From positions 62,001 to 126,000 of the forward strand of contig NZ_CP065521.1 in the NCBI RefSeq assembly GCF_018986735.1: a DNA stretch of 64,000 nucleotides. Direction: 5' to 3'. The DNA is from Schaalia sp. 19OD2882 (GTDB taxonomy: Bacteria; Actinomycetota; Actinomycetes; Actinomycetales; Actinomycetaceae). The notes beneath the pieces are model-generated. The model was not told the DNA's origin and made no database searches. It saw only the letters and a list, made by a program, of their open reading frames with translations. A program made the translations under genes and the position numbers. This document shows positions 1-64,000 of this stretch, one piece after another. Within the stretch, counting starts at the first letter, position 1; every line of letters begins with the position of its first letter.

Positions 1-1
1 G

Positions 2-136
2 GAGCTGCTGCGCTGGTGGTCCAGTGACGAGGTCCGCGAGCTGGCCGAGGAGTACCAGGCCCAGCAGGCCGCATGGGAGGCGCAGGTGGCTGCCAAGCGC
101 GCCCGCAAGAGGAAGGGGTCGGCGGACCTGGCCTAG
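2..136 (+). CDS. C-terminal end of an unidentified protein (partial)
   Basis: The reading frame is open from base 2 to a TAG at 134-136, giving the last 44 residues of a protein that starts outside the window. The tail is Trp/Glu-rich and then strongly basic (KRARKRKG), which could be a charged or coiled-coil end, but I recognise no family. Its stop overlaps the stop of the convergent NYN gene by three bases. Codon use fits the surrounding high-GC coding DNA. Function is unknown. Confidence 0.55.
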   Translation, partial: ELLRWWSSDEVRELAEEYQAQQAAWEAQVAAKRARKRKGSADLA

Positions 137-765
137 GTGTAGTCGAATGGGTCAAGCGACGCTGTGAAATGCTCACGGAGCATGGATGTGGTCCAGATTC
201 TGGCCGCAGTCTTGATGTTGCCGTAGGTCCGTCGATCAGACCTGTCGTACCACTTCGCCGCCTCGATCTTCGCGGCATGCAGCGAGACTGCCTCGTCAAG
301 CGCAGGAGCAAGATCAGTGTCTCGCGATGCCAGGACCACCACATCGAATTGTCCTGAGCGTGCGAGCCTCATGAGGGCAAGGGCGCACATCACGTCAACT
401 CCCTTCTCCCTGCGGGAGGAACGAACAGGGGTCTTCACACCGTCGATCCAATCCCACCTGTACTTCAGAGGGCGGAGTGTGACTGCAACTGACCCAGAAT
501 GGCCCCGTTCCCATCGTGACTTCTGCTCGAGATTGCGCCGGTAAGCATCGGCGTCGTCGTCGCGAATGGGGAGGCCTCGATACACCTCAACGCGCGCAAC
601 GTCGACCTCATGGCAACCATCGGTGTTCCGGGCCTTGGCGAGCTGCTTCGCAAAGCGGAACGGCTCAATGAGCCCCTCCTCAAGTGGGCGACCCGGGAGG
701 AAGAGCTCTGAAGCGGTGAGATGCATGTTCTGGTAATCGATGACCACTGCCATACGCTCAACCAT
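133..765 (-). CDS. NYN-domain (PIN-like) putative ribonuclease
   Basis: The 210-residue product begins with VVIDYQNMH, the Asp-Asn signature of NYN/LabA-type PIN-fold nucleases. The later acidic elements EKGVDV (about residue 120) and VVVLASRDTDLAPAL (about 145-160) supply the other conserved Asp residues of the metal site. These domains usually cut or process RNA with a divalent metal, and many sit in defence or RNA-turnover contexts. The ATG has GGGAGC just upstream as a plausible ribosome binding site. The gene stands alone and converges on the partial gene at the window start. The family assignment is firm; the RNA target is unknown. Confidence 0.8.
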   Translation of the reverse strand: MVERMAVVIDYQNMHLTASELFLPGRPLEEGLIEPFRFAKQLAKARNTDGCHEVDVARVEVYRGLPIRDDDADAYRRNLEQKSRWERGHSGSVAVTLRPLKYRWDWIDGVKTPVRSSRREKGVDVMCALALMRLARSGQFDVVVLASRDTDLAPALDEAVSLHAAKIEAAKWYDRSDRRTYGNIKTAARIWTTSMLREHFTASLDPFDYT

Positions 766-926
766 GTGTTGCTCCCAAGTGAGACAAACCCCGCCAATCC
801 CGAAGGATGGCGGGGAGCTATGGCCCCACTCTAGCCCTTGGTTCCATGACTCGGCAATCCCAGCGTCGGGGATGCGGACACCCGACGCCGATGGATGCCA
901 GCCGCTCGCTCCCGGGCGACCTGCCG

Positions 927-1958
927 TCAGCCGAGCCCCTCGGAGGCCAGCCAGTCCTTGGCGATCTGGGAAGCGGGGGCGCCCTCGTCGACGGAGCGCC
1001 GGTTCATGGCGCGCAGATCCTGCGGGTCCAGGGCGGCAGAGACCCGGTTGATGACCGCCGCGGCTTCTGGTCCGACCCGCTGCGAGACCACCGGCACCAC
1101 GTGAGACGCCAGTAGCAGCCCCTGCGGGTCCTCCAGGGCGACCAGGTCCGGTGAGGAGAGCACCGGGTCCGCAGAGTAGATGTCGACCAGTTGGACCTGA
1201 CCGTCGCGCAGGGCCTTGACCGTCAGCGCTCCTCCGGAATCCTCGATGGGCGTGAAGGAGACATTCACCCCGTAGGTCTGGCGCAGACCCTTTGGGCCGT
1301 AGGGCCGCGTCTCCAGTTCGGAGTTGCCGCCCAGCACCACGGCGTCGACCTTCGCCAGGTCGGCAATGGTCCGCAGTCCGTGCTCATTGGCGAAGGAGGT
1401 GGTCACGACGTAGGTGTCCTGGTCGCTGGCGGCTGCCTGGTCCAGGACCCGAAGGCCTTGGGGCACGGCGGCAACGAGGGCGGCGTGCACGTCCTGACTG
1501 GTCCGAGCCGTCGCGCCGGGGTTGACGTACTGCAGCAGGTTCCCGGAGTACTCGGGCAGGACGTCGATCCTGCCGGCAGCCAGCTCCGGCATGTAGACCT
1601 CACGCTGGCCGATGCGCAGGTCCTTGCGGACCTCGTGTCCGGCGGCCTGAAGGGCTTGGGCGTAGACCTCGGCGATGATCTCATTGGAGTAGTAGTCCTG
1701 AGAGCCGACCACCAAGGGCCCGGTCTGGCCGGACTGGGCCACGCCGGAGGAGCCGAGGGCACCGGGGTCTGAGGACTCGGCGTCCCCTTCCAGTGTGGCG
1801 GCGGTTCCGCACGAGGCGAGGAGCAGCGAGGCTGCCAGGGCCCGGGCTGCCAGGGCGAAGCCGCTTCTGCGGCGTTTCCGGGTGGTGTCCGTGTGGTGGC
1901 TCGGACCCACGGGCGGTGCGTCCAGAATGTGCCTGCGGAGGTTCGTCGGTGTGCTCAT
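927..1958 (-). CDS. Glycine betaine/choline/proline-type ABC transporter substrate-binding lipoprotein
   Basis: The 343-residue protein has a twin-Arg-containing basic N-terminus, a hydrophobic segment and a lipobox (LLASC, about residue 50). Lipoprotein signal peptidase would therefore anchor it to the outer face of the membrane. The mature part matches the OpuAC/ProX family (about residues 80-340), including VLPEYSGNLLQY. It would deliver a quaternary amine or similar osmolyte to the permeases encoded upstream. The ATG at 1958 overlaps the preceding permease stop (TGATG) and has GAGGAG at a usable distance. A GTG at 1961 is the other candidate start. It is the last gene of a four-gene operon. 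The exact ligand cannot be read from sequence. Confidence 0.85.
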   Translation of the reverse strand: MSTPTNLRRHILDAPPVGPSHHTDTTRKRRRSGFALAARALAASLLLASCGTAATLEGDAESSDPGALGSSGVAQSGQTGPLVVGSQDYYSNEIIAEVYAQALQAAGHEVRKDLRIGQREVYMPELAAGRIDVLPEYSGNLLQYVNPGATARTSQDVHAALVAAVPQGLRVLDQAAASDQDTYVVTTSFANEHGLRTIADLAKVDAVVLGGNSELETRPYGPKGLRQTYGVNVSFTPIEDSGGALTVKALRDGQVQLVDIYSADPVLSSPDLVALEDPQGLLLASHVVPVVSQRVGPEAAAVINRVSAALDPQDLRAMNRRSVDEGAPASQIAKDWLASEGLG

Positions 1959-2659
1959 CACTGCTCCTCGGGTCCGATGCGGGTGGCGGGCGCGGGTGCC
2001 GGTTGGGGGTCGCCGGGCAGGAGGAGCCGGCCGGCTCCGAGGACCAGCAGGTCAAGGACGAGGGCGAGGGCGACCACCAGCAGGGCCCCGCCGATCATCT
2101 GGGCCCAGTCGCGGGTCTTGAGCCCGGCGAAGAGGAAGCGTCCCAGACCCGCGTCGGCCGTCCACGCGGCCAGGGTCGCCGTGGCCACCACTTGCAACAC
2201 GGTGGAGCGCAGCCCCTCGACCAACAGCCCGGTGGCATGGGGCAGTTCCACGCGAGTGAACACCTGCCATTCGGTCAGGCCAATTGCCCTGGCGGCATCC
2301 ACCGTCGTGCGGTCGGCGCTGGCCACACCCGCATGAGCAGCCGCAAGCATCGGCGGCACCGCCAGTACCAGCAGCGCCACGACGGGCCCACCAAGACCGA
2401 TGCCGAGCCACAGTGCAGCCAAAGTGACCAGTCCCAGAGTGGGCAGTGAACGCGCCGCACCCACACTGAAGGGGACCAGAAATGCGCCACGACCGGTGTG
2501 CCCGATGAGGGCGCCGACGGGTACGGCCACGGCAACCGCCACTGCGACCACTCCCGCCGTGACCAGGAGGTGTTCGAACAGGCGCGCCCAGATCCCGCCG
2601 TCCCCACCCCAATGCGAGGGGTCGGTCAACCAGGCGAGTGCGGCGATGAGAAGACTCAT
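1958..2659 (-). CDS. Osmolyte-type ABC transporter permease (second)
   Basis: The 233-residue protein is an integral membrane permease of the ProW/OpuCB-OpuCD family. It has about six hydrophobic segments and the EAA-type cytoplasmic loop near residues 135-160 (ASADRTTVDAARAIGLTEWQ). It pairs with the permease encoded just upstream to form the membrane channel of the importer. The start is ATG at 2659, overlapping the previous gene by four bases, while its own stop overlaps the binding-protein start, so the operon is translationally coupled. A much longer open frame continues upstream in the same phase but runs through the other permease gene and is not real. Confidence 0.85.
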   Translation of the reverse strand: MSLLIAALAWLTDPSHWGGDGGIWARLFEHLLVTAGVVAVAVAVAVPVGALIGHTGRGAFLVPFSVGAARSLPTLGLVTLAALWLGIGLGGPVVALLVLAVPPMLAAAHAGVASADRTTVDAARAIGLTEWQVFTRVELPHATGLLVEGLRSTVLQVVATATLAAWTADAGLGRFLFAGLKTRDWAQMIGGALLVVALALVLDLLVLGAGRLLLPGDPQPAPAPATRIGPEEQ

Positions 2660-3306
2660 GCGGCGCCTCCTGTCCCGGCCCGCCGCCACGGGGTGAGCAT
2701 GCGCGTGAGGCCCACGATCGTCAGGTCCAGGACGAGGGCAAGACCCAGGGTGAGAAGTACTCCGGCGATGATCTCCACGATGATGCCTCGTTGGAATCCG
2801 TCGGTGAAGAGTGTGCCCAGTGACCGCACCCCGACCACGGCTCCGACTGTCACCAAGGAGATCGTGGAGGCGGCGACCACCCGAAGGCCGGACATGACCA
2901 CTGGGAGGGCGAGGGGCAACTCGATGGTGCCGAAACGCCTGAAATGACCCATGCCCATGGCGTCGGCGCTGGCCAGCGCATCTGAGGGCAGGTCTGAGAA
3001 GGCCCTGGCACACTGGCCCACCAGGATCGCGACCCCGTACAGGGTCAGCACGACGACCATGTTCACGGCAGAACGCAGGCCGGTGCCCAGGACGACCGGC
3101 ACCATGATGAGCAGGGGCAGGGAGGGGATCGCGTAGACCAGTGCCAGGCCGGACAGCAGGGGCCGGCCGAGCCTTGGCCGGGCGTGTGCCAGTCGGCCCA
3201 AGGGGATCGACAGGACGAGGCTGGCCACCACCGCCGGCACGGCCAGCGCCACGTGGGTCAGGGTCAGGTCCCAGATGGTCCCCAGGTTCTCGGCCAGCCA
3301 GTTCAC
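2656..3306 (-). CDS. Osmolyte-type ABC transporter permease (first)
   Basis: The 216-residue protein is a second ProW/OpuC-type permease with five to six membrane segments and the coupling-loop motif around residues 110-135 (SDALASADAMGMGHFRRFGTIELP). It would contact the ATPase encoded upstream. The start is a GTG at 3306 in a GTGA overlap with the ATPase stop, and its stop overlaps the next permease start by four bases. Two separate permease genes between an ATPase and a binding protein is the arrangement of OpuC-like and choline-type systems, not ProVWX with one permease. Confidence 0.85.
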   Translation of the reverse strand: MNWLAENLGTIWDLTLTHVALAVPAVVASLVLSIPLGRLAHARPRLGRPLLSGLALVYAIPSLPLLIMVPVVLGTGLRSAVNMVVVLTLYGVAILVGQCARAFSDLPSDALASADAMGMGHFRRFGTIELPLALPVVMSGLRVVAASTISLVTVGAVVGVRSLGTLFTDGFQRGIIVEIIAGVLLTLGLALVLDLTIVGLTRMLTPWRRAGTGGAA

Positions 3307-4130
3307 GGCAGTCTTCCTGCCTCGTCCAATGTGCCCAGAGGTCGGCCCGTCGCATCGACGACCAGACGCTGACCATTGCGGTCAACGGTGGTCAGCGTAC
3401 GTCTGGCGGCCGAAGCGCCGACGAAGTCCGCGACGAAGTCGTCTGCCGGGTCTGAAAGGAGCTGCCCGGGAGTGCCCACCTGCGCGATCGTCCCGCCGCT
3501 GCGCATGACGACCACCTCGTCGCCCAGCAGGAAGGCCTCGTCGACGTCGTGGGTGACGAAGAGGATCGTGGTGCCCAGGCGCTGCTGCAGGTCGCGCAAT
3601 TCCATCTGCAGGTCGGAGCGCACCAGGGGGTCGAGGGCGCCGAAGGGCTCGTCCATGAGGAGCAGTCGCGGTTCGTTGGCCAGTGCCCGTGCGACCCCGA
3701 CCCGTTGTCGTTGGCCGCCGGAGAGTTGGGCGGGGAAGCGTGTGGCGAGGTCGCGCTCCAGCCCGACCAGGTCCAGGAGCTCCAGTGCGCGCTCGCGGGC
3801 GCGGGCCCTGGGCACCCCGTCGAGGATCGGCACCGTCGTGATGTTGTCGAGGACCCGCTGGTGGGGGAAGAGGCCTCCTTCTTGCAGGACGTAGCCGATG
3901 GAGCGACGCAGGCGCACCGGGTCGGCCCGGGCCACGTCCTGTCCGTCGACCAGGACCCGGCCCGAGGTCGGGGTCACCATCCGGTTGACCATGCGCATGA
4001 GGGTCGTCTTGCCGGATCCGGAGGTTCCCAGCAGAACAGTCGTCGAACCTCCTGGCACCTCCAGGCCGACCCCGTCGACGGCCACGGTCCCGTCCGGCCA
4101 GACCTTGCGGACGTCCTCGAAGGTGATCAT
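3303..4130 (-). CDS. Osmolyte-type ABC transporter ATP-binding protein
   Basis: The 275-residue ATPase has a Walker A GTSGSGKTT (about residues 35-43), the signature LSGGQRQRVGVARAL (about 135-150), Walker B LLLMDEPFGALD (about 155-166) and the switch His in FVTHD. It belongs to the quaternary-amine (ProV/OpuCA) uptake ATPases but lacks the C-terminal CBS pair found in many of them, ending about residue 275. That may mean ionic-strength sensing through CBS domains is absent here. It is the first gene of the four-gene importer operon, starting with ATG at 4130. Confidence 0.85.
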   Translation of the reverse strand: MITFEDVRKVWPDGTVAVDGVGLEVPGGSTTVLLGTSGSGKTTLMRMVNRMVTPTSGRVLVDGQDVARADPVRLRRSIGYVLQEGGLFPHQRVLDNITTVPILDGVPRARARERALELLDLVGLERDLATRFPAQLSGGQRQRVGVARALANEPRLLLMDEPFGALDPLVRSDLQMELRDLQQRLGTTILFVTHDVDEAFLLGDEVVVMRSGGTIAQVGTPGQLLSDPADDFVADFVGASAARRTLTTVDRNGQRLVVDATGRPLGTLDEAGRLP

Positions 4131-4327
4131 GCGCGGGCCCCGTTCCGGTCGAGGTCGCCGTGGTCCCTCCGACCTGTCCTGGCGCCGCCCTCGTCCTCGT
4201 GGAGGAGGCGGACGACCTTCTTTCCTGGAACGGGCTGCGGGACGGGGAGGTGACGGACCTCCAGTGCTTCGGGCCCGCCGGGCCCTTGGAGGACCACGGC
4301 GCGCATGGTACTGGGTGGCGTCTTCAT
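4127..4327 (-). pseudogene. Truncated N-terminus of a quinone oxidoreductase (zinc-type alcohol dehydrogenase family)
   Basis: From an ATG at 4306 this 66-codon frame reads like the first 30-odd residues of NADPH:quinone oxidoreductases (MRAVVLQGPGGPEALEVR, then PVPQPVPGKKVVRLL). After that the similarity stops in Arg/Gly/Asp-rich sequence, and the frame ends overlapping the downstream ATPase start by four bases. The catalytic and nucleotide-binding parts are missing, so it cannot be an enzyme. A TTGACC element lies just upstream, near 4350, so the remnant probably sits in the transcribed leader of the osmolyte importer operon. It may now act only as leader DNA or as a coupled short ORF. Confidence 0.6.
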
Positions 4328-4500
4328 CTACTTCACGTTACATGTCGGTCAAGGACATGGAAAGTGCAGGGATGTGTACGCAGGTCTGAAGGTTGCCGGT
4401 GTCGTGTCGTCGCCCTCGTCCCCTCCGTGGGCACCCCGGGCGTGCCCGCAGAGGCGCCCCTATCCTTGACGTGATGATCACCCGGCCAGCAGGAGCGCCC

Positions 4501-5970
4501 ATGACCACCTTCACCCCCGCCATCGCCTCGGCCGACATCGGTGTCTACGGCTTGGGCGTCATGGGCGCGAACCTCGCCCGCAATCTCGCGCGCAACGGCT
4601 ACCGCACCGCGGTGTTCAACCGGACCCTGGCGCGCACCGAGAGGCTCATCGCCTCCCACGGTGACGGCACGGAGGGCCACTTCGTCCCGGCCGAGACCCT
4701 GCAGGACTTCGTCTCCTCGCTGTCCACCCCGCGTGTGGCCATCATCATGGTCCAGGCGGGAGAGGCCACCGATGCCGCCATGGAACAGTTGGCGGCCCTC
4801 ATGGAGCGCGGCGACATCATCGTCGACTGCGGGAACTCCCTGTTCACCGACACCATCCGCCGCGAGAAGTGGGCCAGCGAACGCGGAGTGCACTTCGTGG
4901 GTGCGGGCGTGTCCGGCGGAGAGGAAGGGGCCCTGTGGGGCCCGTCCATCATGCCGGGCGGCACCGTGGCCTCCTACGACCGCCTGGGCCCCATGTTCGA
5001 GACGATCTCCGCCCACCACGACGGGGAGCCCTGCTGCACGCACGTCGGCGCCGACGGTGCCGGACACTTCGTCAAGATGGTCCACAACGGCATCGAGTAC
5101 GCCGACATGCAGGTCATCGCCGAGGCCTACGACCTGCTGCGAAAGGGGCTGGGCAGTGCTCCGGAGGACCTGGCCGAGATCTTCGCCTCCTGGAACGAGG
5201 GCGAGCTGGGCAGCTACCTCATCGAGATCACCGCAGAGGTCCTGCGCCACAAGGATGCGGCCACAGGCGCCCCGCTGGTGGACCTGGTCGTGGACCGTTC
5301 GGGCCAGAAGGGCACCGGCAAGTGGACGGTGCAGACCGCATTGGACTTGGCCGTGCCCGTCACCGGCATCGCCGAAGCCACCTTCGCGCGCGGCGCCTCC
5401 GACTCGATGCCCCAGCGTGAGGCCGCCCGCGCCTTGGCGGGCTCCGACGTCGACCTGGTCGTGACCGAGGGTGAGCGCGACTCCTTCGTCGAGGACGTCC
5501 GCCAAGCGCTGTTCGCCTCGAAGATCATCGCCTACTCGCAGGGCTTCGACCTCATCACCGCAGGCGCCGCCGAACACGGGTGGGTCATCGACAGGGGGGC
5601 CCTGGCCGCCATCTGGCGTGAAGGGTGCATCATTCGCGCCGCCTTCCTTGACGACATCACCCGCGCCTACCGCGAGAACCCGGAACTGCCGCTGCTCCTG
5701 GCCGCAGAGCCCTTCGCCTCACGCATCCGCCAGTGCGTACCGGCCCTGCGTCGAGTGGTGGCCCGGGCGGCGATGGCGGGCGTGCCCGTCCCGGTCTTCG
5801 CCTCCTCCCTGTCCTACTTCGACACCATCCGCGCCGAGCGACTGCCTGCCGCCCTCATCCAGGGGCAGCGGGACTACTTCGGTTCGCACACCTACGCGCG
5901 CGTCGACAAGCCCGGCGTCTTCCACACCCTGTGGGCCGCCGCCGGACGGCCCGAGGAGCAGTGGAGCTGA
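4501..5970 (+). CDS. gnd: 6-phosphogluconate dehydrogenase, decarboxylating
   Basis: The 489-residue enzyme oxidises 6-phosphogluconate to ribulose 5-phosphate with CO2 release, making NADPH in the oxidative pentose phosphate pathway. It shows the N-terminal Rossmann GLGVMGANLARNLARNG (about residues 17-33), the substrate loop GAGVSGGEEGALWGPSIMPGG (about 135-155), the catalytic KMVHNGIEY (about 196-204) and DRSGQKGTGKWT (about 262-273). The length matches the long bacterial/eukaryotic form. ATG 4501 is preferred because CAGGAG precedes it at good spacing; an in-frame ATG at 4474 has no such site. It is a single-gene unit and feeds ribulose 5-phosphate to the pentose steps encoded later in the window. 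Confidence 0.95.
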   Translation: MTTFTPAIASADIGVYGLGVMGANLARNLARNGYRTAVFNRTLARTERLIASHGDGTEGHFVPAETLQDFVSSLSTPRVAIIMVQAGEATDAAMEQLAALMERGDIIVDCGNSLFTDTIRREKWASERGVHFVGAGVSGGEEGALWGPSIMPGGTVASYDRLGPMFETISAHHDGEPCCTHVGADGAGHFVKMVHNGIEYADMQVIAEAYDLLRKGLGSAPEDLAEIFASWNEGELGSYLIEITAEVLRHKDAATGAPLVDLVVDRSGQKGTGKWTVQTALDLAVPVTGIAEATFARGASDSMPQREAARALAGSDVDLVVTEGERDSFVEDVRQALFASKIIAYSQGFDLITAGAAEHGWVIDRGALAAIWREGCIIRAAFLDDITRAYRENPELPLLLAAEPFASRIRQCVPALRRVVARAAMAGVPVPVFASSLSYFDTIRAERLPAALIQGQRDYFGSHTYARVDKPGVFHTLWAAAGRPEEQWS

Positions 5971-6273
5971 CCGCCTCCACCTGCCGGCCGCGCCCGCTCC
6001 GGACGAAATTGTCGGGGGCGGCCCCGTCAAGTGGACTGTCTCACCCTTGGACGTCCATCCCGCCCGCACCGCATCCGACCGGAGTGGCCCGCCCTCGCCG
6101 CCCTGTGACCGGTGGGGACACGCCGGGCACCCTGGTGGGACGTCCCTCCGCAGTGGTGTGACCGGGTGCACGGGAGGGCAGGCGTGTGACAAGGACGGGG
6201 CGCACCGTCCCAGCCGGTCCACAGGTCCACGTTCTAGGGTGGGGTCAGTGACCTGAAGAGGAAGGTGCGACAC
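5971..6273. other. Intergenic spacer between gnd and the penicillin-binding protein gene
   Basis: These 303 bases contain no convincing gene. The GC-rich sequence includes short imperfect repeats around 6115-6145 but no T-tract terminator. The promoter for the penicillin-binding protein should lie near its end; the only suggestive element is TTCTAGGGT near 6232-6240, without a clear -35 box. Confidence 0.4.
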
Positions 6274-8592
6274 GTGGCACGAAATGGCGACCGACGGGAC
6301 TGGGACGACATCATCGGCTCACCCTCTCCTTCGTCACGCCCACAGCCGCCCTCCCGTGCGGAGGCTGCGCGACGACGGGCTGGCAGCGGTGCAGGGGGAG
6401 GTGTGCCCGCGGCTCCCGCACGCCGTTCGGTGCGCGGCGCCTCCGAGCCGGCCGGCGCCTCAGGTGCCCGGTCGGTGCGCGCACACGCCTCCGCTGCGAG
6501 CGGCCGAGGCGGACCGGGGCGCAAACGCTCATGGCCCAAGCGCATCGGGCTGGCCTTCGTCTTCACCTTCCTGGGCGTGGTCATCGCGGGCTCGGCGGCG
6601 TTCCTGTACCTGTACGCGCAGGCCAAGGTGCCCGTACCCGACGAGTTCGCCCTGGCGCAGACGACCACCGTCTACTACGCGGACGGCACGACCCGCATGG
6701 GGTCACTGTCCGAGGTCAACAGGACGATCATCGACGGATCGACCCTGCCGGACCACGTGTCCAAGGCTGTCGTGGCCTCCGAGGACCGGACCTTCTACAC
6801 GAACTCCGGAGTCGACTTCAAGGGAATTCTGCGCGCCCTGTGGACCAACATCACCCAAGGCACCCGTCACGGTGCTTCGACGCTGACCATGCAGTACGTC
6901 GAGCGCTACTACGTGGGCGACACCTTCAGCTACATGGGCAAGATCAAGGAAGCCATCCTGGCGATCAAGATCAGCCGCGAGCAGGACAAGGACCAGATCC
7001 TCGCCAACTACCTCAACACCATCTACTTCGGTCGCGGCGCATACGGCATCGAGGCCGCCGCGAAGGCCTACTTCGGCAAGCCCGCCGCACAGCTGTCCCT
7101 GTCCGAGGCGGCAATGATCGCCGGCATCATTCCGGCGCCTTCCGCGTGGGACCCGGCAGTGGACCCGGAGATGGCCAAGGAGCGGTGGCAGCGAGTCCTG
7201 GACATCATGGTCGAGGACGGGTGGATCTCGCAGAAGGACGCCGCAGCCCAGACCTTCCCGACGACCGTCGACCCGGCGACGCTGACACTCATGGACTTCT
7301 CCGGCGCGAACGGGTACCTGCTGCAGCAGGTGCGTTCCGAGCTCATCGCCTCAGGAGCCTTCACCGACGACCAGATCGACACCGGCGGACTCAAGATCAT
7401 CTCGACCATCGACAAGGCCCGGCAGGAAGCCGCCGTGGCCGCCGCGAACTCCATGACACAGGTCGAAGGCTGGGACCCGAACACCATGCACACGGCCATC
7501 ACCTCCGTGAACCCCGCCAATGGGGAGATCGTCGCCGAATTCGGCGGTGTCGACTTCCAGAAGCGCCAGCAGAACGCGGCCACCCAGGACATCTCCCAAG
7601 CGGGGTCGACCTTCAAGCTGTTCACGCTGCTCGCCAACGCCGAACAGGGCGGCTCCATCTACAAGACCTATGACGGCAACTCGCCCATGCACCTGCCCGG
7701 CGACGGCGGCACCATCCAGAACGACGGCGGCTACTCCTGGGGACGCATCGACCTGGTCGACGCCATGAAGTACTCGGTGAACACCGCCTTCGTGGAACTC
7801 AACCAGGAGATCGGTTCGGAGGCCACGAAGAAGGCGGCGATCGCCGCCGGCATCCCCGAGGACACGTTGGGCCTGGACGACACCATCGGCAACGTCTTGG
7901 GCACGGCGGCCCCTCACAATGTGGACCTGGCCGCAGCTTTCGCCACCGTGGCCGCCGGTGGACAGCGCACCACCCCCCACATCGTGCGTGAGGTCATCGG
8001 TCCTGACGGCTCGAAGGTCTTCGCGGCGACGACCACTCCGACGCAGGCGTTCACACCCGAGGTCGTCTCCATGGTCATGCCCGCCCTGGAGGCCGTGACC
8101 AAGGCCGGGGGCACGGCTGAGGAGCTCGCGGACTTCCCCTTCTCCACCGGCGGCAAGACGGGCACGTCCTCGGAACAGATCTCCGCCCAGTTCGTCGGCT
8201 TCGTGCCGGAACTGTCCACCGCAGTGTCCATGTACCAGAACGACGCCCAGGGAAACCCCGTGCCGCTGACGAACATCGGCGGCATGGACCAGTTCCACGG
8301 CGGTGACTGGCCGGTGGACGTGTGGATGTCGTACATGGGGGCGATCGAAGGTTCACTGTCGGTGACGGACTTCAGCTGGTACGTCGAGGTCGAGCAGGAG
8401 CGCCCGGCCCCTCAGTCCGACCGTCCGCAGTCGGCCCCGCAGACCCAGCCCGCCCCCACCCAGCCGACCCAGCCCGCCCCGGCGCAGCCGGCCCCGCAAC
8501 CGGCGCCGACTCCCGACCCCGGCCAGTCGAGTGGGCCCACCGTGCCAGAGCCGAGCGAACCGGAGGACCCGAGCCAGAGCGCCAACCGCTGA
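6274..8592 (+). CDS. Bifunctional class A penicillin-binding protein (peptidoglycan glycosyltransferase/transpeptidase)
   Basis: The 772-residue protein builds and cross-links peptidoglycan on the outer face of the membrane. It has a basic, disordered cytoplasmic N-terminus (about 1-90) and one membrane helix (about 91-113). A GT51 domain follows with the catalytic Glu at EDRTF (E170) and GASTLTMQYVERYY. The transpeptidase has S445-TFK, S501-VN and K628-TGT. A Pro/Gln/Ala-rich tail of about 60 residues ends the protein. All catalytic motifs are present. The GTG at 6274 is preferred over GTG 6265 because GGAAGG (6259-6264) then sits nine bases away. A strong hairpin follows the gene. Confidence 0.93.
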   Translation: MARNGDRRDWDDIIGSPSPSSRPQPPSRAEAARRRAGSGAGGGVPAAPARRSVRGASEPAGASGARSVRAHASAASGRGGPGRKRSWPKRIGLAFVFTFLGVVIAGSAAFLYLYAQAKVPVPDEFALAQTTTVYYADGTTRMGSLSEVNRTIIDGSTLPDHVSKAVVASEDRTFYTNSGVDFKGILRALWTNITQGTRHGASTLTMQYVERYYVGDTFSYMGKIKEAILAIKISREQDKDQILANYLNTIYFGRGAYGIEAAAKAYFGKPAAQLSLSEAAMIAGIIPAPSAWDPAVDPEMAKERWQRVLDIMVEDGWISQKDAAAQTFPTTVDPATLTLMDFSGANGYLLQQVRSELIASGAFTDDQIDTGGLKIISTIDKARQEAAVAAANSMTQVEGWDPNTMHTAITSVNPANGEIVAEFGGVDFQKRQQNAATQDISQAGSTFKLFTLLANAEQGGSIYKTYDGNSPMHLPGDGGTIQNDGGYSWGRIDLVDAMKYSVNTAFVELNQEIGSEATKKAAIAAGIPEDTLGLDDTIGNVLGTAAPHNVDLAAAFATVAAGGQRTTPHIVREVIGPDGSKVFAATTTPTQAFTPEVVSMVMPALEAVTKAGGTAEELADFPFSTGGKTGTSSEQISAQFVGFVPELSTAVSMYQNDAQGNPVPLTNIGGMDQFHGGDWPVDVWMSYMGAIEGSLSVTDFSWYVEVEQERPAPQSDRPQSAPQTQPAPTQPTQPAPAQPAPQPAPTPDPGQSSGPTVPEPSEPEDPSQSANR

Positions 8593-8626
8593 GTGCGGCG
8601 CAGGAGCGCTCTCCTGACACGACGAA

Positions 8627-8658
8627 GGCGGGCGGCCCCCGAATGGGGGCCGCCCGCC
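8627..8658. terminator. Strong hairpin between convergent genes
   Basis: A perfect 14-bp GC-rich stem (GGCGGGCGGCCCCC with its complement) closes on the loop GAAT. The outer GACGAA/TTCGTC flanks can extend the pairing. It lies between the penicillin-binding protein gene and the convergent rplI gene, so it probably stops transcription from both sides. It lacks a long T-run, as is usual for actinobacterial terminators. Confidence 0.8.
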
Positions 8659-8680
8659 GTGTTCGTCAGAACTCAGAGGC

Positions 8681-9145
8681 TCACTTGGAAGCCTTGGCGG
8701 CCACGACGCGCACCTTGAGGTTCGCGGAAACCTCGGAGTGCAGGTTCACGAGGACCGTGTACTCGCCGACGGACTTGATCGGGGCGGCGATGACCACACG
8801 GCGGCGGTCGATCGTCTGACCCAGTTCGGCCTTGACGGCATCGGCGATCCGCGCGGAGGAGACGGCACCGAAGAGGTTGCCGGCCGCGCCGACCTTGCCG
8901 GAGACGGTGACGATCTGACCCTGCAGGGCGTCACGCACGGCGCGGGCGTCGTCCAGGGAGGCGATCTGACGCTTGCGGCGCGCAGCGGCCATCTGGTCGA
9001 TCTGCTTCTGGGCTCCTGGGGTCCAACGGGCCGCCAGGCCGCGAGGAACCAGGTAGTTGCGGGCGTAACCGTCCTTGACCTCGACGACCTCGCCGGCAGC
9101 ACCGAGGTGCTCGACGTCGTGGGTGAGGATGAGCTTGGTAGCCAT
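8681..9145 (-). CDS. rplI: 50S ribosomal protein L9
   Basis: The 154-residue protein matches L9 from end to end. The N-terminal rRNA-binding domain has MATKLILTHDVEHLGAAGEV and the conserved VKDGYARNYLVPRGLA (about 23-38). A long connecting helix (about 41-80) and the C-terminal domain (about 85-150) follow. L9 binds 23S rRNA near the L1 stalk. It starts with ATG behind AAGGAAGG and is the last gene of the rpsF-ssb-rpsR-rplI operon. Confidence 0.97.
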   Translation of the reverse strand: MATKLILTHDVEHLGAAGEVVEVKDGYARNYLVPRGLAARWTPGAQKQIDQMAAARRKRQIASLDDARAVRDALQGQIVTVSGKVGAAGNLFGAVSSARIADAVKAELGQTIDRRRVVIAAPIKSVGEYTVLVNLHSEVSANLKVRVVAAKASK

Positions 9146-9172
9146 GGTGTTCCTTCCTTTCCCTCGCGTCGA

Positions 9173-9415
9173 TCAGCGGCCGGAGGACGAGTAGGGCAGC
9201 AGGGCCATTTCGCGCGCGTTCTTCACGGCGCGGGCGATGCGGCGCTGTTCCCGGACGGACACGCCGGTCACACGACGGGCGCGGATCTTGCCGCGGTCCG
9301 AAATGAACTTGCGCAGCAGGGCGGTGTCCTTGTAGTCGATGGTCTCGATCTTGGCCGACTTCAGCGGGTTGGCCTTCTTCTTGATGGGCTTGTTGCGAAG
9401 TTGGGGCTTCGCCAT
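9173..9415 (-). CDS. rpsR: 30S ribosomal protein S18
   Basis: The 80-residue protein carries the S18 core [19 protein letters not shown] and [23 protein letters not shown], ending in a short Ser/Gly tail. It pairs with S6 on the 30S platform. The ATG at 9415 is chosen because AAGGAG lies seven bases upstream; the frame is open for 13 more codons but these are not conserved. It has only basic residues and no Cys cluster, so it looks like the zinc-independent type. Confidence 0.96.
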
Positions 9416-9551
9416 GGAGGTCTCCTTATGATCCGGGCGGGCATTCGGGCCCACCCCAAGCGTGGTGTCTCAAGCAGTCGTGTCCCGGTGACGAGGTCGC
9501 CGCCGGCAAATGCGGTGGGTCCGCAGCTGCGGGCGCCCTCGTCGGGGGATG

Positions 9552-10139
9552 TCAGAACGGCGGTTCGTCGCCGAAACTCGTCGCGCCGCCCCCGGAGTCC
9601 GAGGTGCGCCACGGGTCGTCGGCCTGTCCACCGGCAGGTGCGCCGTATCCGCCCTGCGAGTAGCCGCCCTGACCGCCGCGGCCTGCGCCGCCGTACCCGC
9701 CACCTTGCTGGTAGCCGCCTTGGCCGCCTCCCTGCGAGTAGCCGCCTTGGCCGCGTCCACCCGGCTCACCCTGGGGGGCGTTGCGGGTGACCTTGGCCTG
9801 CGCGCGACGCAGTGACGGGCCGACCTCGTCCACCTGCATCTCGACGACGGTGCGTCGCTCGCCCTCGCGCGTCTCGTAGGAGCGCTGGGTCAGGCGACCC
9901 TGGACGATGACTCGCATGCCCTTGCGCAGCGACTCGGCGACGTTGTCGGCCATCTCGCGCCACACGGAGCAGCGCATGAAGAGGGTCTCGCCGTCGCGCC
10001 ACTCATTGGCGTTGCGGTCGAAGGTGCGGGGGGTGGACGCCACCGTGAAGTCGGCGACCGCTGCCCCCGACTGGGTGAAACGCAGCTCAGGGTCGGCGGT
10101 CAGGTTGCCGATGATCGTGATGACGGTTTCTCCGGCCAT
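9552..10139 (-). CDS. ssb: Single-stranded DNA-binding protein
   Basis: The 195-residue protein has the OB-fold DNA-binding domain in about residues 1-110 ([19 protein letters not shown] through [24 protein letters not shown]). A Gly/Gln/Tyr-rich linker made of repeated GGYSQGG-like units follows. The acidic tip ends DEPPF, the protein-interaction tail that recruits replication and repair factors. It coats single-stranded DNA at forks. The position between rpsF and rpsR is the classic bacterial arrangement. The 136-base gap to rpsR contains one GACGAGGGCG-type motif on the minus strand. Confidence 0.96.
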
Positions 10140-10224
10140 TGTCGGCTCCTCGTCCTCGGTGGGTGGTCCTGGGTGTGTGGTCAGTGGGGCGTCGCCGGCA
10201 GTCCGGTGGGCGCCTCCCGGTGCC

Positions 10225-10515
10225 TCAGTGGGCGTCGGGACGCAGGAGCTTCGTGCGCAGGATGACCTCGTTGAGGTTCATCTGGCGGTTGATCTCCTGG
10301 GCGACCTCGGGGGTGGTGGTCATGTCGATGACCACGTAGATCCCCTCGGAGTGCTTGAGGATGTCGTAGGCAAGGCGACGCTTGCCCCAGATGTCGACGT
10401 TCTCGACGGAGCCGCCAGCAGCAACGACCTGCTGCATGTACTTGTCCATCGTCGGGGCGACGGTGCGCTCGTCGATCGTCGGATCGAGGATCACCATCAG
10501 TTCGTAGTGACGCAC
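10225..10515 (-). CDS. rpsF: 30S ribosomal protein S6
   Basis: The 96-residue protein is S6, with [12 protein letters not shown] at the start, [10 protein letters not shown] in the middle and a C-terminal helix ([19 protein letters not shown]). It binds S18 and the central domain of 16S rRNA. The start is GTG at 10515 behind a strong AGGAGGT. It is the first gene of the four-gene operon with ssb, rpsR and rplI. Confidence 0.96.
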
Positions 10516-10545
10516 TGTGTGTACCCACCTCCTGCGGTCTCAGCG

Positions 10546-10564
10546 GTCACGGGCTTTCCGTGAC
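10546..10564 (-). promoter_or_regulatory. Stem-loop in the rpsF leader
   Basis: A 7-bp perfect stem (GTCACGG/CCGTGAC) with a 5-base loop lies about 30 bases upstream of the rpsF start, in the probable 5' untranslated region. Many bacteria carry an S6:S18-binding leader here that represses the operon. This hairpin is a candidate for it, but I could not confirm the conserved bulge of that motif. Confidence 0.35.
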
Positions 10565-10688
10565 AGGAGGGTGATGCGTTCATCCGGGCCGGTCCGTCGC
10601 GGTGGCGTCGTCCCGGTGGCCCCGGTGCGGCCCCGGGTGGGGCCGCCGGATCGTCCTGGCCCAGAGGGTGTGGACAGTCCGACCCCCC

Positions 10689-10718
10689 ACTCTAGTGTCA
10701 GCCCGGGTGGCGTGTCAT
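10689..10718 (-). promoter_or_regulatory. Candidate sigma-70 promoter of the rpsF operon
   Basis: On the minus strand an ATGACA box (10713-10718) and a TAGAGT box (10689-10694) are separated by 18 bases. They would start transcription about 165 bases upstream of rpsF, leaving room for the leader hairpin. The -35 box overlaps the end of the upstream MATE gene. Confidence 0.4.
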
Positions 10719-12097
10719 CCTGCGGGGGAGTCCCCGGGAATGGGGTCCGCCACGTCGGCGCGGGGGACGAGGGCGTGGTGGGGGGAGAACCACGTGCGCC
10801 ATGCATTGGTGGCCGTGCGCGCGCCCATGTAGACCAGGCCGTAGGCCAGCCACACCCCTGCGAGGACCTCGTGGGGGCCGGCCCCCGCACGCCGCAGGGC
10901 TTCGACCGCGCCCAGGGCGGGCAGGAAGGCGATGAGCTGCACGACCCCGGCCCCTGCCAGGTAGCGGTTCTCGCCGGCCCCCAGCAGAACCCCGTCCAGC
11001 AGGAAGACGACCCCACCCAAGGGCATCCCCGCGCAGCAGGCCAGTAGCCCCCAGGTGGCCAGGGATCGCATGAGGGGGTCGGTGCCGAAGGCTGCCGGCA
11101 GCCAGGGGGAGGCCGCTGCGACCACGACGGCCAGGACCAGACCCGCCCACACGCCCCACCTGGTCAGGACCCGCAACAGCTCGCGCAGGCCCTCCTCGTC
11201 CCCGGCTCCCCGCGCCAGGCCGACCATGGACTGGGCGGCAATGGCCAAGGCGTCCAGTACGAAGCAGCCCAGGGTCCACACGGCCAGGACCACCTGGTAG
11301 GCGGCCAAGGGCTCGGTGCCCATGCGGGTCAGGGGCCAGATGGTGGCAAGGCCCGCCAGGCGCAGTGCCAGTCCGCGGATGACGAGGGGTGCTCCGTCCA
11401 GGGCGGATCTGAGGACGCCGGCCCCACTGGGCAGCAGGGGGATGCGGCGCTCCCTGGCGCCTCGGCACACGACCAGGACCATGGCGACTCCCATGAGGCT
11501 CTGGGTGAGTGAGGTCCCCAGGCCCGAGCCGGCCACCCCCATGTCGGCCCCGTAGATGAACAGCGCATTCGCACCCACGTTGAAGACGGTTCCCGCCACC
11601 GTGACGTACAGGGGGGTGCGCGTGTCCTGCAGGCCCCGCAGGGTGCCGGTGGCGGCCAGGACGACGAACATGCCGACCATGCCGGGTGCGCAGGTCCACA
11701 GGTAGGCGCCGGCGTGGGTGGCGGTCTGGCCCGTGGCGCCGAGCATTGCGAAGAACAGGGGGCCGCAGGTGGCCACTGCGATGGCGGCAAGGACACCCAG
11801 GCCGGCGGCCAGCCACATGGCGTCGATGCCGGTGCGCAGGGCTCCGGCGTGGTCACCGGCCCCTAGGGCGCGTGCGGTCAGTGAGGTGGTGGAGTAGGCC
11901 AGGAAGATGAAGAGGACGACGACGCTTTGCAGGACCTGGCTGGCCACGGACAGTCCCGCAAGGGGTGCGGTGCCCAGGTGGCCGACCATGGCGGAGTCGA
12001 TGAGGGTGAACAGGGGCTCGGCGATGAGGGCGCCCAGGGCGGGCACCGCCAAGGACAGGATCCTGCGGGCTGTGGTGGTGTTCCCGGCTGTGTTCAC
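10715..12097 (-). CDS. MATE-family multidrug/metabolite exporter (DinF-like)
   Basis: The 460-residue protein has about 12 hydrophobic segments arranged as two MATE halves. The first half starts ILSLAVPALGALIAEPLFTLIDSAMVGHLG, typical of DinF-type Na+- or H+-coupled exporters. The second half contains VLAVWTLGCFVLDALAIAAQSMVG. It would export cationic drugs or metabolites across the cytoplasmic membrane. The start is GTG at 12097 because GGAAGGAGAAGGC immediately precedes it; the upstream extension is Arg/Pro-rich and unlikely to be translated. The substrate is unknown. It is followed by the rpsF operon on the same strand. Confidence 0.88.
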   Translation of the reverse strand: MNTAGNTTTARRILSLAVPALGALIAEPLFTLIDSAMVGHLGTAPLAGLSVASQVLQSVVVLFIFLAYSTTSLTARALGAGDHAGALRTGIDAMWLAAGLGVLAAIAVATCGPLFFAMLGATGQTATHAGAYLWTCAPGMVGMFVVLAATGTLRGLQDTRTPLYVTVAGTVFNVGANALFIYGADMGVAGSGLGTSLTQSLMGVAMVLVVCRGARERRIPLLPSGAGVLRSALDGAPLVIRGLALRLAGLATIWPLTRMGTEPLAAYQVVLAVWTLGCFVLDALAIAAQSMVGLARGAGDEEGLRELLRVLTRWGVWAGLVLAVVVAAASPWLPAAFGTDPLMRSLATWGLLACCAGMPLGGVVFLLDGVLLGAGENRYLAGAGVVQLIAFLPALGAVEALRRAGAGPHEVLAGVWLAYGLVYMGARTATNAWRTWFSPHHALVPRADVADPIPGDSPAG

Positions 12098-12737
12098 GCC
12101 TTCTCCTTCCACAGGTCGCCCGGGCTCGCGGCTCCACACGCTACACCTGTGGACCGCGCCGACCCGTGTTCTGTCCGGGCCTTGACGGGGGTGCGTCGAG
12201 GGTCCATCAGGTTGTGGAAAAAGGGGGTGGACGGGCCGTGCGGAAGCCCTCAAGTTGAGGTCGAGGGTTGTGTGAGGGGTGGGCCGGACAGCGGTCGGCG
12301 GCGAGTGCGCGCGACCTGCGCCGATGGGGCCGGCGGTGCCTCTGACCCGGCATTTCGCGGAAATCTGCAGGAGTGGGGGAGAGGGATTTCATCTCCACAG
12401 ATCTGTCGGACACCTTCCGATCCACAGCTGTGTACACAGCTGTGGACGGAGGGATCGTGGATCCCCCTTGATTCTGGCCGATCGGTCGGGCGCGGGCGGC
12501 CGCTCCCCCATTCCTTCCAATGTCCAAGCTCCACATCTCCTGTGGATTCGGGCGGCCCGTGTCCACAGGTTGTCCACAGAAGTCTTCGCCTCCGTCCACA
12601 TCCAGGGTGTGCGGGGTGCGGGCCTTGGGGGTTAACCTCGCGTGTGCGTCCGCGCCCCGGGGACGAGGGCGTCCTCGTGAACCGACAACGCCACTTCGGT
12701 GCGACGCCGACGCGACGCGCCCGGGGGAGGGGACACC
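12098..12737. promoter_or_regulatory. Non-coding region upstream of dnaB with a cluster of DnaA-box-like sites
   Basis: This 640-base spacer has no convincing gene but many copies of TCCACA/TGTGGA. They include one perfect actinobacterial DnaA box, TTGTCCACA (12570-12578), plus GTGTCCACA (12559-12567) and CCGTCCACA (12592-12600). Further sites are near 12149, 12213, 12394, 12421, 12441, 12530 and 12541 in both orientations. The sequence is GC-rich with no obvious AT-rich unwinding element, so a DnaA-responsive dnaB control region or a titration site is more likely than the main origin. Confidence 0.55.
12421..12446. repeat. Perfect 26-bp palindrome of two facing DnaA-box-like halves
   Basis: The sequence starts TCCACAGCTGTG, passes through a central TA and reads back as its exact complement, ending TGTGGA. 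Each arm presents a TCCACA core facing outwards. It could bind a dimer or two opposed DnaA molecules, or form a cruciform. Confidence 0.85.
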
Positions 12738-14087
12738 ATGAGCGACGAGGAGTTCGACAGGACACCTCCGCAGGACATCGACGCGGAGATGAGCGTCCTG
12801 GGGTCGATGATGCTCTCACGCGAGGCCATCAACGACGTGGCCGACGAGATCCGGGGCAGCGACTACTACAAGCCCGCCCACGAGATCATCCACGACACCA
12901 TCGTCGACCTGTCCGGCAGGGGAGAACCCGCCGACGCGGTGACGGTGGCGGGAGAGTTGCAGCGGCGCGGGGACCTGGCCCGCGTGGGTGGAGCCGCCTA
13001 CCTGCACACCCTCATCGCCTCGGTCCCCACGGCCGCCAATGCCGGCTACTACGCGCGCATCGTCCGTGAACGCTCCATCCTGCGACGCCTGGTCACCGCC
13101 GGTACACGCGTCGTCCAGCTGGGATATGCGAACTCCGGAGGCGAGGTGGACGAGATCGTCGACCGCGCCCAGCAGGAGATCTACGCGGTGGCCGAGAACC
13201 GCACGACCCAGGACTACGTGCCCATGTCGACCATCTCGGAGAACGTCCTGTCCGAGCTCGAACGCATCGAGATGGACAAGGGGAAGATGAAGGGCGTTCC
13301 CACCGGTTTCGTGGACCTGGACCGCCTGACCCAGGGTCTGCACGGCGGGCAGATGGTCATCGTGGCCGCCAGGCCCGCCATGGGCAAGTCGACCCTGGCC
13401 CTGGACTTCTGTCGCTCGGCCTCGATCAAACACGACATCACCAGCGTCATCTTCTCCCTGGAAATGAGCCAGAACGACATTGCCGTGCGCATGCTCTCGG
13501 CGGAGTCGGGGGTGTTCATGTCGAAGATGCTCTCCGGAGGGATGACCGACCGTGACTGGCGCAAGGTCTCCGAGACGGCTGCGCGCATCTCCGAGGCCCC
13601 GCTCTTCGTCGACGACTCGGCGAACATGACGATCACCGAGATCCGTTCCAAGTGTCGTCGCCTCAAGCAGCAGCACAACCTGGGTCTGGTGGTCGTCGAC
13701 TACCTGCAGCTGATGACTTCCGGCACCCAGGTCGAGTCCCGTCAGCAGGAGGTGTCCGGCCTGTCGAGGAACCTCAAGCTGTTGGCCAAGGAGATCGACG
13801 TGCCCGTGGTGGCGGTCGCGCAGCTCAACCGTGGCCCCGAGTCGCGCACCGACAAGAAGCCGATGATGTCCGACCTGCGTGAATCCGGGTCGCTGGAGCA
13901 GGATGCGGACATCATCATCTTGTTGCACCGGCCGGACTACTACAACAAGGAGGACCGTCCGGGCGAGGCCGACATCATTGTCGCCAAGCACCGCAACGGG
14001 TCCACCGACACCCTCAAGGCCCTCTTCCAGGGCCACATGGCGCGATTTGCCAACTACACGGGTCGTGAGGAGCCGGAGGGGCGCTGA
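12738..14087 (+). CDS. dnaB: Replicative DNA helicase
   Basis: The 449-residue protein is DnaB. The N-terminal primase-interacting domain begins PQDIDAEMSVLGSMMLS, and the RecA-like motor has Walker A ARPAMGKST (K217) and the DnaB signatures VIFSLEMS, VVVDYLQLM and SDLRESGSLEQDADI. It unwinds DNA ahead of the fork as a ring hexamer. No intein is present; the length is standard. ATG 12738 follows GGGGGAGGGG and is preferred over the longer frame, whose added residues are Arg-rich. A near-perfect DnaA box (TTGTCCACG, 14104-14112) also lies just after its stop. Confidence 0.96.
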   Translation: MSDEEFDRTPPQDIDAEMSVLGSMMLSREAINDVADEIRGSDYYKPAHEIIHDTIVDLSGRGEPADAVTVAGELQRRGDLARVGGAAYLHTLIASVPTAANAGYYARIVRERSILRRLVTAGTRVVQLGYANSGGEVDEIVDRAQQEIYAVAENRTTQDYVPMSTISENVLSELERIEMDKGKMKGVPTGFVDLDRLTQGLHGGQMVIVAARPAMGKSTLALDFCRSASIKHDITSVIFSLEMSQNDIAVRMLSAESGVFMSKMLSGGMTDRDWRKVSETAARISEAPLFVDDSANMTITEIRSKCRRLKQQHNLGLVVVDYLQLMTSGTQVESRQQEVSGLSRNLKLLAKEIDVPVVAVAQLNRGPESRTDKKPMMSDLRESGSLEQDADIIILLHRPDYYNKEDRPGEADIIVAKHRNGSTDTLKALFQGHMARFANYTGREEPEGR

Positions 14088-14183
14088 GACCCGTGACTGC
14101 AGGTTGTCCACGCGGTGCCAGTGGGTACGACTTGTGAGAGAGTTGACCCGTACCTGTCCAAGCACATCGTGTGAGGTGGATCG

Positions 14184-17100
14184 ATGGCCGATTTCCGTGC
14201 ATTCACGCCTGAGATGGCGTCCGACCCCAACTTGCCTCCTGAACTCATGGGGCAGATCGCATCCCAGCGGCCCGACCTGCACTGGGCTCTGGCCAGGAAC
14301 CCGAGGCTCACCCCCTCGCTCCGGGCATGGTTGCAGTCCAGCCCTGACCCCGCAGTGAGGAACGCTCTGGCCGCTGCCGCGCCTCAGGCCGGTCAGTGGG
14401 GTCAGCCGCAAGCCCCGCAGGCTCCCCAGTGGGGTCAGCCGCAAGCCCCGCAGGCTCCCCAGTGGGGTCAGCCGCAAGCCCCGCAGGCTCCCCAGTGGGG
14501 TCAGCCGCAAGCCCCGCAGGCTCCCCAGTGGGGTCAGCCTCAGCCTCCCCAGGCGCCTCAGGCCGCTCAGTGGGGCCAGCCCCAGGGGCAGACTCCGCAG
14601 CCTTTCCACGCGCAGGGCGGTCAACCCTTCCCGGCCCAGCAGTGGGGTCAGCAGCCCCAGGCGCCTCAGGGGGCACCCGCACCCTTCCAAACCCCGCAGG
14701 GACAGGGGTGGGCTGCTCCCTCCCCGCAGCCCGGCGCCCCTGCCCAGCCCGGATGGCCCCAGAGCGGAGCACCCGCTTCGGCCGGCCGGCCCGCCCCTGC
14801 GGCGTCGCCCTTCGCCGGTGGCGAGGTTGCGGAGAAGGAGACACCTCCCACCAGCGCCATTCCTGACGAGGTGTGGCCCGGACCGTCCGCCCCGCCCGCC
14901 CCGACAGGGGACGAGGCCGCGAAGGACGGCGCGGACTCCGACATGACGGTCCTGCTGCCGGCGGATCGCCGGTCGCTCGAAGCCACCACCGTGCGGGTCA
15001 ATTCCGAGGCGGTGCAGGCCGAGGCGCCCGAAGCCGGCGCCCCGGCGGAGCCCCAAAAGAGTGAGGACGTCCCCGCCCACGACGGCAAGGACCTCACCCG
15101 CGAGGCGCAACCCACCTCGGACGTCACCGTCCTGCTGCCCTCCGACTTGGCGCGTTCGCCCGAAGCCATGGCCGCCGCGGCCACCATGGAGGAGCACGCG
15201 GTCCACAAGGCGGAGGCCGAACCTGCGGCCCCCGAGGCCCACGCTTCGACCGAGGCAGCCGAACCTCCGGTCGAGCAGCCCGGCGCCGAGGACAAGGCCA
15301 CGGTCGTCTTCCCCGTGGAGACACCATCGGTCCCTGACCGGGCAACACCGACCGAGGTGCTCTCCTCCTACGAGGACCACTCGTCGCCGGTGGCACCCAC
15401 GGTGGGAATCCCGCCGGTGGCGCCGACCGCGGCAAGCGAAACCACCTCCTGGTCGCAGGCGGCTGCGCCGCAGGGAATGGGCATGCCGCCCGCTCCGCCC
15501 TCGCCCGCGCAGGGGATCCCCACCGGGTCCTACCAGGCGCAGGGTTCGGCCCCCCAGTCCTCCGGCGTGCCCTTCGCGGGTCAAGGAGGCACCCCGGGCC
15601 AGTACGGACAGCAGCAGCCGATGGTCTCCCCGTCGCTGCCCATCGAAGGTGCCCCCCAGCGTGGAAAGGGCAGGACTGCGGCGATCATCGCGGTGATCGT
15701 CGTCATCGCGCTGGTCCTCGTCCTCGGACTGGGCTACCTGTTCATCAGGGTCTTCAGCGGCTCCAACGGTGCCGCCAGCCCCGAGGAACTGCACGAGAAA
15801 CTCACCACCATCATCTCCAACAAGGACTTGGCTGCACTGGGCGGGCAGATCTCGCCCGCCGAGATCGCCGAGATGGACTCCTTGACGAAGGCCGTGGCAT
15901 CGGAGCCGTCCAAGGCCTCCGGGCCTCTGCTCGACCAGGAGACCCTCAAGGGGATGGCCGACGCCATCACCATCTCCAACAACAAGATGGAGTGGAGCGT
16001 CGCCGAGAAGAACGACAACTTGGCCGTGCTCCAGGTGGATTCGTGGAGCGCGGATGTCACTGTCGACCCGAAGTTCGTCGACGTCATGCAGAAGCGCTAC
16101 GAGGAATCCATGGGTAGGGCGCTGAGCTCCAACGAGACCGAGATTTTCGACAGGATGCGCGAGTCCATCACCGAGGACGGCACTCACTCCGGCGATGTCC
16201 TCAATGGAAATCCCGGGCCGCGTGTCATCGCCGTCAACGAGGGCGGCCGCTGGTACGTCTCCGGCGCCATGACCATGGCCGAGTCGATGCTCATGCTCGG
16301 TGGAGGCAGCCCCAACTATGCGGCCGACCTGTCCGGAGTCGGCGCCGAATCGCCGGAAGCGGCCGTCACTGCCGCGTGGGAAGCGATGAACTCGGCGACG
16401 ACCATGGACGAGATGGTGACCAAGGTGGGCCAGTACCTGCCTCTGACCGAGAGGCGACTCGCCGCCGTCTACGGGTCGATGGCGTCGGGAAGCAATCCCT
16501 TGACCTCCACGGGCGCGATGAATGCCGATCTGAAGTTGTCCTCGACTCAGGTCGACGGCGGGGCCGTGGTCTCCATGGGTGACTCGGTCATCACCGTGGG
16601 CGAGGGCAACCGCAAGCAGACCATCACCTTCACGAAGGGTTCTGCCCTCTCCGTCAAGGCCGGTGAATTCACGCTCGACCTGGACTACGGTCGCTCGCTG
16701 ACCAACCCCGAACGGATCGGCCTGTTCACCGTGAAGCAGGACGGCAAGTGGTACGTGTCGCTGTCCGGGACGATCAGCAACTTCGCCTCACTGCGCGCCA
16801 CCGACGAGGCAATCGCGGCGACGAAGAAGTGGTTGACCGACAACGCGGACGAGGCGGCACAGTCCTTGGACTCCGTCGGCATGTCCGCTCAAGAGATGAT
16901 CCAGATCATGGACCAGTCGCCGGTCGTGGCCGCATGGATGACGATGTCCCATGACGTGTCGGTCCAGGTCGCGGAGTTCCAGAAGAGTCTGCCCACGTTG
17001 AAGGTCGCCGGCCAGGACGATCTTCGTCCCACTCCGACCCCGGGGGCGGGTGGCGACTCGATGTCGACGGACGAGATCGACAAGGCTCTGGCCTGCCTGC

Positions 17101-17252
17101 TCGAGGACGACATGGCATCCTGTGACTGGCTGTGGGCCAATTCCACGGATCAGGCGAACAAGGACCTTGGCAAGACGTGTGGGCACAAGGACCAGGCGGC
17201 AAAGGGCGGCACCTGCGTCAAGGACCACGGGAAGAAGTGGAAGGGGCAGTGA
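14184..17252 (+). CDS. Membrane-anchored protein with LRV-like N-terminus and WGQPQAPQAP repeats
   Basis: The 1022-residue protein opens with a domain resembling variant leucine-rich repeats (about residues 1-68: NPNLPPELM-like and NPRLTPSLRAWL). It continues with tandem 11-residue QWGQPQAPQAP units (about 70-130) and a long Pro/Ala/Glu-rich stretch. A single membrane helix (about 495-518, AAIIAVIVVIALVLVLGLGYLF) follows, then an exported domain of about 500 residues with two related halves containing GGRWYVSG and DGKWYVSL. It ends in a small Cys-containing tail. There is no signal peptide, so it is probably type II, with the repeats in the cytoplasm. Its job may be at the cell envelope. Function is unassigned. 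Confidence 0.75.
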   Translation: MADFRAFTPEMASDPNLPPELMGQIASQRPDLHWALARNPRLTPSLRAWLQSSPDPAVRNALAAAAPQAGQWGQPQAPQAPQWGQPQAPQAPQWGQPQAPQAPQWGQPQAPQAPQWGQPQPPQAPQAAQWGQPQGQTPQPFHAQGGQPFPAQQWGQQPQAPQGAPAPFQTPQGQGWAAPSPQPGAPAQPGWPQSGAPASAGRPAPAASPFAGGEVAEKETPPTSAIPDEVWPGPSAPPAPTGDEAAKDGADSDMTVLLPADRRSLEATTVRVNSEAVQAEAPEAGAPAEPQKSEDVPAHDGKDLTREAQPTSDVTVLLPSDLARSPEAMAAAATMEEHAVHKAEAEPAAPEAHASTEAAEPPVEQPGAEDKATVVFPVETPSVPDRATPTEVLSSYEDHSSPVAPTVGIPPVAPTAASETTSWSQAAAPQGMGMPPAPPSPAQGIPTGSYQAQGSAPQSSGVPFAGQGGTPGQYGQQQPMVSPSLPIEGAPQRGKGRTAAIIAVIVVIALVLVLGLGYLFIRVFSGSNGAASPEELHEKLTTIISNKDLAALGGQISPAEIAEMDSLTKAVASEPSKASGPLLDQETLKGMADAITISNNKMEWSVAEKNDNLAVLQVDSWSADVTVDPKFVDVMQKRYEESMGRALSSNETEIFDRMRESITEDGTHSGDVLNGNPGPRVIAVNEGGRWYVSGAMTMAESMLMLGGGSPNYAADLSGVGAESPEAAVTAAWEAMNSATTMDEMVTKVGQYLPLTERRLAAVYGSMASGSNPLTSTGAMNADLKLSSTQVDGGAVVSMGDSVITVGEGNRKQTITFTKGSALSVKAGEFTLDLDYGRSLTNPERIGLFTVKQDGKWYVSLSGTISNFASLRATDEAIAATKKWLTDNADEAAQSLDSVGMSAQEMIQIMDQSPVVAAWMTMSHDVSVQVAEFQKSLPTLKVAGQDDLRPTPTPGAGGDSMSTDEIDKALACLLEDDMASCDWLWANSTDQANKDLGKTCGHKDQAAKGGTCVKDHGKKWKGQ
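14394..14550 (+). repeat. 33-bp in-frame tandem repeat
   Basis: Four identical 33-base units begin at 14394, 14427, 14460 and 14493, followed by a decayed fifth at 14526. Each encodes the 11-residue unit QWGQPQAPQAP. The near-perfect DNA identity suggests recent expansion by slippage or recombination, so repeat number may vary among strains. Confidence 0.95.
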
Positions 17253-17293
17253 GCCCCCTCCCGGGCCGACCTCACTGATGCATCGTCATCGCC

Positions 17294-17324
17294 GGGCCCG
17301 CGCCGCCTCAGGCGGCGCGGGCCC
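17294..17324. terminator. Perfect 14-bp hairpin terminator between convergent genes
   Basis: GGGCCCGCGCCGCC pairs with its exact complement around the loop TCA. The loop is the stop codon of the convergent rarD gene and the right arm encodes the last residues of RarD. It can terminate both the repeat-protein gene and rarD. Confidence 0.8.
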
Positions 17325-18300
17325 GTAGGCGCTGTGCCCGGCCAATGGCGATCAGCCCGTCGATGCTCAGGCACCCCAGGGCCAGCCACACGATGCCGGT
17401 GGCGATCCACCGGACCGGCTCCATGTGCTCGCGGAAGACCAAAACACCGATCAGCAGTTGCATGGTCGGTGAGATGTACTGGATGAAGCCGAGCATTCCC
17501 AGAGGAAGGCCTTGGGCGGCCTTGGCGAAGATCGCCAGGACGAAGACCGTGAGGGCGCCCGCACCGATGAGCAGAGCCAGGTGGGCGGGCCATGAAGGTC
17601 CTGGGGCTCCGGAGGTCAGAGTCTGGAAGGACGTGGAGTCCGTGGCGACCAGGTACGCGAAGTAGGCCAGCAACACGGGGGTGACCGCCCCGGTTTCGAT
17701 CGCCATGCCTTCGATGGGTCCGACGCGTGTGGCAACTCCCTTCTTCACCAGGGAGTACAGGCCGAAGGCTCCGGCCAGGGCCAGAGCGACCCACGGCAGG
17801 CGCCCCAGTCCGACGACCAGGACCACGACGGCCACGACCCCCAGGGCAAGCGCCACCTTCTGCCACCAGGAGATCCGTTCGCGCCGGACCACCAGTGCCA
17901 GCGCCACGGTGAACAGGGGATTGATGAAGTAGCCTAGGGCAGCGTCCACCGTGTGTCCGGATTGGATGGCGTGGACGTACACCGTCCAGTTGATGACGAC
18001 GAGGAATCCCGCCAAGGACAGTCGGCCCGCCAGGGCGCGGTCCCGCAGCGCTGCGCGCAGGTGGGGGAGGCGTCGGGTCAGGGCAAGGGCCAGCAGGCAG
18101 CATGCCAAGCCCCACACGGCGCGGTGGACGATGACTTCAAGGGCTCCGGCCGGGGTCAGCAGGGCGAAGTAGAGGGGGAAGAAGCCCCACATGAGGTGGG
18201 TGCTGATGGCCAGTAGGGTCGAGATCGTGGGGGATGCCGCCCGCGCGGGACCCGGGTCAGGTGCGGAGGCGGGCGGGACGGGTTCCGGGGTGGAGCTCAC
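17308..18300 (-). CDS. rarD: RarD-type EamA-family transporter
   Basis: The 330-residue protein has about ten membrane segments in two EamA halves. RarD hallmarks include STHLMWGFFPLYFALL (about 33-48), EVIVHRAVWG and INWTVYVHAIQSGHTVDAALGYFINPL (about 105-131). RarD proteins are drug/metabolite-superfamily transporters linked historically to chloramphenicol sensitivity; the true substrate is not known. The start is a GTG at 18300 with a weak upstream site, so the first 25 Pro/Ala-rich residues are uncertain. It is a single-gene unit. Confidence 0.85.
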   Translation of the reverse strand: MSSTPEPVPPASAPDPGPARAASPTISTLLAISTHLMWGFFPLYFALLTPAGALEVIVHRAVWGLACCLLALALTRRLPHLRAALRDRALAGRLSLAGFLVVINWTVYVHAIQSGHTVDAALGYFINPLFTVALALVVRRERISWWQKVALALGVVAVVVLVVGLGRLPWVALALAGAFGLYSLVKKGVATRVGPIEGMAIETGAVTPVLLAYFAYLVATDSTSFQTLTSGAPGPSWPAHLALLIGAGALTVFVLAIFAKAAQGLPLGMLGFIQYISPTMQLLIGVLVFREHMEPVRWIATGIVWLALGCLSIDGLIAIGRAQRLRARAA

Positions 18301-18413
18301 GGGGAAAGACTACTTGCACGTCGAATGGGCAGTGAAGGCTCGACCACGTGAAGGCGGGTGTGCGGTGAACCCTTCGGCGGGCCGAGGCCGGATGGGCGGT
18401 GCCGAAATGGATT

Positions 18414-18442
18414 GAGCGCGAAGCCCCGGTGGCTTCGCGCTC
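18414..18442. terminator. Perfect 12-bp hairpin
   Basis: GAGCGCGAAGCC pairs with GGCTTCGCGCTC around a 5-base loop and is followed on the plus strand by GATTTT. It lies between rarD and the small membrane-protein gene, so it is a candidate terminator for the latter, although the T-rich side faces the other strand. Confidence 0.5.
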
Positions 18443-18481
18443 GATTTTCGGTTGGAGCGGATCGTGGTGGGTCCACTGTCA

Positions 18482-18505
18482 GGGGCGCGCGTCCTTGCGC
18501 GCCCC
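18482..18505 (-). terminator. Perfect 9-bp GC hairpin after the small membrane-protein gene
   Basis: GGGGCGCGC pairs with GCGCGCCCC around a 6-base loop, starting about ten bases after the stop of the minus-strand gene at 18515. Position and stability suit a terminator, without a T-tract. Confidence 0.55.
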
Positions 18506-18514
18506 GGGAGCGTC

Positions 18515-18736
18515 TCAGGCTCGGCTCTGGGTGTACTTGGCCATGGCGGTGGGAACGAAGGCAAGGGCTGCCAGGGCGATGACCAGGGCCAGGACGGCGG
18601 CGACGGGTGAACCCATCTGCAGGGCGCCGATGCCGGCGATGAGGGCCAGGACCAGGGTGTAGACGATGGCGGCGCCCATCTGGGCCGCGTAGTTCCAGGC
18701 GGGGGTGGTGGGCTTGGGATCGACGATGTGTCGCAT
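18515..18736 (-). CDS. Small two-helix membrane protein of unknown function
   Basis: The 73-residue protein has two hydrophobic helices, about residues 19-38 (MGAAIVYTLVLALIAGIGAL) and 44-64. Between them lies a short turn, and the C-terminus is charged. GAAAGGAAA just before the ATG is a good ribosome binding site and a hairpin follows the stop, which supports a real gene. It is alone on its strand between rarD and the cold-shock gene. I recognise no family. Confidence 0.6.
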   Translation of the reverse strand: MRHIVDPKPTTPAWNYAAQMGAAIVYTLVLALIAGIGALQMGSPVAAVLALVIALAALAFVPTAMAKYTQSRA

Positions 18737-18939
18737 GGGATTTCCTTTCGGTCAGTGCCGGCGGTGGCACTGACCGTGCCCCGCACGGCAGCGTGTCAGT
18801 TTGCGGGTCCCGACCAGGTGGCCTCGTCAGGACGCAGGTCGATCCTACGACGGTGTACGCGGTTTTCTGCAACGATTTTCAGCCTGGAGGGTGTCATGTG
18901 CACCACGTGGTCAGGTGCTCATCGTGCCGATGAGGAAGG

Positions 18940-18980
18940 CCCCCGCCCTTCCCGGTGCGGAGCCGGTGAAGGGGCGGGGG
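18940..18980. terminator. Candidate terminator of the cold-shock gene
   Basis: CCCCCGCCCTTC can pair with GAAGGGGCGGGGG, with one bulge, around a 16-base loop. It begins 27 bases after the cold-shock gene stop, reading on the minus strand. Confidence 0.5.
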
Positions 18981-19007
18981 CGTGCGAGGTCGTGGAGACC
19001 GCCGGGC

Positions 19008-19217
19008 TCAACCCAGGCGGACGATTCCCTCGGCCTGCAGGCCCTTGGGGCCCTGTGTGATCTCGAACTCGACCTTCTCGCCCTCGAAGAGGGTGCGGCG
19101 GCCGCCCTCCTGCTGGATGTTGGAGAAGTGGGCGAAGACGTCGGCGGAGCCGTCATCGGGAGTGATGAAGCCGTAGCCCTTCTCGTCGTTGAACCATTTG
19201 ACGACACCAATGGTCAT
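19008..19217 (-). CDS. Cold-shock domain protein
   Basis: The 69-residue protein is a single OB-fold cold-shock domain with RNP1-like KGYGFIT (about residues 14-20) and RNP2-like VFAHFS (about 28-33). It ends [11 protein letters not shown]. Such proteins bind single-stranded RNA or DNA and melt RNA structure. The start is ATG 19217 behind AGGAAG. A stem-loop (9-bp stem with one G-U pair) at 19256-19277 falls in its probable leader. It is a typical-length CspA-family member, with MTIGVVKWF in place of the commoner start. Confidence 0.92.
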
Positions 19218-19696
19218 GGCGTGCTTCCTATCAGGTTGGCCCTGGATGGGCGCGGGTCGGCTCCGGTCGGAACCGACATAGTCTCGCAACCTCCCTGCAA
19301 CCACCCGGATTCCGCATGCACTGCAATGAAACTGTCGAACTACACGACCCACCCTACAGCCAGTGGTGCCGTAGCGGCAGGGAGTCCACGTCAGCCCGGT
19401 CATCCGGCAGGGGAAGACCCTTGGCGCAACTGTCGCGATGCGCCTCTCGCCTTCATCGAACTCGCCTCTGTCGCATGGCGGCTCGGGTGTGCGGGAGGAA
19501 GGACGTTCCGAGTACGAGGTTTCGGATCTCCGGGAAGGTGCGCCGACGTTCTCCCCATTCTTGGAATCGCGCTCCCGATGGCTGTCCTGTGAAGCGAGCG
19601 ACGTCTGCTCTGACCTGGAAAGTGACGAATCCCTCCATGAGGATTTAGGGCGACCTAAGTATCCTGAGTGCGCCCTGATCCGATGACTGGAGAAGT
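19218..19696. promoter_or_regulatory. Divergent intergenic region between the cold-shock gene and the FG-GAP gene
   Basis: These 479 bases contain no gene I can support. The left part should hold the cold-shock promoter and leader, including the 19256-19277 stem-loop. The right part carries CTAAGTATCC near 19655, a possible -10 region for the FG-GAP gene, inside a short GGGCG/CGCCC inverted repeat (about 19648-19675). No clear -35 box was found for either gene. Confidence 0.35.
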
Positions 19697-22600
19697 ATGA
19701 CAACATCACAGCGCCCCCGTCGAGGGCGAGCCCTGAGCGCAGCGCTCGCCCTCGGCCTCCTCCTTCCCCTTGCTCTCGAACTCCCTGCGCACGCCGAGCC
19801 GGAGAAACGAGCCGGCGGAGCTGATTCGAACGAGCCCAAGTGGTCCTTGATCGACCCCTCTCGATACGGCGACGTCATCCGAAAGACCGACCGCGTCGCC
19901 TACACCGACGGGGGAACACTTCCTCCCAGTGCATGCGACATGACCGGTGACGGGAAGGCCGACCTCACCCTCGTGAATCGAAGCTCGGTCAACGTCCTCC
20001 CCTACATCCCCTACGGGAGTGCCTCCGAAGAGGTTCTCAAACCTCTTGCCGAGCAGGAGGCTCTTCTCAAGACCCCCGCACCTGTCGATGCCACGGACTT
20101 TGCCAGTGCGGCAGCCTGCATCCACGACGCCGACTCGGACCGGAGCGCCCTTGCCGTCGCCGATGGAACGCGTGTCCGCATCTACGCCGCAGGCACTGAC
20201 ACCATGGCTCCGAGCCTTGTCACCACGGTGCAGATCGGGGAATCCGTCACCGCAGTGTCGCCCGGTCCGACGAAAGGACGCTCTTCCCTCGCGATCGGAA
20301 CCCCCACAGCGGTTCACATCCTCACCGTGGCGCGGCTTCACCCCGGTGAACTCGTGCTCTCCGACATCGAGCACAGGACCTGGAGCCTCGACGGGTCCCA
20401 AGGGGTGACGATCACCCCGATCGACACCTCCGAGGGTGAACTCGCCATCGGGACACCTGCGACCCGATCCGTTCAGATCGCCCCCGTTGACGCTTCCAAC
20501 GCACGCTTCCAACGAGTCAGGCGCACCATCCAGGACGTCGCCGACTCCGACTTCGGGCACGCCATCAGCGTCATCCCGGACATCAACGGAGACTCGATCC
20601 CTGATCTCGCCATCGGAGCTCCCACCGCGAACGACGACAGGGGTGCCGTCGCCCTCGTCCACACCCCTGAAGAAGGCACGATCAGCGTCAACACCGCCTC
20701 GTCAGCCTCTGATCCGATTGTCGACGAGGCCGAGGAGAGCGCTGGTTTCCTTCTGCGCCAAGCTCTGGGTACACGCTTGGGATCATCACTGGTCTGGATT
20801 GACGGAGGTGCCGAAGCGGGAGCGCTCTTCGTGGGACGCCCCAACGACGGAGAGCACTCCGGCGGGCTCGTCATCTCCCTGAAGGCATTGACGAAGAACT
20901 GGAACTCCGGTCTCGGCATCGCCGACATCCCCTCCTCGCAGCACACCCTCATCACCTCTCAGGAGGGTGAGAAGGCGACCTCCGGTGAAGGCGCGGCCAT
21001 CATCCCCCGCCGTGGCGACGACCCACTCACCGGACTGGTCACCATGGATCGGCGTGGACGTGTCGACCTGTGGACCCTTGACATGAGTCACCAATCCGAC
21101 CCGCAACGGAATCCCAAGGACCTGCCCACCCCCAAGGTTCCCGCGCCACCCACTCCGAAGGCCGAACCCGGACTCGTCCCCATCGACACGGTCGAGAAGA
21201 AATCCTGGCTCGGAGAATTCACTTCAGGACTGGGCGGCGCGCTCGCCCATGGCCGCTGCGACGTCACCGGTGATGGGAAGGACGACATCGTCTCGGGCAA
21301 TGTCGTGCGCTCTGAATGGAAGTACGACCCCTTCTACTCCGAGAGCACGGACACGAAGGGATGGGTCTTCAACGTCACCGGACAGATCGAGATCATCCCC
21401 GGAGGGACGCCCGGCAAGATCCTCGAATCGGGTGACACGATCCGGATCAATGGCCCGAAGGAGACCTCGGACCCTGCGGTGGACGCCACCATCGGCCTGT
21501 CCGTCGCCTGCCTCGGAGACGTCAACGCAGACGGTGTCGATGACATCGCCTTCGGCTCGCACACGATGGCGCGAGTCTGGGTCCTCTTCGGGGGCACCCA
21601 TCTGAGCGAGGTCGATCTCAACTCCCTTGACCCGGCGCACGGCTGGTTCGTGGACCTGCCCTCCAAGGGCTCCGGAGGTTTCCAGGTGACACGCATCGGC
21701 GATGTGGATGGTGACGGCTTGGCGGAACTCGGATTCATCGTGAGCAACGCGACCTACGCTGCGGGACGAGAAGGCGAATCACAGGGCTCAGCCTTTGTCG
21801 TCAAGGGCAAGAAGGACGGTGCTCCGGTCGACCTGAAGGATCTCGATCGGGAGGATCCGGCGATCCTGACAAGGATCGACACCCCGAGCGGGCACACGAT
21901 GAACGCCTTCGCCGCTGTCGGAGACGTCAATGGGGACGGTACGGGCGACTACGTCGTGTCCGATTTCCAACACTTCGACTCCGAGTATCGGGTTCCGGGC
22001 AAGGCCTGGGTGGTCTACGGTTCCGACAGGCGGCGAATCACAGCAGGGCAGGACGGCGTCGGTCATGCGCTGACGATGCCCTTCGATGCCTCCCACCGTC
22101 TGGGAGCGGGCAACTCGATCGCTCCCGTGGGTGATGTCGACGGAGACGGAACCGGCGATTTCGTGATCGGTTTCGACGGCGGTGCGTTGATCCACACGAC
22201 CCCCGGCGGCGTCGCCCTCGTCCACGGCGAGCGGAACCTCGTCGGCACTCGAGTCGAGGACGTCGTGATCTCCCCCCTTGTCCCCGGTGACTCCTCCCCG
22301 CGGGTCTCGATCCTCACCGGCCCGAAAGATGCGGCGGCTTCGGGCTTCGGCTACGGAGTCGATGCGTTGGTCCAGGAGGGTGCCTCCCCGCTGCTCGTCA
22401 TCGGGGCGCCAGGACTGAATGACAGGAGCGGGGCAGCCTTCCTCGTGTCGGTCGACCAGTTCCTGACGGGTGCGCGTTCCGTCGACGAGGTCAAGACTGA
22501 GCGCATCGACTCCAGCGGGCCGATGGCCCGATTCGGCCGGGCTGTCGCCTTCGTCGGGGAAGTCCTGGGCGCGCCGACGGTCGCCGTGGGCGGGGATGGA

Positions 22601-22921
22601 GTCATCGATGATGCCGCGAAGGACGTCCAAGGATATGCTCACACCGCACACATCATGGCGTGGCGCGTGAGGGCGACCGGAGCCGGTCCGGACGATGGGG
22701 AATCGGGGAAGAAACCGCTCCCGCCGACTCCAGGTGCCGACGCTGGTCCGAATGCTGGATCCGCGGGCAGCGGAACCTCGAAGGTCGAACATGCCCATTC
22801 GGCCCTGGCTCGGACCGGATACTCGTCCGGGGTGCTGATGCTCGCACTGATCGTCTTTGCCGGGGGTGCGGTGGCGCTGCACTCCGGTGTGCGCTTCGGT
22901 CGCTCCGCCCGGAGGGAATGA
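19697..22921 (+). CDS. FG-GAP/integrin-alpha-like repeat surface protein with LAxTG sorting signal
   Basis: The 1074-residue protein has a Sec signal peptide (about 1-33, basic then [17 protein letters not shown] and AHAEP). Multiple FG-GAP blades follow with calcium-type Dx[DN]xDG loops, for example [54 protein letters not shown] and [13 protein letters not shown]. This predicts one or two beta-propellers outside the cell. The C-terminus has LARTG, a hydrophobic stretch and a basic RRE tail, the layout of a cell-wall sorting signal read by class E-type (LAxTG) sortases. It is probably a wall-anchored adhesin or binding protein. The ATG follows GGAGAAG. No sortase gene is nearby. Confidence 0.82.
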
Positions 22922-23012
22922 GGACTCCTCGGGGAGGATTCTTCCTCCTTCCGAAGTGAGTACCGTTCAACGGTGTCATCGCTGTCCCCAGGACCGGAGG
23001 AAAGGGATCAAC

Positions 23013-23047
23013 GGGCGGTGTCGGGCCACTTCGGCCCGACACCGCCC
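23013..23047 (+). terminator. Perfect 15-bp hairpin terminator after the FG-GAP gene
   Basis: GGGCGGTGTCGGGCC pairs exactly with GGCCCGACACCGCCC around the loop ACTTC. It lies about 90 bases after the FG-GAP gene stop. Confidence 0.75.
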
Positions 23048-23287
23048 AGGAGTCGGAACCTCGACCCGAAGGGGCACCGGCTGCGATGAGTCGAGCCCCG
23101 TGGTGCGATGGTCAGGGTGTTGGGTGAGGTTTCGAAAGCCTGGGGCGTGTCGTGCAGGTGTTCGGGGCTGCCCTGTGCTGGATCATCCGGTTGCAGGTGG
23201 GACATTCGGGAGTGTTCATCCCCCGCAATGGAACCAGCCCAACCCCAACTCCGGAGCACGTTCCGGCCGGTACCCCGGAACGGCGAA

Positions 23288-23320
23288 GCCCCGGGACATC
23301 GATCAATGATGTCTCGGGGC
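23288..23320 (-). terminator. Hairpin terminator after tRNA-Leu
   Basis: GCCCCGGGACATC and GATGTCTCGGGGC form a 13-bp stem with one G-U-type mismatch around a 7-base loop, starting about ten bases beyond the tRNA 3' end on the minus strand. Confidence 0.7.
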
Positions 23321-23329
23321 CCCACACCG

Positions 23330-23413
23330 TGCGCGAGGGGGGAGTTGAACCCCCACTCCATCACTGGAACACGGACCTGAACCGTGCGCGTCTGCCTATT
23401 CCGCCACTCGCGC
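23330..23413 (-). tRNA. tRNA-Leu (anticodon CAG)
   Basis: The 84-base gene folds with a 7-bp acceptor stem (GCGCGAG/CTCGCGC), the class II long variable arm typical of tRNA-Leu and a T arm containing GTTCAA. The anticodon loop TTCAGGT sits on a CACGG/CCGTG stem, with anticodon CAG at 23377-23379. The discriminator base is A. CCA is not encoded, so it must be added after transcription. It reads CUG, the main Leu codon in this high-GC DNA. Confidence 0.93.
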
Positions 23414-23423
23414 GTGCAGAGCA

Positions 23424-23453
23424 ACAATACGAGGTTCCTCACCCAAGGGTCAA
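23424..23453 (-). promoter_or_regulatory. Sigma-70 promoter of tRNA-Leu
   Basis: TTGACC (23448-23453) and TATTGT (23424-23429) are separated by 18 bases on the minus strand, placing the start of transcription a few bases before the mature tRNA 5' end. Confidence 0.65.
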
Positions 23454-23509
23454 ACCGTGTGTCGGTCGGCCACTGCGAGGCCGCTCACATCGAAGCTCCA
23501 CGCGGCAAC

Positions 23510-24928
23510 TCATTCCGAGAAGCCGTAGGCCTTCCCCGGTTCCACCGGCCCCAGCAGCGTCCGCGCCGACACGATCGTGTAGCCCTGTTCGCGCAGTGAG
23601 TCGATGATCTCCGGCACGGCGGCGATGGTCGTCGGGTACAGGTCGTGCATGAGGATCACGGCATTGGGGTGGGCGCCGCCAAGGGCGCGCCGAATGATGT
23701 CCCGGGTGTCCCTGGTCTTCCAGTCCAGCGTGTCCACGTCCCACAGGATCACGGCGTCCCCGGTCTCGGCCAGGATGTTGCGAACCCTGCGGTTCAGCGC
23801 ACCGTAGGGCGGGCGCATGAGGGTCGGGGTCGCACCTGTGACATCGATGATCTTCTGCTTGGCGGAGGTGACCTCTTCGCGCACCCCGTCACCCGACAAC
23901 GTCGTGAGGTCCGGGTGGGTCTCGGTGTGGGATCCGATGGTGTGCCCCTCGGCGATCATCCGCTTGAGGATTTCCTCATTGCCGGGAATGCTCCGACCGA
24001 TCTGGAAGAAGGTCGCGTGGACGTGCTTGTCGGCCAGGATGTCCAGCAGCGGCACCGTGGTGGAGGACTGCGGTCCGTCGTCGAAGGTCAACGCGATGCA
24101 CTTGGCCACCGTGCAGTCCACGTCCTCGGTGGGGATGGTCCCCATGTGCCCCTCGGCATCGATGGAACTGACCCGGAAACCCGAGAAGGGTTGAGCGGCC
24201 TTGACCGTCTCGAGGATCTCCTTGCCGCGAGGACTCAGCAATTCGGGCGTGTGGGCGGCGTCGATGCGGATCGTCATTCCGTCGGGGACGCTCTGGGGCC
24301 CCGCCGACGAGGGCGTCGTGACCGTCATCGACCCGTCCGCGCGCAACATGACGTCCGAGGTCGACACGTGTGCGCCGAGGGCTCCTCCGGACTGCACCGC
24401 TGCGGCGACCTCGTCAAGACGGCGTGAGGCACCCGAGGAGAGCAGGTCCGCCGAAGGGGTCACCGTGCCGGCCGCCGTGTCGATCCACAGCGTGGCCGTC
24501 TTGGCGTGGGAGTCCGGGACGAAACGCTGCGCGAGGATCGCTCCTGAAGCCAGCGGGACACTCCACTGCACGGAGCCCTTCCCCTCGCCGAGTTCGGTGA
24601 TGGTCGCCTTTGCGGCCTCGTCCACGGCGGGCAGATTCATGCCGGAGATCCAGTGACCCGACACCGGGGACTCGACTCCGCGCAGCCAGGAGTCACGCAT
24701 GTCCTCGCGCGCCAGGGACGCGGACGGGGCGGCGTCCAGGCTCGCCCAGGTCCGGATGAGTTCCTCCGGGGTGGACTGGGCCGGAGCTGCAGGAGAGGCC
24801 CAGGGCAGGTCGAGTCCGTCGAGCGCGGAGCACGCCGTCAGTGTCGCGCAGACCAGGGCGACGACGGTGGTCAGGGTGAAGGCCCGTCGGGGTGCTGAAA
24901 GGGAATGATCTTGGAGAAGCTCTGACAT
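23510..24928 (-). CDS. Polysaccharide deacetylase lipoprotein (NodB family, carbohydrate esterase 4)
   Basis: The 472-residue protein has a lipoprotein signal (LVCATLTAC, about residue 33) and a Ser/Ala-rich linker. A region of about 200 residues without a recognised fold follows. The C-terminal NodB domain has the metal and catalytic motifs LTFDDGPQ (about 277-284), HTIGSHTETHPDL (about 326-338), RPPYGA and ILMHDLYP. Such enzymes remove acetyl groups from peptidoglycan or other wall glycans and often confer lysozyme resistance. ATG 24928 has AGGTGA at proper spacing; a GTG 12 bases upstream is the alternative. It diverges from the SLC13 transporter gene. Confidence 0.88.
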   Translation of the reverse strand: MSELLQDHSLSAPRRAFTLTTVVALVCATLTACSALDGLDLPWASPAAPAQSTPEELIRTWASLDAAPSASLAREDMRDSWLRGVESPVSGHWISGMNLPAVDEAAKATITELGEGKGSVQWSVPLASGAILAQRFVPDSHAKTATLWIDTAAGTVTPSADLLSSGASRRLDEVAAAVQSGGALGAHVSTSDVMLRADGSMTVTTPSSAGPQSVPDGMTIRIDAAHTPELLSPRGKEILETVKAAQPFSGFRVSSIDAEGHMGTIPTEDVDCTVAKCIALTFDDGPQSSTTVPLLDILADKHVHATFFQIGRSIPGNEEILKRMIAEGHTIGSHTETHPDLTTLSGDGVREEVTSAKQKIIDVTGATPTLMRPPYGALNRRVRNILAETGDAVILWDVDTLDWKTRDTRDIIRRALGGAHPNAVILMHDLYPTTIAAVPEIIDSLREQGYTIVSARTLLGPVEPGKAYGFSE

Positions 24929-25081
24929 CACACAAGTCACCTTAGGTGATCCTCAATCCGAATCTCCACAACCCGTGGGTCCTCCGTCATACTTTCACCC
25001 GTGTGGCGGGGATAACATTCGACGTGTTCGCTTGGTCGACAATGTCGACCGGACCCCTTGTGCACAGTGAGGTGCTCACCG

Positions 25082-26542
<1,461 letters not shown>

Positions 26543-26543
26543 C

Positions 26544-28694
26544 GTGGGTGGGGTCGCCCGGGTGCGGATCCTCGTCCTCGGCGACGACTCCGAGGGCGTG
26601 GCGGGTGCCGTCGTCGACGAACTGTCCTCCGTCTTCGACCACGTCCTGGTCGACCATGTGGCGAGGGCGGAGCAGGTTCCGGGTCATGTGGCCACACTGG
26701 CAGCCGATGAATGCGTGGCCCTGGGAGTGGTGACCTCAGAGGTCGGGAACGTGGACGCCGTCCTGGACGTGTGCGCCGACCTGCCCGCACTGGCCGACAC
26801 CAAGTGGCTGGTGGTCACCACCCGCCAACTCCATGACGACGTCGACCGCGCCTTGGAGGAAGGTCGCTTGTGGACGGTCATCACCGTGCCGTGGAACGTC
26901 CCGCTGATGCTCGGGCAGTGTCACGCGGTGATCCTGCGGCACCTGCAGGAGGAAGGCCTCGGCCAGGACCGGATCCTGGCCCTGGTGGGCCCGCCGCCGC
27001 CCTCGGCGGTCCAGGGGCCGTTGCTCACGGGGCTGGATCTGCCCGAGGTCGAGGTCATGCGCCACCTGCTCGACGGGGTCGAGGCGGTGCTGGGGCCCCG
27101 ACCTCGCATCCGTGTGGATGCCGGGGTGGACCTCACCCGTCAGGGGGAGCGGATCTCCGCGGTGCTGCTGGTCCTGGACGGCAGTGTGAGCCTGCATCGC
27201 GACACCGAGCGTGGGGAGCTCCTGCTGCATCACGCCACCAGCGGGCCCCTCATCGGCCTGGTTTCCATCGCCTGCGGTGAGGCCGCCTTCTTCACCGCCA
27301 CCACCTCCGAACCCACCACCGTGGTGCGAATGTCCAACGAGCAGCTGCGCGCCGTCCTGGTTGCGAGGCCGGAAGTCGGAAGCATCCTGGCGGTCCTGGC
27401 CATCCAGTCCCTGACCCGACGCCTCATGCGCGCCGAGGACCTGCACGTCGAAAAGGACCTGCTGGCCGCGGACCTGGAGGCCGAGCGCGCCAAACTCGCG
27501 CGGACCCTGGAGGCCCTGCGTGCCACCCGCGAGGAACTGGTCGACAAGACCCGTTTCGCCATGCTCGGCGAACTCTCTGCCGGAATCGCCCATGAACTCA
27601 ACAACCCGGTGACCGCGCTGGTGCGTGCCGCCGAATTCCTCGGCAAGGACGTGGGCGAGCTCCTGGGTGCCTCACCCCAGACCACGCCGGCGCGGACATC
27701 CTTGGAGCGGGCGCTCACGGCTCCGCCGCGCTCGACTGCAGCCGAGAGGCAACTGGTTGCCGAAGTGCTGCCCGCAGTGGGCGGGGACCGCGCCTTGGCG
27801 CGCCGACTGGTCAAGGCCGGTGTGGGTGATGCCGCCCGGGCCAAGGAGTTGCGCTCGCGGCCCGAACAGGAGTTGGCGGCAATCGAGGCGGGTGCGCGGG
27901 TGGGATCGTCCCTCAGGTCCGTACTGGCCGCCTCCGAGAGGGTCATCGCGTTGACTGCCTCCCTCAAGGGCTACGCGAGGCCCGACGCCGACCAGGTCGG
28001 CCGGGTGGAGGTCGCGGCAGGGGTCGAGGACGTCCTGCGTCTGACGGGCCATCGCCTGCACGGCATCGAGGTGGAGACCGACTTCGCCCCCTGCCCGCCG
28101 ATCATGGCGCACCCGGGCAAACTCCAGCAGGTGTGGACGAATCTGCTGGTCAATGCCGCCGAAGCCATCGAGGACGGGGACGCCGATGCCGCCGAGGCCG
28201 GGCGCGCGCCGGCCCGCGGCCAGAACGTGCCCGCCCGGATCCATGTGCGGGTGGCGCCCGGGCGCGACTCCGAGGGCCGGGACACGATCTTGGTGGAGAT
28301 TCGCGACAACGGGCCGGGAATCCCGCCCGAACTGGTTCAACGCATCTTCGAACCGCATTTCACGACGAAGGCCGGAAGGGTCCGCTACGGGCTGGGGCTG
28401 GGCATGTCGATCTGCCGTTCCATCGTCACCGACCTTGGGGGTGACCTGCGGATCGAGTCGCGCCCGGGGGACACCCGCATCCTCATCCACCTGCCATTGG
28501 ACGGGGCCGGCGGGGACCGGGGCGGATCGGCCGGCCTGTCCTCGGGACGAGGAGCCCTCGGGGCTGGCACGATCGACTCGGACGGCGCGGGGCCGCAGGT
28601 CGGCGCCGCCACGGTCCACGGACCTTCGCGTGGGGGCCTGCCCCCGTCGACGACCGTTGCACTGGATGTGCGTCCCATGAAGGAGGAACGATGA
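26544..28694 (+). CDS. Soluble sensor histidine kinase with receiver-like and cyclic-nucleotide-binding-like regions
   Basis: The 716-residue protein has no membrane helix. Residues about 6-130 look like a receiver-type fold (VRILVLGDDSE, VVTTRQ), and about 185-300 resemble a cNMP-binding beta-barrel (VLLVLDGSVSLHR, GPLIGLVSI, TTVVRMS). After a coiled segment comes the phospho-acceptor H350 in GELSAGIAHELNNPV. An unusually long insert of about 80 residues precedes the second dimerisation helix. The ATPase has LQQVWTNLLVNAAEAI, DNGPGIPPE and GLGLGMSICRSIV. It starts with GTG one base after the SLC13 stop and overlaps the next gene by four bases. The cue is unknown and may be cytoplasmic. Confidence 0.8.
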   Translation: MGGVARVRILVLGDDSEGVAGAVVDELSSVFDHVLVDHVARAEQVPGHVATLAADECVALGVVTSEVGNVDAVLDVCADLPALADTKWLVVTTRQLHDDVDRALEEGRLWTVITVPWNVPLMLGQCHAVILRHLQEEGLGQDRILALVGPPPPSAVQGPLLTGLDLPEVEVMRHLLDGVEAVLGPRPRIRVDAGVDLTRQGERISAVLLVLDGSVSLHRDTERGELLLHHATSGPLIGLVSIACGEAAFFTATTSEPTTVVRMSNEQLRAVLVARPEVGSILAVLAIQSLTRRLMRAEDLHVEKDLLAADLEAERAKLARTLEALRATREELVDKTRFAMLGELSAGIAHELNNPVTALVRAAEFLGKDVGELLGASPQTTPARTSLERALTAPPRSTAAERQLVAEVLPAVGGDRALARRLVKAGVGDAARAKELRSRPEQELAAIEAGARVGSSLRSVLAASERVIALTASLKGYARPDADQVGRVEVAAGVEDVLRLTGHRLHGIEVETDFAPCPPIMAHPGKLQQVWTNLLVNAAEAIEDGDADAAEAGRAPARGQNVPARIHVRVAPGRDSEGRDTILVEIRDNGPGIPPELVQRIFEPHFTTKAGRVRYGLGLGMSICRSIVTDLGGDLRIESRPGDTRILIHLPLDGAGGDRGGSAGLSSGRGALGAGTIDSDGAGPQVGAATVHGPSRGGLPPSTTVALDVRPMKEER

Positions 28695-29161
28695 GCCTGG
28701 CAATCCTGTCCGTCGAGGACGAGGTCGAGGTGCGTGAGGCACTGGAACGTGACCTGGAATGCTTCTGGTCGCACGTGCGACTTGAGACCGCCGAGGACGT
28801 CGACGACGCCTGGGCGGCCATTGACGCCGTCTTGGCCGATGGGGACGAATTGGCCCTGGTGCTTTCCGACCATCGACTGCCGGGGCGTTCCGGCGTGGAC
28901 TTCCTGGTCGAACTTGCCGCCGATGAACGCTTCGAAGGGGTGCGCACGGTCCTGGTCACCGGACAGGCCGACCAGGACGACACGATTCGCGCTCTGAACC
29001 TGGCCGGTCTTGACCACTACGTGGCCAAGCCGTGGAACCCGCAGGACTTGGTGGTGGTGGTCCGTGACCAGTTGACCACCTACGTCCTGGACCGGGGTGT
29101 GCCGCCGTTGCCCTACCTTCCGGTCCTGGACGGCGTACGGGTCATGGAGGCTCTGCGCTGA
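28691..29161 (+). CDS. Receiver-only response regulator
   Basis: The 156-residue protein is a CheY-like receiver domain with no output domain. The acidic pair is VEDE (about 8-11), the phospho-acceptor is D60 in LSDHRLPG, the conserved Thr is in VLVTGQAD and the Lys is in VAKPW. About 30 residues after the domain are unassigned. It overlaps the histidine kinase by four bases (ATGA) and should receive its phosphate. With no DNA-binding part it must act by protein contact, possibly on the SLC13 transporter or a partner elsewhere. CGACCCG/CGGGTCG repeats just after the stop could form a weak terminator. Confidence 0.85.
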   Translation: MSLAILSVEDEVEVREALERDLECFWSHVRLETAEDVDDAWAAIDAVLADGDELALVLSDHRLPGRSGVDFLVELAADERFEGVRTVLVTGQADQDDTIRALNLAGLDHYVAKPWNPQDLVVVVRDQLTTYVLDRGVPPLPYLPVLDGVRVMEALR

Positions 29162-29245
29162 GGCGTGCGCGACCCGCACCGATCGCCACGGGTCGTGTGG
29201 CCCTCGTGGGCCGCGAGTCGGGCGAACCTCGAAGCCCGACATTGT

Positions 29246-29257
29246 GCAAACGGTTGC
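29246..29257. promoter_or_regulatory. LacI-type operator upstream of the ribokinase-family gene
   Basis: GCAAACGGTTGC is a near-perfect inverted repeat with the central CG typical of LacI-family sites. It lies between possible CCGACA and TAGCGT promoter boxes, 49 bases before the ribokinase start. The half-site TTGTGCAA recurs upstream of the binding-protein gene at 30363-30370. The LacI-family gene at 37321-38337 is the likely reader. Confidence 0.5.
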
Positions 29258-29305
29258 GATAGCGTGGGTGGCACGCTTTCGGACACCTCGACGGAGAGGG
29301 GCACC

Positions 29306-30268
29306 ATGGACATTGCCGTCATCGGGTCGAACAATGTCGACCTCATCACCTACGTCACCCGCATGCCGGTCGACGGGGAGACCATCGAAGCCCCCGACTT
29401 CTCCATCGGCTGCGGAGGAAAGGGTTCGAACCAGGCGGTGGCCGCTGCGCGCCTGGGGGCCGAGGTCCTCATGGTCACCTGCGTGGGTGACGACGCCTTC
29501 GCCTCGATGACCCTGGAGAACTACCGGGCCAATGGCATCGGCATCGACCTGGTCAAGCAGGTGCCGGGCACCTCCGGGGTGGCCCCCATCTTCGTCGACC
29601 CCGATTCCCACAACCGGATCATCATCGTCAAGGGTGCCAACAATGGTCTGGCGCCCGAGGACTTGGAAGCGGCCGCCGACAGGATCGCCCAGTGCCGTCT
29701 CATCGTCGTGCAACTGGAGATCCGGATGGAGACCGTCCTGGCCGCCATCGACCTGGGCAACCGCCTGGGCGTGCCGGTGCTGCTCAATCCGGCGCCGGCC
29801 AGCCCCGACCTGGACCTGGAGTGGGCCGCCAGGTGTGACTACGTCATGCCCAACGAGACCGAGCTTGCGCTGCTCACCGGAATGCCGGTCGAGGACGAGG
29901 CCCAGGTGCGAGAGGCGGCAATGGTGCTGCTGCGTCGCGGGTGCCGACATGTCGTGGTCACCCTGGGCTCCCGGGGAGTCCTGTGGCTGCACGGGGACGA
30001 GGACGGGGCGCTGTTGGAGGAGGCGCTGGTGCCTTCCGTCCAGGTCGAGGCCGTGGACACCACCGGCGCAGGCGACGCCTTCATCGGGTGCTTCGCGCGT
30101 TGCCTGACACGGGGGGACGCGGTGCCGCAGGCCTTGGCCACGGCCAATGCCTACGCGGCCCTGTCGGTGACCGGACGCGGTACGCAGACCTCGTACCCGG
30201 ATGCCGACACCTTCGACCAGTGGTGCAGTGCCCGGGGCCTGGCCCGAGGCTGCGGGCGCACGGCCTGA
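29306..30268 (+). CDS. Ribokinase-family (PfkB) sugar kinase
   Basis: The 320-residue kinase has the PfkB N-terminal motif IGCGGKGSNQAVAAARLGA (about 34-52) and the C-terminal anion-hole signature DTTGAGDAFIGCF (about 251-263), where GAGD supplies the catalytic Asp. NPAPA and NETE typical of ribokinase are present, so ribose or a related pentose or deoxysugar is likely. ATG 29306 follows GGAGAGG. It precedes a sugar ABC importer and an RpiB/LacAB-like isomerase in the same direction. The likely route is uptake, isomerisation and phosphorylation of one sugar. The exact substrate is uncertain. Confidence 0.87.
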   Translation: MDIAVIGSNNVDLITYVTRMPVDGETIEAPDFSIGCGGKGSNQAVAAARLGAEVLMVTCVGDDAFASMTLENYRANGIGIDLVKQVPGTSGVAPIFVDPDSHNRIIIVKGANNGLAPEDLEAAADRIAQCRLIVVQLEIRMETVLAAIDLGNRLGVPVLLNPAPASPDLDLEWAARCDYVMPNETELALLTGMPVEDEAQVREAAMVLLRRGCRHVVVTLGSRGVLWLHGDEDGALLEEALVPSVQVEAVDTTGAGDAFIGCFARCLTRGDAVPQALATANAYAALSVTGRGTQTSYPDADTFDQWCSARGLARGCGRTA

Positions 30269-30570
30269 GCCGGCGGGCCTTGGCCGCGTACTCGGGTGAA
30301 ATGTCCTGATCGTGCACCATTTCATTGAAGCCGGAAGCGGCTGCGTACTTCTCTGGTAACGATTGCACAACGCTTCGTCGGAATGTGGTCCACGTCATCG
30401 ACGCTCAGGTAGATTGATCCCCGTCGTACTCGTGACCCGCTCCGGCTCACCCCCACCGACGATGGTGGAAGGTCCGGAGGGGAGTGCGAACACTTCACCA
30501 CCTGATCCGGGGCGCAACCGGCGCGCCGGGTCGAACCCATCAATGTCGATGAGGAGCAGGAGACACACTC
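30269..30570 (+). promoter_or_regulatory. Control region of the first sugar ABC operon with a LacI-type half-operator
   Basis: The 302-base spacer holds GTAACGATTGC (30356-30366), a partial inverted repeat. Its reverse complement shares TTGTGCAA plus CG with the operator at 29246. Further on, GTAGATTGA near 30411 could serve as a -10 region. The rest shows no gene. Shared operator halves suggest that one LacI repressor controls both the kinase and the transporter operon. Confidence 0.45.
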
Positions 30571-31632
30571 ATGAAGCCACGTAGCCTTGCAGTCAGTGCA
30601 ATCGTTTTCACGGCTGCTCTCAGCCTCGGGCTCACCGCCTGCGCCGGCGGCGGAGACGCCACCCAGTCAGCGGCCAGTGGCACCGCCAGCGGCGCTTCGG
30701 CGGCCGGCGGCGACTACACCATCGCGGTCGTGCCCAAGGACGCCACCAACCCGTGGTTCGTCCGCATGGAGGTCGGCGTCAAGAAGTACGCCGAAGAAAC
30801 CGGCATGAACGTCTACCAGAAGGGGCCCGCCGAGACCGACGCCACCATGCAGGCGCAGGTCATCCAGGACCTCATTGCCCAGGGTGTCGACGCCATCTGC
30901 GTGGTCCCCGTCGACCCGGGCGCCATCGAGCCCGTCCTCAAGGAGGCCATGGACGCCGGCATCGTCGTCATCACCCACGAGGGCGCCTCACAGGAGAACA
31001 CCCAGTACGACATCGAAGCCTTCAACAACGCCGCATACGGCGCATTCATCATGGACAACCTGGCCGAAGCCATGGGTGAGGAAGGCGTCTACACCACCAT
31101 GGTGGGCCACGTGACCAACGCCTCCCACAACGAATGGGCGGACGGCGGCGTCGAGCACGCCAAGAAGGCCTACCCGAAGATGAAGCTGCTCGAGGCCGAA
31201 CCCCGGGTCGAATCCCAGGACAATGGCGAGACCGCCTACCAGGTGGCCAAGGAGCTGCTGAAGAAGTACCCGGAGGTCAAGGGCATCATGGGCACCTCCT
31301 CCTTCGACGCCCCCGGCGTTGCCCGCGCCATCGAGGAACTGGGCCTCAAGGGCAAGGTCTTCACCGCAGGCACCGGCATGCCCGACGCCAACAAGGAGAT
31401 TCTCCAGAAGGACCTGGTCCACGCCCTGACCCTGTGGGATCCGGCCGACGCGGGCTACGCGATGGCCTCGCTGGCCACCAAGGTCCTCAAGGGTGAGGAG
31501 ATCCAGGACGGCGTCGACCTGGGCGTCAAGGGCTACGAGAGCATGAAGTTCGCCGAAGGCTCCACCAAGGTCCTCGAAGGCAACGGTTGGATCACCATCA
31601 CCAAGGACAACGTCGCCGACCTCGGCTTCTGA
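30571..31632 (+). CDS. Sugar ABC transporter substrate-binding lipoprotein (RhaS/LsrB-like)
   Basis: The 353-residue protein has a lipobox LTAC (about residue 24), a Ser/Ala/Gly linker and a type I periplasmic-binding fold. YTIAVVPKDATNPWFVRMEVGVKKY starts the fold at about residue 50. It resembles the binding proteins of the rhamnose, autoinducer-2 and erythritol group, which use two different permeases, as this operon does. It would capture the sugar outside the cell. A strong hairpin follows the gene, before the ATPase. Confidence 0.85.
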   Translation: MKPRSLAVSAIVFTAALSLGLTACAGGGDATQSAASGTASGASAAGGDYTIAVVPKDATNPWFVRMEVGVKKYAEETGMNVYQKGPAETDATMQAQVIQDLIAQGVDAICVVPVDPGAIEPVLKEAMDAGIVVITHEGASQENTQYDIEAFNNAAYGAFIMDNLAEAMGEEGVYTTMVGHVTNASHNEWADGGVEHAKKAYPKMKLLEAEPRVESQDNGETAYQVAKELLKKYPEVKGIMGTSSFDAPGVARAIEELGLKGKVFTAGTGMPDANKEILQKDLVHALTLWDPADAGYAMASLATKVLKGEEIQDGVDLGVKGYESMKFAEGSTKVLEGNGWITITKDNVADLGF

Positions 31633-31663
31633 GACTCCTCCGCACCCCATCCGGAACCGACGC

Positions 31664-31704
31664 GCGGTCCCGTCCTCGTCAAAAGGGGACGAGGGCGGGG
31701 CCGC
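31664..31704 (+). terminator. Intra-operon attenuator hairpin after the binding-protein gene
   Basis: A 17-bp stem with two G-U pairs (GCGGTCCCGTCCTCGTC against GACGAGGGCGGGGCCGC) closes on a 7-base A/G loop, between the binding-protein stop and the ATPase start. It probably stops part of the transcripts and shields the upstream mRNA, giving more binding protein than transporter. One GACGAGGGCG motif lies in the right arm. Confidence 0.7.
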
Positions 31705-31748
31705 ACCTGCCGGACCACAGACCCCAAGAGCGAGAAGGAACTCCTCCC

Positions 31749-33260
31749 ATGGTCACCCCATTCCTCACCGTCTCCCACGTCTCCAAATCCTTCAAGGGCG
31801 TCCACGCCCTGCAGGACATCAACCTGGAGATCAACCCGGGGGAGATCCACTGCCTGGCCGGCGAGAACGGTTCGGGCAAGTCCACACTCATCAAGGTCGT
31901 CTCCGGCGTGTACGAGGCCGACGAGGGCGAGATCGTCATCGACGGGCGCAGCTGGTCCAAACTCACCCCGCTGGAGGCCATCGCCGCAGGAGTTCAGGTC
32001 ATCTACCAGGACTTCGCCGTCTTCCCCAACCTGTCCGTCATGGAGAACCTGGCGCTGACCACCGAAGTGGCCGCAGGGCGCAAACTCGTCAACTGGAAGC
32101 GCTTCCGCGCCATCGCCACAGAGGCCGCCGGCAAGATCGGCTTCGAGGTCGACCTCGACGCGAAAGTCGGGGACCTGTCGGTCGCCGACAAGCAACTGGT
32201 GGCCATTTGCCGGGCCCTGATGAGCGACGCCAAACTCATCATCATGGACGAGCCCACCACCGCCCTGACGAAGAAAGAGGTGGCCAAGCTCTTCGAGATC
32301 ATCCTCGACCTGCAAAAACGCGGCATCGCCATCCTCTTCGTCTCCCACAAGCTGGAAGAAGTCTTCGAGATCTCCGAACGCTTCACCATCATCCGCTCCG
32401 GCAAGAAGGTCATCACCTGCCCCAGCGCCGAACTGGACCGCAAGAGCTTCGCAAAGCACATGACGGGCCGCGACTTCACCGACGAACGCTTCGAAGTCGG
32501 TGAACTTTCCGAGCGCCCCGCCCTCCAGGTCGAGGACTTGACGATGCAGGGCGCATTCGAGGACGTGAGCTTCTCGATCCGCGGAGGTGAAATCCTGGGA
32601 ATCACGGGTCTGCTCGGATCGGGACGCACCGAATTGGCGCTCAGCCTGTTCGGGGCGATGAAGGCCGACTCGGGCACGATCATCGTCGACGGCACACCCG
32701 TCACCCTCACCACCATCCGGGACGCCATTGCCGCAGGAATCGCCTACGTGCCCGAGGACCGACTGACCGAAGGCCTGTTCCTCGAACGCTCCATCGGCGA
32801 CAACATCGTCATCTCCGAATTGCACTCCTTCGCCAAGGGACTGGGGGCGCTGGACTTCGCCGCCTTGGAAGCCGAACAACACAAGTGGGTCAAGGACCTG
32901 GCCGTGGCCACCCCCGACCCGCACAATGCCGTCAACACCCTCTCGGGCGGCAACCAGCAGAAGGTGGTGCTGGCCAAGTGGCTGGCCACCCGGCCGAAGG
33001 TTCTCATCCTCAACGGGCCCACCGTGGGCGTGGACATCGGGTCGAAGTACACGATCAACACGATCCTGCAGAACCTCGCCAAACAAGGCATGGCGGTGGT
33101 CGTCATCTCCGACGACATCGCCGAAGTCCTGACCAACTGCAACCGCGTCCTCATCATGCGTGGCGGACGCCTGGACGCCTCCGTCGACCCGGCCACCACC
33201 AGCGAGAAGCAGCTGGCGGAAATCATGGCCAGCGACGCAGGTGTGGAAGGAGTTGCCTGA
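31749..33260 (+). CDS. Sugar ABC transporter ATPase (two-domain, RbsA/MglA-like)
   Basis: The 503-residue protein contains two ATPase domains. The first has Walker A GENGSGKST (about 37-45), signature LSVADKQLVAICRAL and Walker B LIIMDEPTTALT. The second has a degenerate Walker A (GLLGSGRTE), signature LSGGNQQKVVLAKWL and NGPTVGVDIG, where Asn replaces the usual Asp-Glu, so its catalytic site is likely weak. Degeneracy in one half is usual for this family. It powers the two permeases that follow. ATG 31749 has AAGGA upstream. Confidence 0.9.
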   Translation: MVTPFLTVSHVSKSFKGVHALQDINLEINPGEIHCLAGENGSGKSTLIKVVSGVYEADEGEIVIDGRSWSKLTPLEAIAAGVQVIYQDFAVFPNLSVMENLALTTEVAAGRKLVNWKRFRAIATEAAGKIGFEVDLDAKVGDLSVADKQLVAICRALMSDAKLIIMDEPTTALTKKEVAKLFEIILDLQKRGIAILFVSHKLEEVFEISERFTIIRSGKKVITCPSAELDRKSFAKHMTGRDFTDERFEVGELSERPALQVEDLTMQGAFEDVSFSIRGGEILGITGLLGSGRTELALSLFGAMKADSGTIIVDGTPVTLTTIRDAIAAGIAYVPEDRLTEGLFLERSIGDNIVISELHSFAKGLGALDFAALEAEQHKWVKDLAVATPDPHNAVNTLSGGNQQKVVLAKWLATRPKVLILNGPTVGVDIGSKYTINTILQNLAKQGMAVVVISDDIAEVLTNCNRVLIMRGGRLDASVDPATTSEKQLAEIMASDAGVEGVA

Positions 33261-33261
33261 C

Positions 33262-34332
33262 ATGAGCACCGCATCCGCGGCCTCGACACCCACCCGGGCC
33301 CCCCGAGCCGCTGCCGGCCCCTTGTCCAAGTGGACGGGCAGACTCTGGCGCACCAACGAATTCTGGGTCTTCGTCGTCATCATCGTGCTGGCCCTGGTCA
33401 TCCAAGTGCGTTCCGGACAGTTCTTCACGGCGAACAACCTGGTGGACATCGCCGGCGCCATGGTGGTGCCCGGCATCTTCGCCGTCGGCGCACACCTGGT
33501 CATCGTGTCGGGAGGCATCGACGTGTCCTTCCCGGCACTGGCCTCGCTGGCGGTCTACGCCACCACCCGCGTCCTGGTCGACAGCGGATTCGCAGGACCC
33601 GTCATCGTGCCCTTCGCCATCGCCATGTGCCTGGGAGCGCTGCTGGGAGCCTTCAACGGAGTGTTCACCGCGCGACTGACCGTGCCGACCCTGATCATCA
33701 CCCTGGGCACCGCCAACGTGTTCAGCGGAGTCATGCAAGGCGCGTTGAACTCGGTGCAGATCCCCAACATCCCGCAGTCCATGGCGGCCTTCGGCGCCGC
33801 CGAACTCTTCGAGGCCACCAACACGACCTCGGGCCTGCGTTCGGTCCTGCCGATGAGCTTCCTGCTGCTGGTGGCCGTGGTGGCGGGCGCCTGGTTCCTC
33901 ACCCGCCGGACCATGTTCGGCCGGGGGATCTTCGCCATCGGCGGTGACGAGGCCGCCGCCGAGCGCGCCGGATTCAAGGTCAAGCGCATCCGCTTCTGGC
34001 TCTACGTCCTGGTCGGCGTCATCGCCGCCATCGCCGGCATGGTCCGCACCTGTGCCATGGGCCAGATGCACCCGACCAACCTGCTGGGAATGGAGATGAT
34101 GGTCATCGCGGCCGTCGTCCTGGGAGGCACCGCCATCACCGGCGGCACCGGCTCCCTCACCGGCGTCATGTTGGGCACGGCACTGATCGTCATCGTCCAG
34201 AACTCGATGATCCTCACCGGCATCCCCACCTTCTGGCAGGGATTCGCCCTAGGTCTGCTCATCATCGTCGGAACCGGGGTCTCCGCGGTCCAGGTCGCCC
34301 GCTCACGCGGACGACGGATCACGGCGGCGTGA
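33262..34332 (+). CDS. Sugar ABC transporter permease 1
   Basis: The 356-residue permease has about ten membrane helices of the BPD_transp_2 type (for example VIVSGGIDVSFPALASLA). The cytoplasmic loop GGDEAAAERAGFKVKRIRFW is typical of monosaccharide permeases. It starts one base after the ATPase stop with GGAAGGAG upstream. It should form a heterodimer with the next permease. Confidence 0.9.
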   Translation: MSTASAASTPTRAPRAAAGPLSKWTGRLWRTNEFWVFVVIIVLALVIQVRSGQFFTANNLVDIAGAMVVPGIFAVGAHLVIVSGGIDVSFPALASLAVYATTRVLVDSGFAGPVIVPFAIAMCLGALLGAFNGVFTARLTVPTLIITLGTANVFSGVMQGALNSVQIPNIPQSMAAFGAAELFEATNTTSGLRSVLPMSFLLLVAVVAGAWFLTRRTMFGRGIFAIGGDEAAAERAGFKVKRIRFWLYVLVGVIAAIAGMVRTCAMGQMHPTNLLGMEMMVIAAVVLGGTAITGGTGSLTGVMLGTALIVIVQNSMILTGIPTFWQGFALGLLIIVGTGVSAVQVARSRGRRITAA

Positions 34333-34350
34333 GGAAGGCAAGGACACACG

Positions 34351-35418
34351 ATGGAAACCTCAACCTCGAAGTCACCACGCGCAGCCTCGCCCTCGCGGAC
34401 GCAGGCCCTGCGCTTCTGGGAACGTGACCCGTGGAGTGCGCGACTGGTCGTCGTCATGATCGCGCTGCTCATCTTCTTCGCGGCCGTGCGCCCCCAAGCG
34501 TTCTTCTCCGGACGCACGTGGACCTCCATGGCCGTCCAGTTCCCCGAATTCGGGCTGATGGCGCTGGGCGTCATGGTCACGATGTTCACCGCCGGCATCG
34601 ACCTGTCGGTCGTCGCCATCGCCAATGTCACCGCCATCTGCACGGCGCTGACACTGCGGGCGGTGCTCACGCCGGAAGTCTCGGCGACGAACTCGCTGAT
34701 GGCGGTTGCGATCGCGCTGGGCACGGCCCTGGTCGTCGGAATCGTCTGCGGGGCGATCAACGGCCTGCTCATCGCCAAACTCAAGATTCCGGCCATCCTG
34801 GCCACACTGGGCACGCTGGAACTCTTCGGTGGAATTGCGATCGTCCTGACCGGAGGCAAACCCGTCTCCGGTGTACCGAAAGCCTACGGGGCGGTCTTCG
34901 CCGCCAAGATCGGCGGCGTGGTGCCCATGGCGCTCATCGTCTTCATCCTGTGTGCGCTGGTCGCAGGTGCCCTGCTGGCCCTGACCAGTTTCGGCAAGGA
35001 GATCCTCATGCTCGGCACCAATGAGACGGCCGCGCGATTCTCAGGCATGAAGATTTCCTCGCTGCTGGTGCGCACCTACGTCATGTCGGGTGTGCTCGCG
35101 GCAATGGCCGGCTTGGTCATGCTGGCCAACTACAACTCCGCCAAGGCGGACTACGGCGCCACCTACACGCTGCTCACGGTGCTCATCGTGGTGCTCGGCG
35201 GCGTCAACCCGAATGGAGGAAAGGGGCGTCTGCTCGGCGTCCTGTTGTCGATCCTCATGCTGCAGGTCCTGTCCAGTGGCCTGAACATGTTCTCCGGCAT
35301 CTCCAACTTCTACCGGCCGCTGATCTGGGGAGCAGTCCTGCTCTTCGTCATCACGGTCAACGAGATGAACATCCGCAATCCCCTGGAACGTTTCCTGCCC
35401 GGAAGGAACAAGTCATGA
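34351..35418 (+). CDS. Sugar ABC transporter permease 2
   Basis: The 355-residue permease shares the fold and the motifs MFTAGIDLSVVAIANVT and TNETAARFSGMKISSLLVRTY with permease 1 but is clearly distinct. This indicates a heterodimeric channel, as in rhamnose/AI-2-type systems. It begins 18 bases after permease 1 and overlaps the isomerase by four bases. Confidence 0.9.
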   Translation: METSTSKSPRAASPSRTQALRFWERDPWSARLVVVMIALLIFFAAVRPQAFFSGRTWTSMAVQFPEFGLMALGVMVTMFTAGIDLSVVAIANVTAICTALTLRAVLTPEVSATNSLMAVAIALGTALVVGIVCGAINGLLIAKLKIPAILATLGTLELFGGIAIVLTGGKPVSGVPKAYGAVFAAKIGGVVPMALIVFILCALVAGALLALTSFGKEILMLGTNETAARFSGMKISSLLVRTYVMSGVLAAMAGLVMLANYNSAKADYGATYTLLTVLIVVLGGVNPNGGKGRLLGVLLSILMLQVLSSGLNMFSGISNFYRPLIWGAVLLFVITVNEMNIRNPLERFLPGRNKS

Positions 35419-35978
35419 AGACCATCAGGTCAAAGCACGTCGTCGTCGGCGCAGACTTCGCCGGATTCCCCCTGAAGGAGGCCGTGAAGGCCCACTTGGA
35501 GGAGCGGGGCTGGCACGTCACCGACCTGACCCCGGACATCGACACCGCTCCCATGTACCACCGGGTCGGCTTCGCCCTGGGCGCCAAGATCGCCGAGGGC
35601 GAGTTCGAGAGGGCCTTGGCATTTTGCGGCACGGGCATGGGGATCCACATCGCCGCCTCCAAGGTGCCGCACGTGCACGCCGCCGTGGCCGAGTCCTTGC
35701 CGGCGGCGCGGCGAGCGGCTGCCGCAAACAATGCGAACCTGCTGGCCATGGGCGCGTTCTGGACGGCGCCGCCTGCGGCAATGGCCATGGCCGACGCCTT
35801 CCTGGAGTCGACCCTGGGCAGCGGCTACGAGGACTGGGAAGGCTTCCACGAGTACCACCGCATCGGCTTCGACGAGTGCGAGCACTTCGACTACGAGGCC
35901 TACAAGGCCAACGGCTTCGAGGTGCCCAACCCGCAGTCCGCGGTGCTGGCCCCCCAGCCGGTGGGGTTGGCGTACTGA
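35415..35978 (+). CDS. RpiB/LacA/LacB-family sugar-phosphate isomerase
   Basis: The 187-residue enzyme has the RpiB fold, with VVVGADFAGFPLKEAVKAHLEERGW at the start and CGTGMGIHIAASKVPHVHAA (about 74-93) around the active site. In this family a Cys in the CGTG region (here C74) acts as base. It is longer than standard RpiB (about 150), with a C-terminal extension carrying GYEDWEGFHEYHRIGFDECEH. That fits the longer group found in erythritol- and other alditol-type or rare-sugar operons. It overlaps permease 2 by four bases and so belongs to the transport operon. Substrate is uncertain. Confidence 0.82.
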   Translation: MKTIRSKHVVVGADFAGFPLKEAVKAHLEERGWHVTDLTPDIDTAPMYHRVGFALGAKIAEGEFERALAFCGTGMGIHIAASKVPHVHAAVAESLPAARRAAAANNANLLAMGAFWTAPPAAMAMADAFLESTLGSGYEDWEGFHEYHRIGFDECEHFDYEAYKANGFEVPNPQSAVLAPQPVGLAY

Positions 35979-36036
35979 GCCGGCGCGTCTGACCCGTTGA
36001 CGAGGGCGGGCGCCGGTCAAGCGCCTCGTGGAAGTC

Positions 36037-36153
36037 TCACAGGCGCGCCGGTTCCCGCCCTCCTCCTCGTCCCTGAAACCGGTCCCACAGGAACGGACAC
36101 CACGGCAGGACCCGCTCCGACCCCATGGGGGCGCCCTCGGGAACCTGTGGCAC
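36037..36153 (-). pseudogene. Truncated duplicate of the adjacent hypothetical gene
   Basis: Reading from a GTG at 36153, 38 codons give a product that aligns with the start of the gene at 36223-36705 (PQVPEGAPM against PHIPDGTPM; LPWCPFLWDRFQGRG against LPWRPSLWDRIRGRG). It then stops. The DNA blocks 36050-36160 and 36610-36705 are visibly related. It is a partial, decayed paralogue. Confidence 0.65.
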
Positions 36154-36222
36154 CGTCCGGTCCTTCTTCGCCGGTGCCGCACTCTCGAATGGCGCTGCAT
36201 GCACAGCGGTGTGCCCGAACGG

Positions 36223-36705
36223 TCACTTGCAGGGCGGCGGCGAATCAAGGCGGCGCACAGCCGCCAACATCTCCCATGACGGAAGGTGTGGAGTGAAAGG
36301 CGGTAGGTAGCCGAGGTCGCGCACGTAGTGCAGGACCAGGTTCGGTGCCACCCACGGTTGGCCCTCGTCATCGACCACCAACAGGCCGGCGTCCCCCAGT
36401 CGAAGAGTGCCGTTCGTGCTCCGATAGATCAGGGGCATCGGCTTTCCGGGCGCGAAATCGCTGGTGTAGTAGCAGCGGATGCCCCACACGCGTTCACGGG
36501 CGGCCTCCTCAAGAGTTTCCAGGAGGCCTGCGGGTACTTTGCCCGTGGGGAAGGTGTGCTCGGCACTGAGCCAACCGAAGGCGCGAATGCACGTGAATGT
36601 CACCTCGGGCTCTCGCCCTCGTCCTCGAATCCGGTCCCACAAGGACGGGCGCCATGGCAGAGGCTCGCCCAACTCCATGGGGGTTCCGTCAGGAATGTGT
36701 GGCAT
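36223..36705 (-). CDS. Hypothetical protein, possible immunity-type partner
   Basis: The 160-residue soluble protein has no signal or membrane segment. It has Trp-rich parts (LPWRPSLWDRIRGRG, ERVWGIRCYY) and a middle GKVPAGLLETLEEAARE. ATG 36705 has AAGGGAGA upstream. It lies downstream of a decayed gene with a WXG-like N-terminus and next to its own truncated copy, an arrangement often seen with toxin-immunity pairs. The immunity role is inference from context only; the family is not recognised. Confidence 0.5.
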   Translation of the reverse strand: MPHIPDGTPMELGEPLPWRPSLWDRIRGRGREPEVTFTCIRAFGWLSAEHTFPTGKVPAGLLETLEEAARERVWGIRCYYTSDFAPGKPMPLIYRSTNGTLRLGDAGLLVVDDEGQPWVAPNLVLHYVRDLGYLPPFTPHLPSWEMLAAVRRLDSPPPCK

Positions 36706-36760
36706 TGTGTCTCCCTTCGGGCATGTCCTTCTTGAAGGGTGAAGTTGTTTGACGAGGCGA

Positions 36761-37137
36761 TCATGGTTGGTGGATCGAAGGGTCGACATGTGATCTGCAA
36801 GCGGCCCAGTCGTGGTTTCCGGGAGCATTGCTGACAAGAGTGGACAATCGAGTGTCCGATGCGACGGTCAGTGGATTTCCCTTGATGTTCAGGTTCGGAT
36901 CCGGCGACAAAATGTAATCGGGAACAGTTTCCCCAAGGCCGTGACTCTCCATTGAACCAAGCCCACGCGTGATCCGTGCAGGGCATCCACCCGCGACTTC
37001 GCGCTGCGACACTGCGCTGCCAGATCCGTAGCTGCCGCGAAGTCGAACTTCACATCGTCGGTCGTCCGTGGTTCACCCATGTCCACCCGCCCCCCATGCT
37101 TCTCGGAATCGATCGAAGGTGTCGTCTGGGACGACAT
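36761..37137 (-). pseudogene. Decayed WXG100/ESX-like secreted-protein N-terminus
   Basis: From ATG 37080 or 37137 the frame reads DDVKFDFAAATDLAAQCR and SRVDALHGSRVG, resembling the helical N-terminal part of actinobacterial type VII-linked or polymorphic-toxin proteins. It then stops at 36889. A second frame, overlapping in the middle, continues with plausible sequence (GLGETVPDYIL, ASDTRLSTLVSNA) to 36761, so a frameshift near 36930-36970 is likely. No toxin domain remains. The lower GC of this 600-base block compared with its neighbours fits horizontally acquired, eroding DNA. Confidence 0.45.
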
Positions 37138-37320
37138 GCGGTCTTCATGAATGAAGATATTGGGATTTTGTGAACAGCGCCACTGATGACGCTCTGGATC
37201 CGGAGTGCAGTTGGCGCGGTGGAGAACGCACGGGCATGAGGACCCAAGCGGTGAACTGGCACGGATCTCTCGTCTTGCACCTGGAAGCAAGGTCGGGCGC
37301 GGGGCACGACAGGGCGCGGC

Positions 37321-38337
37321 TCAGGGCTGCGTGAGCGTCGACTCTCGGACCACCAAGGTCCCCCGCACGCGCGTGTGGCCGGCGTCCAGGTTCCCGCCGA
37401 GCAGCGCTTCGACGGCGATCCGCGCGATCTCACCCAAAGGCTGGCGCAGCGTCGTGATCGAGGGGCGCATGAGGGATGCGAATTGGATGTCGTCGAAACC
37501 GGTGACCATGACCTCGCGCGGCACGGCGATCCCCTCGCGCCGCAACTGGGTGATCGCGCCGATGGCCAGCAGGTCGTTCAGGCAGACCACCGCATCGGGG
37601 CGTCGCCCTCGTCGAAGCATCCCGGCCACCGCCGCAGCCCCGGCCTGGACGGAGAAGGAACATTCCATGCAGTCCTCGTCGGCCAACTCCATTCCCAACT
37701 CGGCGGCGCTGGAGCGGGTCGCAGCCACACGCACATCGGAGGAGAGCTCCGTGCCCGTGTTGGCCAGCATGGCGATGCGGCGGGCGCCGCGCTCGCACAG
37801 GTGGTCCAAGATCGTGCGCATCCCGTGAGGGTCATCCACACCCACCGTCGGAAGGTCCAGCCCGTGCACCCGTCGGTCGAGCGACACGGTGGGGACCACG
37901 GCACTGGTCCGCTCCACGGCGGGCATTGAGTACGTCTGGTGGCACGGCACGACCAACAACCCGTCGACCTGTCCCGACTCGAAGGAACGCAGCTGCTTGT
38001 CCTCAGTGGTGACCGAAGTGCGCGAATCGGTGAGCAGCAGGTTCCGCCCGCGGGCAGCCAAGTGGTGCTCGACCTGCTCGACCAGCTCCATGAAGAAGGG
38101 GTTCGAGATCGACGGGACCACCATGCCTATGGAGTCGGTGGTCGCCAGGCGCAGCGATCGGGCGATGGGGTTCACTTGGTAGCCCATGCGCCGTGCGACC
38201 TTGCGCACGTGGTCGCGGGTGGTGGCCCCGATCAGTTCCGAGCCGCGGCCCAGTGCCCGCGAGGCGGTGGACACGGACACTCCGGCCTCGCGTGCGACAT
38301 CGACGAGTCTGGGGCGGGACCGCTCGTCGCTGCTCAT
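37321..38337 (-). CDS. LacI-family transcriptional repressor
   Basis: The 338-residue regulator has the N-terminal helix-turn-helix (RLVDVAREAGVSVSTASRALG, about 10-30), a hinge (GYQVNPIARSLR) and a sugar-binding domain. DNPFFMEL-type residues (SNPFFMELVE, about 79-88) and VTGFDDIQFASLMRPSITTLRQP are present. It should respond to a sugar and control the ribokinase and first ABC operon, whose upstream regions share operator halves. It lies on the opposite strand downstream of that operon, separated by the decayed accessory genes. Confidence 0.9.
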   Translation of the reverse strand: MSSDERSRPRLVDVAREAGVSVSTASRALGRGSELIGATTRDHVRKVARRMGYQVNPIARSLRLATTDSIGMVVPSISNPFFMELVEQVEHHLAARGRNLLLTDSRTSVTTEDKQLRSFESGQVDGLLVVPCHQTYSMPAVERTSAVVPTVSLDRRVHGLDLPTVGVDDPHGMRTILDHLCERGARRIAMLANTGTELSSDVRVAATRSSAAELGMELADEDCMECSFSVQAGAAAVAGMLRRGRRPDAVVCLNDLLAIGAITQLRREGIAVPREVMVTGFDDIQFASLMRPSITTLRQPLGEIARIAVEALLGGNLDAGHTRVRGTLVVRESTLTQP

Positions 38338-38522
38338 GCCCCGATGGTAGCCCCGCCGTCGCAGTGGATCTGCGAATTCTCGGAGGACAAGGGCCGGGCT
38401 GCGAGCGCCCGGGAGGCCTCCTCGGGGCAGTCCCCGAGAGACCGTCGGGCAAGGCCCCTGTTTTCCCCTGATTCACGCCGGAAACTCTGGAAAGGCGGCC
38501 GGATCGAACCTGGCGTCATCGC

Positions 38523-39416
38523 ATGTCTTCCACGCTCAATGACCTGTCGCTGCGCCTCGCCGGCATTGCGGGGCGGCTCCTGATCGCTGCCGTTCTGACA
38601 CTCATCGCCGCCGGGTCTCCTGCTCTTGTCACATTCATTCCCGGCATCGGGAGCCTGACCAGACTCTCCACCTCGCCTCTGGGCAGCGGCCCGCTGGGCG
38701 TGGCGGTCATGAGTGCGGTGACCTGTGTGGTGTGCGCCGTCCCGACGGTCACCGCACTCATCGGCTTGCATCTGCTCATGCGCACAGTGGATCGCGGGAG
38801 GCGGGTCGACCTGGGTCTGCGGCCAGACCGTCGCGCCTTGGCCTGGACTGCCGCAATGGTCGCGGTCGCGATTGTCATCCTGTGCCTCACGGCGGGGGTG
38901 TTGACTCTCCTGGGCCTGAGCGCCCCGGTGGCAGATCCCATGACGGCACTACCCGAGTCCGCAAGGAACTGGGTGCGGCTCCCTGCAGCGATCTCCATGG
39001 CGTTCCTCTTCGCCGCCATCCCGGAGGAGACCATCTGGCGCGGATGGTTCTACTCCTCGGCCGGTTCCACACGAGTGGCCGCAGTCCTCAGTGTCCTGAC
39101 CTTCACCGTCATGCACCTGATGTCCAGCGGCGGACAACACGGGCTTGCCCAGCGCTTCGTCTACCTCATCGGCACCATCGGTTTTGCGACGGCCGCCATG
39201 GCGGTGCGCGAAGTGAGCGGCTCGGTGTGGCCCGCGATCGGTGTGCACGGGGGGATGCTCATGGCGGAGGACCTGCTGGCCCATCTCCTCGGGGTCCCCA
39301 GGCAACCGTCCACGTGGGTCACGGTCGGGTTCCTGTGGGCATTGGTCGGTGTGTCAGTCCTGGTGTGGAACAGGTGGCGCCAGAGGGGCAATGGTTCCGA
39401 GGCCTCGCAGGCTTGA
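38523..39416 (+). CDS. CPBP-family intramembrane metalloprotease (CAAX-type)
   Basis: The 297-residue protein has about eight membrane segments. The CPBP motifs are E168-E169-TIWRG, followed by a His in FTVMHLMSSG (about 195-204) and VHGGMLMAEDLL (about 240-251). These residues form the membrane-embedded metal site. Family members process prenylated proteins or bacteriocin-related peptides and some give bacteriocin self-immunity. The ATG has only a weak upstream site. No peptide gene is visible beside it, so the role is open. Confidence 0.8.
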   Translation: MSSTLNDLSLRLAGIAGRLLIAAVLTLIAAGSPALVTFIPGIGSLTRLSTSPLGSGPLGVAVMSAVTCVVCAVPTVTALIGLHLLMRTVDRGRRVDLGLRPDRRALAWTAAMVAVAIVILCLTAGVLTLLGLSAPVADPMTALPESARNWVRLPAAISMAFLFAAIPEETIWRGWFYSSAGSTRVAAVLSVLTFTVMHLMSSGGQHGLAQRFVYLIGTIGFATAAMAVREVSGSVWPAIGVHGGMLMAEDLLAHLLGVPRQPSTWVTVGFLWALVGVSVLVWNRWRQRGNGSEASQA

Positions 39417-39592
39417 CCGCACAGGCGGGGCGCCGCTTCGATGGCCGACCTCGTCACCCTGCTGCGACGGTCGGGCCGGAGGTGGCCAGAAGGCCCCTCG
39501 GGGCGCTGCGCGGGTCAGGCGCTGATGGAACCCGTCCATGCCAGCGGGTCCTTGGAGGTGGTGCCCTGCGGCAGACCGGTACGCGACGCGCT
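39417..39592. other. Spacer containing a fragmentary copy of ROK-gene sequence
   Basis: Besides the 50-bp repeat at 39503-39552, the next 40 bases (about 39556-39592) resemble an internal segment of the ROK gene near 41066-41100 (GGTGGTG...GCCCTG.GGCAGACCGG). The spacer therefore looks like two stitched pieces of a second ROK gene copy, the rest deleted. Confidence 0.5.
39503..39552. repeat. 50-bp direct repeat, left copy
   Basis: It is identical over 50 bases to 40709-40758 and begins GCGCTGCGCGGGTCAGG. The right copy is the 3' end of the ROK regulator gene. The two copies flank the frameshifted Abi_2 gene, with about 1.2 kb between their starts. Confidence 0.95.
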
Positions 39593-40508
39593 TCAGGTCC
39601 AGAGGGGAAGTTCTCTCCAGCCCTCAGGAGCTCCTGTTCGACTCAAAGGAACGATGGGGTTCTGGGGGTAGGTGGCCAGGAGTTCCGGCAAACGATCTGC
39701 GGAGGACAGGTCGAGTTGACGGTGCAAGTACTGGATCAGTGTGAACTGTCCGAAGGCCCGATCCATTGTTCCTGCCAGTGGGGTCAGTCGCTTGTCGTTG
39801 CTCAACTTGGGCTTGAAGCCGTATACGCGGTTGAACATCCGCGCGTGGTGTGCGGCAAAATTCCTCAGGATGTTCAGTGACCTGAGCCATGAGGCGAGTT
39901 GTGGGGAACGCAATTCGCACTGATCGGCAATGCTGTCACGAACTCGATTCGGAGACATTTCGTAGAGATGGGAGAGCATTCCCCAGATCCATGATCTCGA
40001 CGGCAACCCAGATGGGAATCTCTCCGCCATATTTCCGTTCGTGGTGTCGGACAAAATCCTCTTGTGATTTTCCGACCGCAGCCTTGAACTTTCCCAGCCA
40101 TGCATCATACTTCGTGCGGCCGTCTCTTCGGCGTTGATTGGCCAAGGCCGCCAAACGATTTGCGTCCAGGTGAATCAGTGGGTGGATGCGCCCCAGTTCG
40201 TGTCCCAGCATTGTGCGCACTGCCATTTCGATGCGATCCAGCTCTGTGAACACGCAATGTCGCAGACGCTCGTCGAACTCGTAGAGGGCGACCGCCAACT
40301 CAAATGATGCGCCCTCGACGAACTCATCCAGTGCCGAGTCGCTCTCGGGGGAAAATCGACGCATCGGATACCAGTATCCCGACAGGCGGTAGTAGTTGAG
40401 TCGGGCAAGAAGGTGCTCGGCGCGAATGTCGTCTTCCATGTGCATCCCACGTGTTCGCAGGAGTTCGACCTGTTCAGAGTAGGTCTTGAACTGCTTTGCG
40501 TGTGCCAT
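39593..40508 (-). pseudogene. Frameshifted Abi_2 (AbiD/AbiF)-family abortive-infection gene
   Basis: From ATG 40508 the frame encodes AbiD-like sequence: KTYSEQVELLRTRGM, LLARLNYYRLSGYWYPMR (about 39-56) and YEFDERLRHCVFTELDRIE, on to GGEIPIWVAVEIMDLG. It then leaves the family. The rest (MLSHLYEMSPN, WLRSLNILRNFAAHHARMFNR, with the conserved RNxxAHHxR motif) continues in another frame to 39593. Removing one base at about 39979-39980 restores DLG-MLSHLY. AbiD-type proteins stop phage growth in infected cells. The gene is probably inactive unless ribosomal frameshifting occurs. Its lower GC and flanking direct repeats suggest acquisition. Confidence 0.8.
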
Positions 40509-40708
40509 GCCCGCCTTCGCCCTTCTGCAAAGCAAGGACCGGCCCTGGACTCCCGCACAGGCGGGTAGCGGAACCGGTCATGTCGGAGCCCATGCTACCT
40601 CGTCTGGCCCGGAGGGGACAACGGCCCTTGCGATCCAGAGATCCTCACCCGAGGCATCACGCGGCCGTCAAGGTCCTCGGAACGAGCAATCCGGTCGATC
40701 GTATCTGT

Positions 40709-40758
40709 GCGCTGCGCGGGTCAGGCGCTGATGGAACCCGTCCATGCCAGCGGGTCCT
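40709..40758. repeat. 50-bp direct repeat, right copy (3' end of the ROK gene)
   Basis: It overlaps the last 13 codons of the ROK regulator, including its stop at 40721-40723, and is identical to 39503-39552. Confidence 0.95.
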
Positions 40759-41983
40759 GGGCAAGGCCCTGCAGGATACGGTGGGCCGCACCCGTCACCG
40801 ACAGCCAGGTCGATCCGGGCACGGCCTCGATGTGCGGCGGAATCCACGGAGCCTGCAGGGTGCGCACCCGAATTTCGGCCAAAGTCGCCGGTGCGATCGC
40901 CTCGGCAAGCTCGCCGACGGCGCCGCCGAGAAGCACCAAGGGAATGTCGACCAAGTTGATCGCCGTCGACAGAGCTCGACCGAGCGCCGCCCCGGCCTCG
41001 TCGATGGCGTCGTGGACCGGCCCGGATTCCCCTTCCGCGGCGAGGGCGGCCAGCAGATCCCGGGTGGTGGCGCCCTGTGGCAGACCGGCGCGCGCAATCA
41101 ATGCCCGGTGGCCGAGGAAGGCCTCCAGGCACCCGGAGGCGCCGCAGGAGCACACCGGCCCGTGCGGGTCGACACACACGTGGCCGAGCTCGCCCGCCCA
41201 GCCATTCGCGCCGACAAGAGGCACATGGTCGACCACGATTCCAGAGCCGATCCCGACCTCGCCGGAGACGTAGATGAAGGAGGCGGGCCCGGATGGAACC
41301 CCCGGAGTGGGCTGTGAGACGGCAAATGCGGCCAGATCGGCCTCGTTGGCGACGATGCGCGGGGCCAACTCGCCCAAGGGCTCAAGAAGGGAGCGCAGTG
41401 GCAGGTCGCGCCAACCCAGGTTCGGAGCCACGGTGAGGACCTCGGGGGAGACGATGCCCGGCAGGGCCAAGCCCGAGCCGACCAGGAACGAGGTCGAAGT
41501 GGCGCCCTCGTCCAGGACCCGGCGGGCGGTGCGTGCCAATGTCGACATGACCTCTCGCGGGTCGGAGCCGGCCAGGTCCTCCTCGACGGTCGCTTCGGCA
41601 AGGACGGTGCCGGCCAGGTCGACCAGGCGCGCGTCGATTCCGAAGACGTTGACCTGCATTCCCAGGGCAACTGTCCGGCCCGGCGCTGCGGTCAGGCGCG
41701 AAGCCGGGCGGCCGCGGGTGGCCTCGGCAACGGGGGGCAGTTCGGAGAGGATGCCCTTGCTCAACAGTTCGTCGACCAGGCGTGAGACGGTGGTGGGGGT
41801 GATGCCGGTCCGGCTCGCGACGCTGGCGCGGGTGGCGGCGTCGCCGGCGGCCAGGACCTCGCGCAGGACAAGGGACAGGTTGGTGGCGCGCAGGCTGGTG
41901 GCGCTCACCCCGGAGGTCAGGGGGTTGGCAGACACGTCGGGCGTGCCGAATGCGGGGATCCGTGCACTTCTGCGGGCTGGCAT
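40721..41983 (-). CDS. ROK-family xylose repressor (XylR-like)
   Basis: The 420-residue protein has an N-terminal winged helix (ASRTGITPTTVSRLVDELLSKGIL, about 50-73) and a ROK sugar-kinase-like domain. The zinc motif is GELGHVCVDPHGPVCSCGASGCLE. It is divergent from xylA-xylB across a 131-base region holding a promoter and an inverted repeat, so it should repress the xylose genes until xylose binds. ATG 41983 has no Shine-Dalgarno site but TATAGT lies six bases upstream as a -10 box, which suggests a leaderless transcript. Its 3' end is duplicated at 39503. Confidence 0.87.
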   Translation of the reverse strand: MPARRSARIPAFGTPDVSANPLTSGVSATSLRATNLSLVLREVLAAGDAATRASVASRTGITPTTVSRLVDELLSKGILSELPPVAEATRGRPASRLTAAPGRTVALGMQVNVFGIDARLVDLAGTVLAEATVEEDLAGSDPREVMSTLARTARRVLDEGATSTSFLVGSGLALPGIVSPEVLTVAPNLGWRDLPLRSLLEPLGELAPRIVANEADLAAFAVSQPTPGVPSGPASFIYVSGEVGIGSGIVVDHVPLVGANGWAGELGHVCVDPHGPVCSCGASGCLEAFLGHRALIARAGLPQGATTRDLLAALAAEGESGPVHDAIDEAGAALGRALSTAINLVDIPLVLLGGAVGELAEAIAPATLAEIRVRTLQAPWIPPHIEAVPGSTWLSVTGAAHRILQGLAQDPLAWTGSISA

Positions 41984-41986
41984 GTC

Positions 41987-42030
41987 TTGACTATAGCTGG
42001 TTCCGCAAGTAAGTTTTGTAGCACAACTAA
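41987..42030 (+). promoter_or_regulatory. xylA promoter with XylR-type operator
   Basis: TTGACT (41987-41992) and TAAGTT (42010-42015) are 17 bases apart on the plus strand. An AT-rich imperfect inverted repeat, AGTTTTGTAGCACAACT (within 42011-42030), covers the -10 box and start site, the expected place for ROK repression. On the minus strand TATAGT (41990-41995) can serve the repressor gene itself, so both genes would be controlled together. Confidence 0.6.
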
Positions 42031-42114
42031 AGTCTGTGTCGACGGAAGGGACGCGAAGGAGCGCCCCGAGGACCCCGCTCCCGCCGACCAGGGCGCATTC
42101 ACACGGAGGACACA

Positions 42115-43296
42115 ATGACCCGGACCCCCACCCCCGAGGACAAGTTCAGCTTCGGCCTGTGGACAGTCGGCTGGAACGCCGTCGACCCCTTCGGCACAGG
42201 CACCCGCCCCACTCTCGACCCGTGGGAGTACACCGCCAAGCTCGGCGAAATCGGCGCCTGGGGCATCACCTTCCACGACAACGACGTGTGGGACTTCCAC
42301 GCCGGCGACGCCGAGCGTGAAGCCCGCGTGACGCGCGTCAAGGAAGCCGCGGACGCCGCCGGCCTGGTCATTGAAATGGTCACCACCAACACCTTCACCC
42401 ACCCCGTCTTCAAGGACGGCGGACTGACCAACAACGACCGTTCCATCCGCCGCTTCGGCCTGCGCAAGATCCTGCGCAACATCGACTTGGCCGCCCAACT
42501 GGGCGCCAAGACCTTCGTCATGTGGGGCGGGCGCGAGGGCGCCGAATACGACAGCTCCAAGGACCTCTTCGCCGCCCTCGAACGCTACAAGGAAGGCCTC
42601 GACACCGTCGCCGCCTACATCAAGGAACGCGGTTACGACCTGCGCATCGGCCTGGAGCCCAAGCCGAACGAGCCCCGCGGGGACATCTTCCTGCCCAGCG
42701 TCGGCCACGCCCTGGCCCTCATCGCCGAGCTCGAGAACGGCGACGTGGTGGGCCTGAACCCCGAGGTCGGACACGAGCAGATGGCCAACCTCAACTACAC
42801 CCACGCCCTGGCACAGGGCCTGCAGGCCGGCAAACTCTTCCACATCGACCTCAACGGCCAGTCCGGCCTGAAGTACGACCAGGACAAGGTCTTCGGCCAT
42901 GGCGACCTGTCCAGCGCCTTCTTCACCGTCGACCTGCTGGTCAACGGCTTCCCCAACGGCGGTCCCCGCTACGAAGGTCCCATCCACTTCGACTACAAGC
43001 CCAGTCGCACCGAAGGCATGGAAGGCGTGTGGGAGTCCGCCCGCGCCAACATGGAGATGTGGATCATGCTGGCCGAAAAGGCCAAAGCCTTCCGTGCCGA
43101 CCCGCGCACCCAGGAGCTCATGAAGGCCGCCTCCATCGACCAGCTGGGTCAGTCCACGCTGGCCGAGGGCGAGTCGCTGGCCGACTTCCTGGCCGACCGC
43201 TCCGCCTACGAGGACTTCGACGCCGACGCCGCCGGCGAACGCGAATACCACTTCGTCGAGCTGTACCACCACGCCATGAGGCACCTCATCGGCTGA
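42115..43296 (+). CDS. xylA: Xylose isomerase
   Basis: The 393-residue TIM-barrel enzyme converts D-xylose to D-xylulose using two divalent metals. The actinobacterial class features are [15 protein letters not shown], catalytic His in FHDND (about 53-57), [11 protein letters not shown] (about 138-148), metal/base residues in EPKPNEP (about 180-186), NPEVGHEQM and [22 protein letters not shown] carries the last metal Asp. The length equals the Streptomyces enzyme. A stable hairpin follows before xylB. Confidence 0.97.
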
Positions 43297-43313
43297 AACC
43301 GGCGAAGGCCAGC

Positions 43314-43340
43314 GGCCTCGGGGAAGGAGTCCCCGGGGCC
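43314..43340 (+). terminator. Intra-operon hairpin between xylA and xylB
   Basis: GGCCTCGGGGA pairs with TCCCCGGGGCC (one G-U pair) around the loop AGGAG, 17 bases after the xylA stop. It may attenuate transcription into xylB or stabilise xylA mRNA. Confidence 0.55.
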
Positions 43341-43381
43341 CTGCCCCGCCCTCGTCCCCGCCCACGCATCGGAGGAGAACC

Positions 43382-44737
43382 ATGAGCCAGCGTCCTCATG
43401 TCGCCGGAGTCGACACATCCACCCAGTCCTGCAAGGTCGTCGTGGTCGAACCCGAGACCGGACGCATCATCCGCCAAGGCAAGGCCTCGCACCCCGACGG
43501 CACCCAGGTCCACCCCGACGCGTGGTGGGACGCCTTCGAAAAGGCGGTCGAGGCGGCTGGAGGGCTCGACGACGTGGCCGCGCTGTCGGTGGGCGGCCAG
43601 CAGCACGGAATGGTGCTGCTCGACGAGGACGGGCAGGTCCTGCGCCCCGCACTGCTGTGGAATGACACTCGCTCGGCCGACGCCGCCGAGGCCCTGGTGG
43701 CGGAGGCCGGAGCCGGCGACCGTGAGGCCGGTGCCGCCTGGTGGGCCGACGCCATCGGATCGGTGCCCGTCGCCTCCTTCACGGTCACCAAATTGCGGTG
43801 GGTGGCCGACACCGAACCCGAGGTGGTGCCCTGCATCGCCGCCATCTGCCTGCCGCACGACTGGTTGACGTGGCGCATCAAGGGCACCGGGCGTCTTGAA
43901 GACCTCACCACTGACCGATCCGACGCCTCGGGCACCGGATACGCAGCGCGCGTCTCCGCCGAGGGCGGCCCCAGCTTCGACTACCGCCGCGACATCTTGG
44001 CCACCGCCCTGCGCATCACCCCCGAGCAGGCCGAATCCATCATTCTGCCGAAGATCCTGGGCCCGTGGGATCGTGCCGGAGTGGGCGATCCTGCTCGCGG
44101 GTGGGACCGGATCGTCCTGGGGCCGGGCACGGGCGACAATGCCGGCGCCGCGTTGGGTGTGGGGCTGGCCCCCGGTGACGCGCTGCTGTCCCTGGGCACC
44201 TCGGGAGTCGTCTCGGCGGTCAGCGCCGCCCCCGTCCAGGATCGCAGTGGCCTGGTCGCCGGTTTCGCCGACGCCTCCGGCAACTGGCTGCCGCTTGCCT
44301 GCACGCTCAACGCCTCACGCATTGTCGATGCGATGATGCGGGTGACGGGCTTGGGCTACGACGAATTCGACGAGGCCGCCTTGTCCGTGCCCGACGCCGG
44401 TGGCCTGGAGTTGGTTCCCTACTTCGAGGGCGAGCGCACTCCGAACCTGCCCGATGCCACGGGCACGCTGTCCGGCATGACCTTGGCGAACAGCGACCAG
44501 GCGCATGTCGCTCGCGCCGGCATCGAGGGTTTGCTGCGTCACATGCGCTACTCACTGGACGCCGTGCGGGCTCTGGGGGCACCGATCGAGCGTGTGCTGG
44601 TGGTCGGTGGGGGCGCGAAGTCCACGGCTGTGCGGGCCCTGGCCGCCGAGTTCCTGGATGCGCGCGTGGAGTTCCCGGAGGCGGGGGAGTACGTCGCTTT
44701 GGGCGCGGCCCGTCAGGCGGCCCGAGTCCTGGGGTGA
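43382..44737 (+). CDS. xylB: Xylulokinase
   Basis: The 451-residue FGGY-family kinase phosphorylates D-xylulose. It has the N-terminal ATPase motif GVDTSTQSCKVVVV (about 9-22), the substrate motif SVGGQQHGMVLLD (about 70-82) and LLWNDTRS. The C-terminal FGGY signature region includes LVVGGGAKSTAVRALAAE. It ends with a standard helix (EYVALGAARQAARVLG). ATG 43382 follows GGAGGAG. The product xylulose 5-phosphate enters the pentose phosphate pathway with the gnd product. Confidence 0.95.
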   Translation: MSQRPHVAGVDTSTQSCKVVVVEPETGRIIRQGKASHPDGTQVHPDAWWDAFEKAVEAAGGLDDVAALSVGGQQHGMVLLDEDGQVLRPALLWNDTRSADAAEALVAEAGAGDREAGAAWWADAIGSVPVASFTVTKLRWVADTEPEVVPCIAAICLPHDWLTWRIKGTGRLEDLTTDRSDASGTGYAARVSAEGGPSFDYRRDILATALRITPEQAESIILPKILGPWDRAGVGDPARGWDRIVLGPGTGDNAGAALGVGLAPGDALLSLGTSGVVSAVSAAPVQDRSGLVAGFADASGNWLPLACTLNASRIVDAMMRVTGLGYDEFDEAALSVPDAGGLELVPYFEGERTPNLPDATGTLSGMTLANSDQAHVARAGIEGLLRHMRYSLDAVRALGAPIERVLVVGGGAKSTAVRALAAEFLDARVEFPEAGEYVALGAARQAARVLG

Positions 44738-44768
44738 CCCGCCGAAGCTCTCAGCCCCGAGCCCCGAG

Positions 44769-45028
44769 CGTGAGATTCGTCCGTCAACCCGTGGGACCGT
44801 CCTGGGTTTGGGGGATTGGGTCGCCCCTGCTCGGCCCATCTGCACCGAAGTGGCCCCACGCTCAACCGTTCACCGACCCTTGGTGCCATGAGGCCTCCCC
44901 GGGTACTCAGCGACCGAGTTCACCTTGTCACCAGCGGACAACAATCTCGGGTTGCATGACTGCAGGCCTCTTCACGAGAACGACTCCCCACCAAGTCGGC
45001 AGACAGCACTTGACGGACGAATCTCACG
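44769..45028. repeat. 260-bp segment bounded by 19-bp perfect inverted repeats
   Basis: CGTGAGATTCGTCCGTCAA (44769-44787) is repeated exactly in inverted orientation at 45010-45028, where it covers the stop codon of the mannitol dehydrogenase-like gene. The 222 bases between are non-coding and show no transposase. It could be a short non-autonomous element or a large structural element between convergent genes. No clear target duplication is seen. Confidence 0.7.
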
Positions 45029-46253
45029 GGGAAGAGGGGGGAGACGAGGAGGTGGAAGCATCGATGAGGCGCATCTGTTCGGCCCAGTCCCAACCGTGCG
45101 ACAGGGATTCCGTCTGACTGGCGAGCAGCGAGATGTCCTCATCCGTGGCGCCCACCTCACGCGCACACCGCCACACGTGGGCCAGGGCTCGACGGCGGTT
45201 CCACCCGGGCTCGACCGCCAGACGGTGAGCCCCCAAAGCCGTGGCCAAGGAGAGGAAGCCTCGTGGCGCGCCCGTGCGAACGGCCAGTGCGTAGGCGCCG
45301 AGGAAACGGTCACCCGGCGCCATCTTCCGCTCCGGATCACGTCCCACACGCTCATTCGTGTCCCGAAGCGCCCTGTTCGAGAAACGTGCCAGCAGGTCGT
45401 CACTGTGTTCGAGCAGTGGCAGAGGAGTCACACCGAAGGCGCCGGCCAGTGCCGCCAGGGACTCGGTCATCGTGGCCTGGGTGACGTGGCGGACATCCGG
45501 CAGGGCGATCGACTGCCAGATGAACTCCGTCCCGTGCAGGTCCCCGAGGTACGCACACACGCAGTGCCCCAGGTTGTGGACGAAGAGTTTGCGGTCCGTG
45601 TACAGCGTGAAGTCGACATCGCTGACCGGTTCCAGGCACTCGACCTGCGGAAGCGGCCCGCGCAAGGCTCGCGCGTCGAAGGGAAGAATCCTGTAGGGCT
45701 CGACCCGCACAAGGGTTCTGGAGGGGTCGGCTCCCGAGGTGTGCCCTGTGGTCGACGGGATCATCCGACCGATCGAGGTCTCGGCCAGCCCCACCTGCAC
45801 ATCCAGGCGTTCGTGCAGGTCAGGGGGCGAGTTCTCCTTCAGTAGATCCCGGAAGGCCCCCGCGGCTCCGTGCAGGTTCTCGCACAGGAGCACGTCCAGC
45901 GCCGCGCCCCCGGCGTCCCACCGCGCCCGAAGGCCGCTGGCCAGCGCGCCGGCCACATGCGGCAATGCGCGTGCACCGACCGACGTGGTCACAAGGTCGG
46001 CCCGGGTGACGAGGGCGTCCACGGCTTCCCGGTCAAGGGCGTGCACGGCGGCGATGCCCTCGACCGTGCGCCGCGAGGTCCCCGCATTCGAGACGGTCTC
46101 CAGGAGGTAACTCGCCGCCGAGTTGAGTGTCCGGACCAGGTCGATGTCCACATCGACGAAGACGACCTTCCACCCGGAGGCCTCGAAGAGCTCGCCGACG
46201 AAACCGCGTCCCACGTTGCCGGCGCCGAAGGCGGCGAGCAGATGTGTACTCAT
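45024..46253 (-). CDS. Mannitol dehydrogenase-family polyol (phosphate) dehydrogenase
   Basis: The 409-residue protein has an N-terminal Rossmann fold (LLAAFGAGNVGRGFVGELFE, about 4-23; VVFVDVDIDLV) and the C-terminal helical domain of MtlD-type long-chain polyol dehydrogenases. Conserved elements are SIGRMIPS (about 164-171), the DR-K pair in YTDRKLFVHNLGHC (about 216-229) and ATMTESL. It would oxidise a sugar alcohol or its phosphate with NAD. The Ser/Pro tail (STSSSPPSSP) arises where the gene enters the inverted repeat. It overlaps the PfkB kinase by four bases, suggesting one pathway. The polyol is unknown. Confidence 0.82.
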   Translation of the reverse strand: MSTHLLAAFGAGNVGRGFVGELFEASGWKVVFVDVDIDLVRTLNSAASYLLETVSNAGTSRRTVEGIAAVHALDREAVDALVTRADLVTTSVGARALPHVAGALASGLRARWDAGGAALDVLLCENLHGAAGAFRDLLKENSPPDLHERLDVQVGLAETSIGRMIPSTTGHTSGADPSRTLVRVEPYRILPFDARALRGPLPQVECLEPVSDVDFTLYTDRKLFVHNLGHCVCAYLGDLHGTEFIWQSIALPDVRHVTQATMTESLAALAGAFGVTPLPLLEHSDDLLARFSNRALRDTNERVGRDPERKMAPGDRFLGAYALAVRTGAPRGFLSLATALGAHRLAVEPGWNRRRALAHVWRCAREVGATDEDISLLASQTESLSHGWDWAEQMRLIDASTSSSPPSSP

Positions 46254-47269
46254 GCGTGGGCCCCGCCCTCGTCCCCTGAGGGGCGCAAAGGCAGGCCGCC
46301 GATGTGCCGTGCGACCACGGTGGAGGCGAACTCCAGGCACTCCTCGGGCGAGGCGCCGCGTGTGAGGGCCACGAGGAAGGCCGCTTTGAAAGTGTCCCCG
46401 GCCCCCGTGGTTCCCACACCTGCGGAGCCGCCCGGCGGGATTGGGGCGGCCGGCACGTGCAGGGCGCGCCCGGCCCACGCGGCAAGGTCGATGCCGCACA
46501 CGTCGGCAAGTCGCGCCAGGGCTGCACGCTCCCCTGTGACCAGGTGGGCCCCGTTCGCACCTGCGGTGATGAGCACGGTCGCGGCACCGGCCCGGACGAA
46601 ATGCGCGGCGAGGTCGCCCACCGCGTCGCCGTCGGGAACCTCCAGGTGCAGGCAACTGCGCAGGTCGTCCACGCTGGGACAGAACAGGTCGGTCAGTGGT
46701 GCCACGCCGACCAGCAGGGCCTCCCAGTCCAAGGCCTGCAGGGCGGAGTTGCGTGCCAAGTAGGCCAGGTCCAGCGAGGTGGCGGCGCCGGCCTCGTGGG
46801 CGCGGTGGAAGAGTTCCCGTAGGGGAGCGGCCCCGTCCTCGCACATGGCGGGGCACAGTGTGGGGTAGCCGAAGTGGAGCAGCCCGCCGGGCTCGATGGC
46901 CACTTGGCCGCGGAATTCGTCATTGGCGCCCGTGTGGTGCCAGAAGGAACGGTCCACGCCGGGCGGGGCGATCACCAGCGAGTACGAGGTCGCCGCCCGG
47001 TCGGTGGTCTCGACGCGAACCCTGCCCGGGTGCTCGGCCTCCAGCAGGCCGATGCACATGGTGCCCAGCGGATCGTTCCCGACCAGGGCGTGCAGCAGGG
47101 GTTCTTCTCCGAGGGCGGCCATGGTGCGCGCGCAATTGGCCACGGTTCCACCGGCGCGTGCCTCGACGGGGCCGACCTCGACCAGTTCCCCCGGTCGGGT
47201 GGTGACGGCGTCTGCGAGGGCGGGGACGAGGTCGACGCACAGGTGGCCGACGAGCTGGACGGAAACCAC
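46250..47269 (-). CDS. PfkB-family carbohydrate kinase
   Basis: The 339-residue kinase has GGTVANCARTMAALGEEP (about 40-57) and the C-terminal VGTTGAGDTFKAAFLVAL (about 295-312) with the catalytic Asp. The N-terminus VGHLCVDLVPAL is the common PfkB start. GTG 47269 is chosen because AGGAGAAACATC gives a good ribosome binding site; a longer frame upstream is not conserved-looking. It is the first gene of a unit with the polyol dehydrogenase and diverges from the XylA-like isomerase gene. Together these suggest polyol or ketose catabolism. The substrate is unresolved. Confidence 0.85.
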   Translation of the reverse strand: MVSVQLVGHLCVDLVPALADAVTTRPGELVEVGPVEARAGGTVANCARTMAALGEEPLLHALVGNDPLGTMCIGLLEAEHPGRVRVETTDRAATSYSLVIAPPGVDRSFWHHTGANDEFRGQVAIEPGGLLHFGYPTLCPAMCEDGAAPLRELFHRAHEAGAATSLDLAYLARNSALQALDWEALLVGVAPLTDLFCPSVDDLRSCLHLEVPDGDAVGDLAAHFVRAGAATVLITAGANGAHLVTGERAALARLADVCGIDLAAWAGRALHVPAAPIPPGGSAGVGTTGAGDTFKAAFLVALTRGASPEECLEFASTVVARHIGGLPLRPSGDEGGAHA

Positions 47270-47302
47270 GATGTTTCTCCTGTGTCCGCGGACGATTGCC
47301 CT

Positions 47303-47337
47303 CCAGCATAGGTTCGACCGGGAATTTGTGTAAGTAC
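47303..47337 (-). promoter_or_regulatory. Divergent control region of the PfkB-dehydrogenase unit
   Basis: On the minus strand TTACAC (47326-47331) and TATGCT (47303-47308) are 17 bases apart, giving a short leader before GTG 47269. An AAGTACTT palindrome (47330-47337) flanked by TTGT and ACAA overlaps the -35 side and may be an operator. A TTGACA (47336-47341) faces the isomerase gene but lacks a clear -10 box. Confidence 0.4.
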
Positions 47338-47485
47338 TTGACAAGATGCCTGGCCTGCGCGGAAAGTCGAAGCGGATGCCGCCCTCGTACCGCATGGAAC
47401 GGCCCGTGTCACCGCGAAGGACGCATCCACCAGTGGGTGACGACGAGGTCGCCCATGACGCACCGGAGGAAAGGTCTGGCCTGAC

Positions 47486-48517
47486 ATGAGCCGCTTCAAG
47501 TACACCGTGGGACCGTGGAACGTCGCCGAAGGCGTGGACGTCTACGGGCCACCCACCCGCCGAGTCCTGACCATGCACGAGAAGGTCGAACGCTTCGCCG
47601 CCATGGGGTTCTCCGCGATCCAGTTCCACGACGACGACGCCGTGCCCGACATCGCCTCCAAATCCGTTGCCCAGATCGAGGACGAGGCCCATGCGCTGCG
47701 CGAGTTCCTCGACGGCCTGGGGGTGGGTTGCGAGTTCGTGGCTCCGCGCCTGTGGTTCGACCCCGCCTTCAAGGACGGTGCCTACACGGCGCCGAAGAGG
47801 CAGAACTGGGAGAAGGCCATGTGGCGCTCCGAGAGGAGCATCGACATTGCGCGGATCCTCGGGGCGGACTTCATCGTCTTGTGGCTGGCGCGTGAAGGAA
47901 CCCTGTGCATGGAGTCGAAGAATCCGGTGACGATGATCGAGCAGTTGCGCGAGTCACTGGACCGGATGTTGGCCCACGACGACTCGATCCGCATCGCCGT
48001 GGAGCCCAAGCCCAATGAACCGATCGACCGTTCCTACGCGGGCACCGTGGGACATGCGCTGGCCCTGGGTGACCTCACGCAGGACCCGAGCCGATGCGGC
48101 GTCCTGGTCGAGTCCGCCCACTCCGTCCTGGCGGGGCTGGATCCCACCCACGACATGGCCTTCGCGCTGGCGGCCGGCAAACTCTTCTCCGTGCACCTCA
48201 ACGACCAGAACGGCATGAAGTTCGACCAGGACAAGATCTTCGGATCGGAGTCCCTGCGCTCGACCTTCAACCAGGTGAAGTTGCTGGTCGACAATGGTTA
48301 CGGCCAGAGGGGGGAGTTCATCGGCCTGGACGTCAAGGCGATGCGCTCCAGCGGGGACGAGTTCGGCTTCAAGCACCTGGAGAACTCGCTGCGCGTCGTG
48401 CAGTTGATGGAGGACAAGGTCGACCGCTTCGACCAGAGCGTGGTCGACGCCTTCGTCGCCGAGGAGGACTACGAAGGGCTGGAGATGTACGTCCTGGAAC
48501 TGCTTCTGGGTTCGTGA
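47486..48517 (+). CDS. XylA-like TIM-barrel sugar isomerase of unknown substrate
   Basis: The 343-residue protein is related to XylA but about 50 residues shorter, lacking most of the C-terminal dimer arm. The catalytic core is kept: TVGPWNV, FHDDD (about 49-53), EPKPNEP (about 172-178), LVESAHSVLAG, SVHLNDQNGMKFDQDK and IGLDVKA, so metal ligands and the base Lys are present. The typical WGGREG loop reads WLAREG. It is probably an active isomerase on a different aldose or ketose. It diverges from the kinase-dehydrogenase unit and precedes the XylF-like importer, so it may act on a sugar taken up by that importer. Confidence 0.8.
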   Translation: MSRFKYTVGPWNVAEGVDVYGPPTRRVLTMHEKVERFAAMGFSAIQFHDDDAVPDIASKSVAQIEDEAHALREFLDGLGVGCEFVAPRLWFDPAFKDGAYTAPKRQNWEKAMWRSERSIDIARILGADFIVLWLAREGTLCMESKNPVTMIEQLRESLDRMLAHDDSIRIAVEPKPNEPIDRSYAGTVGHALALGDLTQDPSRCGVLVESAHSVLAGLDPTHDMAFALAAGKLFSVHLNDQNGMKFDQDKIFGSESLRSTFNQVKLLVDNGYGQRGEFIGLDVKAMRSSGDEFGFKHLENSLRVVQLMEDKVDRFDQSVVDAFVAEEDYEGLEMYVLELLLGS

Positions 48518-48600
48518 ATCCAAACCCTTTTATTTCTCAGCATCACTTATTACGATGTCGTCAACCGGCCCGACGTGGGCCGCGTCGCCTCACCGTTGAT

Positions 48601-48640
48601 CCGGTGTCCTGACCTGCGAAGACGCAAGCCAGGACACCGG
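48601..48640 (+). terminator. Hairpin between the XylA-like gene and the importer operon
   Basis: CCGGTGTCCTG pairs exactly with CAGGACACCGG across an 18-base loop. It lies 83 bases after the isomerase stop and 55 bases before the binding-protein start, so it is either a terminator or part of the importer leader. An AT-rich patch (48521-48555) just before it may hold the importer promoter. Confidence 0.5.
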
Positions 48641-48695
48641 GTCGACCTCGGGAAGCGCATCCCTCCTCCCCTCGACGAAGCCAGGAGAATCCAAG

Positions 48696-49841
48696 ATGAA
48701 CACACGCACATTCGTCGTGGCCCTGTCCACGGCCGCCCTCGCCGTCGGATCATTGGCCGCCTGCTCGGCCGAACGCGGATCCACCGGGAGCACCCCCGCA
48801 AGTGGCACCCAGAGCGGCAACTCCGCCCCCGCCGACGCCGAGGACACGATGGTCGGCATCGCCATGCCCACCAAGGCCCTGGAGCGGTGGAACCGCGACG
48901 GGGCGCACCTGGTGGAGGTCCTGGAGGAGAAGGGCTACAAGACGTCGCTGCAGTACGCCGACAACAAGGTCGACCAGCAGACCTCCCAGATCGAGAACAT
49001 GATCACCGAGGGCGCCGACGTCCTTGTCGTCGCCTCCATCGACGGCACCGCACTGGGCCCGGTCCTGGACAAGGCAAAGGCCCAGGGCATCCCCGTCATC
49101 GCCTACGACCGCCTCATCAACAAGACCGAGTCGGTCGACTACTACGTCACCTTCGACAACTACAAAGTCGGCCAGCTCCAGGGTGAATACATCAAGAGCC
49201 AACTGGCCAACCTCAAGGCGCCGATCCACCTCGAACCCTTCGCCGGCTCCCCGGACGACAACAACGCGAAGTTCTTCTTCTCCGGCGCCTGGGACATCCT
49301 GCTGCCGCTGGTCAAGGACGGCACCTTGCAGGTGCGTTCGGGCAAATCCCCCAAGAGCAACGAGGAATGGCAGTCCATCGGCATCCTCGGATGGGGATCG
49401 GATGACGCCCAGGCCGAGATGGAGAACCGACTGAACTCCTTCTACACCGACGGTGAGAAGGTCGACGTCATCCTCTCCCCCAACGACTCCTTGGCCCTGG
49501 GCATCGCCCAGGCGCTCGAAGGCGCCGGTTACAAGCCCGGCCCGGACTACCCGCTGCTGACCGGACAGGACGCTGACATCGCCAACATCAAGAACCTGCT
49601 GGCCGGAAAGCAGTCCATGGACGTCCTGAAGAACACCGACCGCTTGGCGGAGCAGACCGCCAAGATGGTCGAGCAGATCGTCAAGGGCGAAGAGGTCGAG
49701 ATCAACGACACCAAGACCTACGACAACGAGGTCAAGGTCGTCCCGACCTTCCTGCTGACCCCCGAGACCGTCACCAAGGACACGGTCCAGAAGGTCCTCG
49801 TCGACTCCGGCTTCTACAAGGCCTCCGACCTCGGACTCTGA
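48696..49841 (+). CDS. Xylose/multiple-sugar ABC transporter binding lipoprotein (XylF/ChvE-like)
   Basis: The 381-residue protein has a lipobox LAAC (about residue 23) and a Ser/Gly linker. Its sugar-binding fold starts VGIAMPTKALERWNRDG and contains ADNKVDQQTSQIENMITEGADVLVV, VIAYDRLI and GQDADIANIKNLLAGKQSMDVLK. These fit the XylF/ChvE branch. It would bind xylose or several aldoses outside the cell. ATG 48696 follows CCAGGAG. It is first in a three-gene importer operon, with a hairpin before the ATPase gene. Confidence 0.9.
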   Translation: MNTRTFVVALSTAALAVGSLAACSAERGSTGSTPASGTQSGNSAPADAEDTMVGIAMPTKALERWNRDGAHLVEVLEEKGYKTSLQYADNKVDQQTSQIENMITEGADVLVVASIDGTALGPVLDKAKAQGIPVIAYDRLINKTESVDYYVTFDNYKVGQLQGEYIKSQLANLKAPIHLEPFAGSPDDNNAKFFFSGAWDILLPLVKDGTLQVRSGKSPKSNEEWQSIGILGWGSDDAQAEMENRLNSFYTDGEKVDVILSPNDSLALGIAQALEGAGYKPGPDYPLLTGQDADIANIKNLLAGKQSMDVLKNTDRLAEQTAKMVEQIVKGEEVEINDTKTYDNEVKVVPTFLLTPETVTKDTVQKVLVDSGFYKASDLGL

Positions 49842-49870
49842 CACCGCACCCGAGGCGGACCACCGCGCCA

Positions 49871-49907
49871 CCGGGGGCGCCCTCCTCACCCACGAGGACG
49901 CCCCCGG
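49871..49907 (+). terminator. Intra-operon attenuator hairpin after the XylF-like gene
   Basis: CCGGGGGCGCCCTC pairs with GAGGACGCCCCCGG, with one mismatch, around a 9-base loop, 29 bases after the binding-protein stop. It mirrors the hairpin at 31664-31704 in the other sugar operon. Confidence 0.65.
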
Positions 49908-49940
49908 CAGCCGGCCCGCCCGAACCCGAAAGGGGGACAC

Positions 49941-51482
49941 ATGGCACACCCGGGTCCCGGCGGGGTCATCCTGGAGATGGACGACATCACCAAGACCTTC
50001 CCCGGCGTGGTCGCACTGTCAGGGGTGACCTTCGACGTGCGCGAGAACGAGATCCACGCCATCTGCGGCGAGAACGGCGCCGGAAAATCAACCCTGATGA
50101 AGGTCCTGTCCGGCGTGCACCCGCACGGCTCCTACACCGGGCGGATCCTTCTGGACGGCAGGGAGGCCACCTACCGCTCCGTCAAGGACTCGGAGAAGGA
50201 CGGCATCGTCGTCATCCAGCAGGAGCTGGCACTGAGCCCGTACCTGTCCATCGCCGAGAACATCTTTCTGGGCAACGAAAGGGCCAGGCGCGGAGTCATC
50301 AACTGGGACGCCACCAACGCCCAAGCCCAAGAACTCATGCGCACAGTGGGTCTGGACGAACGCCCCGACACGATCGTCTCCAACATCGGCGTGGGCAAAC
50401 AGCAGTTGGTCGAGATCGCCAAGGCCCTGGGCAAGAACGTCCGGGTCCTCATCCTGGACGAACCCACCGCCGCCCTCAACGACGACGACTCCGAGAAGCT
50501 GCTCGATCTCATCAGAGGCCTCAAGGAGCGGGGGATCTCCTGTGTGATCATCAGCCACAAGCTGGCCGAGATCCGCGCCATCGCCGACAGGGTCACCGTC
50601 ATCCGCGACGGACGCACCATCACCACCCACGACATGCGCGGCGAGGTCGAGGTCACCGAAGACCTGCTCATCCGTGGCATGGTCGGACGGACGATGGACA
50701 ATCGCTTCCCCGACCACGAGTCGCATCCGGGTCAAGAGGTCATGCGCGTCGAGAACTGGTCCGTGACCAGCCCCATCACCGGCAGGCGCGCCCTGCACGA
50801 GGTGAGTTTCGACGTCAAGGCCGGCGAGATCGTCGGCATCGCCGGGCTCATGGGGGCCGGGCGCACCGAGTTGGCGATGAGCATCTTCGGTCGGTCGTGG
50901 GGGACGGTGGAGTCGGGCAGGCTGTTCCTGCACGGCAAGGAAGTCCAGGTCCACTCCGTCAAACAGGCGATCCGCGCGGGCATCGCCTACGCCTCCGAGG
51001 ACCGCAAACGCTACGGCCTGAACCTCATCGCCCCGATCAAACACAACATGACGGTGGCCTCCATGCCGCGTGTGACGAGGGCGGGGGTCATCTCGGACAT
51101 CACCGAGTACGAGTTGGCGGAGGACCAGTGCGCCAAGATGCGCACGAAGGCCGAGTCGGTCGACGTCAGGGTCGGCACCCTGTCGGGCGGCAACCAACAG
51201 AAGGTCGTCCTGTCCAAGTGGCTGCTCACCGAACCCGACGTCCTCATCCTGGACGAGCCGACCCGAGGCATCGACGTGGGTGCGAAGTACGAGATCTACA
51301 CGCACATCAATGCCCTGGCCGACTCCGGCAAAGCGGTCGTGGTCATCTCCTCCGAACTGGTCGAACTCATCGGCCTGTGCGACCGCATCTACACCCTGAG
51401 CTTCGGACGGATCACGGGTGAGATCCCCCGCGCCGAGGCCACCCAGGAAGTCCTCATGTCCCACATGACGCAAGTGAAGTGA
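49941..51482 (+). CDS. xylG: Xylose/multiple-sugar ABC transporter ATPase (XylG/GguA-like)
   Basis: The 513-residue two-domain ATPase has Walker A GENGAGKST (about 43-51), signature IGVGKQQLVEIAKAL and Walker B VLILDEPTAALN in the first half. The second half has GLMGAGRTE, LSGGNQQKVVLSKWL and LILDEPTRGIDVG. The GYD-type RGIDVG and long linker are typical of XylG/GguA. It drives uptake through the single permease encoded next. ATG 49941 follows AAAGGGGG. Sugar specificity is inferred from the neighbouring xylose genes. Confidence 0.9.
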   Translation: MAHPGPGGVILEMDDITKTFPGVVALSGVTFDVRENEIHAICGENGAGKSTLMKVLSGVHPHGSYTGRILLDGREATYRSVKDSEKDGIVVIQQELALSPYLSIAENIFLGNERARRGVINWDATNAQAQELMRTVGLDERPDTIVSNIGVGKQQLVEIAKALGKNVRVLILDEPTAALNDDDSEKLLDLIRGLKERGISCVIISHKLAEIRAIADRVTVIRDGRTITTHDMRGEVEVTEDLLIRGMVGRTMDNRFPDHESHPGQEVMRVENWSVTSPITGRRALHEVSFDVKAGEIVGIAGLMGAGRTELAMSIFGRSWGTVESGRLFLHGKEVQVHSVKQAIRAGIAYASEDRKRYGLNLIAPIKHNMTVASMPRVTRAGVISDITEYELAEDQCAKMRTKAESVDVRVGTLSGGNQQKVVLSKWLLTEPDVLILDEPTRGIDVGAKYEIYTHINALADSGKAVVVISSELVELIGLCDRIYTLSFGRITGEIPRAEATQEVLMSHMTQVK

Positions 51483-51496
51483 AGGGAAGTCCTTCA

Positions 51497-52711
51497 GTGA
51501 GTACGCACAACTCCTCGGCAAGCGAAACGGCGCCGAAGAAGGCGCCCTCGTGGTTGTCCAAAGTCGACCTGGGTCAGTACGGCATCATGCTGGCACTGGT
51601 TGCCGTCGTCGTCTTCTTCCAGGTGGTGACAGGGGGCCGCCTGCTGCGCCCCGACAATGTCGCCTCCCTGATCCAGCAGAACGCCTACGTCATCATCATG
51701 GCGATCGGCATGCTCATGATCATCATCGCCGGACACATCGACTTGTCGGTGGGTTCCCTGATCGCCTTCATCGGCGGATTCCTGGGCACGGCCATGGCCC
51801 ACTGGGACATGCCATGGGGTGTGGCCGTGCTGTTGGCGCTGGTCATCGGTGTGCTGGTCGGCGCCTGGCAGGGATTCTGGGTGGCATTCGTCGGGATTCC
51901 GGGCTTCATCGTCACCTTGGGCGGGATGCTCCTTTTCCGCGGCCTGGCCATTGTCATGGTTCCGCAGACCATCGCCCCGCTGCCCAAGGGATTCGTGTCC
52001 ATCGCCAACAGCGGTGTCCTGGGGTGGCTGGGATATGCCGGTGTCCATGACGTGTTCACCCTGGTCCTGGGGGCGGTTCTGGCCGCTGTGTTCGTCCTGG
52101 CGGGGCTGCGGCGGCGTCGTTCGTTGGTGGCCCACGGCCTTCGGGTCGAGCCCCTGTGGTTGGCGTTGACCAAGATGGCGGTGGTGAGTGTTTTCATCAT
52201 CGTCTTCGCCATCATCTTGTCGGCCTCGGCGATCGGCCTGCCCTACGTGCTCATCATCTGCGGCGTTCTGGTCATGGCCTACACCTTCGTGCTGGATCGG
52301 ACGACCTTCGGACGCTACGTCTACGCGGTGGGCGGCAACCGTGAGGCCGCGCGACTGTCCGGCATCAGCGTGCGCAGCGTGAACTTCTGGATGTTCGTCA
52401 ACATGGGGTTGCTCTCCGCCGTGGGCGCCATCGTCACGACTTCACGTGCCGGCGCGGCCGTGTCGGCCGCCGGCCAGAACTACGAGCTGGACATCATTGC
52501 CGCCTGCTTCATCGGCGGCGCCGCCGTGTGGGGCGGCATCGGACGGATCTCGGGGACCATCGTCGGCGCACTGTTCATGGGTGTGCTCAACATGGGCCTG
52601 TCGATCATGACGGTCGATGCCGCGTGGCAACAGGCCATCAAGGGCCTGGTCCTGCTGGTGGCGGTGGCCTTCGACCAGGTGAACAAGGCCAGGGCCACCT
52701 CGTCCCATTGA
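51497..52711 (+). CDS. xylH: Xylose/multiple-sugar ABC transporter permease (XylH/GguB-like)
   Basis: The 404-residue permease has about 10-12 helices with the family motifs AGHIDLSVGSLIAFIGG and GGNREAARLSGISVRSVNFW and ends in a helix after IKGLVLLVAVAFDQVNK. It is longer than RbsC-type permeases, as XylH is. A single permease gene means a homodimer, unlike the first sugar system. GTG 51497 is preferred, with GAAGGGA nine bases upstream; a GTG at 51479 overlapping the ATPase stop is the alternative. Confidence 0.9.
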   Translation: MSTHNSSASETAPKKAPSWLSKVDLGQYGIMLALVAVVVFFQVVTGGRLLRPDNVASLIQQNAYVIIMAIGMLMIIIAGHIDLSVGSLIAFIGGFLGTAMAHWDMPWGVAVLLALVIGVLVGAWQGFWVAFVGIPGFIVTLGGMLLFRGLAIVMVPQTIAPLPKGFVSIANSGVLGWLGYAGVHDVFTLVLGAVLAAVFVLAGLRRRRSLVAHGLRVEPLWLALTKMAVVSVFIIVFAIILSASAIGLPYVLIICGVLVMAYTFVLDRTTFGRYVYAVGGNREAARLSGISVRSVNFWMFVNMGLLSAVGAIVTTSRAGAAVSAAGQNYELDIIAACFIGGAAVWGGIGRISGTIVGALFMGVLNMGLSIMTVDAAWQQAIKGLVLLVAVAFDQVNKARATSSH

Positions 52712-52818
52712 CGAGGCCGAGGCGCTGCCCCCTCGGCGGCCGGAAAGGCCCTGCCCACTAGACTGGCTGCGTGCATTGCCTACCAGGAGTGGGCTTGCGC
52801 GCGGTGAGGAGAGAACAC

Positions 52819-53511
52819 ATGCTCGACGGCCTTCAGGACTACTCGCGGCTCAATGTCGCTTCAATGCGCAAAGGCTTGACCGAGCAGGTCCAAGAGGCCC
52901 TCATCGACATGCTTCTCGAAGGGTTGATCCCCGACGATGCTCCCATCCGTATCGATGCACTGGCAGAAGCTCTCAATGTCTCCTCCACACCGGTGCGTGA
53001 GTCCTTGGCTCGCCTCGAAGGTCTCGGGCTGGTCGTGCGGGAGAACTACCGGGGATACCGCACAGCACCCAAGCTCACGAAGACCGAGCTGGCCGACCTC
53101 ATGAGCGTGCGACGCCTTCTCGAACCCGAGGCCGCCCACTTGGCGTGCGAGCGCCGCACCGAGGAGTTGCTCGGCGAGCTTGAGGGGGCCGTGAAGGAAC
53201 AGCGGGCGTCCCTGACCCTTGAGGGCACTGCGGAGACCCGTGCGTTCATGCGCGCCGACCAGAAGTTCCATCGCGTCATCCACGCCGGCTCGGGCAACCG
53301 CTTCCTGGCCTCGACCGCTGACGTCCTGGGTGGCAATGTGCAGCGCTGGCGCCACTTCAAGGACCGGATCGTCACCGATGCCGCGGATTCCTTGGCCGAA
53401 CACGAGGCGATCCTGCGCTGTTTCGTCGACGGGGACCCGCAGGGTGCCCGCCAGGCGATGTGCGACCACATCGACCAGCTGTTGGTCCGGATGGAGGACG
53501 AGGACGAGTGA
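52819..53511 (+). CDS. GntR-family regulator (FCD type)
   Basis: The 230-residue protein has an N-terminal winged helix (about 15-80: LTEQVQEALIDMLLEGLIP, IDALAEALNVSSTPVRESLARLEGLGLV). A C-terminal FCD helical domain (about 90-225) carries metal/ligand residues in RRLLEPEAAHLA, DQKFHRVI and EHEAILRCFVDGD. FCD regulators sense organic acids or sugar acids. ATG 52819 follows GAGGAGAG. A TAGACT box (52756-52761) may be its -10 element. It sits between the xylose importer and glycerate kinase and probably controls one of them. Confidence 0.88.
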   Translation: MLDGLQDYSRLNVASMRKGLTEQVQEALIDMLLEGLIPDDAPIRIDALAEALNVSSTPVRESLARLEGLGLVVRENYRGYRTAPKLTKTELADLMSVRRLLEPEAAHLACERRTEELLGELEGAVKEQRASLTLEGTAETRAFMRADQKFHRVIHAGSGNRFLASTADVLGGNVQRWRHFKDRIVTDAADSLAEHEAILRCFVDGDPQGARQAMCDHIDQLLVRMEDEDE

Positions 53512-53650
53512 CCCTGTCCGTCGGCGGGCAGGTGTCGCTTCGGGTCACAGTGGTGCACGAGGGCCGGACCTGCCCACCCGCCCTCGCGCCCGCCGTTCTG
53601 CCGACTAGCGTTGAGCGTGAGCGCAGACAGACATGAGCCGAGGAAGCCCC

Positions 53651-54757
53651 ATGAAATTCGTACTCGCCCCTGATTCCTTCAAGGAGAACATGACCGCCCT
53701 GGAAGCGGCCGAAGCCATGCGGCGAGGAGTCACTGACGTGTTCCCCGACGCACAGTGCCTGCTGGTGCCCATGTCCGACGGCGGCGAGGGCTTCATCGAT
53801 GCCATTGCCACCGCCTGGAACGCCCAGCGCGTGGAAGCCGACTCCGTGGATGCCCTGGGCCGCCCGATCCGCTCCACCTACGCGCTGGCGGAAGGACGAG
53901 CCGTCCTGGACGTGGCCTCGTGTGCCGGCATCGAATTGGTGGCCCCCGAGGACCGGTGCGTCGAAGCCTCGACCACCCGCGGCCTCGGCATGCTCATCCG
54001 TGACGCCCTTGCTCGCGGGGCGCACTCACTGCTCGTCGGCATCGGCGGTTCGGCGACCAACGACTGCGGCGCGGGAATGCTCGTCGAACTCGGTGTGCAC
54101 CTGTTTGACGAGGTCGGGGCCCGCGTCGACCCTCTTCCGGGTGAACTCGCCCGCGTGGCACGCATCGACACTTCAGAACTGGACGCCCTTCTGTCCGGTG
54201 TCGACATCCGTGTGGCCTGCGACGTCACCAACCCTCTGACCGGAGCGGAGGGCGCCACCGCCGTCTTCGGCCCTCAAAAGGGCGTCACCCCCCAGATGCA
54301 GCCCGGCTTCGACGCGGCCCTGGGGCACTTCGCCGCCGTCTGCGGTCGCGAGGGCGAGGCCGACATGCCCGGGTCGGGTGCGGCCGGCGGCCTCGGTTTC
54401 GCTCTGCGTGCACTGTGCGGAGCGCGGCTGGTGCCCGGTGTCGAATTGGTCGCCGAGGCCGTGGGCCTGGCGGGAGCCATGGAGGGTGCCGACTGGGCAT
54501 TCACCGGCGAAGGGTCTGTGGACTCACAGACCATCAAAGGCAAGACTCCGGCCGGTGTCTTCGAGGTCGCGCGCCTTGCGGGGGTGCCGACAATGATCTT
54601 CGCCGGGCGCATCAAGGACGGGGCCGAAGTGCTCCTGGAGCACGGGGTGGTGCGGATCGTCAAGGTGGGTGACCCGGCCGAGCCTTTGGCCCGGGCACTG
54701 CGCAACGGTCAGAAGAACCTGCGTGCCGCCGTGGCAGGGGCATTGCGGGAACTCTGA
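53651..54757 (+). CDS. Glycerate kinase
   Basis: The 368-residue enzyme is of the GlxK/GarK family, with MKFVLAPDSFKENMTALEAAEAM at the start, PMSDGGEGF (about 35-43), GIGGSATNDCGAGML (about 132-146) and SGAAGGLGFAL (about 243-253). It phosphorylates glycerate to 2-phosphoglycerate, feeding lower glycolysis from glycerate or sugar-acid breakdown. ATG 53651 follows GAGGAAG; six extra upstream codons from ATG 53633 are possible. It converges with the peptide/metal transport operon 20 bases away. Confidence 0.9.
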   Translation: MKFVLAPDSFKENMTALEAAEAMRRGVTDVFPDAQCLLVPMSDGGEGFIDAIATAWNAQRVEADSVDALGRPIRSTYALAEGRAVLDVASCAGIELVAPEDRCVEASTTRGLGMLIRDALARGAHSLLVGIGGSATNDCGAGMLVELGVHLFDEVGARVDPLPGELARVARIDTSELDALLSGVDIRVACDVTNPLTGAEGATAVFGPQKGVTPQMQPGFDAALGHFAAVCGREGEADMPGSGAAGGLGFALRALCGARLVPGVELVAEAVGLAGAMEGADWAFTGEGSVDSQTIKGKTPAGVFEVARLAGVPTMIFAGRIKDGAEVLLEHGVVRIVKVGDPAEPLARALRNGQKNLRAAVAGALREL

Positions 54758-54777
54758 GAGCGTGACCCGGCCCGGAC

Positions 54778-56526
54778 TCAACCCAGCTCCGGGAATTTCG
54801 CCGACTGGTCTGCCAGGACGCGCCGGTACACTTGGCTGTCGGCCTTCAACTGCTCGTGCGGGCCGTGTGCGATGACCTTTCCTGAATCGAGCACCCAGAT
54901 GGACTCGGCGTCAACGAGAGAAGCGCGTCGGTGGGAGATCACCAAGGTCGTCCGTCCTCGCCGCAGCAGGGTCGCCGAGGCGGTGATCTCTTGCTCCAAC
55001 TCCGGATCGAGATTGGCCGAGGGCTCGTCGAGGATGAGCAGGCGCGGCTTTCGCAAGAAGGCCCGCGCGAGGACCACTCGTTGTCGCTCACCTCCGGAAA
55101 GAGCGGTTCCCCGGTCTCCCACGGCCGCGTCGAGGCCGCCAAGTCCCCTGACGAATTCTTCGAGCCCGGCTGCCCGCAGTGCCGACCACATCTCGTCGTC
55201 GTCGGCCTCCCAGTTGGCGAGCAGAAGGTTCGAGCGGATGGTCCCGGAGAACACGTGGCCGTTCTGGGGCACGAGGGCGACCATGAGCCGATGGTCGTCG
55301 GGGGCGAGGCTTCGCAAGTCGCGGCCCGAGAAACGGATGCTTCCCGAGTCCGGGTCCATGAAGCGCATGAGGAGATGAGCGAAAGTCGACTTTCCGGATC
55401 CTGAGGGGCCGACGAGGGCGACTGTCGCGCCCTCGGGGATGAGGAGACTCGCCTCCTCAAGCGCGGGCGTGTGCTCCTGCTCGTAGGAGTAGGTCACCGA
55501 CGAGGCGACGGCGGCATCCTCCTCGCCTTCGACGAGGGGCAAGGGGATCGGGGCGGAAGGGATCGGGTCCGGGGCGTTGAGGACTTCGTTGATCCGATGG
55601 GCGCATGAGGACACTTCTCCCATGATGCCGAGCATCTGTGCGAGGGAGGCGGCAGGAAGAGTCGCCATGCCGATGAGAACGACGGCGACGGGAAGCAGGG
55701 GTGCGGGGTAGGAGCCGGCGACGACCCTTCCCGTGAGCACGGCGAGGACACTGATGGTGACCACTGTGGCTCCGATGGCGGACCCGGCTGATTCGAGGCC
55801 TTTGCGCATCGCCTGTGAGAGTTTGTCCCGCTGCACTTGCGCGGTCGTTTCCAGGACACGGCGGGCGTGAGCGTCGCGTTGCCCCAGAGCGTACAGCTCC
55901 CGTGCGCCGACAACGGAGTCGAGGCCCAGGGACTTCAGTGAGGAGAGCCCCTCGCGCACCTTCTCCCCCTGGGCCCTTTGGATCGGGCTGACCAGTGCGG
56001 GCAGGAGGATCGGCAGGGCCACCGAGATGAGCACGAGCAGTGCGAGCGGTCCGATGAGGGCGAAGAGGACCGCCTCGATGATGATCGTGTTGACGAGGGC
56101 GGCAACTGCCACGGGGGCGGTGTGGGCGTAGAACCATTCCAACTGTTCCATGTCGTTCATGGCCGCAGCTGTCAGGTCCCCGGTTCTGCGCCCTGACAAG
56201 CCCCGTGGAGCAATCCTGCGGATCGCCTCGTACAGGTCGATCCTCATGCGCGCGAGGATCTGGTAGGCGAGCTGGTGGGACCACCACGCGTCGTAGAGGT
56301 AGCACAGGGCGTGGACGATCGCCAAGGTGAAGAGGGTGAGGAAGAGAAGATCGACTTGGGGCCGGCTCTCGGAGACCAATGTCGTCGTGATCCACACGCT
56401 GACGACCGAGACGAGGACGAGGGCGATCTGGTGAAGAGTGATGACGAGGACTGATCCGAGGAACAGTCGCCTGAAGTCTCGGAGTCGCCCCATGACGGAC
56501 ATGAGGTCCGTGAAGGTCTGCTTCAT
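54778..56526 (-). CDS. ABC transporter half with fused membrane and ATPase domains (second half)
   Basis: The 582-residue protein has a six-helix exporter-fold membrane domain (about 1-310) and an ATPase domain. The ATPase has Walker A VGPSGSGKST (about 371-380), signature LSGGERQRVVLARAF, Walker B LLILDEPSANLD and switch ISHRRAS. It pairs with the next upstream gene as a heterodimer resembling CydDC/IrtAB-type transporters. It has no peptidase domain. As the last gene of the YcaO operon it could export the modified peptide or bring the metal complex across the membrane. The direction cannot be told from sequence. Confidence 0.85.
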   Translation of the reverse strand: MKQTFTDLMSVMGRLRDFRRLFLGSVLVITLHQIALVLVSVVSVWITTTLVSESRPQVDLLFLTLFTLAIVHALCYLYDAWWSHQLAYQILARMRIDLYEAIRRIAPRGLSGRRTGDLTAAAMNDMEQLEWFYAHTAPVAVAALVNTIIIEAVLFALIGPLALLVLISVALPILLPALVSPIQRAQGEKVREGLSSLKSLGLDSVVGARELYALGQRDAHARRVLETTAQVQRDKLSQAMRKGLESAGSAIGATVVTISVLAVLTGRVVAGSYPAPLLPVAVVLIGMATLPAASLAQMLGIMGEVSSCAHRINEVLNAPDPIPSAPIPLPLVEGEEDAAVASSVTYSYEQEHTPALEEASLLIPEGATVALVGPSGSGKSTFAHLLMRFMDPDSGSIRFSGRDLRSLAPDDHRLMVALVPQNGHVFSGTIRSNLLLANWEADDDEMWSALRAAGLEEFVRGLGGLDAAVGDRGTALSGGERQRVVLARAFLRKPRLLILDEPSANLDPELEQEITASATLLRRGRTTLVISHRRASLVDAESIWVLDSGKVIAHGPHEQLKADSQVYRRVLADQSAKFPELG

Positions 56527-58322
56527 CGATGCTCGATTCCTTGCGAAGCCGCGGGTGCGGGTCCAGGTGCGGGTTCATGTGAGGGGCCGATGACGTCCTC
56601 CGGGCGCCCGACGGCGACGATCCTTCCGCGGGAGAGTCTGACGACCCGGTCCGCGCTTGCGGCCACTTCCATGCGGTGGGTGACCAGGACGAGGGTCATG
56701 TCGGGAAAGGCTCGGCGCACGCCGGACAGGACGCGGGCCTCGGTGTGTGAATCCAATGCCGATGTGGACTCGTCGAGGATGAGGACCCGTGGCCGTTTGA
56801 CGAGGGCGCGGGCGATGGCCAGGCGCTGTCGTTGTCCACCGGAAAGATTGGCTCCCGCTTCTTCGACGAAGAGTTCAAGGTCGTCACGGCATGCACCTGT
56901 GTCCGAGGGTGTGGTGGCGGCTCGGGTCTCGTGGAGTGCGTGAGCACCGGCGAGGGTCAATGCACTGAGCATGTCGTCCCGGGTCGCCGTGGGGGCTGCT
57001 GCGGCGAGGATCTCTTCAACGGTGCCGGGGAAGATCACGGGGGACTGGGGCACCAGGGAGATCGTCGAGGGAATGTCGACATCGGTCGTGGGCTCGCCGC
57101 CGATCGTGATGCTCCCCTCGGTGGGGGAGTCGAGACCGAGGATCATGCCGATGAGCGTCGATTTGCCTGAACCCGAACCACCGATGATCGCGAGGAATCG
57201 CCCTTGAGGGATCCGCACGGAGGCATCGCTCAGCGCAGGCACGGTCGCGCCCTCGTAGGTGTAGGAGACGCCACTGGCCTCGATGTCGGCAGGAACGCCC
57301 TCTGGCAGTGCGCGACGATCATGCCCGACGGCAGCCGAGCCGGGGACGTCGGGGCGCTCGGCATGGAAGACTTCGTGAATCCGCGTCGCAGCGCTCAAGC
57401 CGAAATATCCCGCATGGAAGGCGTTGGCGAGGTCACGAAGCGGCCGGAAGACTTCAATGGACAACAGGGTGATGAAGAAGAGCCGGTCGACACCGTAGGA
57501 ACCTTGACGGACCTCCAGAGAAGCGATGAGGAGTGCGATGGCAGGGCCCAGAACCATGACCGCGGCGGAGGCGCCGGTTTCTCCGAGCGAGACGCGCAGT
57601 TGCGACAGGGTTGTTCGCAGCAGTTCCTCCGAGCGCGCCGCAAGTCTGCGTCCGTAGGTTCGGCTCGCTCCGAAGGACTTCAGGGTCTCCATCCCCATCA
57701 TCGCATCGACGAAGTCGCTGTTGAGATCGGCGTACGCCTCCCAGTGGGCTTGGCCCTCCTCGGCAAGAGCGCGGTCCCACAGTCGTGGCACGAGGAAGGT
57801 GGCTGTTGCGCACACGAAGAGTGTCACGCCGATGATCGGGCTGACGGTGCCGATCCACAGGCACAGGGAGGCGGCCGTCAGCGCCGTGACCGCGATCTGA
57901 GGGATGTAGGAGCCGAAGTAGGGTTCGATGGCTTCGACTCCGTCGACCATCAGCGATTCGAGTGCTCCGGCGCGCGATGAACTCAGCCGCATGGGCCCTC
58001 GCTCTGCGATGTCGGCGAGGATCCTTCGTCGCAGATTGACCTTGAGGGTCAGGCCGACCCTGTTCACCACGTGGGCTCGCAAGAGGCCGAGGAGAGGAAT
58101 GAGGACCAGAAGTGCGGCGAGGACACAGATCAGGCCCGTCAACGCTGCGGGGGAGCGCCGCCCCAACAACTCGGAGAAGATCATCGAGTTGACGAATGCG
58201 CCTGCGACCAAGGCGCCGCTGCTCGCCACGCCGGTGAGAACCGGTGCAATGAGGATTGTCGGGCTGACTCCTGCTGCGTCGAAGACCGCGCGTTGGCGGG
58301 CTCCTGCTCTTCGAGTGCTCAT
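56523..58322 (-). CDS. ABC transporter half with fused membrane and ATPase domains (first half)
   Basis: The 599-residue protein has a membrane domain (about 20-320) and an ATPase with Walker A IGGSGSGKST (about 373-382), signature LSGGQRQRLAIARAL and Walker B VLILDESTSALD. The switch is VTHRMEV. Both halves have intact catalytic residues. It starts with ATG 27 bases after the binding-protein gene and overlaps its partner by four bases. N-terminal siderophore-interacting or C39 domains are absent, so it is neither a canonical IrtA nor a bacteriocin-processing exporter. Confidence 0.85.
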   Translation of the reverse strand: MSTRRAGARQRAVFDAAGVSPTILIAPVLTGVASSGALVAGAFVNSMIFSELLGRRSPAALTGLICVLAALLVLIPLLGLLRAHVVNRVGLTLKVNLRRRILADIAERGPMRLSSSRAGALESLMVDGVEAIEPYFGSYIPQIAVTALTAASLCLWIGTVSPIIGVTLFVCATATFLVPRLWDRALAEEGQAHWEAYADLNSDFVDAMMGMETLKSFGASRTYGRRLAARSEELLRTTLSQLRVSLGETGASAAVMVLGPAIALLIASLEVRQGSYGVDRLFFITLLSIEVFRPLRDLANAFHAGYFGLSAATRIHEVFHAERPDVPGSAAVGHDRRALPEGVPADIEASGVSYTYEGATVPALSDASVRIPQGRFLAIIGGSGSGKSTLIGMILGLDSPTEGSITIGGEPTTDVDIPSTISLVPQSPVIFPGTVEEILAAAAPTATRDDMLSALTLAGAHALHETRAATTPSDTGACRDDLELFVEEAGANLSGGQRQRLAIARALVKRPRVLILDESTSALDSHTEARVLSGVRRAFPDMTLVLVTHRMEVAASADRVVRLSRGRIVAVGRPEDVIGPSHEPAPGPAPAASQGIEHR

Positions 58323-58349
58323 TGTCTTCCCCAGGGCCTCTTCTTCGTC

Positions 58350-59384
58350 TCAGTGTTCCGAGAGCACCTTCACGAGTTCGCCAGCGGCGTCGATCGCTTC
58401 GACGGTCGGGTAAGCGGCTCCTGAGGGCAGCTCAATGATCCTCTTGTTCCGGAAGGCCGTCGTTTCCGTCATTCCCGGGATCTTTTTCATCCGGGCGATC
58501 GAGTCCTCAAGGGTGATTCCGCTTTCGCCGGTGGTGACGACGATGACATCCGGGTTGGCCTTGACGATGGCTTCAGGTGAAATGGCGCCGTTGAACATCG
58601 CGTCGTAGCCCGGGTCGACGACGTTCTTCAGGTTCGCGGCCTTGAAGACTCCCTGGATCGTTGAATTCGCGCCATAGGCGAAGAGCTCGTCCGAGGAATC
58701 CCAGTAGTACACGCCTGCCACCTTGAGCTCGGGAAGCTTCGCCCCCGCGCTCCGGGCAGCGGCAAGGTCCTTGTCCATGGCGCTGGCGTTCTCGTCGGCC
58801 TTCTCCTTCGTGTTGAAAAGCGCTCCGAGTTCGCGGACGTGGGCGGGGATCGCGTCGAGATCGGAGAAGTTGCTCGACGTGTCGGCGAAGGCGTATGAGC
58901 AACTGTTGGGGGGCATCACGGCCATGATGTGGTTGTTCTTGAGATTGTCGATGGCGAGATCGCCCTCACCGAGGGCCGATCCGTACATCATGTCCGGACG
59001 CAGTTCGAGGACGTGCTCGAAGCTGATGCTCCCGTGACCCTGTCCGCCGCCCGATGCCACCTCCTCGACCCCGGGCAGAGCCTTGAGCTCCCTGTCGATC
59101 CTGGAGCCGTAGAGGGCTCCGTGTTCGCCGAAGCGCGCGACCATCTTCTCCGCGGCGCCGGCGGAGATGATGTTCGCAACCCCCTCTCGACCTGCGCCGA
59201 TGATTCGCATGGGTTCGCGGTCGACAACGACCTCCTGTCCGCAGAAGGAGGCCTTCATCGGGTAGGCGGCGCTCGAGGACGCGCTCGCCGACGGGTCAGG
59301 GGTGGTGGAGCCGCTCGTCGAGCAGCCCACGAGTGCGAGGGTTGCGCATGCCGCGATCGCCAGCAGGAGGGATTTGAGTGTCAA
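58350..59384 (-). CDS. Siderophore/metal-complex ABC transporter binding lipoprotein
   Basis: The 344-residue protein has a lipobox LVGC (about residue 21), a Ser-rich linker and the helical-backbone TroA/FepB-type fold. Typical elements are REPMRIIGAGREGVANIISAGA, LELRPDMMYG and ANPDVIVVTTGESGITLEDSIARMKKIPG. It would capture a metal chelate, vitamin B12-like or heme-like ligand outside the cell. The start is TTG 59384 behind GAAGGAAG; weak initiation is odd for a binding protein. It lies 12 bases after the ATPase gene. Confidence 0.86.
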   Translation of the reverse strand: MTLKSLLLAIAACATLALVGCSTSGSTTPDPSASASSSAAYPMKASFCGQEVVVDREPMRIIGAGREGVANIISAGAAEKMVARFGEHGALYGSRIDRELKALPGVEEVASGGGQGHGSISFEHVLELRPDMMYGSALGEGDLAIDNLKNNHIMAVMPPNSCSYAFADTSSNFSDLDAIPAHVRELGALFNTKEKADENASAMDKDLAAARSAGAKLPELKVAGVYYWDSSDELFAYGANSTIQGVFKAANLKNVVDPGYDAMFNGAISPEAIVKANPDVIVVTTGESGITLEDSIARMKKIPGMTETTAFRNKRIIELPSGAAYPTVEAIDAAGELVKVLSEH

Positions 59385-59396
59385 TGTGACTTCCTT

Positions 59397-60179
59397 CTAT
59401 CGAGTGGTTGATGTGAAGAGGAATTGTGGTTTTCCGCAGTGTTCGATCCGTGAGACCGCGACGCCGTACAGTTCGGCGATGGTGTCTTCGACCAGGACGT
59501 CCTCGGCGGTGCCGACTGCGCACAGGCGACCTGCGTCCAGGACATGGATCCGGTCGCAGTAGCGCGCAGCCATGTTGAGGTCGTGGAGGACGACGATCAC
59601 GGTTCGGCCCAGACCGCGCAGCAGGGAGAGGACCTCGTGCTGATAGCGGACGTCGAGATGGTTCGTGGGCTCGTCGAGCAGAATGCACCGGCTCCCCTGG
59701 GCAAGAGCCCTGGCGATGACAACCCGCTGACGCTCCCCTCCGGAGAGTTCGTCGGAGCGCCGGTCGCGTTTGTCGAGCATTCCGACCGCCTCAAGGGCCT
59801 CCAGGGCCAGGGCTCGGTCCTGGTCGTCGTAGGGGCAGAAGTCGGACAGGAAAGGCATGCGTCCCAGTAGAACCTCGTCGAGGACGCTCATCCGATGAGG
59901 GATGAACGACTGTTGGACGACGACACTGATTTCCCGGGAGATCTCGTGGGGCCTGAGGGCGGCAAGTGGCCGATCGTTGAGGAGGACGTGCCCACGGGTC
60001 GGGGACAGGCCTCTGTACATCGTGCGCAGCAGTGTGGTCTTTCCGGATCCATTCGGACCGACAAGGCCGTTCATCGCTCCGTGGGGGACGTCGATGCTGA
60101 TGGAGTCGAGGGCGAGGGTCTGCCCGTACGCCACGCTGAGATCTTCGATCCGGAAAACGGGGGACTGAGTGGTCGTCAT
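59397..60179 (-). CDS. Siderophore/metal-complex ABC transporter ATPase (FecE-like)
   Basis: The 260-residue ATPase has Walker A GPNGSGKTT (about 40-48), signature LSGGERQRVVIARAL (about 144-158) and Walker B CILLDEPTNHLDVRYQHEVL, the FecE/BtuD-family sequence. The switch His is in VLHDLNMAARYCD. It energises the FecCD-type permease, which it overlaps by four bases. Confidence 0.92.
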   Translation of the reverse strand: MTTTQSPVFRIEDLSVAYGQTLALDSISIDVPHGAMNGLVGPNGSGKTTLLRTMYRGLSPTRGHVLLNDRPLAALRPHEISREISVVVQQSFIPHRMSVLDEVLLGRMPFLSDFCPYDDQDRALALEALEAVGMLDKRDRRSDELSGGERQRVVIARALAQGSRCILLDEPTNHLDVRYQHEVLSLLRGLGRTVIVVLHDLNMAARYCDRIHVLDAGRLCAVGTAEDVLVEDTIAELYGVAVSRIEHCGKPQFLFTSTTR

Positions 60180-61288
60180 TCGTCATTCCTTGCATCGCGC
60201 CCGATGAGGAGCATGAGGAGTGGGGCTCCCAGGAGGGCGGTGATGACGCCGATGGACATTTCTCCGGGGGCCACGGCGACTCTTGCCACGAGGTCGGCGA
60301 GGAGGATGATGATGGCGCCGGTCAGGGCGCAGGCCAAGGCGGAGCGTCTGAAGATTCCTCCGTGCATCCGTTTGGCCAGGTGTGGGACGACGAGGCCGAT
60401 GAACCCGATCGTCCCGGTCAGCGAGACGAGGAAGGCGACGACGAGGGAGATGAGGAGGAAGACGAGGAAGCGCTGGCGGTTCGGGTTGATTCCGAGGGTG
60501 CGTGCGATGTCGTCGCCCAGTGAGAGGGCGTCGATGCGCCGTCCGATGATGATGAATCCGAGGATCCCGCATCCGCTGGCGGCAGTCGCAATGGCGACTT
60601 CTGTCCAATGGCTTCCGGCCAGGGAGCCCAGCATCCAGAAGACGACGGATCTCGTTGTCGTCGGATCCTTTGCGAGCATGATGATGAGGCTGGTGAGTGC
60701 GGAGAAGAAGAAGTTCACCGCCATTCCGGCGAATATCACCCGGGTGTTCGTGAGCCTTCCGGCGCTTCTGGCCAAACCCATGACGAGGGCGAGCGAGATG
60801 AGTGAACCGATGAAGGCTCCTGTGCCGACTCCGATGCGGATGGGTCCCCCAACCGTGTGCAGTCCGAAGACCATGACCGCCGCCGCCCCTGTTGATGCTC
60901 CTGCGGAGATCCCGAGGATGTAGGGGTCGGCAAGGACGTTGCGGAGCGTCGACTGGGCAGCCAGGCCACTGATGGCCAGCCCTGCCCCGCATGCGGCGCC
61001 GACGAGGGCGCGCGGAAGACGGGTGCTCCAGATGATGCCTTCGTCGACGGGGCCGGGAGCGGGAAGAATGCTCCACTCCCACGGGGTCAGGTGTTCGAGG
61101 ACGATCCTCAGTGTGACTCCCGGAGGGATCGAGACCGCTCCGATGCCGCACGCCAAGAGCAGCGAGGTGAGCAGAAGGATGACGAGGAGGGTGTCGATGC
61201 CCACGGCGCGGGCCCGCGTGGCGAGGCGCTCACGACGCTCCTGCTCATCCACGACGGTGCTGGGCAAGGGGATGGGGACCTCAGGCAT
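60176..61288 (-). CDS. Siderophore/metal-complex ABC transporter permease (FecCD family)
   Basis: The 370-residue permease has about ten helices with family motifs TRLPRALVGAACGAGLAISG, ADPYILGISAGASTGAA (about 140-156), VFWMLGSL and GFIGLVVPHLAKRMHG (about 300-315). FecCD permeases work as homodimers and import iron siderophores, heme or cobalamin. It overlaps the YcaO stop by eight bases, so the importer and the peptide-modifying enzyme are translationally coupled. Confidence 0.92.
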   Translation of the reverse strand: MPEVPIPLPSTVVDEQERRERLATRARAVGIDTLLVILLLTSLLLACGIGAVSIPPGVTLRIVLEHLTPWEWSILPAPGPVDEGIIWSTRLPRALVGAACGAGLAISGLAAQSTLRNVLADPYILGISAGASTGAAAVMVFGLHTVGGPIRIGVGTGAFIGSLISLALVMGLARSAGRLTNTRVIFAGMAVNFFFSALTSLIIMLAKDPTTTRSVVFWMLGSLAGSHWTEVAIATAASGCGILGFIIIGRRIDALSLGDDIARTLGINPNRQRFLVFLLISLVVAFLVSLTGTIGFIGLVVPHLAKRMHGGIFRRSALACALTGAIIILLADLVARVAVAPGEMSIGVITALLGAPLLMLLIGRDARNDE

Positions 61289-63404
61289 GGGGAAGGGGGA
61301 ATCGATTGAGCTGGTCGGGGGTCTGCGCCCTGTCGTGCAGTCCCATCCGGTGGTAGGCGTTGAGTATCCGCCCTCGGCCCAGCGTGATGTCTCCTGCGGG
61401 GAAGTTCGGGACGAGGCCGGGAACGAGGACGCGCATCACGGTGCCGTGACACGCTCGGATGTCGGGGGTGGTCACGTCGACGGTGAGTATTTCGTACCCG
61501 GCTGCCTCCAACTTGTCGCGATAGTAGGCCGAGCAGCGCGACTCGCCTTCGTCCACCGGGTAGTGGGAGGCGGGGACTTCCGGGCGGTCGAGGTGGGGCG
61601 AGCGTTCTGCCTGCGCCCTGGGATCGAGATTGAGTTGCTGTTGGATCATGAGGTCGTGGACGGAGTCGTAGTCCCAGTTGATGGTGTCCAGGTAGGCGCG
61701 GTCCTGCCTGTGGGGCAGCGCCATGTTCGGCGACAACTCCATCCTCTCGATGGCCGTGAACATCCGTCCTTCGGGGTTGAGGAGGTCGATCGCCCCGTCG
61801 AACAGGGTGGCGGCCTCGGTGACGGCTTTGAGAGCGGCCTTGTCGAGGGTCGGCCTGCAGGAGAATCCGATGTTGCAGGTGCGGTGGTGGTCATTGCGCA
61901 GGACTGCGGCGACGACGGGGATGCGGAACTCGTTCGGGAGGATGAAGAAGGTGAGGCTGAATCCTTTGGCCTTGAACTGCTCAACGACCTCGTCGACGCT
62001 CTTGGTGGAAAGCGCAACAGGATTGATCGTCGGCTTCGAGTGCCACCAGATCATGGTGGCGTCACGCTCGATGATCTCCTCGAGGCCGTTGACGAGAGCC
62101 CCTTCCGTGTCATGTCCGGCGGCGATCCCCGCGTAGGGGACCGGAGCGATCCGAGGGAATGAGGAGACGGGTTCCCCCAGGATCGTTCCCGTGCGGTTGT
62201 AGTTGACGTGAACCATGGACACGGGGACGAGCTCTTCACGATCGCGCGTGAGGTTGTGCGCCGGCATCCATGGGATGCGTGTCGAGCGTGTGAAGGGTGC
62301 GAATCGAAAACCGGGCTGCGCATGCTGATCGGGGGAGAAGAGGACGAAGTTCTCCGGGGCGACCGGGTGAAGGCCCGAGGACACGAGGGTGTCGTAGTCG
62401 TCGATGACGAAGGAATCGGAGTTGATGACATTGACGCAGTACCGTTCGATTGCTTCTCCCACCGCGGAGCGTCGTGCCTCGTCCACGTCGTCGATGGCGC
62501 TTCCTTGGCAGACGGTGTTGTTGCTCCACTGGCTGATGACGCGAATGTCCGTGACATCGGATTGGACAGTGGTCACGCATTCTGGAAGGGCTTCGTGGTG
62601 GCTGATCGTGCGAAGGCGCGTGACGATGCCGGCGAGTTCGTCGCAGAACGCATCGGAATGAATGTCAATGATCGAAGGCGCGTCCTCGTATCCTTTCCAC
62701 GTCAACCAAGGCACGAGGATCCGGTCGCGCCTGAGTGCGGAAAGCATGTTGATTGTCGTCCAGCCCAGCGCGGATGCCGCGCCTTCGCCCCGCGTGCGCG
62801 AGATGCGTGCTTCGAAGAGGGAATCGGGGTTCTCCTCCAGGCGTTGGCGGACGAGGTCCACGCTGGGAGGGCGTAGCGTCGCCGATGTTGCCCGGGGGAC
62901 GAGGCTCGCTGCGGTCAGACGCGCTTCCAAATGCTTGTACACATGAGGGAATCGCGGGCTCGACAGTGGGCCGAGGTAGAGCTCGGGGAATCGGACGAAG
63001 AGGGCGAGAAAGGATGCTCCGGCGCTCAGAGCGCGTTCTTCGACCTTGATCGCTCCGGGGAGGTCCGGGGTCGCCGAGTAGTGAAGGACGATCGTGGCCG
63101 CACAGAGGTCTTCGGCCTCGAAGAAGCATGCCGTGGTCATCGTGCGTGAGCAGGCCTTGGAGAGGCTGGTCGGCGCCGGGTGGTCGGTGACGAGAATCGG
63201 GTTGGCCTTCTCGGGAAGGTTGATCGTGAGGGACAGGGGACGGGAGGGGAGCGGAAGGGCGACGGGTGGGCACCAACCGATTGCTTCGAGATCACTGAGG
63301 GTGCCTCCGAGGAGTACCCCGTCGGATCTGCGGGCGCAGGAGTCGTGTACGCCGTTTTCGGACGGCCAGAGTTGGACGAGGCCCTTTCCGCTTCCCTGCC
63401 CCAT
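61281..63404 (-). CDS. YcaO-family peptide cyclodehydratase/modifying enzyme
   Basis: The 707-residue protein has an N-terminal region (about 1-250) with the size and position of the leader-binding part of TOMM cyclodehydratases. A YcaO domain follows (about 270-690). ATP/Mg residues are in SAVGEAIERY (about 313-322) and LEEIIERDA (about 441-449). The C-terminus ends FPLPHA, a reduced form of the Pro-rich PxPxP tail typical of azole-forming YcaO proteins. These enzymes activate backbone amides with ATP to make azolines, amidines or thioamides. It starts four bases after a 43-codon peptide gene. No azoline dehydrogenase or leader peptidase is seen in the window. Confidence 0.85.
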   Translation of the reverse strand: MGQGSGKGLVQLWPSENGVHDSCARRSDGVLLGGTLSDLEAIGWCPPVALPLPSRPLSLTINLPEKANPILVTDHPAPTSLSKACSRTMTTACFFEAEDLCAATIVLHYSATPDLPGAIKVEERALSAGASFLALFVRFPELYLGPLSSPRFPHVYKHLEARLTAASLVPRATSATLRPPSVDLVRQRLEENPDSLFEARISRTRGEGAASALGWTTINMLSALRRDRILVPWLTWKGYEDAPSIIDIHSDAFCDELAGIVTRLRTISHHEALPECVTTVQSDVTDIRVISQWSNNTVCQGSAIDDVDEARRSAVGEAIERYCVNVINSDSFVIDDYDTLVSSGLHPVAPENFVLFSPDQHAQPGFRFAPFTRSTRIPWMPAHNLTRDREELVPVSMVHVNYNRTGTILGEPVSSFPRIAPVPYAGIAAGHDTEGALVNGLEEIIERDATMIWWHSKPTINPVALSTKSVDEVVEQFKAKGFSLTFFILPNEFRIPVVAAVLRNDHHRTCNIGFSCRPTLDKAALKAVTEAATLFDGAIDLLNPEGRMFTAIERMELSPNMALPHRQDRAYLDTINWDYDSVHDLMIQQQLNLDPRAQAERSPHLDRPEVPASHYPVDEGESRCSAYYRDKLEAAGYEILTVDVTTPDIRACHGTVMRVLVPGLVPNFPAGDITLGRGRILNAYHRMGLHDRAQTPDQLNRFPLPHA

Positions 63405-63408
63405 GTGC

Positions 63409-63540
63409 TCAGTCTTCGAGTTCGGCGGTGAGCTGGTAGGCGGAGGTCGGGTGGATTCCCGGGTGGTGGTTGGAGTTGGGCGCGAGGATCGCGTCTTCGC
63501 GGCTGGTTTCAGTGATTTCGCTGACAGTCTTGTCGCTCAA
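63409..63540 (-). CDS. Putative 43-residue RiPP precursor peptide
   Basis: A TTG at 63540 with an excellent AAGGAGG six bases upstream opens a 43-codon frame ending four bases before the YcaO ATG. The first 20 residues are acidic and polar (MSDKTVSEITETSREDAILA), like a leader. The second half has PNSNHHPGIHPTSAY and then an acidic tail LTAELED. It has Ser, Thr and three His but no Cys. Position, strong ribosome site and composition make it the likely YcaO substrate. It is too short for most gene callers. The modified residues and cleavage site are unknown. Confidence 0.7.
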   Translation of the reverse strand: MSDKTVSEITETSREDAILAPNSNHHPGIHPTSAYQLTAELED

Positions 63541-63572
63541 GGTGAGCCTCCTTCATGTGATGCCTGCATGAA

Positions 63573-63588
63573 CTTAGTGCGCACTAAG
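63573..63588. promoter_or_regulatory. Perfect 16-bp palindrome, probable TetR-type operator
   Basis: CTTAGTGCGCACTAAG reads the same on both strands. It lies between the YcaO-operon promoter region and the peptide gene, 33 bases before the TTG start. Size and symmetry suit a TetR dimer, and a TetR-family gene begins at 63902 on the other strand. Confidence 0.6.
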
Positions 63589-63607
63589 CAAAGTGAGTCT
63601 AACCTAA
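63589..63607 (-). promoter_or_regulatory. DtxR/IdeR-like iron box overlapping a -10 element
   Basis: On the minus strand the 19-mer starts TTAGGTTAGACT and matches the DtxR/IdeR consensus at 14 of 19 positions, with the whole first nine bases identical. TAGACT inside it can serve as the -10 box of the YcaO operon. Binding of an iron-loaded repressor here would switch the operon off in iron-rich conditions. Confidence 0.55.
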
Positions 63608-63844
63608 AACCTCTTCCGCTGGTAGTGTCCGATGGGACCCGGCCCGGTTGCCCGCCGACGTCGCCGCGGTGGATCCGGCCGAGGGTCCGTCCAGCGCTCA
63701 GGCACCCCTCGGCGCTGCGAGCGGTTGATTGTCACCTGCACCCTCTGACCTGCGGAAACACTGCTTCTGGACGGCGGGACGGGTGAGCGTCGCCGGGGGT
63801 TGCGACTTCAGGTGCGGGTTGCACAGGGCGCGGCATGTGGAACG

Positions 63845-63884
63845 ATGGATACTGAGAATTGAAACAATGGATACCGAGAATTGA
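63845..63884 (+). repeat. Two 18-bp direct repeats before the TetR-family gene
   Basis: ATGGATACTGAGAATTGA (63845-63862) recurs with one change at 63867-63884, a 22-base period (two helical turns). They lie 18 bases before the TetR start and may be its operator or activator sites. Confidence 0.6.
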
Positions 63885-63901
63885 TCCGAGGAAGGAGAGT
63901 C

Positions 63902-64000
63902 ATGTCCCAGGGCAATGGCGCCAAACGAGGGCCCGGGCGGCCACGCGCAGGCAGTGAGGACAAGCGGGCCCGAGTCCTTGCCGAGGCCCTGACCCTGTTC
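63902..64000 (+). CDS. TetR-family regulator, N-terminal part (cut by window end)
   Basis: The first 33 residues have GRPRAGSEDKRARVLAEALTLF, matching the basic arm and first helix of TetR/AcrR regulators (R..IL.AA..LF). ATG 63902 follows GAAGGAGAG. The gene diverges from the YcaO operon and probably regulates it, itself, or both. The rest lies outside the window. Confidence 0.75.
   Translation, partial: MSQGNGAKRGPGRPRAGSEDKRARVLAEALTLF

What the first reader, a model, noticed from the sequence alone, without database searches (positions are those of the whole stretch)
54778..63607. Iron-box-controlled YcaO peptide operon with siderophore-type importer: candidate RiPP metallophore
Seen: one minus-strand unit encodes a 43-residue His/Pro-containing peptide, a YcaO enzyme, a FecCD permease, a FecE ATPase, a FepB-like lipoprotein and a heterodimeric ABC transporter. 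Overlaps of 4 or 8 bases or gaps of at most 27 bases link all genes, and a DtxR-like box sits at the promoter. Known: YcaO enzymes make azolines, amidines or thioamides on ribosomal peptides, and FecBCD-type systems import metal chelates. Inferred: the peptide product is a secreted metal-binding compound that is re-imported, a ribosomal analogue of a siderophore. I know of no described system with exactly this gene set.
Basis: partly seen in the sequence, partly recalled or inferred. Interest (0 to 1): 0.92.

Follow-up and report, generated by a model that had tools for sequence, protein, structure and literature searches.

The report
Metal-controlled ribosomal peptide and importer operon
A bacterial operon that seems to be switched on when metal is scarce makes a small, enzyme-modified peptide together with an importer of the kind that takes up metal carriers, and relatives in other actinobacteria, including clusters for the peptide streptamidine whose job is unknown, carry matching zinc or iron-type control sites, so they may be a family of gene-encoded metal scavengers.

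Summary
In detail: one minus-strand operon of a 43-aa peptide, fused E1-like/YcaO enzyme, FecCD, FecE, FepB lipoprotein and ABC pair, behind a DtxR-type box. Comparison supports the metallophore idea but corrects its novelty. A precursor with core [A/V]P[N/H]..HH lies beside YcaO in 22 of 22 close loci of the family; 20 of 22 also carry FecBCD and ABC genes, 18 of 22 a DtxR box. Fused relatives in other families keep the plan, several with Zur (zinc) boxes instead. The closest known system is streptamidine (PMC8442711): separate YcaO, other precursor, same FecBCDE and ABC pair, role unknown, metal binding tested and not found. New here: 22 of 23 streptamidine loci carry a Zur-like box at a fixed place before the precursor, against 0 of 23 in a downstream control. 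Uptake-only loci without YcaO, and a congener with YcaO deleted, look like siderophore cheaters and suggest that the ABC pair goes with uptake. Importer-free MFS loci count against. Best reading: a RiPP metallophore, iron- or manganese-controlled here, zinc-controlled elsewhere (0.6). Product, metal and regulator binding are unproven.

The parts
63589..63607 (-). DtxR-type box TTAGGTTAGACTCACTTTG upstream of the operon
   Evidence: 14/19 to the recalled consensus; 1 of 1000 dinucleotide shuffles; similar distance in relatives; pattern at 3 places in the genome
63409..63540 (-). RiPP precursor, 43 aa, core LAPNSNHHPGIHPTSAYQL
   Evidence: motif conserved in 22 of 22 close loci, dN below dS, alignment A2
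61281..63404 (-). fused E1/ThiF-like + YcaO enzyme, 707 aa, C-terminus FPLPHA
   Evidence: PF02624 and TIGR03604; AlphaFold model pLDDT 90 matched to LynD, TruD and MusD
60176..61288 (-). FecCD-type permease
   Evidence: PF01032 1.4e-82; best NCBIfam model TIGR03869, putative F420-0 permease, 245 bits, below its cut-off of 437
59397..60179 (-). FecE-type ATPase
   Evidence: ABC_tran 4.6e-33; best NCBIfam models F420-0, corrinoid, heme and FecE ATPases, all below cut-off
58350..59384 (-). FepB-like substrate-binding lipoprotein (lipobox LVGC by eye)
   Evidence: PF01497 1e-19; PDB sequence matches to Fe-hydroxamate, siderophore and heme binding proteins
56523..58322 (-). ABC half-transporter 1 (CydD-like)
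   Evidence: PF00664 + PF00005; TIGR02857 below its cut-off
54778..56526 (-). ABC half-transporter 2 (CydC-like)
   Evidence: PF00664 + PF00005; TIGR02868 below its cut-off

Best explanation
The operon makes and recovers a ribosomal metallophore. When the metal sensed by a DtxR-family repressor (iron, possibly manganese) is scarce, the box at 63589-63607 is released and one transcript is made (box shown; binding inferred). The 43-aa precursor is processed by the fused E1-like/YcaO enzyme, which activates a backbone amide with ATP (fold shown, chemistry inferred). The conserved Ala/Val-Pro before the Asn/His-rich core suggests, after leader removal, a streptamidine-like six-membered amidine from the new N-terminus onto the Pro carbonyl; azoline formation at the C-terminal Ser/Thr, or at Cys of the VPHCHH type, is the alternative. 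The product leaves the cell, binds a metal with its His/Asn side chains and is taken back by FepB-FecCD-FecE. The ABC pair travels with this importer and more likely serves uptake or release, in the manner of IrtAB/YbtPQ (recalled), than peptide export alone. The same plan under zinc (Zur) control exists in other actinobacteria, including the streptamidine clusters.
For: Peptide motif beside YcaO in 22 of 22 close loci of the family, FecBCD plus at least one ABC gene in 20 of 22, DtxR box of 13/19 or better in 18 of 22 at 116-139 bases before the core (shuffles). FepB-type hit in 19 of the 21 genomes with a close YcaO, against 42 of 213 overall (relatedness not corrected). One DtxR-type site each in S. 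cardiffensis and in G151, both at this operon. Fused relatives in three other families of the order keep peptide, importer and ABC pair with Zur-like boxes; two further sites of the same pattern lie next to ZnuA and ribosomal protein L28 genes. 22 of 23 streptamidine loci have a Zur-like box upstream, 0 of 23 in a downstream control. Uptake-only loci L059-L062 with DtxR boxes and without YcaO or the peptide motif, and L057 with YcaO internally deleted but uptake genes kept, look like siderophore cheating.
Against: For streptamidine, metal binding was looked for (Fe, Co, Cu, Mg, Mn, Ni, Zn) and not found, the YcaO mutant showed no metal-starvation phenotype (PMC8442711), and deleting amiF1-F4 abolished production itself, which a pure uptake role does not predict. 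MFS-type loci (L038, L042, C. avidum L032) have peptide and YcaO but no importer and no box; L100 has the importer but neither box. The window's own box is imperfect (14/19), that of A. gerencseriae weaker (13/19, 9 of 1000 shuffles). The best NCBIfam models of all three Fec-type proteins are putative F420-0 transporter models, below their cut-offs. The core residue between the two Asn/His is S, G, A or C and so not always cyclisable. No exporter can be singled out. The window enzyme lacks a clear RRE at its N-terminus. The other DtxR-type sites do not settle iron against manganese.
Confidence: 0.6

Rival explanations
1. The YcaO product is an antibacterial or signalling peptide made on metal limitation; the ABC pair exports it, and FecBCD imports another siderophore or haem that merely shares the promoter.
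For: MFS-type loci keep peptide and YcaO without an importer. FepB-type hits without a close YcaO are common: 23 of 42 genomes. PDB matches of FepB include heme binders. Deleting amiT1-T2 lowers streptamidine production. Iron-triggered bacteriocins exist (recalled).
Against: Adjacency kept in 20 of 22 loci of seven genera and in other families; the streptamidine clusters have the same pairing, and streptamidine showed no antibacterial or antifungal activity (PMC8442711).
Confidence: 0.18
2. The peptide stays in or at the cell and buffers or traffics metal, like the bufferins, rather than acting as a secreted carrier.
For: No secretion signal seen in the peptide (by eye); streptamidine mutants lacking amiT1-T2 still make some product (PMC8442711).
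Against: A FepB-FecCD-FecE importer in 20 of 22 loci, and uptake-only loci, point to an extracellular ligand.
Confidence: 0.1
3. The YcaO acts mainly as an ATP-dependent peptidase, as in the title of the MusD structure entry, and the product is a short cleaved peptide without heterocycles.
Confidence: 0.08

Closest known systems
Streptamidine (ami) gene clusters, PMC8442711 (outline, section 3 parts 1-3 of 5, and passages seen); NCBIfam NF040714
   Same: YcaO plus E1-like function, small precursor without Ser/Thr/Cys-rich stretch, FecBCDE genes (amiF1-F4), ABC pair (amiT1-T2); a prolyl oligopeptidase-like gene in 5 of 6 loci and, as in the VPHCHH loci here
   Different: There YcaO and E1-like protein are separate, with hydrolase AmiC and dehydrogenase AmiE; precursor core SATHSNALVENPF. 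Here they are fused, there is no dehydrogenase, the core is APNSNHHP, the precursor hits no NCBIfam model, and control is DtxR-type. The paper surveyed only standalone YcaOs; the word Zur does not occur in its held text.
Cyanobactin-type fused cyclodehydratases LynD and TruD, and MusD
   Same: E1/ThiF-like domain followed by YcaO in one chain, same fold
   Different: About 20% identity, C-terminus FPLPHA, short N-terminus, different precursor and gene context
Siderophore clusters with FecBCD and an ABC-type importer (IrtAB/YbtPQ; recalled)
   Same: Importer plus ABC half-transporter pair behind a DtxR-type box
   Different: Ligand here is predicted to be ribosomal, not NRPS- or NIS-made
Ribosomal copper peptides: bufferins (abstract starts and reference titles) and methanobactins (recalled)
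   Same: Ribosomal peptides that bind metal
   Different: Made by MNIO enzymes, not YcaO; control and transport differ (recalled)

Membership tests
Streptamidine family | precursor matches NF040714 (core HSNALVENPF) | tested here: not met
   window peptide has no NCBIfam match at E<=1, while three ami peptides score 65.8-70 bits, cut-off 40
Streptamidine family | FecBCDE-type genes and an ABC pair in the cluster | tested here: met
   in the R. rhodochrous ami cluster
Streptamidine family | standalone YcaO with a separate E1-like AmiB | tested here: not met
   one 707-aa chain with both domains
Streptamidine family | dehydrogenase AmiE in the cluster | tested here: not met
   the six protein genes besides the peptide are assigned by Pfam and none is a dehydrogenase
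Streptamidine family | six-membered N-terminal amidine in the product | not testable with these tools
   needs mass spectrometry and NMR
Azoline-forming fused cyclodehydratase (LynD type) | E1-like plus YcaO fold in one chain | tested here: met
Azoline-forming fused cyclodehydratase (LynD type) | RiPP recognition element at the N-terminus | tested here: inconclusive
   window residues 1-55 have three strands and one short helix; a type-B relative has four strands and two helices there; the best PDB alignments do not cover either N-terminus
Azoline-forming fused cyclodehydratase (LynD type) | proline-rich PxPxP C-terminus | tested here: inconclusive
   FP[LM]PH[AC] in all 18 rows of A1: two prolines, not the full motif
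Azoline-forming fused cyclodehydratase (LynD type) | conserved cyclisable Ser, Thr or Cys in the core | tested here: inconclusive
   no invariant one among 23 peptides
Metallophore biosynthesis and uptake operon | control by a metal-sensing repressor | tested here: inconclusive
   DtxR-type box in 18 of 22 loci; binding and metal response not tested
Metallophore biosynthesis and uptake operon | siderophore-type importer genes linked to biosynthesis | tested here: met
   20 of 22 close loci
Metallophore biosynthesis and uptake operon | product binds the metal | not testable with these tools
   negative for streptamidine in PMC8442711

The most novel reading that the evidence does not exclude
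YcaO-made ribosomal peptides with FecBCD importers are a large actinobacterial class of gene-encoded metallophores, in which the metal regulator has been exchanged during evolution: DtxR (iron or manganese) in many Actinomycetaceae, Zur (zinc) in other families and in the streptamidine clusters. Streptamidine, without a known role since 2021, would be or derive from a zincophore, and strains that lost YcaO but kept uptake would live on the carrier made by others.
Probability: 0.45. Interest if true: 0.88.

Novelty: new variant of a known kind. Interest (0 to 1): 0.75.

Why it matters
Known metallophores with dedicated importers are mostly made by non-ribosomal enzymes (recalled). A ribosomal family under iron-type or zinc control in human-associated and environmental actinobacteria would open a genetically simple, easily mined source of metal carriers. 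The boxes also give a concrete hypothesis for the unknown role of streptamidine: the earlier metal tests may have missed the inducing condition or the intact product. The hypothesis can be tested with a promoter fusion in a laboratory Streptomyces.

Tried and rejected
An ordinary uptake operon with a stray peptide frame: rejected, because the peptide motif is kept in 22 of 22 close loci and dN is below dS. A plasmid-borne bacteriocin: the three plasmid records at E<=1e-20 are 31-36% identical; two carry MFS genes near YcaO and one is a streptamidine cluster. Role of the ABC pair read from PDB sequence matches: uninformative, the 60 rows shown each time are generic ABC transporters. Azoline between the two Asn/His as a universal step: rejected, because that position is G, A or C in relatives. 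DtxR boxes in the high-GC relatives L088-L090 and L100: none above chance. Zur boxes in the window and S. cardiffensis promoters: none above chance, 9/15 each; against the clean split, the DtxR-linked L041 has a 12/15 Zur-like match (13 of 500 shuffles). My first scan pattern missed the VPHCHH peptides (redone); my first Zur test region for L039 was misplaced (8/15), the 13/15 site comes from a scan of the locus; one streptamidine locus (L145) was mis-hit and its box re-scored, but its downstream control and DtxR score stay those of the wrong place. Simple ORF picking hid genes under antisense frames; tblastn maps were used instead. Literature: ten searches, of which searches listed only part of their hits, showed no YcaO metallophore; six core strings of the peptide families occur in 0 papers of the held library; most subscription papers are not held. 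Counts leave out four family genomes with remote YcaOs (E 5e-22 to 2e-26: G004, G017, G137, G138), whose fetched neighbourhoods lack this gene set. The 23 streptamidine loci are the 17 over the NF040714 cut-off (one locus per genome), L157 (under the cut-off, stop inside the precursor) and L092, L094, L095, L096 and L137; two of them (L095, L155) lie in one genome. Left out: duplicates L093 and L102, weak hits L158 and L159, second units or further copies L160-L165. Of the 23 genomes with a FepB-type hit and no close YcaO, nine were fetched and one more there (L057) has the deleted YcaO counted among those 23; of these ten, L058 is cut by a contig end, L064 was not resolved, L065 has Fec genes without the ABC pair, L063 and L066 are distant uptake loci.
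Full report
Observation. The operon is as described: peptide, YcaO, FecCD, FecE, FepB-like lipoprotein and two ABC half-transporters on the minus strand at 63540-54778, with overlaps of 4 or 8 bases or gaps of at most 27, and a DtxR-type box at 63589-63607. The next gene, a glycerate kinase, is convergent. The genome has 2.56 Mb in one contig; one Pfam YcaO was found in it. Named relatives by YcaO are Schaalia cardiffensis (74%), Actinomyces gerencseriae (56%) and, further off, Cutibacterium avidum (40%).

The peptide is a conserved precursor. In the same family, 25 of 213 genomes have a YcaO hit at E<=1e-20. I followed the 21 genomes at E<=3.4e-78 (22 loci, because G011 has two) and set aside four remote ones. 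A small ORF with the core APN[x][N/H][H/N]H or VPHCHH lies upstream of YcaO in 22 of 22 loci. The set falls into window-type APNSNHHP...TSA[Y/F]QL, an APNS[N/H]HHGHVATSFSW type, a TVPHCHH...FAW type, and an MFS-linked APNGNHHPS type. Among 23 aligned peptides (some near-identical) only the Pro and one His are invariant. Window versus S. cardiffensis gives dS 0.81 and dN 0.18.

Linkage. 20 of the 22 loci, of seven genera, have FecCD, FepB and FecE plus at least one ABC gene within the fetched stretch (L047 is rearranged and shows only ABC1). The VPHCHH loci add a prolyl oligopeptidase family protein (Pfam in the five loci tested; by similarity in 14 of 15 loci), a candidate leader protease. Two loci (L038, L042) and C. 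avidum L032 instead have peptide, YcaO and an MFS transporter without Fec genes. Of the 21 YcaO genomes, 19 have a FepB-type hit against 42 of 213 overall (hypergeometric 1.2e-13, not corrected for relatedness). A caution: the top NCBIfam models of the three Fec-type proteins are putative F420-0 transporter models, all below cut-off.

Control. Scored against the recalled DtxR/IdeR consensus, 18 of 22 loci have a box of 13/19 or better at 116-139 bases before the core: window 14/19 (1 of 1000 dinucleotide shuffles), S. cardiffensis 16/19 (0 of 1000), A. gerencseriae 13/19 (9 of 1000); the nine VPHCHH loci tested reach 15-18/19 with 0 of 200 shuffles each. Genome-wide, a DtxR pattern (up to one mismatch) gives 3 places in the window's genome and one in each of two congeners, the latter both at this operon. 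The other two own-genome sites lie at a Trep_Strep/CbiQ ECF operon and between a methyltransferase and an MFS gene. In G063 and G208 the closest match of 5 and 3 places is this cluster; in G196 it is one of 3 and not the closest; other sites lie beside Trep_Strep-like and metal-binding-protein-like genes (named by eye). Iron against manganese is thus open.

Wider relatives. With the YcaO alignment, 13 of 396 genomes of the order and 5 of 396 of the phylum match at E<=1e-60. Three order members of other families (L088, L089, L090) and one from outside the class (L100) have the fused YcaO, an APNANNHGHVSTAFAWS or APNSNHHSH peptide, the ABC pair and FecCD/FepB/FecE. L088-L090 have no DtxR box but a Zur-like box in the ABC/FecCD divergent promoter (11-12/15 to a recalled Zur consensus, 1 of 500 shuffles each), as do L040 (13/15, 0 of 500) and, by locus scan, L039 (13/15). 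A derived pattern gives 5-9 strand hits per genome in four genomes against 0-1 for the reversed control. Of its other sites I confirmed two by Pfam: a ZnuA gene in G572 and a ribosomal L28 gene in G253, as expected for Zur; one lies in a repeat-like stretch (L103) and most others were not assigned. L100 has neither box. Chance hits of 12-13/15 do occur elsewhere in the AT-richer loci.

Streptamidine. A further group (L092-L096, L102) has a separate YcaO, precursor cores SA[x]HSNALVENPF and an ABC pair; Fec genes show in five of the six fetched stretches (not in L095, whose stretch is short), an S9-like gene in five of six, an S15-type hydrolase in the two tested, L092 and L093. A plasmid record names this precursor a streptamidine family RiPP, in one cluster with an iron ABC transporter. 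In PMC8442711 (outline and section 3, parts 1-3 of 5) the authors found over 230 such clusters from standalone YcaOs, solved streptamidine (a six-membered amidine on HLSATH), suspected a metal role from the Fec genes, but found no metal binding, no metal-starvation phenotype and no antibiosis. Deleting the Fec genes abolished production, deleting the ABC pair reduced it. The role stayed unknown and Zur is not mentioned. NF040714 occurs in 20 of 394 class genomes (17 over the cut-off). Over 23 streptamidine loci, 22 have a Zur-like box of at least 11/15 at 140-175 bases before the core motif (the miss, L149, has 9/15 at the same distance), and 0 of 23 have one in a downstream stretch of equal length; none reached 13/19 for DtxR (L145's box re-scored, its two controls not). 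Two searches and the paper's text showed no report of this.

Enzyme. The model of the window YcaO (pLDDT 90, pTM 0.88) shows an E1/ThiF-like domain (about 56-242) and a YcaO domain (246-707), nearest to LynD, TruD and MusD. The N-terminal 55 residues are short for a RiPP recognition element; a VPHCHH-type relative has a fuller strand-and-helix part there, not covered by its best PDB alignments. The tree of YcaO domains puts the seven streptamidine enzymes in one clade (100/100) and the window-type, MFS-type, Zur-linked and VPHCHH enzymes in another (99/99), which also holds L100 and two plasmid enzymes, one of them standalone (L139). Within it the Zur-linked loci are sister to the VPHCHH DtxR-linked ones (96/99), apart from the window group, so the regulator type changed at least once.

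Uptake without synthesis. L059-L062 (four genomes without a YcaO hit) have the ABC pair divergent from FecCD-FepB-FecE with a DtxR box of 16-18/19 between, and no YcaO, peptide motif or S9 gene. In congener G151 (L057) the box, peptide, Fec genes and ABC pair remain but only about the first 54 YcaO codons are left (an assembly error is not excluded). These look like cheaters and suggest that the ABC pair belongs with uptake.

Mechanism and confidence. I commit to a ribosomal metallophore (0.6). Shown: gene linkage, conserved precursor, predicted fold, boxes. Inferred: regulator binding, chemistry, secretion, metal, re-uptake. The main counter-evidence is the negative metal-binding result for streptamidine, the loss of production without its Fec genes, and the importer-free MFS loci.

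Noticed in passing
window 63573-63588: Perfect 16-bp palindrome CTTAGTGCGCACTAAG directly after the DtxR box; not seen by eye in the S. cardiffensis promoter. May be a second operator.
   Followed up: no
L057:7328-7480 (G151, same genus): YcaO internally deleted (about 54 codons left) while peptide, box, importer and ABC pair remain.
   Followed up: partly
L042 (G060): YcaO gene split over two reading frames next to a precursor and an MFS gene.
   Followed up: no
L039:7334-8785, and downstream of YcaO in L088, L089, L090: A second, divergent YcaO-like gene follows the fused one (Pfam in L039 and L090; tblastn in L088 and L089), recalling the two-YcaO motif B clusters of PMC8442711.
   Followed up: partly
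L143, L144, L146, L154: Streptamidine precursors with two tandem core units in one reading frame.
   Followed up: no
L132, L171, L175: Trep_Strep ECF-type transporter genes (Pfam in L132; similar by eye in the other two) beside DtxR-type boxes in three genera, perhaps another metal-related uptake system.
   Followed up: partly
L059-L062: Importer plus ABC pair behind a DtxR box without YcaO or the peptide motif: candidate uptake-only users of the product.
   Followed up: yes
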